IMG/VR virus record: IMGVR_UViG_3300048026_000011
Span: 1 to 34,203 of that record
Origin: a virus
Length of the DNA: 34,203 nt
Strand: one strand, 5' to 3'
Shown here: positions 1 to 34,203 of the stretch, one piece after another
Numbering within the stretch: the first letter of the stretch is position 1
Layout of the letters: each line of letters begins with the position of its first letter
Notes under the pieces: model-generated
Seen by the model: the letters and a program-made list of their open reading frames with translations, nothing else
Told to the model about the DNA's origin: nothing
Databases searched by the model: none
Position numbers and translations under genes: made by a program

Positions 1-695
1 CCGCTGCGGCCTCTGCTTCTGATACGCAAGAGTTCGAAGTAAACGATGGTGGTACAACTAAGAAAGTAACGGGTGCTCAGATTGCTACACTGGCCCGTAA
101 TTTCGGTGACAACGAGAAAGCGATCTTCGGCGCTGGGGATGACCTGCAAGTATTTCACGATGGATCACAGTCTATTATTGCTGATGTAGGAACAGGACCA
201 CTTAAAATTCGAGCGAGTGATCTTCAGTTTAATAATGCAGGGGATAGTGCTCAATTAATACAAGCTATAGACGCAGGAGCAGTTACTTTATTCCACAACG
301 GCTCTTCTAAGTTTGCTACAACCTCAGTAGGCGCAGACGTAACTGGCGAGTTTATAGCCGACAGCTACAACGAAACCTACGCAGCCTTGTCTGGTACATC
401 CCCAGCGGTCAACTGCCACAATGGTAACTCATTCAGCCTAGTGCTCTCTGGCAACACTACGTTCACATTCACTAACCCGCCTGCATCTGGAACAGCTTAT
501 ACGTTCAGCGTTGAGATCATCCAAGACAGCGGTGCCTCTGGTTACAGTGTAACTTGGCCTAGCTCAGTAGACTGGCCTGCCGCTACAGCACCTACCCTTA
601 CAGCTACAGCTTCAGCTAAGGACATCTTCGTGTTCACCACCCGTGACGGTGGAACTAACTGGTATGGATTTACAGCTGGTCAAGCATTAGCTTAA
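1..695 (+). CDS. Tail fibre protein, C-terminal part (5' end outside window)
   Basis: The reading frame is open from the first complete codon at base 3 to the TAA at 693-695, giving 230 residues with no in-frame stop, so the gene begins left of the window. The apparent start near 387 is an internal TTG leucine codon, not a real start. The visible part is rich in Ala, Gly, Ser, Thr and Asn. It contains the short motif FHDGSQSII followed by a related FHNGSSKF about 48 residues later, a pattern common in beta-rich repeat regions of marine phage fibres. The last 100 residues look like a beta-sandwich tip ending TRDGGTNWYGFTAGQALA. The role is inferred to be trimeric host-receptor binding at the tail. 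It is followed after 15 bases by another fibre-like gene. Which fibre class it belongs to cannot be told without its N-terminus. Confidence 0.8.
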   Translation, partial: AAASASDTQEFEVNDGGTTKKVTGAQIATLARNFGDNEKAIFGAGDDLQVFHDGSQSIIADVGTGPLKIRASDLQFNNAGDSAQLIQAIDAGAVTLFHNGSSKFATTSVGADVTGEFIADSYNETYAALSGTSPAVNCHNGNSFSLVLSGNTTFTFTNPPASGTAYTFSVEIIQDSGASGYSVTWPSSVDWPAATAPTLTATASAKDIFVFTTRDGGTNWYGFTAGQALA

Positions 696-710
696 TAAGG
701 AGCTTCACAC

Positions 711-2675
711 ATGGCTACTAAAAAGAAAATGCTCCAAGCCGCTGCTGGTTCTGCTACTGGTGGTGCTGGCCTTGATATTACAGATGTGTTCAGCACTTAT
801 TTGTACACTGGTACAAATGATGATGGGCCAAACTTCGCACAAACAATCACAAATGGCATTGATCTTGCTGGCGAAGGTGGTTTAGTTTGGACTAAGGCTA
901 GGGATTACAGTGCTAATCATGCACTTGTTGACACTGTTAGAGGTAACACAAAGTATCTTGAATCGGATACAAGTGATGGTGAATCCACCACTTCTGTAGG
1001 TATAACAGCTTTTAATAGTGATGGTTACGATCTAGGTGCAGATAACACTTGGAAGTTTAATGTTAATAATGCTTATGTTTCAGAATACGCCTCTTGGACA
1101 TTCCGCAAAGCCCCTAAGTTCTTTGATGTGGTGACTTATGCTGGGGATAGTAATTCAAGTAGGGTTATATCTCATAATCTAGGATCAGCCGTTGGCATGA
1201 TTATTATAAAAACATTAAACTCAAATGATTCTTGGAATGTTTTTCATAGGGGTTTAGATAATGGTTTAGGCACTGGTAGGTTATTTTTAAATAATACTAA
1301 CAGTGTTGATAACAACACTTTACAGTTTTTAAGTGCAGATAGTTCATCTGTAACCTTTGCAAATAATGCGGCAGGTAATTATTCTGGTAATGATTATGTA
1401 ATGTACCTCTTCGCCCACAACGATGGTGACGGTGAGTTCGGCCCTGATGCTGACCAAGACATTATCAAGTGTGGTAGTTATACTGGTAATGGAGATTACC
1501 TAGATGGGAAATACGTTGATGTTGGTTTTGAGCCGCAATGGATTTTACAGAAAGCTGCATCTACTACTGGCCCTTGGTTGCTTCTTGATACTATGCGAGG
1601 TTGGGACGTTAATACAGGTAATAAACCTCGTCTTCTAGCTAACGCAAGTAATTATGAAGCCAACTCCAACAGTAGTTTTGCGTTGACAGGTGATTCGGGC
1701 TTTACTATTTACGACACTAGCAACAGTATTAATGGCAACGGGCAAAACTACATCTACATGGCAATCCGCCGTGGCCCTCTTGCTCCACCTGAGAGTGCGA
1801 CTGAGGTGTTTGCTATTGATGCAAGTCCTAATAGCTCTTTCCCTGTGTATGAATCTGGTTTTCCTGTTGACTTAGGTATAAGGAGATACGACTATCCTTC
1901 ATCTGGTAATAGCTACTTCGTTGGGGATAGGCTTAGGGGTGCTAATAGGTTAATTACAAACCTAACAAACGCTGAGGCATCCACCACTGATGTAGCATTT
2001 GATTCACAAGATGGTTGGTGGACACAGCCAGAAAACTCAACAAGCATTTCTTGGATGTGGAAGAGAGCCCCCGGCTATTTCGATGTTGTGGCCTACACGG
2101 GCAACGGAGTAAGGGGCCGCACTGTAAGCCATAACCTTGGTGTCGTTCCTGAGATGATGTGGATTAAAAACAGAGATGATCCACAAAACTGGCTAGTTTA
2201 CATTCACTCGTTAGGCGGTACTAAAAAGCTGTATCTAAACACCGCTAGTCCTGCTGCAACTGCTTCTATTGATGACTTTAACAACACAGATGCAGAAGCT
2301 ACACAGTTTACTCTTGGTAATGACGGTAGATGTAACGCAAACAACCAAGACTTCATAGCCTACCTCTTCGCAAGCCTCCCCGGTATATCGAAGGTGGGTA
2401 GCTACACGGGTAATGGCTCAAGTCAGACTATCGACTGTGGCTTTACGTCAGGTGCAAGGTTTGTTCTTGTTAAAGATACAACTGGCGGTAACTGGTTTGT
2501 GTATGACTCAGCAAGAGGCATTACTTCTGGCAGCGATCCCGCACTACGACTAAATCTAACAAGCGCAGAAGTATCAACAGCTGATGCAATAGCTCCTAAC
2601 TCAAGCGGGTTTATTGTTCAGGCTTCTTATTTTAACAATTCTGGCGACACCTACATCTTCTACGCAGTCGCATAA
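711..2675 (+). CDS. Modular tail fibre-like / adhesin-like structural protein
   Basis: A 654-residue protein with an AAGGAG ribosome site at 697-702, eight bases before the ATG. It is built from about six imperfect units of roughly 90-110 residues starting near residues 29, 137, 252, 366, 457 and 560. Units typically carry YTGNG near the start, a GF/GL then hydrophobic stretch ending in K, a central WLLLDTMRG- or WFVYDSARG-like strand, and a closing YIFYA/YLFA strand. Units 1-3 and 4-6 look like two copies of one three-unit block: SWTFRKAP then FFDVV in the first corresponds to SWMWKRAP then YFDVV in the second. Similar proteins are frequent in marine phage fibre loci. I infer a virion-surface receptor or glycan-binding protein, from composition and its place between a fibre gene and a fibre-assembly-like gene. 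No enzymatic motif was seen. Confidence 0.7.
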   Translation: MATKKKMLQAAAGSATGGAGLDITDVFSTYLYTGTNDDGPNFAQTITNGIDLAGEGGLVWTKARDYSANHALVDTVRGNTKYLESDTSDGESTTSVGITAFNSDGYDLGADNTWKFNVNNAYVSEYASWTFRKAPKFFDVVTYAGDSNSSRVISHNLGSAVGMIIIKTLNSNDSWNVFHRGLDNGLGTGRLFLNNTNSVDNNTLQFLSADSSSVTFANNAAGNYSGNDYVMYLFAHNDGDGEFGPDADQDIIKCGSYTGNGDYLDGKYVDVGFEPQWILQKAASTTGPWLLLDTMRGWDVNTGNKPRLLANASNYEANSNSSFALTGDSGFTIYDTSNSINGNGQNYIYMAIRRGPLAPPESATEVFAIDASPNSSFPVYESGFPVDLGIRRYDYPSSGNSYFVGDRLRGANRLITNLTNAEASTTDVAFDSQDGWWTQPENSTSISWMWKRAPGYFDVVAYTGNGVRGRTVSHNLGVVPEMMWIKNRDDPQNWLVYIHSLGGTKKLYLNTASPAATASIDDFNNTDAEATQFTLGNDGRCNANNQDFIAYLFASLPGISKVGSYTGNGSSQTIDCGFTSGARFVLVKDTTGGNWFVYDSARGITSGSDPALRLNLTSAEVSTADAIAPNSSGFIVQASYFNNSGDTYIFYAVA

Positions 2676-2722
2676 GCTACGCAACATAACAACATCAACA
2701 GCATCACGAAAGGATCACTCTG

Positions 2723-3235
2723 ATGGCTGAATATCGACACACAGAAACAGGCGAAGTTAAGACCCAAGGTCAATGGCGGAGCCACTACAGCAACGTATCT
2801 TTGCCTCGGGTATGGAAGCAAGCAACACTGGATGGCCTCAACCTAGAGGCTGTCCTAGCTTCACCAGCGGCTACAACTACACAGTATCAGAACTCTGTTC
2901 GTGATGGTGTAGTACAGGATGCTAACGGTAACTGGGTTGAGAACTACGTTGCACGGGATATGTTCACTAGCTACACTGATGACGATGGTGTCTTCCACAG
3001 TAAGCTAGAACAAGAACAGGCCTACCAAGCTGGTCTAGATTCTAAGGTAGCTGAGTCTAATCGTACTAAACGAGATGGTCTCCTAGATGATACTGACTGG
3101 ACCCAGATGAACGACAGTCCTCTTACTAACGAAGTAAAGACAGCATGGGCTACCTACCGTCAAGAGCTACGGGGTATCACAGACCTAGACGCATGGCCTA
3201 ACCTAGAAGATGATGACTGGCCCGTAGAACCTTAA
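2723..3235 (+). CDS. Tail fibre assembly / tail assembly chaperone-like protein
   Basis: A 170-residue soluble protein with an AAAGGA ribosome site about 10 bases upstream of the ATG. The C-terminal third holds the pattern R-LLDDTDWTQ, then PLTNEVKTAWATYRQELR, then a Trp-Pro-rich end (DAWPNLEDDDWPVEP). This arrangement, two-helix DWTQ...YRQ-LR followed by WP, is characteristic of phage proteins annotated as tail assembly chaperones or tail fibre assembly proteins. The N-terminal half (YRHTETGEVKTQGQWR) is less conserved in my memory and could contact the fibre. Its place directly after two fibre-type genes supports a helper role in fibre folding. The alternative is a minor structural protein. 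The family assignment rests on motif recognition only. Confidence 0.65.
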   Translation: MAEYRHTETGEVKTQGQWRSHYSNVSLPRVWKQATLDGLNLEAVLASPAATTTQYQNSVRDGVVQDANGNWVENYVARDMFTSYTDDDGVFHSKLEQEQAYQAGLDSKVAESNRTKRDGLLDDTDWTQMNDSPLTNEVKTAWATYRQELRGITDLDAWPNLEDDDWPVEP

Positions 3236-3244
3236 GGACACAGC

Positions 3245-4792
3245 ATGGCAACCAAAGATACACTAGACCAGATACGACTTGCAGCTGAGAATGACCTAGA
3301 GTTCTTCATACAGTTGGTTGCTCCACAACAGGTCTTAGGGGATTGCCATAAGGAAGTAATCGAATGGTGGACAAGGGAAGATGCTAAAGACTTTCAGCTT
3401 CTCTTGTTCCCACGAGATCACGGTAAGTCTAGGCTTGTAGCATATCGTGTAGCATGGGAACTAACTAAGAACCCTACCTTACGTGTTCTCTACATTTCTG
3501 CTACTGCTAACTTAGCTGAGAAGCAACTTAGCTTCATTAAAGGTATCTTTACCTCAGAGATCTTTAGACGTTACTGGCCTGAGCACATACACCAAGAAGA
3601 GGGTAAACGTACCCGGTGGACTAACTCAGAGATTAGCTTAGACCACCCCCTCCGTAAGAAAGAGAATGTACGTGACCCTAGTGTATTCACTGGTGGTTTA
3701 ACTACATCCTTGACTGGTCTACACTGTGACATTGCTGTGCTTGATGATGTTGTTGTAGCTGAGAATGCTCTGACATCTGAGGGTAGAAACAAGGTTGCTA
3801 GTCAGTACTCACTACTATCCTCCATCGAAGGTGCTGATGCACAGGAGTGGGTAGTAGGTACTAGGTATCACAGTAAGGACTTGTACAACGATCTGATGGA
3901 GATGAAAGAGATTCTCTATGATGGTACAGGTGAGCAGACTGGTGAAGACAACATCTACGAGATCATGGAGAAGCCAGTCGAGAACCTAGGTGATGGTACT
4001 GGTGAGTTTCTCTGGCCTCGACAGCAACGTAAAGATGGTAAGTGGTTCGGGTTCGACATCCAGACCTTAGCTAAGAAACGTGGTAAGTATCTAGACAAGG
4101 GTCAGTTCAAGGCTCAGTACTACAACGATCCTAGTGATCCAGATAACATACCTGTAGGTAGAGATAAGATTCAGTACTTCGACAGGAAGCACCTCAAGTT
4201 AGACAATGGGTTCTGGTACTACAAAGATAGTAAACTAAACCTCTTCGCTGCTATTGACTTTGCTTTTAGTTTAAGATCTAAGGCTGACTACACAGCACTG
4301 GTTCTTGTAGGAGTAGATGCTGACAACAATGTATATGTCCTAGACATCGACAGGTTCAAGACTGACCGTATTACTGAGTACTTCGATCACATCTTCGATA
4401 TGCACACTAAGTGGTCCTTCAGGAAACTAAGGGCTGAGGTTACTGTAGCTCAGATGGCTATCGTTAAACAGTTAAAAGAACTAATCAAGGAACATGGACT
4501 TGCTCTTAGCATTGAGGAGTTCAGACCTAACAAGAACCAAGGTAACAAACAGGAACGTATAGCTTCTGTCTTAGAGCCTAGGTATGACAACTTACAGATG
4601 TGGCACTACCGGGGTGGTAACACTCAGTACTTGGAAGACGAGCTATCAACACGTAATCCACCACATGATGACGTAATTGATGCTTTAGCATCTGCAGTTG
4701 ATATGGCTGTACGTCCGACACGCAACCTTAACAGGAAGCGAGAAAGCAATATTGTCTGGGCGAATAGTCGTTTCAGAGCAGGGAGTAGATAA
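3245..4792 (+). CDS. terL: Terminase large subunit (DNA packaging motor, T7 gp19-like)
   Basis: A 515-residue two-domain motor protein. The N-terminal ATPase has a Walker A-like loop PRDHGKS at residues 56-62 and a Walker B IAVLDD at 163-168. The C-terminal RNase H-like nuclease starts at AAIDFA (Asp 338) and ends with the metal-binding motif HDDVIDALA (Asp 475/476). The protein would dock on the portal vertex, pump DNA into the prohead and cut the concatemer. The start ATG lies nine bases after the previous stop with AAGGAC just upstream. The stop overlaps the portal start in TAATG. No small terminase is recognisable next to it in this window. Confidence 0.93.
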   Translation: MATKDTLDQIRLAAENDLEFFIQLVAPQQVLGDCHKEVIEWWTREDAKDFQLLLFPRDHGKSRLVAYRVAWELTKNPTLRVLYISATANLAEKQLSFIKGIFTSEIFRRYWPEHIHQEEGKRTRWTNSEISLDHPLRKKENVRDPSVFTGGLTTSLTGLHCDIAVLDDVVVAENALTSEGRNKVASQYSLLSSIEGADAQEWVVGTRYHSKDLYNDLMEMKEILYDGTGEQTGEDNIYEIMEKPVENLGDGTGEFLWPRQQRKDGKWFGFDIQTLAKKRGKYLDKGQFKAQYYNDPSDPDNIPVGRDKIQYFDRKHLKLDNGFWYYKDSKLNLFAAIDFAFSLRSKADYTALVLVGVDADNNVYVLDIDRFKTDRITEYFDHIFDMHTKWSFRKLRAEVTVAQMAIVKQLKELIKEHGLALSIEEFRPNKNQGNKQERIASVLEPRYDNLQMWHYRGGNTQYLEDELSTRNPPHDDVIDALASAVDMAVRPTRNLNRKRESNIVWANSRFRAGSR

Positions 4793-6531
4793 TGGACACC
4801 ATTGATATTGAACACTTGATTAATCCAGATCAACTTGCTGTAGAGATTGCAGATAAGTGGCGTCTGTGGCATTCACTTCGTAGTCCTTGGGTCGAGAGTA
4901 CCAAACAACTTCGTAACTACGTATATGCTACAGATACAACTACAACAGCTAATGCAATCCTACCTTGGTCTAACACAACTACTACTCCTAAGATCACACA
5001 GATCTCTGACAACTTACATGCTAACTACTTTGCTACCTTGTTCCCTCAACAGAAGTGGATGCGCTGGGAAGCTAGTACACGGGACTCAGCCAAGCGTGAG
5101 AAACGTGATGTGATCCAAGCCTACATGGAGAACAAAGTTAACCAGTCAGGTTTTATTAATACAGTCTCTGACATTGTACAGGACTGGATTCTGTATGGTA
5201 ACTGTTTCGCTATGGTAGAGTGGGAAGACGGGTTCGTTAATAAAGAGTCTGGTGAGTTCATTCAGAAGTACACAGGACCACGACTAACACGAGTATCTCC
5301 CTACGACATATGTTTCAACCCTACAGCAACCTCCTTCGAGAACTCCCCTAAGGTCATTCGTAGTATCAAGTCCCTTGGTGAGATCAAACGTATGATAGAT
5401 GCTGATCCTTCTAATGATTACTTGAAGGAAGTCCTAGTTAAGATGATGGATGCTCGTAAGGCAGTCCGATCTTCTGAGGGACACATCGACAAGGGTGATG
5501 GTTTTACAGCTGATGGTTTCTCTAATATCCAACAGTACTACGAATCAGACTACGTAGAGATCCTCACCTTCTACGGTGACATCTATGACCAAGCCTCTAA
5601 TGAGTTTATGTCTGACCGTATCATTACTATTGTTGACCGTGCCTACGTAATCAACAACGAAGAGAACCCTTCATGGTTAGGTAAGTCTCCTATCTTCCAC
5701 AGTGGATGGAGAAACCGTCCTGATAACCTCTACGCAATGGGGCCACTAGATAATCTTGTAGGTATGCAGTACCGCATTGACCACCTAGAGAACCTCAAGG
5801 CTGATGTGTTTGACCAGATTGCTTATCCAATCCTTAAGGTCAAGGGTGATGTAGAAGACTTCGACTTCGAACCCGGTGCTCGTATCTACCTTGGTGAAGA
5901 GGGTGATGTAGGTTACATGGCTCCTGATGCTACTGCTCTTAACGCAGACCTTCAGATCCAAGTCCTAGAGAACAAGATGGAAGAGATGGCAGGTGCTCCT
6001 CGACAAGCTATGGGTATCCGTACCCCCGGTGAGAAGACTGCCTTCGAAGTCCAGACACTACAGAACTCAGCCTCTCGTATCTTTGAACACAAGGCTGCAC
6101 ACTTTGAACGTACCTTCTTAGAGCCTATCTTGAATAGTATGCTTGAGATGGCTCGTCGTTACATGAACCGTTCTGACACTATCCGTATCTTAGACGATGC
6201 TAGAGGCTTCACTAAGTTCATGGATATTACTCGTGAGGACATTACTTCTAGCGGCATGATCGTACCAGTAGGTGCTAGACACTTCGCTGAACGTGCTCGT
6301 AGGGTACAGAACTTAATTCAGATGGCTGCAGTTAAAGCACAAGATCCTACTGTAGCACCACACCTGTCAGGTAAGGAACTAGCCCGTATCATTGCATACG
6401 AACTAGGTGAGCCTACACTCTTCGCAGATAACATCTCCGTAACAGAGCAGATGGAAACGCAGTCTAAAGTACAGGACATGCAAGCTGCTAACGAAGAACG
6501 CCTGATGGAAGCAAGTGAGATGGGTATTTAA
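4792..6531 (+). CDS. Portal protein (podovirus head-to-tail connector)
   Basis: A 579-residue protein typical in length and position for T7-like portal proteins (T7 gp8 is about 536 residues). It would form the dodecameric ring through which DNA enters and leaves the capsid. Recognisable stretches include the N-terminal RSPWVESTKQLRNYVYA, the central GPLDNLVGMQYRIDHLENLKAD, and PRQAMGIRTPGEKTAFEVQTL, all typical of the podovirus connector family. The C-terminus is rich in Glu, Met and Ala and predicted helical, as expected for a portal barrel. The start overlaps the terL stop (TAATG) and the stop overlaps the next small gene in the same way, implying translational coupling. Confidence 0.92.
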   Translation: MDTIDIEHLINPDQLAVEIADKWRLWHSLRSPWVESTKQLRNYVYATDTTTTANAILPWSNTTTTPKITQISDNLHANYFATLFPQQKWMRWEASTRDSAKREKRDVIQAYMENKVNQSGFINTVSDIVQDWILYGNCFAMVEWEDGFVNKESGEFIQKYTGPRLTRVSPYDICFNPTATSFENSPKVIRSIKSLGEIKRMIDADPSNDYLKEVLVKMMDARKAVRSSEGHIDKGDGFTADGFSNIQQYYESDYVEILTFYGDIYDQASNEFMSDRIITIVDRAYVINNEENPSWLGKSPIFHSGWRNRPDNLYAMGPLDNLVGMQYRIDHLENLKADVFDQIAYPILKVKGDVEDFDFEPGARIYLGEEGDVGYMAPDATALNADLQIQVLENKMEEMAGAPRQAMGIRTPGEKTAFEVQTLQNSASRIFEHKAAHFERTFLEPILNSMLEMARRYMNRSDTIRILDDARGFTKFMDITREDITSSGMIVPVGARHFAERARRVQNLIQMAAVKAQDPTVAPHLSGKELARIIAYELGEPTLFADNISVTEQMETQSKVQDMQAANEERLMEASEMGI

Positions 6532-6779
6532 TGCACTCAATATGGATAAAGGGATTCAAGGGTGATGCGAAAGAGAAACGCATTACAGAGGTAATGAACT
6601 ACCGCAACGCCTTTGAAGACCTCACAGATGTTATCGAACAGACACTACAAAGAAAAGATGCTGTTCGAGACTACAGCCCCGGATGGGCTGAAAAACAAAT
6701 AGCTGTCAATGAGTACAATGCTGCTCTTGATGACATCTTAAATCTTATAGACCTCAACCGTAAGGATCGAAAACAATAA
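6531..6779 (+). CDS. Small conserved protein between portal and scaffold
   Basis: An 82-residue, probably helical and charged protein of unknown function. The start overlaps the portal stop and the stop overlaps the scaffold start, both as TAATG, so it sits inside a translationally coupled chain. The centre carries NAFEDLTDVIEQTL and the C-terminal half AEKQIAVNEYNAALDDILNL, suggesting two helices. Small proteins at this location are common in T7-like marine phages and may help capsid assembly or packaging. I do not recognise a defined family and assign no function. Confidence 0.75.
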   Translation: MHSIWIKGFKGDAKEKRITEVMNYRNAFEDLTDVIEQTLQRKDAVRDYSPGWAEKQIAVNEYNAALDDILNLIDLNRKDRKQ

Positions 6780-7567
6780 TGTCAATCTTTGATGAAGCAC
6801 AGTCTGCAGACTCCCAACCACAGGAAACGCAGACAACAGAGACTACGCAACAAGAAACCCAACCACAGGCATCTTACTTGCAGAAGCTCGTAGAGACACG
6901 TGGTGAGAATTGGAAAGACCCAGAAGTTCTAGCTAAGGGAAAGATGGAAGCTGATGCTTACATTAAGAACCTTGAAGATCAGCTCTCTCAGATGCGAGAT
7001 GATCTAGGCAAACAGGACTATGCTGCCAAGCTCTTACAACAACTAGAGGGAAAGGCATCGGCCCCCACTACCGATAAACCTCTAGAGTCCAATAACGATA
7101 ACACAAGTGGCACAGTTACTGAGGGACATACCAACCTTGCAGTCAGTGAAAATGATTTAAAGAGCCTTGTCGAAAAGACACTAACAGAACGAGAACAGCA
7201 AGCCACAGCTAACCAGAACATATCTTCTGTAGATAGTAAACTACAAGAGATGTACGGTACTGAGGCAAGCAATGTACTGGTGAACAAGTCTAAAGAACTT
7301 GGTATCAGTCTTGAACGTATGCAGAACTTAGCCTCTGAATCACCCTCCGCTTTCTTTACCTTACTAGGTGAGAAGCAAGAGTCTTTCAAGCCAATGACTC
7401 AAGGTTCAGTTCGTACTGATGGTGTCGCAATGCAATCCTCTTCGCAGCGTGACTGGTCTTATTACCAGAAGCTACGCAGAGAAAACCGAAACGAATACTA
7501 CTCACCTAAAGTCCAACAACAGCTTATGGAAGATAAGATGCGGATGGGTGATAAATTCGGCAATTAA
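6779..7567 (+). CDS. Capsid assembly scaffolding protein
   Basis: A 262-residue hydrophilic protein directly between portal and capsid, the standard scaffold position in T7-like genomes. The first 30 residues are Gln/Thr/Glu-rich and low complexity (QPQETQTTETTQQETQ), followed by a likely coiled coil near residues 60-90. The C-terminus is basic and helical (YYQKLRRENRNEYYSPKVQQ), as in scaffolds whose C-terminal helix contacts the capsid protein. It would nucleate prohead assembly and then leave. It starts at a TAATG overlap with the preceding gene. Identification rests on position, composition and the C-terminal motif; scaffold sequences diverge quickly. Confidence 0.85.
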   Translation: MSIFDEAQSADSQPQETQTTETTQQETQPQASYLQKLVETRGENWKDPEVLAKGKMEADAYIKNLEDQLSQMRDDLGKQDYAAKLLQQLEGKASAPTTDKPLESNNDNTSGTVTEGHTNLAVSENDLKSLVEKTLTEREQQATANQNISSVDSKLQEMYGTEASNVLVNKSKELGISLERMQNLASESPSAFFTLLGEKQESFKPMTQGSVRTDGVAMQSSSQRDWSYYQKLRRENRNEYYSPKVQQQLMEDKMRMGDKFGN

Positions 7568-7588
7568 CTTTAAGAAAGGCCTAGTCAA

Positions 7589-8563
7589 ATGGCAGGTATG
7601 ATTTCCTCAAACACAGACATGCAACGTCTGATTCGTTCAGAGGTTTACTCCTCAGAACTCAAAGAGATCCTTCGGGACGAAATGCAAGCACAGCGTTATG
7701 TACGTATGCTTGACGGTTTCCCAGATGGTGACACATTCACAATCCCAACAATCGGTGAAACAACTGTAGCCGATTACACTGAAGATGCTGCTGTATCGTA
7801 TGTCCCAATGGACACTGCAGAGTTCTCGTTCACTGTAGATAAGTACCTGCAGTCTGCTTCTTACATGACTAAGAAAGCTGCACAGGACTCGTTCTACAGC
7901 GCACAGCTTGAAGCACGGTTTGTTCCTGAGCAAGAACGTGCAATCATGGAGCACTTCGAAACAACAACCTTCGCTTCTCCTGAAGTCGGTGTTACTGCTA
8001 ACTCTGCAGAAACAACTGATGGTGTTGCACACCGTATCGCTGGTGGTAACGCTGGTCGTATTGAGCTTGCAGACTTTGCATTTGCTCGTTATGCACTTAA
8101 GAAGTCTAACGTACCTGATCGTGGTATGGTTGCTATCGTTGACCCATCCGTTGAGTACCAACTGAACACCTTGACTAACTTGACTAACGTGTCTAACAAC
8201 CCAATGTGGGAAGGTATTGTTCGTGATGGTATTGCAACTGGTATGCGCTTCGTTGCTAACGTCTACGGTTTCGATGTATATACATCTAACTACTTGAAGG
8301 CTACTGTCGCAGACGCAGCACTTCTCGAAGCAGATGGCACAACAGCCCAAGACTTCTCCAGTAACAACGGTGTTGCTAACTTGTTCTTCTCCTCTGATGC
8401 AGGTGCTAACCCATTCGTGGGTGCTTGGCGTCAAATGCCTGAGGTGGATTATGAGTACAACAAAGATTACCAACGTCACGAGTATGTAACTACTGCTCGT
8501 TACGGTGTTAAGAAGTACCGTCCAGAGGGTATCGTTTCAATCGTATCGAACCCAGCTGTATAA
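7589..8563 (+). CDS. Major capsid protein (T7 gp10-like, HK97 fold expected)
   Basis: A 324-residue protein with the features of podovirus capsid proteins: MQRLIRSEVYSSELKEILRD at the N-terminus, a domain around FPDGDTFTIPTIGETTVADY, then the long central helix region QDSFYSAQLEARFVPEQERAIMEH, and MVAIVDPSVEYQLNTL before GFDVYTSNYL. It would form the icosahedral shell after scaffold removal. GAAAGG upstream acts as the ribosome site. A strong hairpin follows the stop, as T7 has a terminator after its capsid gene. Codon choice is strongly biased in this gene, fitting very high expression. A 275-residue antisense frame here is treated as a shadow. Confidence 0.93.
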   Translation: MAGMISSNTDMQRLIRSEVYSSELKEILRDEMQAQRYVRMLDGFPDGDTFTIPTIGETTVADYTEDAAVSYVPMDTAEFSFTVDKYLQSASYMTKKAAQDSFYSAQLEARFVPEQERAIMEHFETTTFASPEVGVTANSAETTDGVAHRIAGGNAGRIELADFAFARYALKKSNVPDRGMVAIVDPSVEYQLNTLTNLTNVSNNPMWEGIVRDGIATGMRFVANVYGFDVYTSNYLKATVADAALLEADGTTAQDFSSNNGVANLFFSSDAGANPFVGAWRQMPEVDYEYNKDYQRHEYVTTARYGVKKYRPEGIVSIVSNPAV

Positions 8564-8570
8564 TACTACA

Positions 8571-8594
8571 AGGGTGATCCTTCGGGGTCACCCT
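8571..8594 (+). terminator. UUCG-capped hairpin after the major capsid gene
   Basis: A ten-base stem (AGGGTGATCC at 8571-8580 pairing with GGGTCACCCT at 8585-8594, one G-U wobble) closed by a TTCG tetraloop. It lies 7 bases after the capsid stop. Only a weak pyrimidine run follows (ACCCTTGCTC) with no clean T-tract, so it is more likely a partial terminator, attenuator or mRNA 3'-end stabiliser than a full stop. T7 has its terminator T-phi at the equivalent place after gene 10. The function is inferred from structure and position. Confidence 0.65.
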
Positions 8595-8620
8595 ACCCTT
8601 GCTCTAGGAGAATACATTAA

Positions 8621-9082
8621 ATGGCAAACGTAAATCACTCAGCACTATCTGACCCATATCTCCATGAGCCTAAGGGAGCTTCCACAGCTGCCGCAGGTGA
8701 CGTTTATGTTGCAGATGGTGCAGGCTCAGGAACATGGGAAGACCACAGACGTTCTGTAGTAAACCTGCACATACACGACATCTCTGCCCCTACTAGCATG
8801 TACGTACCTATTCCTTTCGGCGGCACAGTCAGTCGAGTTACTTCCGTTATGGCTGGTGCTATCAGTGGTTCAGACGTTGTACTTACAGTAAAGAACTCTT
8901 CTGCAGCAACTATGGGTACTGTCACTATTACCCAAGCTGGTTCGGCTGCAGGTGATGTAGACTTTACTAACCCTTCCACTAACAACACGATTACTGACAA
9001 CGACTACATCCTAGTAGAGGGTGATGGTGGTGCTACTTCTCATGTTGATTGTGTTGTCTCAATCGTTGTGGAGCATACATAA
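8621..9082 (+). CDS. Putative head decoration / head-fibre-like structural protein
   Basis: A 153-residue protein immediately after the capsid gene and hairpin. The start follows CTAGGAGA, a good ribosome site. The N-terminus has the motif NHSALSDPYLHEPKGAS followed by AAGDVYVADGAGSGTWEDH, a short anchor-like segment I recall in marine phage structural proteins. The remaining roughly 100 residues alternate polar and hydrophobic residues rich in Gly, Thr, Ser and Val, consistent with a beta-sandwich. This suggests an accessory capsid protein, but that is inference from position and composition. The stop overlaps the next start (TAATG). Confidence 0.6.
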   Translation: MANVNHSALSDPYLHEPKGASTAAAGDVYVADGAGSGTWEDHRRSVVNLHIHDISAPTSMYVPIPFGGTVSRVTSVMAGAISGSDVVLTVKNSSAATMGTVTITQAGSAAGDVDFTNPSTNNTITDNDYILVEGDGGATSHVDCVVSIVVEHT

Positions 9083-9810
9083 TGAAAAGAACACTCCTAC
9101 AGATAGTCCAGAACATCCTGTCCGATATGGACTCTGAGGATGTGAATAGCATTAGTGATTCCATAGAAGCTGAACAGATTGCTTCTGTGGTTCGTGATGT
9201 CTACTTTAACATGGTATCCACTCGGATGATACCTGAACACCAAGAACTTCTTACACTGACAAGTCTCTCTTCTATTGCTCGTCCTACACACTTCATTATC
9301 CCTGAGGATGTAAAGAAGATTGAGACTGTACAGTATAACATCTCAGCTACTGGCACTGACTTCCGTACCTTGAGGTACTTGGAGCCTATTGAGTTCCTTA
9401 GCTTGAATGCTGAGGGTGACGCAACTATCTCAGTCAACTCTGTTAACGGTAACGTACCTGTCTTGATTCGAAACGACAAGGCTCCTAATTACTTTACACT
9501 GTTTGATGACGAGCATGTTGTTATGGACTCTTACGATAGTTCTATCAGCCAGACACTAATCTCTTCTAAGACACGATGCTACGGACAGAAGATCCCTGCA
9601 TTCACAATCAGTGATGGCTTCACACCAGACGTAGATGAAGTATTGTTTCCTTACCTCATCGCTGAGTCGAAGTCAACATGTTTCTCTTTGTTTAAGAATG
9701 GTGTAGATCAGAAGATCGAACAGGCTGCACGTAGGCAGAAGTCTTACATACAGAACGACATGCACAGACTCAAGCAAGCAAACAAAAGGCGGCCCTATGG
9801 TAGACGTTGA
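9082..9810 (+). CDS. Tail tubular protein A / head-tail adaptor (T7 gp11-like)
   Basis: A 242-residue protein. I choose the ATG at 9082, which overlaps the previous stop as TAATG and gives MKRTLLQIVQNILSDMDSE, the typical start of this family. The longer frame from 9049 would read through the end of the previous gene and adds a Cys-rich tail unlike the family. Conserved parts include the helical N-terminus with AEQIASVVRDVYFNMVSTR, then RPTHFIIPEDVKKIETVQYN, and a C-terminal helix ending in basic residues (NKRRPYGRR). It would sit between the portal ring and the nozzle. T7 gp11 is 196 residues, so this copy is somewhat longer. Confidence 0.87.
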   Translation: MKRTLLQIVQNILSDMDSEDVNSISDSIEAEQIASVVRDVYFNMVSTRMIPEHQELLTLTSLSSIARPTHFIIPEDVKKIETVQYNISATGTDFRTLRYLEPIEFLSLNAEGDATISVNSVNGNVPVLIRNDKAPNYFTLFDDEHVVMDSYDSSISQTLISSKTRCYGQKIPAFTISDGFTPDVDEVLFPYLIAESKSTCFSLFKNGVDQKIEQAARRQKSYIQNDMHRLKQANKRRPYGRR

Positions 9811-10111
9811 ATTTACTGTTAACAACGACAAACAGATCTTAACCGCAAGATGTCCTGAGAAGTCTAGTACAGCTATTCATGTCAAGAAGACCCCCGGTGG
9901 TTATAAGTTCTTCGAAGTTCATGTCGAAAAAGGCAAGATACCTAAAGAGCTAAGTGGTAAGTACACTTCCATACTGAGGGCTAAGGATGCTATCCAGAGA
10001 TACTTTAATACATTAAGCCCTACTAAAGCTGTCAAACGTGAGGCTTTCGGTAAGGACTTTGAGGAGCGGAAGAAACGAAATGCCACAGAAACTAACTCAA
10101 AGGGTAGTTAA
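9797..10111 (+). CDS. Small basic protein between tail tubular A and B
   Basis: A 104-residue protein that overlaps the end of tail tubular A by 14 bases and the start of tail tubular B by 32 bases. The N-terminal 60 residues look like a small beta-rich fold (VEFTVNNDKQIL, GGYKFFEVHVEKG). The C-terminus is strongly basic (KAVKREAFGKDFEERKKRN). The overlaps suggest it is made with the tail genes, possibly a minor virion or assembly protein. I do not recognise a characterised family. The double overlap is the best evidence that it is genuine. Confidence 0.7.
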   Translation: MVDVEFTVNNDKQILTARCPEKSSTAIHVKKTPGGYKFFEVHVEKGKIPKELSGKYTSILRAKDAIQRYFNTLSPTKAVKREAFGKDFEERKKRNATETNSKGS

Positions 10112-12224
10112 TACTTTCATTAAAGGTCTGGTTACTGAGGCAGGGGAACTTACGTTTCCACCAGATGCTTCTGTAGACGAACTAAACTGTGATCTTCGTC
10201 GTGATGGCTCTCGCCGTAGACGTAAGGGTATTGCTAAGGAAACTAACTCAGTACTGTCTACCTTTACTGTATCAGATGCAGCTATCACAACTACAGGTAC
10301 ATGGTCTAACGTAGGCGGTCAGTCAGGTCTAGAGTTCCTAGTCTTTCAGAACGGTGCTACACTGTACTTCTACAACAAAGCTGAGGCTCCTTTCTCAGCT
10401 AACCAAGAAGCCCACACAGTTAACCTTGCTACATACGAGACCTCAGGTGGTGTAGGTGCTTCAGAAGCTAAGTGTACATTCACATCCCTCAAAGGTGCCT
10501 TACTTGTAGTATCACCTTCTATCAATCCCATCTATATAGAACGAGACAATGTAGCAGAGACCTTAACAGTTACACAGATCGACTTCCGTACTCGTGACTT
10601 CGATTGGCAGGGTGACACCTCAACCTACTTCACAGATGACTCAAGCCCCTCTGATGAACGTAAGTACGATGCACAGAACACCGGGTGGAACACAGGTAAC
10701 GGTGCTCCTACAGACCTCACAAAGCGTCTGACACATCCTTGGTACTCAGGTAAAAATGCTACGGGTGTCTATGATGGTGCTGAGTGGGATAAGATCTACA
10801 CTGGTACGACACTGACTGGTAACGGTCACTACATCCTAGACTTCTTTAATAAGAACCGTTCTAGTGCTTCAGGTATCTCAGGTCTTACAACTGAGGTAGA
10901 GACTAGCAGGTTCTCTGCTATAGCTAACTTCTCTGGTCGTGCATTCTATGCAGGCTTGAATAGTGCTAAGAACACAGACATCATTCTGTTTAGCCAGCTG
11001 ATAACTGACTTCAATAAACTAGGTGAGTGCCTACAACAGAATGACCCCACCTCTGAGTATATCAGTGACCTCTTAGACACAGACGGTGGTACTATCAGGA
11101 TCGCTGGTGCAGTAGGTATTAAGGTTCTCTACGTTATTGATGCTTCTCTCTACGTCTTTGCTGATAACGGTGTGTGGCGTATCGAAGGTATTGATGGTGT
11201 GTTTACTCCTACAGCCTTTGCAGTTAAGAAGGTTACAGACGTAGGTATCGTAGATGCTAGTAGCTTTATTGTTGCAGATGGATCACCTATCTGGTGGAGC
11301 CGCAACGGTATTCATACCTTAGACTTCGATGGTGCAACTGGTCGCCCTGTAGAGAGTAACTTAACACTTGGCACTATCCAGTCTTATTGGGACTTGATCC
11401 CTAACGAGTCTAAGACTAAACTGAAGACTTCCTTTGACAGTGTGAACAAGAGAGCTTATTGGGCTTGGCCCGATCAGGACGAAGGTGTTGAGCCTAAAGT
11501 TAACAACATCCTTGTACTTGATGCTGCTCTACGAGCATTCTACCCTTGGTATATTGAAGATGCTGGATTAAACACAGACTGTGTTATAGACTTCGAGTTC
11601 TACTCAGGCTTCGGTGCTAGTATCTCTGCACTTGATGTAGTAACTACTAACGGTGATGATGTAGTAACAACTGCAGGTGACGATGTCATCTCTCAACAAG
11701 TTGCAAACGTAGCTACAGGTTCCCCTGCTATCATTGCTATCATTAGAGACAATGCTACAAACAAGATCACTATGGGTTCCTTTAGTGGAGATGACTTCCT
11801 AGATTGGGGTACAACGAACTACTCCTCATACGCAGAAGCTGGTTATGACTTCATGGGTGACCTATTGCTTCAGAAGACTGCACCCTACGTGACCACCTAC
11901 ATGCGCCTAACAGAGACTGCATGGGAAGGCAACGAAGAAACAGGCTACCAGCCAGACAACCCATCGTCAATGTTCGTTAGTTCTTTCTGGGACTTCAAGA
12001 GTGCCTCGTCTAGTAACCCTCAACAAGCCTATCGCTTCAAGCGTATGCCAGTCGTAAACTCTAGTAACCTTCTAGACTTCAACCACCCTGAATCAGTCAT
12101 TGTTACACGTATGAAACTACGTGGCAAGGGACGTTCAATGCGTATTAAGTTCGAGAGTGAACAGGGTAAAGACTTTATTCTACTAGGCTTCTCAGTCCTA
12201 GGTGGAGTAAATAGTAAATTCTAA
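10080..12224 (+). CDS. Tail tubular protein B / tail nozzle (T7 gp12-like)
   Basis: A 714-residue, beta-rich structural protein. I choose the ATG at 10080 (MPQKLTQRVVNTFIKGLVTE), which has GAGGAG upstream; the frame runs back to 10038 but that extension lies inside the preceding gene. The N-terminus has DASVDELNCDLRRDGSRRRR, the usual opening of phage nozzle or stabilisation proteins that describe each subunit in a propeller-like tail. The family size fits (T7 gp12 is 794 residues). Near residues 520-540 a short internal repeat reads TTNGDDVV then TTAGDDVI. It is expected to form the distal tail tube through which ejection proteins and DNA pass. Confidence 0.85.
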   Translation: MPQKLTQRVVNTFIKGLVTEAGELTFPPDASVDELNCDLRRDGSRRRRKGIAKETNSVLSTFTVSDAAITTTGTWSNVGGQSGLEFLVFQNGATLYFYNKAEAPFSANQEAHTVNLATYETSGGVGASEAKCTFTSLKGALLVVSPSINPIYIERDNVAETLTVTQIDFRTRDFDWQGDTSTYFTDDSSPSDERKYDAQNTGWNTGNGAPTDLTKRLTHPWYSGKNATGVYDGAEWDKIYTGTTLTGNGHYILDFFNKNRSSASGISGLTTEVETSRFSAIANFSGRAFYAGLNSAKNTDIILFSQLITDFNKLGECLQQNDPTSEYISDLLDTDGGTIRIAGAVGIKVLYVIDASLYVFADNGVWRIEGIDGVFTPTAFAVKKVTDVGIVDASSFIVADGSPIWWSRNGIHTLDFDGATGRPVESNLTLGTIQSYWDLIPNESKTKLKTSFDSVNKRAYWAWPDQDEGVEPKVNNILVLDAALRAFYPWYIEDAGLNTDCVIDFEFYSGFGASISALDVVTTNGDDVVTTAGDDVISQQVANVATGSPAIIAIIRDNATNKITMGSFSGDDFLDWGTTNYSSYAEAGYDFMGDLLLQKTAPYVTTYMRLTETAWEGNEETGYQPDNPSSMFVSSFWDFKSASSSNPQQAYRFKRMPVVNSSNLLDFNHPESVIVTRMKLRGKGRSMRIKFESEQGKDFILLGFSVLGGVNSKF

Positions 12225-12236
12225 CTAGGAGACTTC

Positions 12237-12695
12237 ATGTCTTACACAATACGTGACGCTAACCATAGTGACATCTTAGACATTACACTTGCTGGTAAAC
12301 AGTTCTCTAAAGAGACTAATCACCCAGCCTTGAATACCTTAAACCTAAACAAGGTAGCAAACTCCCTACAACAACTGATCGACAGTGACGTAGGCTTCGT
12401 TAAGGTTTCTTGCTTTAAAGAAGAGATCGTAGGTGCTATTGCTGCAGTAGCTATGGAACTACCTATTAACGATTTAATATGTACTCAAGAACTAATGTTG
12501 TGGTTAGACCCAGAACACAGAAACGGTAAGACAGCCCCTAAGTTAATTGATGCTTATGTAGAATGGGCAAAGGGACTAGGCTGTGACTACGCAAGGTTAT
12601 CTGCACTTGACTGTGTTCTAGATGGTCGTGCCGGTGTCCTATTTAAACGAAAAGGTTTCAAGCCAATCGAGACCGCTTACATAAAGGAATTGTAA
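12237..12695 (+). CDS. GNAT-like N-acetyltransferase in the structural operon
   Basis: A 152-residue protein with TAGGAGA six bases before the ATG. The fold pattern is GNAT-like: N-terminal YTIRDANHSDILDI (strand then helix), central strands VGFVKVSCF and EIVGAIAAVAMEL, then LMLWLDPEHRNGKTAPKLIDAYVEWAK, resembling the acetyl-CoA-binding turn and helix, and a C-terminal LFKRKGFKPIETAYIKEL. The acetyl-CoA loop is degenerate compared with the usual Q/R-x-x-G-x-G/A. Small GNAT-like proteins occur among morphogenesis genes of several marine podoviruses, where they may modify a virion or host protein. Substrate and activity cannot be read from the sequence. It lies between the nozzle and the first internal virion protein. 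Confidence 0.75.
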   Translation: MSYTIRDANHSDILDITLAGKQFSKETNHPALNTLNLNKVANSLQQLIDSDVGFVKVSCFKEEIVGAIAAVAMELPINDLICTQELMLWLDPEHRNGKTAPKLIDAYVEWAKGLGCDYARLSALDCVLDGRAGVLFKRKGFKPIETAYIKEL

Positions 12696-12696
12696 T

Positions 12697-13350
12697 ATGG
12701 CTGTATTTACTGCTATTGGTGCTGCCGTTGGGGCAACTATTGCTGGTGCTGCAAGTACTTCAATTATAGCAGGTGCTCTCATAGGCGGTGCTGTTGGTCT
12801 TTCTGTAGGCATGGGTGTTAAATCCATGAAGAAATCTAAGGCTGCAATGTCTGAAGTTGCCACCGTTACAGAAGAGATTACAGGCATAACTGAAGAAGTT
12901 ACTTCTGTAGAACAGACACGGATAGGTGTTCAAAAGGAACAGATAGCTACACAAGCTGAACAAGAGAAGCTAGCTGTACGTAGAAGTCGTAGGCAGGCTA
13001 TCCGTGAAGCACAGATCCAACGTGCTCGTGCTCTTAATGTAGCCTCAGCTGCAGGTGCTGGTGAAAGTTCTGCAGTATCTGGTGGCACAGCCTCTATCGG
13101 TTCTAACCTTGCTTCTGCACTAGGCTACTCCTCTCAACAGTCTGGTCTCTCAGAGAACATCACAATGTTACGTCAAGAGGAAGCTGACCTAAGCTCTCAG
13201 ATTGCAGGCCTCTATGGTCAAGCAAATGTTCTACAAGCACAGCAAGGTGTAGCCCTGTCTCGTGCAGGTATGTACTCAAGTCAGGCATCTAGTTTCTTCG
13301 GAATGGGCATGAACATTGCAAGTATCGGTAGTGGTTTTGCTAAAATATAA
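12697..13350 (+). CDS. Internal virion protein, gp14-like (membrane pore component)
   Basis: A 217-residue protein starting one base after the previous stop. Residues 1-45 are Gly/Ala-rich and hydrophobic (AIGAAVGATIAGAAST, then IIAGALIGGAVGLSVGMG), a likely membrane-inserting segment. Residues 50-115 form a charged coiled coil (EEVTSVEQTRIGVQKEQIAT, then RRSRRQAIREAQIQRAR). The C-terminal half is rich in Ser, Gly, Ala and Gln. This layout matches T7 gp14, which is ejected and forms the outer-membrane part of the DNA conduit. It opens a three-gene ejection-protein cluster. The identification comes from layout and context, not from strict sequence identity. Confidence 0.78.
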   Translation: MAVFTAIGAAVGATIAGAASTSIIAGALIGGAVGLSVGMGVKSMKKSKAAMSEVATVTEEITGITEEVTSVEQTRIGVQKEQIATQAEQEKLAVRRSRRQAIREAQIQRARALNVASAAGAGESSAVSGGTASIGSNLASALGYSSQQSGLSENITMLRQEEADLSSQIAGLYGQANVLQAQQGVALSRAGMYSSQASSFFGMGMNIASIGSGFAKI

Positions 13351-13370
13351 TACGTAAGAGGAAGACCTAA

Positions 13371-16300
13371 ATGGAAAACGAAGACCTCACGTTCATTGAG
13401 TCTGATACTACTCAGTTCTTAGATGACTTTCAGACACAGGAAGAACAGGACACTTCTATAAAAACAGATGCTGAACTTGATGAAGTATTCCTAACCACAG
13501 GTAATCCTCACACAGACGTTGAAGTTGCAAAGAAAGACTTTGTAGATCAGAACAGACCACTGCAGTCCTATGCTATGGAACGTCTTGAGTACTTAGATGT
13601 AGATCCTGAGCAGTTCCAGAAGAATGTAGACAAGTACTACGAGAAAGAACTTGACTTTCTTGACTCTGCACAGTTCTTCTACGAGCAGGCACTAGGTCTT
13701 AAAGACACAGGTGTAGAGCCTGTTGATCTTCGGATTGCTTCTAACAACCGTATTGCTCAGAGTGTAATTGAGAAGTACCAAGACAAAGAAGAGACTGGTG
13801 CTCTTGATGCCATCTTAGACTTCGGGTCTATGGCACTACACGAGTTCGTTACATCCCCTAAGACCCTCTTGACAAAAGATGAGCTTGAGGCTCTAGGTAC
13901 TGAGATTCTTGCTAACAAGATCAAGATGACACCTAAAGAGTTCGGTCAATGGTTCGATGGCTTTGCTGAAGACTACATGAGCAAAGGCCCACGAGATGAT
14001 AGCTCTTGGAGGTTATCACAACTGAATGAGATTGTCAACAACAATGGCTTTCGAGCTGCGTCTGACAAGGGTATAACTAAGGCTTTTGCTCTGCTTGATG
14101 CAACAGGTGTAGGTACAACCGTTGTTCAGGTAGGTAAGGCTGGTACTAAACTAGCTATCAAGACTGCTAAGAAGAAAACACTGACTGGTCGTGTATCCTC
14201 TAACGAAGGCCTAGATGCTGGTGCTGATGCAGCTGAAGAGGTGTTGAACCGTAGGTTAGACCCTGAGGTTACCTCTGATGTAGGTCCAGCCTCTCTGAAC
14301 CCACACCTTGACGAGGCTCTTCCTTCGGAAGGGTCTGTGTCTCGTCGCCTTCAAGAGAACCGTGTTGTACAAGAGATCAAGAAGATCTATGAGAGTAATG
14401 TTGTAGGTCGTGTACTGCCTAAGGCTGATGTAGAACGTCTTGCTTCTGAGGCAGGTGTTCGTATGAAGCAAGCCTTCAACAATCCTGTGTACAAAGCTGC
14501 TCAAGTATCCGATGAGATCGGTAACTACAAAGTTACGATGCAATTCGGTAGAGCTACAGATGGTCAACCATATAAGCCTACAGCTGCAGGTACTCCAACT
14601 GCAGGTGCTAAGGCTGCTGCTCAACGTATGCAGGGTGAACTTGTACCAGTAATGGACGGTGATGATCTTAAAGGCTTTGTTGTACAGAAGAGTGAGAACC
14701 TTAACCTCGCTAAGGAAATACCCGGCATTGAAGATGTATTCGATGGTGCCATGAAGCTAGAACGTAATGCCTTGCGTAATGCTATTGATTCATTCACCTA
14801 CCCTATTGGTCGTGTGTTTGGTTCTGCAGCTACTCGTGGCCTTGAACGTACTACAGAGTTAGCTAACTTAGGTGAGGGTGCTGCCGCTGCTCTAGGTAAG
14901 GTTGTCAAAGATGCCTCTAAGCCTATCCAAGCCCTTAACAACACAGACCGTGCAGCACTAGCCTTCATTACCCGTGGCCTGCGTGACAATCCTCTTGAGT
15001 CAGCTAAACGTGGCTGGTACGATGACATTACTTTCTCTAATAAGTATGAAGAGTTCACAGGTAAGAAAGCTACACCTAAAGTGATTGATGCCTACAATGC
15101 TCTTGTAGAAATCAGTGATGCTTCCTATCTCCTACAGGCTTCTAACATCATGCAACGGTATGTCCAGAAGGGCTACCGTGCTGTAAAGCTGCCTAATGGT
15201 TTTCGTGTACCTGCTAAACGTCTTGCCAATAAGGGTAAGGTTCCTGAGCAGGCTCGTATCATGGACATCTTTGATAACCAGATCACCTACAAAGAGTTTC
15301 TTGAGAGTGGTGCAGAAGTCTGGCGTCTAGATAAACCATACGAAGGTGTAGAGTACGTTATACGTCCCTCAACAATAGACTCCTTAGATCCTACAGATGT
15401 CCTAGGCTACAATGCTGGTGGCCCCCGTACTAACCCATCTGCTAACTGGTTTGTTGTTGCAGGTGACTACGAAAAAGGTCGCATCAAGACATTCCTATCT
15501 GCCTTCACAGAAGAGGAAGCTCTTAAAGCTGTCACTGAGATCAATACAATCCGGGCTGCTCGTGGTTCAAAGGACATTGATGAGATCATTAAGGCTAACA
15601 ACTCTTGGAACCCAGACGTTGAAACTCTGGAAGACTTCGAGTTGTTTGCACGTGAGAATAAGTGGGACTTAGACACTCAATTCGACATCAAAGTGAAGGA
15701 ACGTAACGTATCTGTTAATGCTGTAGACGGTGAGGATGATGTCTTCAACGGTATGTCTACTGCCGACTTCATTGAAAATGACATGCGGAGAAGTGACAGA
15801 GTACTTCCTCACTACGGTGGTGGTAAGACTACAAACTACGACCCCGCTTCTAATGTTGTAGCAGGTATCAACAGTGCTATCAATGACTTTAGCTACAGAG
15901 CCTACACTATGAATGCTATGGTAGCATGGGTCAAGAAAGCTAAGGGTATCTCAGGTATTGAATTACCTAAGAACATACCTTCTGATGATTACTTTAACTT
16001 GTTTATGAATGCTAAGTTCACAGGATCAGGTAAAGAAGTAACTCGCATGAAGGAAGTGTGGAACATTGACCGTCGCCGTATGAATGTTAAACGTGAAGAC
16101 GAGATCTTTATGCGTAACTTAGGTGACAGTGCTGCTAAGTTTGTGTATAATGTCACAGGCAAAGAGTTCGACTTCGGAGATCCAACTAACCTAGGCCTAA
16201 AAATAGGCTTCATGACTAAGTTCGGTTTCTTGAATATCAAGCAGACTGTTGTTCAGTCCTTCCATGTTTCATCTATCATGGCTATCTCCCCTAAACAGGG

Positions 16301-17738
16301 TTCTCGTGGTGCTGCCCTAGCTCTTCTTATGCGGGGTCTACATACTTTCCCTGACTTCGCAGAGGCTGGTGTTAAGAGGCTTGCTGGTCGTTATGACTTA
16401 TCAGAAGATGAGTTAAAAGAGATCATGGAATACGTCCGTACCTCAGGTCGGGCTGACTTAGATACTGAGATTGCAGAGCTTAACACTGGTTATGGTCGTG
16501 GTATATCTGGCTTTGCTGGTGAAGACTACACACCTAGTGCATTAGCTAATGCTTGGGCTAACACTAAGAAGACAGCTTCTAAGGGTATGGACATTGGTCT
16601 CGTACCTTTCCGTGAAGGTGACCGTCTAGCACGTATGACAGGTACTTACACAGCTATTTTAGAGTTCAAGGCTAAGAACCCCGGTGTCTCTATCCTTTCA
16701 GAACAGGCTCGTATGCAGATTGCTAGACGAGACAGTGCTCTTAACTTCCATATGTCATCCGTATCTAATGCGTCTTGGCAGAAAGGTGCCATGCGTCTAC
16801 CTACCCAATGGTTGTCACACACCATGCGGTCTATGGAGACACTGTTCAATGGTAAAGAGTTCACTAGGTGGGAACGTGCTCGTTTAGGGTTAGTTCTTGT
16901 ACCAATGTACGGTACTGCAGGCTTCGGCTTTGCTAGTGCTGCAGACTACATTGCTGAGAAAACAAATATGTCTACAGACAATGAGTTGTTTACTTACATT
17001 AAGTGGGGTCTTATTGATGGTATAGCAGATACTATGATGGCTGACGAGAAGGGCCGTGTAGGTGTTGGCTTCTCTACTAGCTTCGCACCTGCAGGTCAGA
17101 TCAGAGAGACACTCCGTAAGATCAACGAAGGTCAGTTCCTAGAGGTTGTAGGTGGTCCTTCTGCTCAGATCGGTGGTGACATTGTACAATCTTTGATTAG
17201 TGCTACACAGAACCTAACAGATGGGAACGGTACTCTGGTAACAGAAGATGTAATGAAGACTTTTCGTAACATCTCAACCTTAGATAACGTAGCTAAGATG
17301 GTAGGTATCTTGAACAACGGTCAGTACCGTAGTAAGACAGGAGCTACAGTTCCCGGTGAGATGACTACAACAGAAGCTATCTCTACTGGTCTTGGTTTCG
17401 GTCCCCTTAAGGTTCAAGAGTTCTACGCAACTAAGTCTGTTATCTACAATGATGATAAGAAGATCCGTACTGAACGTAAGTCTATCAACAGGACTGCAGA
17501 TAAAGCACACACTATGATCCAGACAGGTGACCCAGCTAAGATCGAAGAAGGTTTCAATCTTCTGTATGCCTTAAAGATGCGTATTGATCTGAGTGGAGCT
17601 TCAGAAGCAACCAAGATGTCTATGCGTAAGGCTCTTGTTACACCACTAGAGAATGAGCTACCCCGGCTTATTCTTAAACTACGCAAGAACGGCAGGGCTG
17701 CAATGGCTGAACGTCTAGCATCAACACTAGGAAACTAA
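13371..17738 (+). CDS. Large internal virion (ejection) protein, gp16-like
   Basis: The longest gene of the window, 1455 residues, with AAGAGGAAG upstream of the ATG. The N-terminal 150 residues are acidic and contain FIESDTTQFLDDFQTQEEQD. Most of the protein appears helical. Hydrophobic stretches near residues 945-995 (GFLNIKQTVVQSFHVSSIMA, then RGAALALLMRGLHTF) and near 1170-1190 (LGLVLVPMYGTAGFGFASAA) could contact membrane. Size and position match T7 gp16 (1318 residues), the core protein ejected to form the DNA channel. I see no lytic transglycosylase motif at its N-terminus, unlike T7 gp16. A lysozyme-like protein is encoded separately two genes later. The gp16 relationship is inferred from size and context. 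Confidence 0.78.
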   Translation: MENEDLTFIESDTTQFLDDFQTQEEQDTSIKTDAELDEVFLTTGNPHTDVEVAKKDFVDQNRPLQSYAMERLEYLDVDPEQFQKNVDKYYEKELDFLDSAQFFYEQALGLKDTGVEPVDLRIASNNRIAQSVIEKYQDKEETGALDAILDFGSMALHEFVTSPKTLLTKDELEALGTEILANKIKMTPKEFGQWFDGFAEDYMSKGPRDDSSWRLSQLNEIVNNNGFRAASDKGITKAFALLDATGVGTTVVQVGKAGTKLAIKTAKKKTLTGRVSSNEGLDAGADAAEEVLNRRLDPEVTSDVGPASLNPHLDEALPSEGSVSRRLQENRVVQEIKKIYESNVVGRVLPKADVERLASEAGVRMKQAFNNPVYKAAQVSDEIGNYKVTMQFGRATDGQPYKPTAAGTPTAGAKAAAQRMQGELVPVMDGDDLKGFVVQKSENLNLAKEIPGIEDVFDGAMKLERNALRNAIDSFTYPIGRVFGSAATRGLERTTELANLGEGAAAALGKVVKDASKPIQALNNTDRAALAFITRGLRDNPLESAKRGWYDDITFSNKYEEFTGKKATPKVIDAYNALVEISDASYLLQASNIMQRYVQKGYRAVKLPNGFRVPAKRLANKGKVPEQARIMDIFDNQITYKEFLESGAEVWRLDKPYEGVEYVIRPSTIDSLDPTDVLGYNAGGPRTNPSANWFVVAGDYEKGRIKTFLSAFTEEEALKAVTEINTIRAARGSKDIDEIIKANNSWNPDVETLEDFELFARENKWDLDTQFDIKVKERNVSVNAVDGEDDVFNGMSTADFIENDMRRSDRVLPHYGGGKTTNYDPASNVVAGINSAINDFSYRAYTMNAMVAWVKKAKGISGIELPKNIPSDDYFNLFMNAKFTGSGKEVTRMKEVWNIDRRRMNVKREDEIFMRNLGDSAAKFVYNVTGKEFDFGDPTNLGLKIGFMTKFGFLNIKQTVVQSFHVSSIMAISPKQGSRGAALALLMRGLHTFPDFAEAGVKRLAGRYDLSEDELKEIMEYVRTSGRADLDTEIAELNTGYGRGISGFAGEDYTPSALANAWANTKKTASKGMDIGLVPFREGDRLARMTGTYTAILEFKAKNPGVSILSEQARMQIARRDSALNFHMSSVSNASWQKGAMRLPTQWLSHTMRSMETLFNGKEFTRWERARLGLVLVPMYGTAGFGFASAADYIAEKTNMSTDNELFTYIKWGLIDGIADTMMADEKGRVGVGFSTSFAPAGQIRETLRKINEGQFLEVVGGPSAQIGGDIVQSLISATQNLTDGNGTLVTEDVMKTFRNISTLDNVAKMVGILNNGQYRSKTGATVPGEMTTTEAISTGLGFGPLKVQEFYATKSVIYNDDKKIRTERKSINRTADKAHTMIQTGDPAKIEEGFNLLYALKMRIDLSGASEATKMSMRKALVTPLENELPRLILKLRKNGRAAMAERLASTLGN

Positions 17739-17739
17739 T

Positions 17740-19779
17740 ATGGCACAAGATATATTCGCACCTAAATCATCCTTCGATATTGCATTCGAGAGACCACAAG
17801 AACCAGTAAGAGACAACACTGCTAAGATCCGGTCTGACTTTCAAGCAATGGCTCTTAACTCTCAAGCACGGGCCATACAAGGTCAAACACAGTATGAGAG
17901 TGCTGTCTTTAAAGGACTTAATGCTGGTATAAGTATTGCTGGTGATGGCATAGAAGCCTTCCAGAACTCTAGGGAGAAGGGTGCTATCAGTGACCTACTA
18001 AAAGCCATAGACGTTGCAGACCAAGAGGCTGAACAAAAAGGTATGTCCTACGAAAGCCGTAGAACTAAATACGGAGAGGCCATTCAAGACGCTGCAGACA
18101 GACTTCCCGGTGGTTATCGTGACTTAGCTAAGTACAACACTACCTTACAGGCTAAGACAGGCCTTTCGTTAAAAGAGATTGCAACAAGTCCTGAGCAGAC
18201 CATGCAAGAAACTATGATGAAAGATCCTGTGTTTATCACTGCCTACCAAGCATCTAGGATCTTAGAGCCTAACCTCACAGAAGACCAGAGGTTTGCTTAT
18301 GCTCAGAATGCAGCGGCAGAGAATGCAGCTGTAAGCCTAATGCAGACTACAGCAAACGTCAACGATCTGTCATCTTACTACGGCAAGACTAAGCCTCTAA
18401 TTGAAAACATGCAAAAGAACCTTCATACTGCTGTAGTTGCTGCTATTTCAATTAAAAAGGATAGTGGTCAACCTATTACGCCCACCGACATTGAAAATCT
18501 AGAGGTTGGTATTGCAGAAGCTAAACTACAGATTGAGATGGCTGTTCCTAACACTGTACCTCAGGAAGAGAGAGACAACGTAACTGAGTTTTTCTCTAAC
18601 CTAGATAACTTTATGACTCAGATTAAGGAGAGTAAAGATCCTGATAATATCACAAAAGGTATTGTATCTTCATTGGTACAGGGATCACAGAATTTCGGAG
18701 AAGCTATTGCATTTGCAAACATAGCCAGTATTGAAATGCTTACGTCAACCGCTGGTATTGACATTATGAAAACAGCCACTAAGAAACTATCAGATGGTGG
18801 AAGCACTGCAGCTATTTCAAGCCTAGGTAATCTAGACACTATCTTTAATGATATTCTAAGTAACAAGCCTGATGAAGTTGTTGGACCTAACACAATACTC
18901 TCTCCTGAGGAGATGGGTGCTTTGTTTGATACTACAAACATGACTGCAGAAGACTTGCTCACAGAACGTCAAACAGGTCTAGGCCTCTTGAAGGAACTCG
19001 AAGTAGGTGCAGTTGCTACAGATCTAGGACGTAAACAGCTTGTAGCTGGTGTAGCATCTGTAGTTAAGAGCCTTAACCACCTTGACTTCCACCAGACAGG
19101 TTCTCAGATCAAAGAGCTTGTAGAAGACTCAGGTCTCCTAGAGAAGATCAACATGCTTGAGAGTGTAGATAAACCAGCTGCTAACCAGATCCGTACCTTG
19201 TTGAACAGTGCAATTACTAACAACCTCCGCTTTGCTGAGAGCACACTGTCATCTATTGAGTCTGGAGCTAAAGGTATTTACGGTTACAAACTAGGCTTGG
19301 AGTGGGACGAAGCTACTAAAACTTACTATGCTACAGCATCTGATTTCATAAGAGCTGTGCAACGTGAGATTGGAAGTGAGGCACCTGCTACCAATTCTAA
19401 AGGTATGCCCCTTGTTAAAGGCACGTACCTTGGCACGTTTGGTGACATAGAAAAGGCCTACAAGTATCGTACTGTGATTGAGCAAACAAACAGTCTTCTT
19501 GATAAGACCCTTGTTGATGGAGTAGACACTAATCAAGAAACTATCATACAAGGAACTAGACTAGAACCTATCGTAGTTGAAAACGAAGAGGCCGTTGGTC
19601 TGGTGGCGGAAGGTCAGTGGTATAGTCTAGATGGCGTAGTAAAACCTAAGCCGTACACTATTCAAGGAGAAACAGATGACGAGCAACAAGCGTTCTTCGA
19701 TAAACTTGCGCCGGGTTCTGTGTTTATCAATCCTTCTGATGGCAGGTTGCTCACTAAACCAGAGCCAGAGTTTCAATAA
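17740..19779 (+). CDS. Internal virion protein, gp15-like
   Basis: A 679-residue, mainly helical and soluble protein beginning one base after the preceding stop. The N-terminus has PKSSFDIAFERPQEPVRDNT and a long Ala/Gln-rich helical region. The C-terminus (DDEQQAFFDKLAPGSVFINP followed by a short basic-acidic end) resembles the end of many phage internal proteins. T7 gp15 is 747 residues and acts with gp14 and gp16 in the ejection channel. In T7 the order is 14-15-16, while here the larger protein comes first, so the order is 14-16-15 if these assignments hold. The last 104 bases overlap a possible upstream start of the next gene in another frame. Confidence 0.72.
   Translation: MAQDIFAPKSSFDIAFERPQEPVRDNTAKIRSDFQAMALNSQARAIQGQTQYESAVFKGLNAGISIAGDGIEAFQNSREKGAISDLLKAIDVADQEAEQKGMSYESRRTKYGEAIQDAADRLPGGYRDLAKYNTTLQAKTGLSLKEIATSPEQTMQETMMKDPVFITAYQASRILEPNLTEDQRFAYAQNAAAENAAVSLMQTTANVNDLSSYYGKTKPLIENMQKNLHTAVVAAISIKKDSGQPITPTDIENLEVGIAEAKLQIEMAVPNTVPQEERDNVTEFFSNLDNFMTQIKESKDPDNITKGIVSSLVQGSQNFGEAIAFANIASIEMLTSTAGIDIMKTATKKLSDGGSTAAISSLGNLDTIFNDILSNKPDEVVGPNTILSPEEMGALFDTTNMTAEDLLTERQTGLGLLKELEVGAVATDLGRKQLVAGVASVVKSLNHLDFHQTGSQIKELVEDSGLLEKINMLESVDKPAANQIRTLLNSAITNNLRFAESTLSSIESGAKGIYGYKLGLEWDEATKTYYATASDFIRAVQREIGSEAPATNSKGMPLVKGTYLGTFGDIEKAYKYRTVIEQTNSLLDKTLVDGVDTNQETIIQGTRLEPIVVENEEAVGLVAEGQWYSLDGVVKPKPYTIQGETDDEQQAFFDKLAPGSVFINPSDGRLLTKPEPEFQ
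19664..19669 (+). promoter_or_regulatory. Ribosome binding site for the long lysozyme-like form
   Basis: AAGGAG six bases before the ATG at 19676 and inside the gp15-like coding region. It matches the Shine-Dalgarno consensus better than the site at 19782-19785 used by the short form. Confidence 0.45.
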
Positions 19780-20326
19780 GTGGAGTGATCTGATGGACTT
19801 TTCTAAACAAGCTACAGAATATGTACAAACTGCCGTACCTGAAAGCCTACAACCAGCCTCAGTTACTCAAACAACACTAGGTTCTGTAGAGGCTAAAGGG
19901 TACGACACACTGTTCAACAACTTTGAAACAAAAGAAACACCATTTAAAGGTTTCAAAGTCTCTAACCAAACAGTAGGTCAGCTGATTGACTTCTCTAAAC
20001 CGTCAGGTGCGTACGGAAAATACGTTAAACCTCGTCTACCTGAGAATACAGAGGCCTATAAGAAAGGTCTAACCTCTACTCCTATGGGTAAGTACCAGAT
20101 TATAGGTGGGACACTTCGTGACTTAGTTAAACGTATGAAATTACCTAAAGATACCGTGTTCAACAAAGCCACACAGGACCGTATGTTTCTTTTCTATGCT
20201 AAGGAAAGACTAGCTATGGCAAATACAATGGCTGGAAAAAGAAAAAATCTAAGAGGTATCTGGGAAGGGTTCAAGAAGGTAGATGACAAGACCCTTGATG
20301 CGCTAATAGAAGAAATAGGTGGTTGA
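19676..20326 (+). CDS. Alternative long form of the lysozyme-like protein with lipoprotein signal
   Basis: The same frame is open upstream to an ATG at 19676, giving 216 residues. This start has a textbook AAGGAG at 19664-19669, six bases before the ATG. The added N-terminus holds basic residues (NKRSS, LRR), the hydrophobic run VLCLSILL and then MAGCS, which fits a signal peptide with a lipobox and a lipidated Cys at residue 25, Ser at +2. All of this is written over the last 104 bases of the gp15-like gene in another frame. Either it is a real second product (a membrane-tethered muramidase) or a coincidence of overprinting. The evidence is sequence pattern only. Confidence 0.4.
   Translation: MTSNKRSSINLRRVLCLSILLMAGCSLNQSQSFNKWSDLMDFSKQATEYVQTAVPESLQPASVTQTTLGSVEAKGYDTLFNNFETKETPFKGFKVSNQTVGQLIDFSKPSGAYGKYVKPRLPENTEAYKKGLTSTPMGKYQIIGGTLRDLVKRMKLPKDTVFNKATQDRMFLFYAKERLAMANTMAGKRKNLRGIWEGFKKVDDKTLDALIEEIGG
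19782..19785 (+). promoter_or_regulatory. Ribosome binding site for the short lysozyme-like form
   Basis: GGAG seven bases before the ATG at 19793, just after the stop of the gp15-like gene. Its place in the intergenic gap and its good spacing support the short form as the main product. Confidence 0.55.
19793..20326 (+). CDS. Lysozyme-like / lytic transglycosylase-like protein (short form)
   Basis: A 177-residue protein from the ATG at 19793, which has GGAG at 19782-19785 seven bases upstream. The core reads VEAKGYDTLFNNFE, then VGQLIDFSKPSGAYGKYV, then TSTPMGKYQIIGGTLRDLVK, then VFNKATQDRMFLFYAKERL. The TPMGKYQI-GTL block followed by an F-x5-QDR-x9-RL helix is typical of lysozyme-superfamily peptidoglycan hydrolases of alphaproteobacterial phages. 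The Glu in VEAKGYD (residue 33 of this form) is the best catalytic candidate. It could be the endolysin or a virion muramidase that replaces the domain missing from the gp16-like protein. The first ten residues (MDFSKQATEY) resemble those of the next gene. A longer form from 19676 is listed separately. Confidence 0.72.
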   Translation: MDFSKQATEYVQTAVPESLQPASVTQTTLGSVEAKGYDTLFNNFETKETPFKGFKVSNQTVGQLIDFSKPSGAYGKYVKPRLPENTEAYKKGLTSTPMGKYQIIGGTLRDLVKRMKLPKDTVFNKATQDRMFLFYAKERLAMANTMAGKRKNLRGIWEGFKKVDDKTLDALIEEIGG

Positions 20327-20327
20327 T

Positions 20328-21140
20328 ATGGATTTCTCAAGTCAAGCTAAAGAGTTCAAACCATCTAAGGCTGCAGCTGTAGTCAGTGACACTGTTGAAG
20401 ATGTCGTTGAAACAGGGCAACAAGCTGTGAAAGATGTTGTTAATGCTGGGGAGCAGGCTGTATCTGCAGGCACTAGCATGTGGCAGACTGTTGTAGACGG
20501 TGCTGCAGAAGCCTTAGAGAAGGGTGTGGACTACGTAGCAGATGTTGCACCTAAGGTAACAGAAGCTGTTGGAGATATGAGATCTCCTCTTGATGTAGTT
20601 ACAGAAAGTTTATCAAGTGCAGGTGAAAGCCTTTCTAATATAGGTACAAGTGAGTTCAGGTTCTTCACTGGTAACTATTTCAAGCCCGGTCAAACTGCTA
20701 CTGAGGAAGACTTAAATGAAACTGACATTGAAACCTTAAAATCTGCAGTCCGTAAGGCTATGGCAGAGGGTAGGTCTCAGGTAGACTACAAAGATTTCTC
20801 AGAGGAAGAGGGTACAGTCCTTAAAGGTGGTCCGTTGGCAGGTCTCTTCAACCCAGAGTTACGTATGGCTCGTACATTAGGTGGTTTTAAGTTCTCTAAG
20901 GACGAACAGGGTAACACTATTATACGAAACACTTATAACTTTAACGAAGGTAAAAAACGTAAGGCTTATGTAAAGGCCATACAAGCCGGGGATGATGACG
21001 CTGCTAATGACATTCTGCTTAACTCTCTAGAAAATCCTGTAGAGGCTGCTAGTATCTTAGCCTATGCTAAACAACAGAAGCTAAAAGACGAAGGTAAACC
21101 TTTCGAGACAGAAATGGTAATTAACTTAGGAAAAGTATAA
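20328..21140 (+). CDS. Uncharacterised virion-associated-like protein
   Basis: A 270-residue protein whose ATG at 20328 lies one base after the previous stop; a GTG at 20319 is in frame but overlaps that gene. The N-terminus (MDFSSQAKEF) resembles the start of the preceding short lysozyme-like protein. Residues 15-95 are an Ala/Val/Glu-rich amphipathic helical region (DTVEDVVETGQQAVKDVVN). The C-terminal half contains FNPELRMARTLGGFKFSKDE and NTYNFNEGKKRKAYV, then a helical end closing with EMVINLGKV. I recall similar C-terminal segments in structural loci of other marine phages, but no function. The stop overlaps the next start (TAATG). It may be a further ejected protein; that is conjecture. 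Confidence 0.7.
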   Translation: MDFSSQAKEFKPSKAAAVVSDTVEDVVETGQQAVKDVVNAGEQAVSAGTSMWQTVVDGAAEALEKGVDYVADVAPKVTEAVGDMRSPLDVVTESLSSAGESLSNIGTSEFRFFTGNYFKPGQTATEEDLNETDIETLKSAVRKAMAEGRSQVDYKDFSEEEGTVLKGGPLAGLFNPELRMARTLGGFKFSKDEQGNTIIRNTYNFNEGKKRKAYVKAIQAGDDDAANDILLNSLENPVEAASILAYAKQQKLKDEGKPFETEMVINLGKV

Positions 21141-21583
21141 TGTTCGGACTACCTCTAGAACTAATCACAATGTTAGGTTCTACCGTACTAGGTGGGGTCA
21201 TGTCCATATGGGGACAGAACATTAAATCTAAACAGGCACAACAAGAGATGCTCATGGAACGAGCTAACTTTAATGCCAAGCAAGTAAACAAAGCTAGATC
21301 TGCAGGCAAGAACGATAAACACTTTGCATGGACACGTAGGCTTATAGCCTTGTCTGCAGTGTTTGCTATTATCGTACTGCCTAAGCTGGTTGCTGTGTTC
21401 TACCCTGATGTCAGTGTCATTGTAGGCTACACAGAAGTCGAAGGTGGCTTCATGAACTGGCTCTTCGGGGGTAATGAGGCAGTGAAGTGGCAATCTGCTC
21501 AAGGCTTTGTTATCACACCACTGGACACACACATTGTGTCTGCTATCGTAGGACTATATTTCGGAGCGGGGTTCACAAAGTGA
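21140..21583 (+). CDS. Three-transmembrane holin-like membrane protein
   Basis: A 147-residue protein with three hydrophobic stretches: residues 6-24 (ELITMLGSTVLGGVMSIWG), 66-88 (RLIALSAVFAIIVLPKLVAV) and about 128-146 (HIVSAIVGLYFGAGF). Between the first two lies a charged helix (KSKQAQQEMLMERANF). This layout resembles the three-TM holins of gene-transfer agents and rhodobacterial phages (GTA_holin_3TM-type). Its place after the lysozyme-like protein and before a one-TM coiled-coil protein supports a lysis role. The alternative is another inner-membrane protein. The start overlaps the previous stop (TAATG). Confidence 0.65.
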   Translation: MFGLPLELITMLGSTVLGGVMSIWGQNIKSKQAQQEMLMERANFNAKQVNKARSAGKNDKHFAWTRRLIALSAVFAIIVLPKLVAVFYPDVSVIVGYTEVEGGFMNWLFGGNEAVKWQSAQGFVITPLDTHIVSAIVGLYFGAGFTK

Positions 21584-21855
21584 AAAAAGATCAAGAGTGG
21601 CATTTATCGAAGTCAGTACCACTGACATTTGTTGTAGCAATATTTATACAGACAGCCTCTTTGGTATGGTATGTGTCCTCTATGGATAACACGATACGTA
21701 ACAACGAGAAAGAACTAATGCGTCAGGATGTACGTATACAATCCTTAGAGGGTGTAGTACAGACACAGGCTCTGACACTAGCACGTATAGATGAAAATAT
21801 AAAGTCTATCCGTAATATGATGGAAGCAGTGCAAAGAGCAAGAGACCCAAGGTAA
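21580..21855 (+). CDS. Small one-TM coiled-coil protein (i-spanin-like)
   Basis: A 91-residue protein. I choose the GTG at 21580, overlapping the preceding stop by four bases (GTGA) and preceded by GGAGCGGGG. The frame continues back to 21487, but that part lies over the holin-like gene and is Cys/His-rich junk. The N-terminal HLSKSVPLTFVVAIFIQTAS, followed by LVWYVSS, forms one membrane helix, followed by a charged helix (RQDVRIQSLEGVVQTQALTL) likely to be a coiled coil outside the membrane. This topology is that of an inner-membrane spanin subunit, and its neighbours are lysis-like. Similar proteins in rhodobacterial phages are usually left unnamed. Function is inferred from topology and position. 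Confidence 0.6.
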   Translation: MKKDQEWHLSKSVPLTFVVAIFIQTASLVWYVSSMDNTIRNNEKELMRQDVRIQSLEGVVQTQALTLARIDENIKSIRNMMEAVQRARDPR

Positions 21856-22325
21856 TGGACCCTCTTACTTGTATAGCTGCAGCCAGCACAGCCTACAAAG
21901 CTATCAAGAAAGGCTTTGAGGTTGGTAAGGAGATCTCTTCGATGGGGTCTCAGCTACAGCAATGGTCTAAGGCTATATCTGACTTGGACTACGCACACGA
22001 GAAAGCATCTAAACCTCCCATGTATAAGATGTTCTCTGATACCCAGAGTCAGGCCTTAGAGGCGTGGTCTTGTAAGAAGCAAGCCCAAGAAATGAGAGAG
22101 GAACTTCGTAGCTACATCAGTTTCGTACACGGGCCATCGGCTTGGGATGAAATCGTAAGGACTGAGGCTAAGATGCGTAAGGAACAAAGAGAACTGGTGT
22201 ATAAGAAACAAGAGTTCATAGATAACTGCATTAATTGGGGTGTAGGTTTAATCGTAGTTCTAGCTGGTGCAGCTGGTCTAGCTTTCGTTATATACTTAGT
22301 AGGTAAACAACAGGGGAAATGGTAA
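21855..22325 (+). CDS. Uncharacterised C-terminally anchored membrane protein
   Basis: A 156-residue protein starting at a TAATG overlap. Residues 1-30 (MDPLTCIAAASTAYKAIKKG, then FEVGKEISSMG) are followed by a long charged helical part. A single hydrophobic helix lies near residues 128-149 (NWGVGLIVVLAGAAGLAFVI). It ends with a short basic tail. Proteins with this MDPLT...KKGFEVGKEI opening occur in many marine phages without a known role. It could be part of a lysis or membrane cassette, or a virion protein. The stop overlaps the following gene. Confidence 0.68.
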   Translation: MDPLTCIAAASTAYKAIKKGFEVGKEISSMGSQLQQWSKAISDLDYAHEKASKPPMYKMFSDTQSQALEAWSCKKQAQEMREELRSYISFVHGPSAWDEIVRTEAKMRKEQRELVYKKQEFIDNCINWGVGLIVVLAGAAGLAFVIYLVGKQQGKW

Positions 22326-22588
22326 TGGCTAAGAAAGATCCAAGACTAGAACGAGCAGGTGTGTCAGGCTTCAACAAACCTAAATCTACACCAAGTCACA
22401 AGACTAAATCTCATATTGTTGTAGCTAAGGTGGGTGACCAGATCAAGACAATCAGGTTCGGTCAGAAAGGTGTTAAAGGTAGCCCTGATGGGTCAGCCCG
22501 TAACAAAGCATTCAAGGCAAGACACAAGAAGAACATTGCTAAAGGTAAGATGTCTGCAGCCTATTGGGCTAACAAGGTGAAGTGGTAA
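22325..22588 (+). CDS. Small basic conserved marine-phage protein
   Basis: An 87-residue lysine-rich protein. The ATG at 22325 overlaps the previous stop (TAATG) and AGGGG lies eight bases upstream; an in-frame ATG at 22319 is too close to that site. The sequence has GVSGFNKPKSTPSHKTKSHI, then a beta hairpin IVVAKVGDQIKTIRFGQKG, then FKARHKKNIAKGKMSAAYWA. I recall this combination as a widely conserved protein of unknown function in marine phages, including cyanophages. It opens a series of basic proteins at the end of the late arm. Nucleic-acid contact is likely from charge alone. No function has been established to my knowledge. Confidence 0.75.
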   Translation: MAKKDPRLERAGVSGFNKPKSTPSHKTKSHIVVAKVGDQIKTIRFGQKGVKGSPDGSARNKAFKARHKKNIAKGKMSAAYWANKVKW

Positions 22589-22776
22589 TGTGGTTAGCTG
22601 TAGTCATGGCCTGTCAAACCCTTGAGGTTTCCTCTTGTGTTACTATGGGCAACGAGAATAACTTATGGTATACCGAAGAAGAGTGTCAGCTTGACGCTGT
22701 TAACATGGCTGTGACACTAATGAATAAAGGTATCTATGCTAGGCCTAATTGTTTTAAAGTAGGGGAGAGTGTATAA
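22588..22776 (+). CDS. Small four-cysteine protein, possibly exported
   Basis: A 62-residue protein starting at a TAATG overlap (an in-frame upstream ATG at 22582 would add two residues). The first eight residues are hydrophobic (MWLAVVMA) and run into Cys 9. Further Cys at 17, 33 and 55 could form two disulfides, which would need an oxidising compartment. The core reads LWYTEEECQLDAVNMAVTLM then ARPNCFKVGESV. No basic n-region precedes the hydrophobic stretch, so a classical signal peptide is doubtful. Its neighbours are basic and lack this pattern. Function unknown. Confidence 0.65.
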   Translation: MWLAVVMACQTLEVSSCVTMGNENNLWYTEEECQLDAVNMAVTLMNKGIYARPNCFKVGESV

Positions 22777-22949
22777 TGGCTAGTCCTAAACCATCTAACC
22801 CGGCCTTGTGGTCACGAGCTAAGGCAGCTGCTAAGAAAAAGTACAAGGTGTACCCCTCTGCTTATGCAAATGCCTATGCTTCTAAGTGGTACAAAGAGAA
22901 GGGTGGTAAGTGGTCCGGTAAGGACAACAGAGTAAAGAGGAAAGCATAA
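22776..22949 (+). CDS. Very small lysine-rich protein, 57 aa
   Basis: A 57-residue protein from the ATG at 22776, overlapping the previous stop (TAATG), to the TAA at 22947-22949, which overlaps the next start in the same way. The sequence begins MASPKPSNPALWSRAKAAAK and continues KYKVYPSAYANAYASKWYK before a basic tail. This NPALWSRAKAAAKKKYKVYP-type opening is one I recognise from small proteins of marine phages and giant viruses. It is strongly basic (about 15 Lys plus Arg). It may bind DNA or act in the virion. The overlaps on both sides argue that it is real despite its size. Confidence 0.75.
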   Translation: MASPKPSNPALWSRAKAAAKKKYKVYPSAYANAYASKWYKEKGGKWSGKDNRVKRKA

Positions 22950-23173
22950 TGCCTAAAGGAGGACTAGGTAAGTGGTTCGGAGAAGACTGGCGAGATGTAA
23001 AGACAGGTAAGGCCTGTGGTCGCAAGTCAGCTACGAAGAGCAAGAGGGGTTACCCTGCATGTCGCCCGAAGGCAGTAGCTGGTAGCATCTCTAAAAAGGA
23101 GGCGGCTAAGAAGACTGGACCTAGAAGAGTCAAGTGGTCTACAACAGCATCAGGAAAGAAAAGGAAGAAATAA
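22949..23173 (+). CDS. Small basic protein with GLGKWFGE/W motif (DUF5872-like)
   Basis: A 74-residue protein starting and ending in TAATG overlaps. It begins MPKGGLGKWFGEDWRDVKTG, then KACGRKSATKSKRGYPACRP, and ends in KWSTTASGKKRKK. The pattern GLGKWFGE-W-D-KTGK-CGR-S...YPACRP is a conserved small domain seen in marine phages and large algal viruses (DUF5872-type, named from memory). Two cysteines about 15 residues apart (residues 23 and 38) could bind metal or form a disulfide. High Lys/Arg content suggests contact with nucleic acid or the capsid interior. Function is not established. Confidence 0.75.
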   Translation: MPKGGLGKWFGEDWRDVKTGKACGRKSATKSKRGYPACRPKAVAGSISKKEAAKKTGPRRVKWSTTASGKKRKK

Positions 23174-23274
23174 TGCCATACAAGAACGGAAAGAAAATGC
23201 CCTACGGTAAAGGGGCTGTAAAAAAGAAGCCAGCTATGGCTAAGAAGCCAATGCTTAAGAAGAAAAAGAAGTAA
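23173..23274 (+). CDS. Micro-protein, 33 aa, lysine-rich
   Basis: A 33-residue frame from the ATG at 23173 (TAATG overlap with the preceding gene) to the TAA at 23272-23274, followed nine bases later by the terminator. It reads MPYKNGKKMPYGKGAVKKKP and ends in a run of lysines. The MPYKNGKKMPYGK opening contains a repeated MPY-GK element and resembles small Lys-rich peptides that close late operons in marine phages. Net charge is extremely positive. It could be DNA-condensing or simply a leftover frame. The shared stop/start arrangement is the main support. Confidence 0.55.
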   Translation: MPYKNGKKMPYGKGAVKKKPAMAKKPMLKKKKK

Positions 23275-23282
23275 GCAATAAA

Positions 23283-23327
23283 AAACCCCGCTAAGGATTG
23301 AGTTCCTTGGCGGGGTTTCTTTCTTTT
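23283..23327. terminator. Bidirectional Rho-independent terminator between the two arms
   Basis: A 14-base stem (AAACCCCGCTAAGG at 23283-23296 with CCTTGGCGGGGTTT at 23305-23318, one G-U wobble) and an 8-base loop. On the + side it is followed by TCTTTCTTTT; on the - side its complement is followed by a T-rich run from the A-tract at 23279-23285. It sits between the last late gene (ending 23274) and the stop of phoH (23326), so it can end transcription from both converging arms. Confidence 0.92.
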
Positions 23328-24030
23328 ATAGGCCTTCTTTAATGAAAGTCTTGACCCACATGGCTGTGATGTCAGATCTAACAATGTCCTCTACACCAAA
23401 CTCCACCGTAGGTACAGGTAGCATGTACTTCTTAGCTAGGTGGATAACCTTAGACAAACCATCGGCTTCCCTGAGGTCACTCTGTTGTGCATCACCATTA
23501 AGGACGATGGTACTACCCTCACCTACCCGTGTCAGCAACATCTTGAGTTCGTGTGTCGTGATGTTCTGTGCTTCGTCAACGATTATGAAGGCATTATCGA
23601 AGCTACGACCACGCATAAGTGCAAGAGGTGCCATCTCAATGTTACCATTCTTGATACCAGTTTCGACTGTTCCTTTACCAAGGTGCTTCTCCAATACATC
23701 TAACACAGGTAATGCCCAAGGCATTGTCTTCTCTTGAAGGTCACCCTTCAGGAACCCTAGTTCTTTACCTACTGCTACATGAGGCCTCGTTATAACGATC
23801 TTATCAATTCGCTTAGTCGCATACAAATCCGACGCCACCGTTGCCGTGATGTAAGTTTTACCTGTTCCAGCTGGACCAAGAACAAATACTTGATTCGAAG
23901 ATGAAAGGGCATCAATGAACTCCTTTTGTTTGTCAGTACGAGGTACGAGACCTGATGTCTTCTTAGAGTCAGCGCCTTTGTAGTTAGTCTTTCTTCGTGT
24001 AGGTTTCTTCAAGGGTTCTATATTATTCAT
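23326..24030 (-). CDS. phoH: PhoH-like P-loop ATPase
   Basis: A 234-residue protein with Walker A GPAGTGKT at residues 52-59, the PhoH-type segment ITRPHVAVGKELGFLKGDLQ at 80-99, and Walker B FIIVDE at 148-153 followed by AQNIT. It covers the full PhoH ATPase core, preceded by a basic 30-residue extension. PhoH genes are common in marine phages and some are tied to the host phosphate regulon, but the biochemical role in phages is unresolved; RNA-related ATPase activity has been proposed for the family. It is the last gene of the early arm. The start overlaps the upstream gene's stop (ATGA). No Pho box was seen. Confidence 0.92.
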   Translation of the reverse strand: MNNIEPLKKPTRRKTNYKGADSKKTSGLVPRTDKQKEFIDALSSSNQVFVLGPAGTGKTYITATVASDLYATKRIDKIVITRPHVAVGKELGFLKGDLQEKTMPWALPVLDVLEKHLGKGTVETGIKNGNIEMAPLALMRGRSFDNAFIIVDEAQNITTHELKMLLTRVGEGSTIVLNGDAQQSDLREADGLSKVIHLAKKYMLPVPTVEFGVEDIVRSDITAMWVKTFIKEGL

Positions 24031-24473
24031 AGGTTGACCAACTCTGCCTCTACAAAAGGAATGTGAAAGAACTTCTCACCATGCGTGATGTACCTACCCC
24101 TAGCAACCTTAAGACTATCCTGAGTTAGCTGTGTGTCCTTGATACGCCATGCCTGTTTGAAGTCAGGCCTGAAGACATAGAAGTTAAGGACACCGTTCTC
24201 TGAGGAATGTTTATCTAAGAGGCGTTGCTTACGTTCAGGGATACGGATCTCTTTCCACTCAACAGGCCAGTCGGATGTCCATGCTGTCTTAACCTCTGCC
24301 TCATTGAAGTATGTGTAACCATTCTTCTGCGACACAACATCAACATTGAAGTTCTCTTCGTTGCTAACGATGGTGTGACCCTTAGCCTCTAAGTAAGTGA
24401 CCAAGGCTTCACGGGCAGGGCTATCGTATGCTTCATAATCTGCTCGACTAAAACTCTTCCGTACTGCTACCAT
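24027..24473 (-). CDS. Candidate PD-(D/E)XK nuclease-like protein
   Basis: A 148-residue protein overlapping the glutaredoxin end by 26 bases and the phoH start by four. Residues 12-31 form a helix (DYEAYDSPAREALVTYLEAK), then NFNVDVVSQKNGYTYFNEAE, then VKTAW. The pattern Asp 45 ... Glu 60-Val-Lys 62 in two neighbouring strands matches the D...(D/E)XK core of the restriction-endonuclease fold, and a preceding helix with Glu fits too. It is followed by EWKEIRIPERKQRLL. This suggests a small nuclease or a catalytically altered relative. The phage also has an exonuclease and a resolvase of this broad fold. The call is a motif-based inference. The ATG is preceded by AAGGAAC. Confidence 0.5.
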   Translation of the reverse strand: MVAVRKSFSRADYEAYDSPAREALVTYLEAKGHTIVSNEENFNVDVVSQKNGYTYFNEAEVKTAWTSDWPVEWKEIRIPERKQRLLDKHSSENGVLNFYVFRPDFKQAWRIKDTQLTQDSLKVARGRYITHGEKFFHIPFVEAELVNL

Positions 24474-24696
24474 TGAGTAGTTCCTTTAGTTCGGTGTAGC
24501 CTCCTATGTGCTCACCTTGTGGGTTAAAGATCTGTGGTACAGTTGTCATACCAGCTTCTCTGATTAATGTTAAGAGCCACCGACTACTAGGGGAGTCGAG
24601 GGTGTAGGAGACATAAGCCATTCCCCTACCCCGCAACATAGCCTTAGCATCATCACAGAAATTACACTGTGTTCTACCTAAGACTATCCAACTCAT
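24448..24696 (-). CDS. Glutaredoxin
   Basis: An 82-residue thioredoxin-fold protein with the redox motif CNFC at residues 11-14 (in place of the usual CPYC), the cis-proline TVPQIF near residue 53 and GGYTELKELL near the C-terminus. It starts with the four-base ATGA overlap at the end of the RNR gene. It would reduce the C-terminal disulfide of the reductase after each turnover, with host glutathione as electron source. The coupling to RNR supports this role. No other redoxin was seen in the window. Confidence 0.9.
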   Translation of the reverse strand: MSWIVLGRTQCNFCDDAKAMLRGRGMAYVSYTLDSPSSRWLLTLIREAGMTTVPQIFNPQGEHIGGYTELKELLNGSSTEEF

Positions 24697-26594
24697 GTCA
24701 GATCTACAATCTCACAGGAGTCACCTGTACAGGCCATAGTCTGACTACCTGATGTGTTGTCTTCTTGCTCATAGTCAGCAAGCAAAGACCAGTTGATCTC
24801 ACTAGGCATCAGTGATAGTAACTCTGTGTACTCTGTCTCACCACAGTCCTGATATGGAGCCTGTTGGTAAGTGTGATCTGAGTGTGGCAAGAAAGACACA
24901 CCACTCATCTCATCGAAGTGTTTGTACACAAAGGCACCTACGTCTACCCATTCAGAATCCTTAACTGAGATAGTCACCGATGGCTTATGCTCACACCATG
25001 ATCGTTGGTAAGTCAACCATGTCTCTAGCTGTTCAATAGCTGTTGTATCATTACGAGTAACAGCATTGTCAGGTGACTTCATAGGGAAGCTAAACACGGT
25101 AGTCTGATCTGGCTTCATAACACAAGGCTCTGATGGGATACCTTGGTCAACCATGAACTGTGTTAAGGGGTCTTTGTTGTCTCCTCTGACGGTTCGGATG
25201 TAGTAATTATTGTGTCTGGCGTGTATCCCAGAGGCTGAGTCAACGAGTTGGCTGACTGTTCCCGATGGCTTAACACAGCTAATAGCAGTAGCGACAGGAA
25301 TATCAAGCAGGCCAGCCCACTCAGCGTTAGTTTCGATGGCAATTTCACGTAACTTCTCCAATGTTTTATCTAGACCAGCATTCTTGCTAGTCGTTAGGGG
25401 GTTATCCATAATGCCTGTTAGGCTCACACCTAGCAGACGTTCAGCTTCAGTATTGTCAGCCCATACCTTACGTAGGTAGGGCATCTTAGTATAGGTTGAC
25501 TGGATAGTACCTAGTATGGTAGCCAGTTTAACCTTACGAGCTAACGTATCGAAGTTATCTGTAGCTCGTACAACAACCTCTGTTAGGTTGCAGAATTGAT
25601 TAGGACGTAGGATGATCTCACTGCACGGGTTAGTCCCGAATTCATAGTTAGGGTCTCTTCGTCCATTCTTTGCGGCCTGTGCCTTAGATGCTTGGCGGTT
25701 AAAGATACCACGTTCACCTGATCCTGACTCAACCAGTGCTGTCCATTCCCGCATGAAAGACATAGCATCTGGCTTCTCAGTGTACGACACAGAGTTGTTA
25801 GCCAAGGCACGTTGTGGGTTATTCTCCCACCATGAACCAGACTTAGCATGACGCATACGATCATCACTTAGGTTAGACAGAGAGATCATAGCACTACGGC
25901 GTACACCACCTACGACAACCACCTCACCGATCTTACACATCAGGTCATGGCATTCAACAGATGATAGCTTACGTCCCTCTGCCGCACGAAAGGTATTGAC
26001 AGCGAAGTTAAACAGATCAATCAGAGGCGCTGGGCCAGAAGCCCGTCCACCAAACGTCTTGAGCCTTGCACCTGCAGGACGTACCTTAGATACATCCCAC
26101 TTAGGGATCTCACCACTGTACAGGAGTGCAATAACTTGACGCAGAGCCTTAGCCCAACCTTCCTTACTGTCCTTAACGACAACGATAGACTCACTCTCGA
26201 AGAGCTTAGGCACTTCTGGGAGCTTGCTGATGAACTGGCGCTCAACGGAGAACCCAACTCCAGTACCACAGAGCAAGATAAACATAGCCTCATCGAAGGA
26301 CTTAAGATCATCTACGGGTAGGTAGCTACAGTTGTACATACAGGTGTTGTCACGGGAAGCGGCAGGTCCAGCTGTCATAAGTGACCGCATAGATGGCATC
26401 ACCTCTAAGCCAAGTATAGCATTCTCAAGCTGGTCGATGTAACTGTTGTCACCTGCTACAGGCTTAACGATGTTGTCGATGTAACGGGATACTGTCTCAC
26501 CCCAATTCTCTCTTCGTCCTTCCTTGTCTAACCATCGTGCATACCGGGAGGTAGCGATGAATGTCTGATAGTCTGTTGGTAGTAGGTTACTCAT
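24693..26594 (-). CDS. nrdJ: Class II (adenosylcobalamin-dependent) ribonucleoside-triphosphate reductase
   Basis: A 633-residue single-chain reductase that converts ribonucleotides to deoxyribonucleotides with B12. The active-site triad lies in NPCSE: Asn 322, Cys 324 (thiyl radical) and Glu 326. Cys 335 in FCNLTE and Cys 89 in NCSYLP are the redox pair. The C-terminal swinging arm ends in CTGDSC (Cys 622 and Cys 627, a CX4C pair) as in the Lactobacillus leichmannii enzyme. VKPSGTVSQLVDSASGIHAR and CGTGVGFSVE are family signatures. There is no separate radical subunit in the window, so cofactor would come from the host or medium. The stop overlaps the glutaredoxin start and the start overlaps the DUF1127-like stop. 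Confidence 0.95.
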   Translation of the reverse strand: MSNLLPTDYQTFIATSRYARWLDKEGRRENWGETVSRYIDNIVKPVAGDNSYIDQLENAILGLEVMPSMRSLMTAGPAASRDNTCMYNCSYLPVDDLKSFDEAMFILLCGTGVGFSVERQFISKLPEVPKLFESESIVVVKDSKEGWAKALRQVIALLYSGEIPKWDVSKVRPAGARLKTFGGRASGPAPLIDLFNFAVNTFRAAEGRKLSSVECHDLMCKIGEVVVVGGVRRSAMISLSNLSDDRMRHAKSGSWWENNPQRALANNSVSYTEKPDAMSFMREWTALVESGSGERGIFNRQASKAQAAKNGRRDPNYEFGTNPCSEIILRPNQFCNLTEVVVRATDNFDTLARKVKLATILGTIQSTYTKMPYLRKVWADNTEAERLLGVSLTGIMDNPLTTSKNAGLDKTLEKLREIAIETNAEWAGLLDIPVATAISCVKPSGTVSQLVDSASGIHARHNNYYIRTVRGDNKDPLTQFMVDQGIPSEPCVMKPDQTTVFSFPMKSPDNAVTRNDTTAIEQLETWLTYQRSWCEHKPSVTISVKDSEWVDVGAFVYKHFDEMSGVSFLPHSDHTYQQAPYQDCGETEYTELLSLMPSEINWSLLADYEQEDNTSGSQTMACTGDSCEIVDLT

Positions 26595-26788
26595 TCACCT
26601 CGTCCTCGCATTGTTTTATCTTCTTCTAACCAGATCATACGGTCAATGTCTTCTCTGTTTATTCCAATGTCCTTTAGTTCCCTATCTGACATTTGATTGA
26701 GTATCTTGACTGCCTGTCGGTGCTCAGACCACATGACACAGTACCTCAGGAACCTAACTACAATATTGTTTACCCATCTCTTCTTCAT
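26591..26788 (-). CDS. DUF1127-like small basic protein
   Basis: A 65-residue protein whose start overlaps the mazG stop and whose stop overlaps the RNR start (ATGA at both). The C-terminal part, RQAVKILNQMSDRELKDIGI followed by NREDIDRMIW, matches the DUF1127 pattern (R..L..LSDREL.DIGI.R..I). DUF1127 proteins are mostly found in Alphaproteobacteria and enteric bacteria, where some have been linked to RNA metabolism and phosphate or stress adaptation. A phage copy suggests gain from a host and a role in tuning host regulation. The N-terminal 20 residues are basic and hydrophobic. Confidence 0.8.
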   Translation of the reverse strand: MKKRWVNNIVVRFLRYCVMWSEHRQAVKILNQMSDRELKDIGINREDIDRMIWLEEDKTMRGRGE

Positions 26789-27141
26789 CGGTTATCCCCT
26801 GATCCCTTAATAACACCTCGTTCAGCACGACTGTTCAGCTTATCCATGTTATACTGTAGCACTTCTGGCAGGTTACTGTAGAAGTAATTAGCTAATGCTG
26901 TAGCATAGAACACAACATCACCTAACTCTTTAACGATTTCTTTCTGACTTACCTTGGCATCATCTCGTAGATATTTCTTGATCTTCTCTGCTACCTCGCC
27001 AGCCTCACCAGCTAAACCCAATGTGTTTTCCATTAGGCGTTTCTCACCTCGTGTTGTGATCTTACCCTCAACCCAATAGGAGTAATCCATAGGGGTTACA
27101 TCCACAATCTTGAAAGCATCTATGTCCTCTTGTGTAATCAT
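26785..27141 (-). CDS. mazG: MazG-like nucleotide pyrophosphohydrolase
   Basis: A 118-residue all-alpha NTP pyrophosphohydrolase. The metal-binding pair of helices reads LGLAGEAGEVAEKIKKYLRD (Glu 46, Glu 49) and KELGDVVFYA (Glu 72, Asp 75), the classical EXXE...EXXD arrangement. It is of the short single-domain MazG type. Such enzymes remove non-canonical or excess nucleotides; a role in lowering the host alarmone ppGpp has been suggested for marine phages and is disputed. It is first of a coupled run mazG-DUF1127-RNR-glutaredoxin, which supports a nucleotide role. Confidence 0.9.
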   Translation of the reverse strand: MITQEDIDAFKIVDVTPMDYSYWVEGKITTRGEKRLMENTLGLAGEAGEVAEKIKKYLRDDAKVSQKEIVKELGDVVFYATALANYFYSNLPEVLQYNMDKLNSRAERGVIKGSGDNR

Positions 27142-27152
27142 ATTACAGTCCT

Positions 27153-27335
27153 TTAGTTGTCGTTGTCTATCATGTCTATTGGTACATCTTGGAAGAAAAA
27201 ATCGTCTAGCTCAATGTCACCCCTGTTAACAAGGATGTCTAGTACATCTACCTCTTCTAAGTCTACCCTATCTAGGACTCCAAGCAGCCCGTAGCTAGTA
27301 ATTAGTAACTCAAGTTGTCCTTTGTAGTCGAACAT
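27153..27335 (-). CDS. Small acidic protein, unknown function
   Basis: A 60-residue, very acidic protein (about 16 Asp/Glu and only 4 Lys/Arg), preceded on the - strand by AAGGTGAG as ribosome site. The sequence LLITSYGLLGVLDRVDLEEV, then DVLDILVNRGDIELDDFFFQ, suggests a short helical bundle. Its acidity and small size recall early phage inhibitors of host proteins or DNA mimics, but nothing specific supports this. No family recognised. Confidence 0.6.
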   Translation of the reverse strand: MFDYKGQLELLITSYGLLGVLDRVDLEEVDVLDILVNRGDIELDDFFFQDVPIDMIDNDN

Positions 27336-27364
27336 CTGCTCACCTTAATGTTTATTAGAAGGGG

Positions 27365-27598
27365 TCATGCGTCATACACGTAGTCGCCGCCTATGGTGAC
27401 CCCCTCAATGGTTGAAGATACCTTGTTTGATTCAGCATAGGCATCATCGAAACTATCGTATAGCATCTCCGTATGTTCTAGATCACCGTCAACCTCAGCT
27501 AAGTAAACTACACAATAAGGTTGCTCACCTGTGCTGTCGATGGTGTACTCTGGGTGTTCGAATGGACCTTCAAGAACCTTATGCAAGGTGATCTTCAT
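27365..27598 (-). CDS. Small acidic conserved phage protein, unknown function
   Basis: A 77-residue protein. I choose the ATG at 27598 (MKITLHKVLEGPFEHPEYTI), which overlaps the resolvase stop in ATGA and has AAAGGAAAAGG upstream. A longer frame from 27622 would add eight basic residues read from the resolvase end and lacks a good ribosome site. It is acidic with beta-like segments (PYCVVYLAEVDGDLEHTEML) and ends GGDYVYDA. Function unknown. Confidence 0.65.
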   Translation of the reverse strand: MKITLHKVLEGPFEHPEYTIDSTGEQPYCVVYLAEVDGDLEHTEMLYDSFDDAYAESNKVSSTIEGVTIGGDYVYDA

Positions 27599-27999
27599 TT
27601 CCTTTTCCTTTCTCGTAGCCATGTATCAGGTATAACTTTGTCTGCGTACTGGAAGCCATGCTTCTTACACCACATACCATAGGTGGTCTTGCTACCTTTG
27701 TACAGCTTTGCTTTACTATTTGTAAAGACAAACCTTATATCGTACTCAGGGTGTTGAGACTTAACTGCAAGGTGTTTAGCTCTGTCCGAAGAAATGAACC
27801 GTCCCTTTGTCTCAACTACAATACCATTGCTAAGAACAAAGTCAGGTGTGTAGGTCTTTATCTTAGGATCTACCCACTTGATCTTTAGTTTCTCGTACTC
27901 GAAAGGGACACCCTTCTCTTTAAGGAAGGTAGCTGTGTCCTCTTCTAGTCCTGACCTATAGCCAGCAAGTAGTGCTCTCTTCCTTAACTTACTCCGCAT
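27595..27999 (-). CDS. T7 endonuclease I-like Holliday junction resolvase
   Basis: A 134-residue nuclease closely resembling T7 gp3. Key residues by alignment from memory: Glu 19 in RSGLEE, Asp 53 in YTPDF, Glu 63 and Lys 65 in VETKG, corresponding to T7 Glu 20, Asp 55, Glu 65 and Lys 67. The tail KLYKGSKTTYGMWCKKHGFQ followed by YADKVIP also matches. It would cut branched DNA before packaging and help degrade host DNA. I choose the ATG at 27999, which gives the family length and overlaps the exonuclease stop by 11 bases. The frame extends to 28029, but that start lies deeper inside the upstream gene. Confidence 0.92.
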   Translation of the reverse strand: MRSKLRKRALLAGYRSGLEEDTATFLKEKGVPFEYEKLKIKWVDPKIKTYTPDFVLSNGIVVETKGRFISSDRAKHLAVKSQHPEYDIRFVFTNSKAKLYKGSKTTYGMWCKKHGFQYADKVIPDTWLRERKRK

Positions 28000-28849
28000 C
28001 CAAAGGAACCTCTGGAACCTTAGGCTCATACACTACATCAACCAAGTACTGTGGGCCGAAACTGTATATGAACTTACGGGCCTCAGGCCAACACTCTTTC
28101 TTGAACTCACAGTAGCTACACATCATAGGCAGCTTAGTGTTCGGACTTGACTTGGACTGAGGTACTGGTTCGTAGCGTTCAGACGGGATGTCCCCTGCTA
28201 CTAAGTCCTTAGCCTCTAGCATTTCATGCTCTTTGGTCTTTAAGTCCTCTGTGAAGTCATGCACATCAAGGCAGATATGTCCGTTCTGTTTGTCGATAGC
28301 AAGGAAAGCACCGTGTGTCTTATTTGTAACAAGTGGATCATCTTTACCTGCATACACATACGAACTAAGCTGACTGATGTAGCCGAAAGCGTCATCCTCT
28401 CGTAGTGTACCTTCCTTGAACTTCTTGAAGGCGAAGGAACTACAAGACTTAACATCCACAGTCATGCCGTTAATCACACAGTCACGATGTCCTTTGATAC
28501 CGTGAACATCAAGACGATCCTGTTGTCCTTTAACATCATGACCTGCAGCGATAGCAATGGCAAGTGCAAGCTCTTCGATCATGTCTCCGTAGAAGAACTT
28601 GAACAAGGTACTAGCATTGAGTGGGATAGAGGAGTCAGACTTGTTGACCTTATACCACAGTTTACGTTTACATGGTGTCCCGATAGAGGACAGTGAGAGA
28701 TAAGCCCTAGGTTCTTGGGGCTTGCCGAAGCGTTGGTTAGCAGCCAGTGAGATGTTGGAGCCTAGGGTAGAACCAACTACCCCAGACCAACCACCTTCAC
28801 CCTTGATAACCTCGTGCATGTCAGCAACAAGTGTATCAATGGTTTTCAT
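27989..28849 (-). CDS. PD-(D/E)XK exonuclease, Cas4/RecB-like with predicted Fe-S cluster
   Basis: A 286-residue nuclease. The catalytic core reads GDMIEE (Glu 92/93), HRDCVINGMTVDVKS (Asp 123, then Asp 132-Val-Lys 134) and a QLSSYVYAG helix (Gln 160). Four cysteines are placed as in Cas4/AddB-type iron-sulfur nucleases: Cys 60 in GTPCKRK and Cys 244, 247 and 253 in CSYCEFKKEC. It likely replaces the T7 gp6 5'-3' exonuclease in host DNA breakdown, primer removal and recombination. It lies between ssb and the resolvase, as expected for a recombination set. No CRISPR array or cas gene is near, so a CRISPR role is unlikely. Confidence 0.85.
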   Translation of the reverse strand: MKTIDTLVADMHEVIKGEGGWSGVVGSTLGSNISLAANQRFGKPQEPRAYLSLSSIGTPCKRKLWYKVNKSDSSIPLNASTLFKFFYGDMIEELALAIAIAAGHDVKGQQDRLDVHGIKGHRDCVINGMTVDVKSCSSFAFKKFKEGTLREDDAFGYISQLSSYVYAGKDDPLVTNKTHGAFLAIDKQNGHICLDVHDFTEDLKTKEHEMLEAKDLVAGDIPSERYEPVPQSKSSPNTKLPMMCSYCEFKKECWPEARKFIYSFGPQYLVDVVYEPKVPEVPLDAE

Positions 28850-28850
28850 A

Positions 28851-29345
28851 TTAGAAGCCCACCGCTTCGTTCTCCTTAACGTACTCTACAAGTTCGAGTA
28901 CCTTAACACTGACTAGGCTAGTACGAGCATACTGCTTACCGTCACCACCTGTGAACGTAGTAATCAGGTTAGTACACTCAGCTACAGTACCGTTACCGAT
29001 AGTACCCATGTCTTCTGTCCAAGGGTTACCATCCTTGTCTGTGACCTTAGGCTCACCACCTGCTTGCTCAAGTACACTACCGTCTTTCTTGAGAACCTTG
29101 TGTGGACGGACGAACTTAACTACCATCTCGCCTTCCATGATACGCTTCTGGTTAGGTTGCTTCTGTGAACCTGAGTCTTTGAGGCGTGACATCATCTCCT
29201 TGTCGAGGACTTGGTTGACTGTGTAAGCACCCTCAGTCTTCTGGTATGCACCACCGTACCCTTCGAGGTCTCGGTTACCTTCTGAGAGGCGAGCCCATTC
29301 GATTGGGCCAGTTGTTGTTACTTCTTTGTATGTTGTCTTAGGCAT
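28851..29345 (-). CDS. ssb: Single-stranded DNA-binding protein (gp2.5-like)
   Basis: A 164-residue protein with a predicted OB-fold. Segments MVVKFVRPHKVLKKDGSVLE and NGTVAECTNLITTFTGGDGK, followed by SLVSVKVLELVEYV, are those I recognise from podovirus single-strand binding proteins. The C-terminus is acidic and ends in Phe (EYVKENEAVGF), as in T7 gp2.5 where the tail contacts polymerase and helicase-primase, although it is less acidic here. AAAGGAAAA precedes the ATG. It is the first gene downstream of the longest non-coding gap of the early arm, which holds a promoter-like sequence. Confidence 0.78.
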   Translation of the reverse strand: MPKTTYKEVTTTGPIEWARLSEGNRDLEGYGGAYQKTEGAYTVNQVLDKEMMSRLKDSGSQKQPNQKRIMEGEMVVKFVRPHKVLKKDGSVLEQAGGEPKVTDKDGNPWTEDMGTIGNGTVAECTNLITTFTGGDGKQYARTSLVSVKVLELVEYVKENEAVGF

Positions 29346-29368
29346 TGGTTTTCCTTTGATTGTTAGGG

Positions 29369-29408
29369 GCCATACTTATATATTAATACGTACAGTAGTC
29401 GGTGTCAA
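29369..29408 (-). promoter_or_regulatory. Sigma70-like promoter upstream of ssb
   Basis: Read on the - strand, TTGACA (29408-29403) is a perfect -35 element. With a 17-base spacer a -10-like TAATAT follows (29385-29380), in a very AT-rich stretch that also contains TATAAG. The transcript would start about 30 bases upstream of the ssb start codon. It lies in the 66-base gap between polymerase and ssb. This supports transcription by host RNA polymerase. It is a match by eye only. Confidence 0.55.
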
Positions 29409-29411
29409 CAG

Positions 29412-31292
29412 TTAATGTGTATCTTTCCAAGATTTTCCTATGGAAGATTCACCAGCGAGGGGACACATAATTCCTAGGTGTAATCCCGCCCACTCAATAG
29501 CATCTCGTTGTATCTTAGCTAACCTTTCGGCATCTTCTAAACTCCCTCTTATCTCTGTTTGCCATTCGTCATGCACCCAAGTACATACCTTAAAGTCTAG
29601 GCCTTGGTTGCTTGCCTCTTCCATCCAGCGTCTTGTTGCATACTTCATAACGAGTGTCTCCCCGTTCTGCAACATACCCGCTAGTGTCTTGTGTTCGCTG
29701 GGTACTACAACCCTGCGTCCATCATAACCTTTGAAGTAACCCTGACTTGCTATCTCAGGAATAACTTTCTTCTTTAGTCTAGACAGTCCTTCAATACTCT
29801 CAGTGAAGTTGTTGACTGCCTTACCTGCCTGACCCATGTTAGTCTTGAGGATCTGTGCAATCTTAGCTGTACCTGCTCCCAGTAAAAAGGCATAGATGAA
29901 CGTCTTAGCCATGTCCCTTGTGATACCAGATAGGCCTAGAGCCTTACGGTTAAGGTTATGGATGTCTGTCTGATCCTCACTCCTACCTTCGATGATAGCC
30001 TTGATGTACTGCTTACTCTCCATGATGTCAGCAAGTATTCGAAGCTGGATACCTGAGGCATCTGTACCTACAAGGTAACACCCCTCTGGTGTAGTCCATA
30101 GGTCTCTGAACCTACCATCGTAGTCTGACTTCACCTTCTCAACTGCTGTCTTAGGCTCACCATGAAACACACTAGGTATGTTCCCCATGTTCGGGTGCCT
30201 GTGTGCCATACGTCCTGTCCAAGACCCTATGTGCATGAACTGACCGTGGATACGGGTGTCATTGCTATGTGAGAACGATTGTAACCACTCTGAGAGGGTG
30301 CTTCTACGTCCTTCTAGGGTGAGCCACTCAGCGAGAGCATGAGCACCCTCAGGCGCACTCTTAGGCAGTGTCTTTAGGTTCTCCTCTGATACTGTCCAGC
30401 CATACTTGTTGTAGTAGTCTAGCTTGTCTAGGTTACCATCTCGTAGAGCCATACGATGTCCTACTGTTCTGTCTACCGGGTTCCAACCAGCATCCCATAG
30501 TCTCTCAACACGTTGCTTAGTAGAGCCGGGGTTGAATGTGATGTAGTCGTAACACAACAGCATGTCTCCTACAATCTCAGTCTTAGGGTATGTGTTGATT
30601 GCTTCTGATACATTCTTGAACAACTCACCATCAGCCTTGGTTCGATACTTGATCTCCTTAACTACCTCTAGCTTTGGTGGGAAGGCCTGATGGATACGTT
30701 CCTCTAGTTCCTGTAGCCTCTTAGTAATCTCTAGGTGCATTGCCTCTGCACTGTCGATGTCGAACTCAAAGCCACCCTCGTGCATCTCTTGGCAGATTAT
30801 TGCTACGTCATGCTCAAGACGCATAGCTTGTGACCAAGCCTTGTCTTTGATCTGAGAAGAGAAGTGTTTGAACAACTGTTCAGTCACCTCTACATCACGA
30901 TGGCAGTAAGCTAACATCTCTTGTGTGAGGCCACCCTCGAAGTCCTTGAATTTATCCTTAGGGTAACCTAGCTTCTCTCCCCATGTGGCTAGGCTGTGTG
31001 AACCTATGCCGAAGTCAACAGACATGGACACTACAAGTGTGTCAACGATCTTAGTCATGTCGATCACTGGCCCTACGATCCTGTTGATGACAGGCCCATC
31101 GAAGTTAATGAAGTTATGTCCTACCCACCGGGTAACTTTCTTAGCGTACTCGACAAACCTTGCACGTTCAGCCATGTCTATGTGTAAATTAAGGAACTCA
31201 TTAACGATACCAGTGTCCTTCTCTTTAGTGCAGATGCACCAGATCTTCTTAGCATCTAGGCTTTCTGTTTCTATGTCTGCGAATACTATCAT
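29412..31292 (-). CDS. Family A DNA polymerase (T7 gp5-like)
   Basis: A 626-residue replicative polymerase. I choose the ATG at 31292 (MIVFADIETESL), which has AGGGAAG upstream; a TTG six codons earlier is in frame. The 3'-5' exonuclease domain has Exo I DIE (Asp 6, Glu 8), Exo II HNFINFDG and Exo III YCHRDVEVT. The polymerase domain has motif A VGTDASGIQLRILAD, motif B RDMAKTFIYAFLLGAG and motif C VHDEW (574-576). It is shorter than T7 gp5 (704 residues). I could not identify a thioredoxin-binding loop by eye. It pairs with the primase-helicase just upstream. Confidence 0.95.
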   Translation of the reverse strand: MIVFADIETESLDAKKIWCICTKEKDTGIVNEFLNLHIDMAERARFVEYAKKVTRWVGHNFINFDGPVINRIVGPVIDMTKIVDTLVVSMSVDFGIGSHSLATWGEKLGYPKDKFKDFEGGLTQEMLAYCHRDVEVTEQLFKHFSSQIKDKAWSQAMRLEHDVAIICQEMHEGGFEFDIDSAEAMHLEITKRLQELEERIHQAFPPKLEVVKEIKYRTKADGELFKNVSEAINTYPKTEIVGDMLLCYDYITFNPGSTKQRVERLWDAGWNPVDRTVGHRMALRDGNLDKLDYYNKYGWTVSEENLKTLPKSAPEGAHALAEWLTLEGRRSTLSEWLQSFSHSNDTRIHGQFMHIGSWTGRMAHRHPNMGNIPSVFHGEPKTAVEKVKSDYDGRFRDLWTTPEGCYLVGTDASGIQLRILADIMESKQYIKAIIEGRSEDQTDIHNLNRKALGLSGITRDMAKTFIYAFLLGAGTAKIAQILKTNMGQAGKAVNNFTESIEGLSRLKKKVIPEIASQGYFKGYDGRRVVVPSEHKTLAGMLQNGETLVMKYATRRWMEEASNQGLDFKVCTWVHDEWQTEIRGSLEDAERLAKIQRDAIEWAGLHLGIMCPLAGESSIGKSWKDTH

Positions 31293-31331
31293 TCCATCTT
31301 CCCTATCCAATGTGTCGTATCATCGAAGGGG

Positions 31332-32918
31332 TCAAGTCCATCGTCCCCTATCTTCTGTGAGCTTGAAGGTTGTCTCTTCGAACCTGAGCTTACCTGCGAA
31401 CCCTGTCTTACCAGCTGGTCTGTTCTTGATAAGCAAGAGTTGTGTTGTGTTTCTTTCATCACGATCCTCTGACATCTTGTCTCTCTGTAGTTTAACTACA
31501 ACAGAGGCACGTTTAGATATAGTCCTACAGTCCCGCACCTGCCCATCATCATTCTCGTGAGCAATGGTTACGATACCTACGTTAAGCTCAGAGGCTAGGC
31601 GAGACAGCTGTACTGACAAAGCAGACAACCATTTCTCTACTGACTCGTCACCCTTGCGTGAGTAGGCTAGGTCTTGGATGGGTTCAAAGAACACATAGTC
31701 TACACCACAAGCCTCTCGAAAGTACCTGATCTTTTCTAAGATGTCCATAGGGTCTTCGTCAACTGCTATCTGGAACTGATACAACCTCTCTTCTGCGGTC
31801 AACTCAGTGATAGCCCTCTTCACATCATCCTCCATGTCGTGCTCTTCGATAAGGTCACGGCGAGTGAGGTTCTTGTTGAGGTGGTACGACACAAGGCCTA
31901 GAACACCACGTTTCTCTGTCTCCTCTAGGTGGCATATAGCAATCTTAAGATGCTTGTGCTCAGTCAGAATGTAGTACTCTAGGTATCGCATGAACTCTGT
32001 CTTACCGATACCCTCAGGTGCTTGGAACACAGTGAAGTGTCCTTGCATGAGGCCTAGTGCTACATCATCAAACGATTCGATACCTGTCGATACATAGACT
32101 GCATCATCCTTCTTATCGAACAACTCAAGGAACTGCTCCGTTGTGTTGCGGATATTGTCAGGCGAGTACCGCTTGCAGTTATAGAACGCAGCTTGGTAGC
32201 TTGCCTTAGCATTGCCCTGTAAGAACTCATTAGCATCCTTGAACTTGTCATGCACAATCTCGTAGGTCTTACTAGGAAACAAGGCACCGATCTTAGCTGC
32301 AAGAGACTTACCTGCTTGGTCATTGTCAACGGACAGGATGATCTTATCGAAGCTATCTAACCACTCCTTTGCTTTACCTTGCCATAGCTTCTGGTTAGGT
32401 GTTGCGCTAGGTACTGACACACAAGGGTACTTCTTGTCGAGCATCTGGAAAGCAGACAGTGTGTCTAGCTCACCCTCACATACTACAACAGACCTAGATG
32501 AACCTGAGTTGAACTTATCCATACCGAATAGCTCGTCTGTCTTGAACCCTTTGTCTGTCTTGAAGGCCTTGTCCTTGATGTTGCGTACCTTACGGGAGCC
32601 ACTAGGGTAGGTGTAGACTTGGTTGTTACCGAATGTCTTAACACCGTACCATTCCATAGTATCCCGGCGTACCCCACGGTAGTCAACGTAGTCTCCTGTA
32701 CCCTCAACCTCTACTGGTGTTCTGTCTAGCATCTGTCTTGTATCCTTTAGTGGGTAGGTATCCTTAGCCCAACTCTTAAGTGACATACCCTTGGATGGGT
32801 AGCTCTTGTCGCAACTATGACAGAAGCCTAGCATCTTGTCAGGGTTATAAGCAAAGGCATTAGAACTCTCACAGTCTTGGTGAGGGCATGGCTGATGTGT
32901 TATCTCTTGTGCTTGCAT
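31332..32918 (-). CDS. DNA primase-helicase (T7 gp4-like)
   Basis: A 528-residue bifunctional protein. The zinc-binding domain has Cys 11, 16, 33 and 36 (PCPHQDC, then FCHSC). The TOPRIM primase core has CEGELDTLSA (Glu 148) and LSVDNDQAGKSLA (Asp 198, Asp 200). The hexameric helicase domain has Walker A PEGIGKTE (301-308), the catalytic ICHLEETEKRG and VFFEPIQDLAY as Walker B. It unwinds DNA 5'-3' and makes primers at the fork. GAGGAA precedes the ATG, and the start overlaps the upstream gene's stop (TAATG). T7 gp4 is 566 residues. Confidence 0.95.
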   Translation of the reverse strand: MQAQEITHQPCPHQDCESSNAFAYNPDKMLGFCHSCDKSYPSKGMSLKSWAKDTYPLKDTRQMLDRTPVEVEGTGDYVDYRGVRRDTMEWYGVKTFGNNQVYTYPSGSRKVRNIKDKAFKTDKGFKTDELFGMDKFNSGSSRSVVVCEGELDTLSAFQMLDKKYPCVSVPSATPNQKLWQGKAKEWLDSFDKIILSVDNDQAGKSLAAKIGALFPSKTYEIVHDKFKDANEFLQGNAKASYQAAFYNCKRYSPDNIRNTTEQFLELFDKKDDAVYVSTGIESFDDVALGLMQGHFTVFQAPEGIGKTEFMRYLEYYILTEHKHLKIAICHLEETEKRGVLGLVSYHLNKNLTRRDLIEEHDMEDDVKRAITELTAEERLYQFQIAVDEDPMDILEKIRYFREACGVDYVFFEPIQDLAYSRKGDESVEKWLSALSVQLSRLASELNVGIVTIAHENDDGQVRDCRTISKRASVVVKLQRDKMSEDRDERNTTQLLLIKNRPAGKTGFAGKLRFEETTFKLTEDRGRWT

Positions 32919-33154
32919 TAGTTCCTCACAAACTGTAGCTTGAACATACCCTCCGAAGAGTTTATAGATGCTACGAGATCCATTAGTTGTTGGTATGACA
33001 TACAGATTAACTCGTGACTGTCAAGGGATTCCTCGTACTGTCGGATGTAGACTTCATTGTTATCTGTTAAGACAACCTCAACATCCTCATGTTTATCTGC
33101 CTCGTCCATGATTACTACAACAGAGGCATCTGATTCGAACTCAACTGTGTACAT
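32918..33154 (-). CDS. Small acidic protein upstream of primase-helicase
   Basis: A 78-residue acidic protein. The stop overlaps the primase start in TAATG and the start overlaps the end of a 42-residue gene by 14 bases. The first half alternates strands (YTVEFESDASVVVIMDEADK, then EDVEVVLTDNNEVYIRQY), the second half is helical (CMSYQQLMDLVASINS). I do not recognise the family. Coupling to the primase-helicase suggests early expression. Confidence 0.68.
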   Translation of the reverse strand: MYTVEFESDASVVVIMDEADKHEDVEVVLTDNNEVYIRQYEESLDSHELICMSYQQLMDLVASINSSEGMFKLQFVRN

Positions 33155-33269
33155 CTGGTTGCTCCGCTACAATAATGTTAACGTGTGCTACGTTACCCTC
33201 AACACGAGTAATCTTATACTCTAGCCCAGCCTTAGTGAGTAACAATCTTAGTTGACCTACAGGTATCAT
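33141..33269 (-). CDS. Micro-protein, 42 aa, between DUF3310 protein and primase operon
   Basis: A 42-residue frame on the - strand, from the ATG at 33269 to the TGA at 33141-33143. The start overlaps the DUF3310 gene's stop in ATGA; the end overlaps the next gene by 14 bases. It reads MIPVGQLRLLLTKAGLEYKI, then TRVEGNVAHVNIIVAEQPDV, and fills an otherwise empty gap exactly, which is the main support. The pattern is a short helix followed by two strands. No family recognised. Confidence 0.6.
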   Translation of the reverse strand: MIPVGQLRLLLTKAGLEYKITRVEGNVAHVNIIVAEQPDVHS

Positions 33270-33577
33270 AGCTTATCCTCTCCATTCAGTTGATTGATAC
33301 GCATCTGTGAGTACCTGATGACTTTCTCTAGGTCAATGATCTCACTCTGTACCTGTGTCTTACCCTCGTACATCTTGTAGCCTGCACGGCTAGCGTACTT
33401 AACTATGTTGCCCCGCCAGAACTCAAAGCCGTTGCGCATGATGTACGTGATAGGCTCAATGGTCCACCGTGCGTAGTGCTTAGGTTCATTCACGATGTCT
33501 GATGTATGCTCTGCCAATACACTCTCCTTAAAGTCTTCACGTTCTTTTGTTAGACGATCCCATTCACTCTTTATCAT
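33266..33577 (-). CDS. DUF3310-type protein (T7 gp1.7-like nucleotide kinase family)
   Basis: A 103-residue protein. Three ATG codons lie in tandem after GGAGG; the third, at 33577, has the best spacing (six bases) and is chosen. The core NEPKHYARWTIEPITYIMRN followed by GFEFWRGNIVKYASRAGYK matches the DUF3310 pattern (HY...EPI.YI...GF.F..GNIIKY..R), then a C-terminal helix EIIDLEKVIRYSQMRI. T7 gp1.7, of this family, phosphorylates dTMP and dGMP. The 14-base overlap with thyX fits a dTMP-to-dTDP step next to dTMP synthesis. Activity is inferred from the family. Confidence 0.8.
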   Translation of the reverse strand: MIKSEWDRLTKEREDFKESVLAEHTSDIVNEPKHYARWTIEPITYIMRNGFEFWRGNIVKYASRAGYKMYEGKTQVQSEIIDLEKVIRYSQMRINQLNGEDKL

Positions 33578-34203
33578 CATCATCCTCCGTCAGTGCGTCC
33601 CATGACACAGGGAATAGCTCAATCATCTTACGATCAATCTGTTGTGCAACTATCCGTGTCTCCGCCTGTGTGTCAGGCTTGCAACGTAGGTTACACATAT
33701 CAGCGAAGGCATCAAGGCTGCCACTCCAGTACCACTCAGTCATGGTGCTTTGTGGTAGTACCATACGTGCTTGCTCTGGAGCTACACCATCTTCCAACAT
33801 ATCCTTATACACCCGTAAGGCTGTGTGATTTACAAACTCAGGATCAGCATCAGTGTGGACAGCACCTTCACTGCCTTGCTTCTTATCAGCACTACGTCCA
33901 CGCCATACGTCAGGCACATAGAACTCAGGCTCATCATCGACATACCTACGGCTGATCTCATTCCATCGCAGAAACTTATGCTTGACTAGCTGCCTAGCTA
34001 CAAAGATGGGAGCCTTGACGTGGAAGCTAGCAAAGCAGTGACCGAAGGGGCTGATGTGCTTGTGAGCTGCAAGGTAACGTATCAGCTTGGCATCCTTATC
34101 CTTAAGGTAAGGTGGACCCCACATGTTGTCCTCCATCTCACTTGTCTTGCCGAAGGATACCCGTGCAGCGTTAGCTACCGTCAAGTCTGTACCCATGTGG
34201 TCA
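33564..34203 (-). CDS. thyX: Flavin-dependent thymidylate synthase ThyX (5' end outside window)
   Basis: At least 213 residues are visible, and the frame stays open to the right edge, so the gene starts outside. The ATG at 34196 is preceded in frame by Asp-His codons, and the family usually has a strand reading like ...DHMG at this place, so that ATG is internal. It makes dTMP from dUMP with FAD, NADPH and methylene-tetrahydrofolate. The ThyX signature is seen as KHKFLRWNEISRRY, with Lys for the first Arg of the usual RHR. PQSTMTEWYWSGSLDAFADM and the C-terminal FPVSW are also typical. The stop is overlapped by the DUF3310 gene. Confidence 0.93.
   Translation of the reverse strand, partial: DHMGTDLTVANAARVSFGKTSEMEDNMWGPPYLKDKDAKLIRYLAAHKHISPFGHCFASFHVKAPIFVARQLVKHKFLRWNEISRRYVDDEPEFYVPDVWRGRSADKKQGSEGAVHTDADPEFVNHTALRVYKDMLEDGVAPEQARMVLPQSTMTEWYWSGSLDAFADMCNLRCKPDTQAETRIVAQQIDRKMIELFPVSWDALTEDDDDKE

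Follow-up and report, generated by a model that had tools for sequence, protein, structure and literature searches.

Our analysis makes it likely that, close to its 3′ end, the gp15-like gene of a cobavirus encodes in the +1 frame a translated membrane leader for the hydrolase gene downstream, with an anchored long form and a soluble short form of the enzyme as the products. The locus lies in the window, by which we mean the whole stretch of DNA analysed (34,203 nucleotides, positions 1 to 34,203 of IMG/VR record IMGVR_UViG_3300048026_000011). Judged by synteny and by its similarity to CRP-4, the window is a phage of the Cobavirinae/Veravirus type; identity to CRP-4 amounts to 83% for the long form of the lysozyme, 78% for the gp15-like protein and 93% for the C-terminus of the gp16-like protein.

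The features of the locus are collected in Table 1. Starting at the upstream ATG, which follows its AAGGAG after a gap of 6 nt, the enzyme has 216 residues; the downstream ATG stands 7 nt from its GGAG, and the common frame stays open until the stop at 20324-20326. When the sequence was re-read, both starts of the first-pass annotation proved well placed as regards Shine-Dalgarno (SD) sequences, spacings and open frame, and the overlap of 104 nt with the end of the gp15-like frame was found as described, in the +1 frame of that gene. The 39-residue extension, MTSNKRSSINLRRVLCLSILLMAGC-SLNQSQSFNKWSDL (MTSNKRSSINLRRVLCLSILLMAGC-SLN), likewise contains the basic pairs, hydrophobic run and lipobox that had been claimed for it (K5R6 and R12R13, the core VLCLSILLMAG, and Cys25), and its first 25 residues, from MTSNKR to MAGC25, unite the features of a lipoprotein signal, namely a basic n-region, an h-region and a small residue before a cysteine that falls within the first 30 or so residues.

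Table 1. Elements of the gp15-like/lysozyme locus, with positions in the window
Feature	Position	Strand	Details
gp15-like internal virion protein gene	17740..19779	+	679 aa; ORF with full-length CRP-4 homologue (78%); last 33 codons overprinted by the leader in the +1 frame; in about 80 loci, flanked by the gp16-like and lysozyme genes
Shine-Dalgarno AAGGAG, long form	19664..19669	+	duplex energy -8.3 kcal/mol
Leader, long form only	19676..19792	+	basic n-region, hydrophobic core, lipobox L-M-A-G-C25, short linker
Cys25 codon TGC	19748..19750	+	predicted lipidated residue of the lipobox; +2 residue Ser
Shine-Dalgarno GGAG, short form	19782..19785	+	immediately after the gp15 stop; duplex energy -5.9 kcal/mol
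Short form of the lysozyme-like enzyme	19793..20326	+	177 aa, predicted soluble; N-terminus MDFSKQATE
Next gene	20328..21140	+	270 aa, no function assigned; N-terminus MDFSSQAKE, the tag of the short lysozyme

That the gene encodes a lysis enzyme is indicated by profile searches, in which the lysozyme matched PHROG_90 (lysis/endolysin, E=2.7e-10) and PHROG_14527 (E=7.5e-16), and within its family Glu72 (E72) and a G-[KR]-Y-Q motif are invariant. A Pfam search with the window's lysozyme gave no domain match and a sequence search of the PDB no match; AlphaFold2, run on A4, gave a poor model (pLDDT 65), for which Foldseek returned nothing credible from the PDB. Alignment with lambda R (GH104) by hhalign was weak (probability 17%, E=0.0014 as a single comparison) and covered the G-[KR]-YQ and SQD region. 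A family search of 18 other proteins of the window found no second endolysin, about 6 kb of the genome lying outside the window.

Related loci, about 80 in all, were gathered via the lysozyme and via the gp16-like gene two genes upstream, the C-terminus of the gp16-like protein being taken as query because the gp15-like protein alone retrieved few relatives; the named phages CRP-4, CRP-5, ICBM1-3, SIO1, P12053L, CW02, KZY1 and T5S1 were added. With a 60% identity threshold across the final 60 residues of gp15, the sequences fell into 35 clusters, 26 with the next gene in the +1 frame and nine with it in another frame. In most relatives the frame of the gene after gp15 reaches back into gp15 and opens with a methionine, basic residues and a hydrophobic stretch, and this extension recurs in Veravirus, Siovirus (MKKVLISITVYLVVLILLIPQ), CRP-5 (MKKPILWFLSVLIIVLVLNPR), ICBM2, P12053L (MQRLTVFLSVLTLLTLLMADFF) and dozens of IMG/VR contigs, including L033 (MRKLLLIIFLAALFSLIPMTGC).

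The central question is whether such a leader exceeds what the gp15 frame dictates. As a null model, the gp15 C-terminus was recoded synonymously with each gene's own codon usage; an ATG-started, stop-free and hydrophobic +1 leader is present in 22 of the 26 in-frame clusters, where recoding predicts 1.69 (P=2e-26, approximate, as are all P values here, since the clusters share descent). The contrast with the off-frame controls is independent of any P value: none of the nine has a leader, several of them with the same gp15 C-terminal motif (L074-L079, L078, L097). Hydrophobicity is above that of the recoded sequences in every leader-bearing cluster. Four in-frame clusters lack the leader: in three (L052, L053, L058) no peptidoglycan hydrolase is recognised after gp15 and a separate endolysin-like gene comes next, and the fourth (L060) has the hydrophobic segment and narrowly misses the ATG criterion. 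On this comparison the upstream start and leader, noticed at first in one sequence, are conserved and selected beyond what gp15 requires. Synonymous change in the overlap was weakly suppressed overall (0.19 vs 0.23, P=0.04) and more clearly in Veravirus pairs (7/91 vs 323/1523); this test is a weak one, and our conclusions do not lean on it.

Nor is the overprinted leader, as far as family searches can tell, peculiar to the lysozyme of the window, as it precedes at least eight unrelated hydrolase families. The enzymes found behind it are SLT, Amidase_2, GH108, GH19, Phage_lysozyme (GH24), Pesticin-like, CHAP and Hydrolase_2, together with the window's lysozyme. L039/L121 and an off-frame clade carrying GH19 manage with the short form alone.

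What kind of anchor the leader would provide appears to differ between lineages. Conservation of Cys25, and with it the lipid anchor suggested by the first-pass annotation, holds within the close clade, where cysteine and lipobox are kept in all four closest relatives of the window (L001, L002, L007 and CRP-4), and a lipobox recurs in four other clusters, making five of 26 against about 0.2 expected from recoding (two stop-ridden clusters left out); it does not hold for most cobaviruses, whose leader has no cysteine. Read in this way, the predicted lipid anchor is a genuine but lineage-specific refinement of what is elsewhere predicted to be a plain signal anchor. About three Lys/Arg residues precede the core of the leaders and about one follows it, so that insertion with the N-terminus inside and the C-terminus outside would fit. 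A lipobox acting as substitute for a missing spanin was also considered and set aside, there being no clean complementarity among the loci compared: a leader lipobox without recognisable spanin is found in the window, CRP-4, L022-L025 and L065 (imperfect in L023 and L025), both occur in L033, L034, L036 and L038, and neither in L003, L005 and CRP-5.

A competing view of the long form, one that concerns this form only and is compatible with two products, is that it is a classical SAR endolysin released by depolarisation. An N-terminal hydrophobic segment that looks uncleaved and follows a basic n-region on an endolysin would suit it, and the leader is carried by GH108 members (L051, L063), whose family has known SAR endolysins among its members. 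SAR domains are weakly hydrophobic, however, and the cores seen here are rich in Leu, Ile and Val (10 of 15 residues are L/I/V/F), with 0.7 Gly+Ala per 15 core residues and hence not of the Gly/Ala-rich SAR type; the lipobox of five clusters argues for lipidation there. We regard SAR release as rather unlikely, and in composition the leader looks like a stable anchor or signal, not a SAR domain.

If the leader is translated, it must be asked whether the internal ATG serves as a start at all. Long-start SD sequences have a mean duplex energy of -5.2 kcal/mol compared with -1.7 kcal/mol at control +1 ATGs (P=1e-15), and the window's outranks 99.8% of the other ATGs that lie in the +1 frame of gp15 genes. 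The AAGGAG of the first-pass annotation has a strong counterpart in most lineages, but several have a long ATG without SD (L023, L025, L112, L068, L119, L106). Short starts also average -5.2 kcal/mol, again stronger than control ATGs (P=2e-23). In addition, within each lineage the short form and the product of the next gene have matching N-termini (mean score 29.1 vs 10.9; 0 of 2000 shuffles), as in the pairs MDFSKQATE/MDFSSQAKE, MPKSSWNTG/MAKSSWNTG, MGKDYSDQA/MAKDYSKVQ and MASSWNKGR/MASSWNKGR, and the identity begins exactly at the methionine in both genes, as expected for a true N-terminus. An internal in-frame second start with its own ribosome-binding site is present, as both the SD sequences and the tag indicate.

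A gene that makes the long form alone, an exported and anchored endolysin in which the internal ATG is a conserved methionine following the leader, could draw on the stronger SD of the long start (-8.3 vs -5.9 kcal/mol in the window, -7 to -8 vs -0.4 in Siovirus) and on the deposition of SIO1 gp24 with the long ATG. It would leave unexplained why the N-termini of the short form and of the next gene product co-vary from the methionine on, why the short ATG lies 1-16 nt past the gp15 stop with an SD of its own in most lineages (the gap is 1, 4, 7, 13 or 16 nt, the +1 frame being kept in each case), and why the short start stands alone in L039/L121 and the off-frame GH19 clade. We consider this explanation unlikely, and the short start is independently supported, on comparative grounds, by SD strength, short-only clades and the N-terminal tag.

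The converse, that the short form alone is made and that conserved gp15 codons bring about the hydrophobic +1 frame as a by-product, deserves attention because the gp15 C-terminus does ease the way to a leader. The conserved motif T-D-E..F..LP.GS.FI[DN]P.DG yields GAT-G, and with it a +1 ATG, as well as a Leu-rich +1 peptide, and both the ATG and the SD of the long form arise in part from the conserved gp15 motif K/Q-G-x-T-D-E. The null probability is accordingly about 0.06-0.2 per lineage; recoding of the window's gp15 gives an open, ATG-started, hydrophobic +1 leader with P=0.06, and, given an open frame, the lipobox has P=0.007-0.08 across the window's clade. With P values as modest as those for the window alone, one sequence would not settle the matter. 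The short start has, moreover, been chosen in several deposited annotations (ICBM1, CRP-4, CRP-5, ICBM2 and P12053L; that of ICBM3 is intermediate). Against this stand the excess of leaders over recoding across clusters, their absence from off-frame controls that in part share the gp15 motif, the surplus hydrophobicity of each leader-bearing cluster and the retention of MKKPILWFLSVLIIVLVL in CRP-5 despite a different gp15 C-terminus, and we find the by-product explanation very improbable.

A very improbable alternative is that ribosomes shift from gp15 into the +1 frame and so make a gp15-lysozyme fusion as found naturally in KZY1, T5S1, L040 and L041. It is favoured by these fusions and by a Siovirus +1 frame that is open for about 50 codons before the ATG, but was set aside, since in 11 of about 24 clusters a +1 stop precedes the ATG by four codons or fewer, the stretch between the ATG and the short start being always open, a pattern of SD, ATG and basic residues marks a start, and a shared slippery site was not seen by eye.

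Because the leader is conserved and selected and the internal start is independently supported, two products from one gene, one anchored and the other soluble, are probable. The first-pass proposal of a dual-product gene has in this respect gained comparative support for both of its starts, but the two products themselves are deduced from them. Initiation at the upstream ATG would give a long enzyme for export through Sec, its catalytic domain lying in the periplasm. In the window phage it would probably be lipidated at Cys25 and sent to the outer membrane, a destination favoured by the serine at +2, as in the host MltA-type lipoprotein lytic transglycosylases; a signal anchor would hold it in the inner membrane in most relatives. 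Initiation at the downstream ATG, right after the gp15 stop and probably in part by re-initiation, would yield a soluble cytoplasmic enzyme. This form would await the holin or, as a more speculative option, join the internal virion proteins in the particle.

With regard to the division of labour that we infer for the two forms, it is plausible that the short one serves entry and the long one lysis. In N4-like roseophages, mass spectrometry has identified a virion protein with a homologous domain, RPP1 gp63 (equivalent to DSS3phi2 gp61), whose similarity to the SIO1 gp24 C-terminus has been pointed out (PMC4193335), and together with the gp15 fusions mentioned above this lends indirect support to a virion role of the soluble form. 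More tentatively, we suggest that the short, tagged form may be packaged as an ejection protein for entry and the leader-bearing form anchored for lysis, the leader being an out-of-frame module open to reuse, which has stayed in place as enzymes of at least eight families replaced one another behind it.

In cobaviruses, which are marine phages abundant worldwide, lysis has been described as following the canonical holin-endolysin pathway because their endolysins seemed free of membrane-anchoring domains (PMC6775973). The annotated endolysins of ICBM1, CRP-4 and SIO1 (gp24) are the same gene at the same locus as the one analysed here, and our reading differs from the published one in the anchor (PMC6775973). 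Judging by the upstream starts that annotation overlooked, an exported enzyme with a membrane or lipid anchor may be the rule in most cobaviruses, possibly accompanied by a soluble partner for entry. More broadly, start-codon choice in overlapping phage genes can conceal localisation signals, and the locus appears to offer a rare and statistically clean instance of overprinting, with an export signal kept in the frame of another gene and the enzyme behind it repeatedly replaced. Searches of the openly accessible literature yielded no earlier description of an export leader that overprints a virion gene.

Several known systems share some of these traits. Endolysins comprising two polypeptides from in-frame internal starts have been described for phages of Gram-positive hosts (Lys170, CTP1L, LysIME-EF1), and the survey concerned left out Gram-negative phages as unlikely to have such starts (PMC9430671). 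One gene, two in-frame starts each with a ribosome-binding site and two isoforms, here predicted, are common to both cases; in the Gram-positive examples, however, the short form is the C-terminal wall-binding part, whereas here both forms keep the whole enzyme, the hosts are Gram-negative and the long form gains an export leader that overprints a different gene. SAR and signal-peptide endolysins (P1 Lyz, phage 21, Mu gp22, N4, fOg44) also have an N-terminal hydrophobic export segment, but differ from the present leader, with its Leu/Ile/Val-rich core, occasional lipobox, overlap with a virion gene, occurrence before unrelated enzymes and alternative leaderless start. Host MltA, MltB and MltC resemble the long form in being peptidoglycan-cleaving enzymes that face the periplasm from the outer membrane, the location predicted here, but the latter belongs to a phage gene of a different fold family with a second, leaderless form. 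In the Rz/Rz1 spanins, too, a lipoprotein signal overprints another lysis gene in its +1 frame; Rz1 is a small structural o-spanin, however, whereas the leader described here forms part of an enzyme and the gene that it overlaps encodes a virion protein. In the related phage CW02, the lipobox of a u-spanin overlaps the end of its gp15 gene.

The same lysozyme domain that the cobaviruses encode as a separate gene lies within the gp15-like internal virion protein, as a fusion, in more distant Zobellviridae-like phages (see table), which suggests that the cobavirus lysozyme gene split off from that protein. The product of the gene following the lysozyme starts with an N-terminal tag that is also present on the short lysozyme, and the two N-termini co-vary across lineages (SSWN, KDYS, DFSSQ); the common tag may serve in virion targeting or as a translation element.

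With respect to breaching of the outer membrane, a lipobox spanin is recognisable 3' of the lysozyme in Siovirus, ICBM2 and P12053L, whereas none was recognised downstream of this gene in the window (20319-23326), CRP-4 or CRP-5. In Salinivibrio phage CW02, the 3' end of the gp15-like gene is overlapped, again in its +1 frame, by a lipoprotein u-spanin, and this overprinted lipobox at the same place could be either independent or ancestral. The holin-like protein is strongly conserved, and its gene is found directly 3' of gp15 in some contigs (L084, L087, L101).

Coordinates of features in the window and in related phage loci
Feature	Locus	Position	Strand	Details
Open frame antisense to capsid gene	window	7652-8479	-	275 aa
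Gene after lysozyme	window	20328-21140		270 aa; N-terminus MDFSSQAKE
Holin-like protein	window	21140-21583		MFGLPLELITM...
Lipoprotein u-spanin	L046 (CW02)	9151-9585		MKRLRQVLLMLGMVLALSGCSA
gp15-like/lysozyme fusion	L015	144-2531
gp15-like/lysozyme fusion	L045	7421-10057
gp15-like/lysozyme fusion	L040	2291-4909
gp15-like/lysozyme fusion	L041	2168-4966
SIO1 gp15-like gene (gp25)	L013 (NC_002519)	2116-3810

The gp15-like gene in the deposited SIO1 genome is shorter than its counterpart in SIO1 isolate FJ867910 (L012), apparently owing to a frameshift introduced by sequencing. The frame antisense to the capsid gene is probably a codon-usage artefact.
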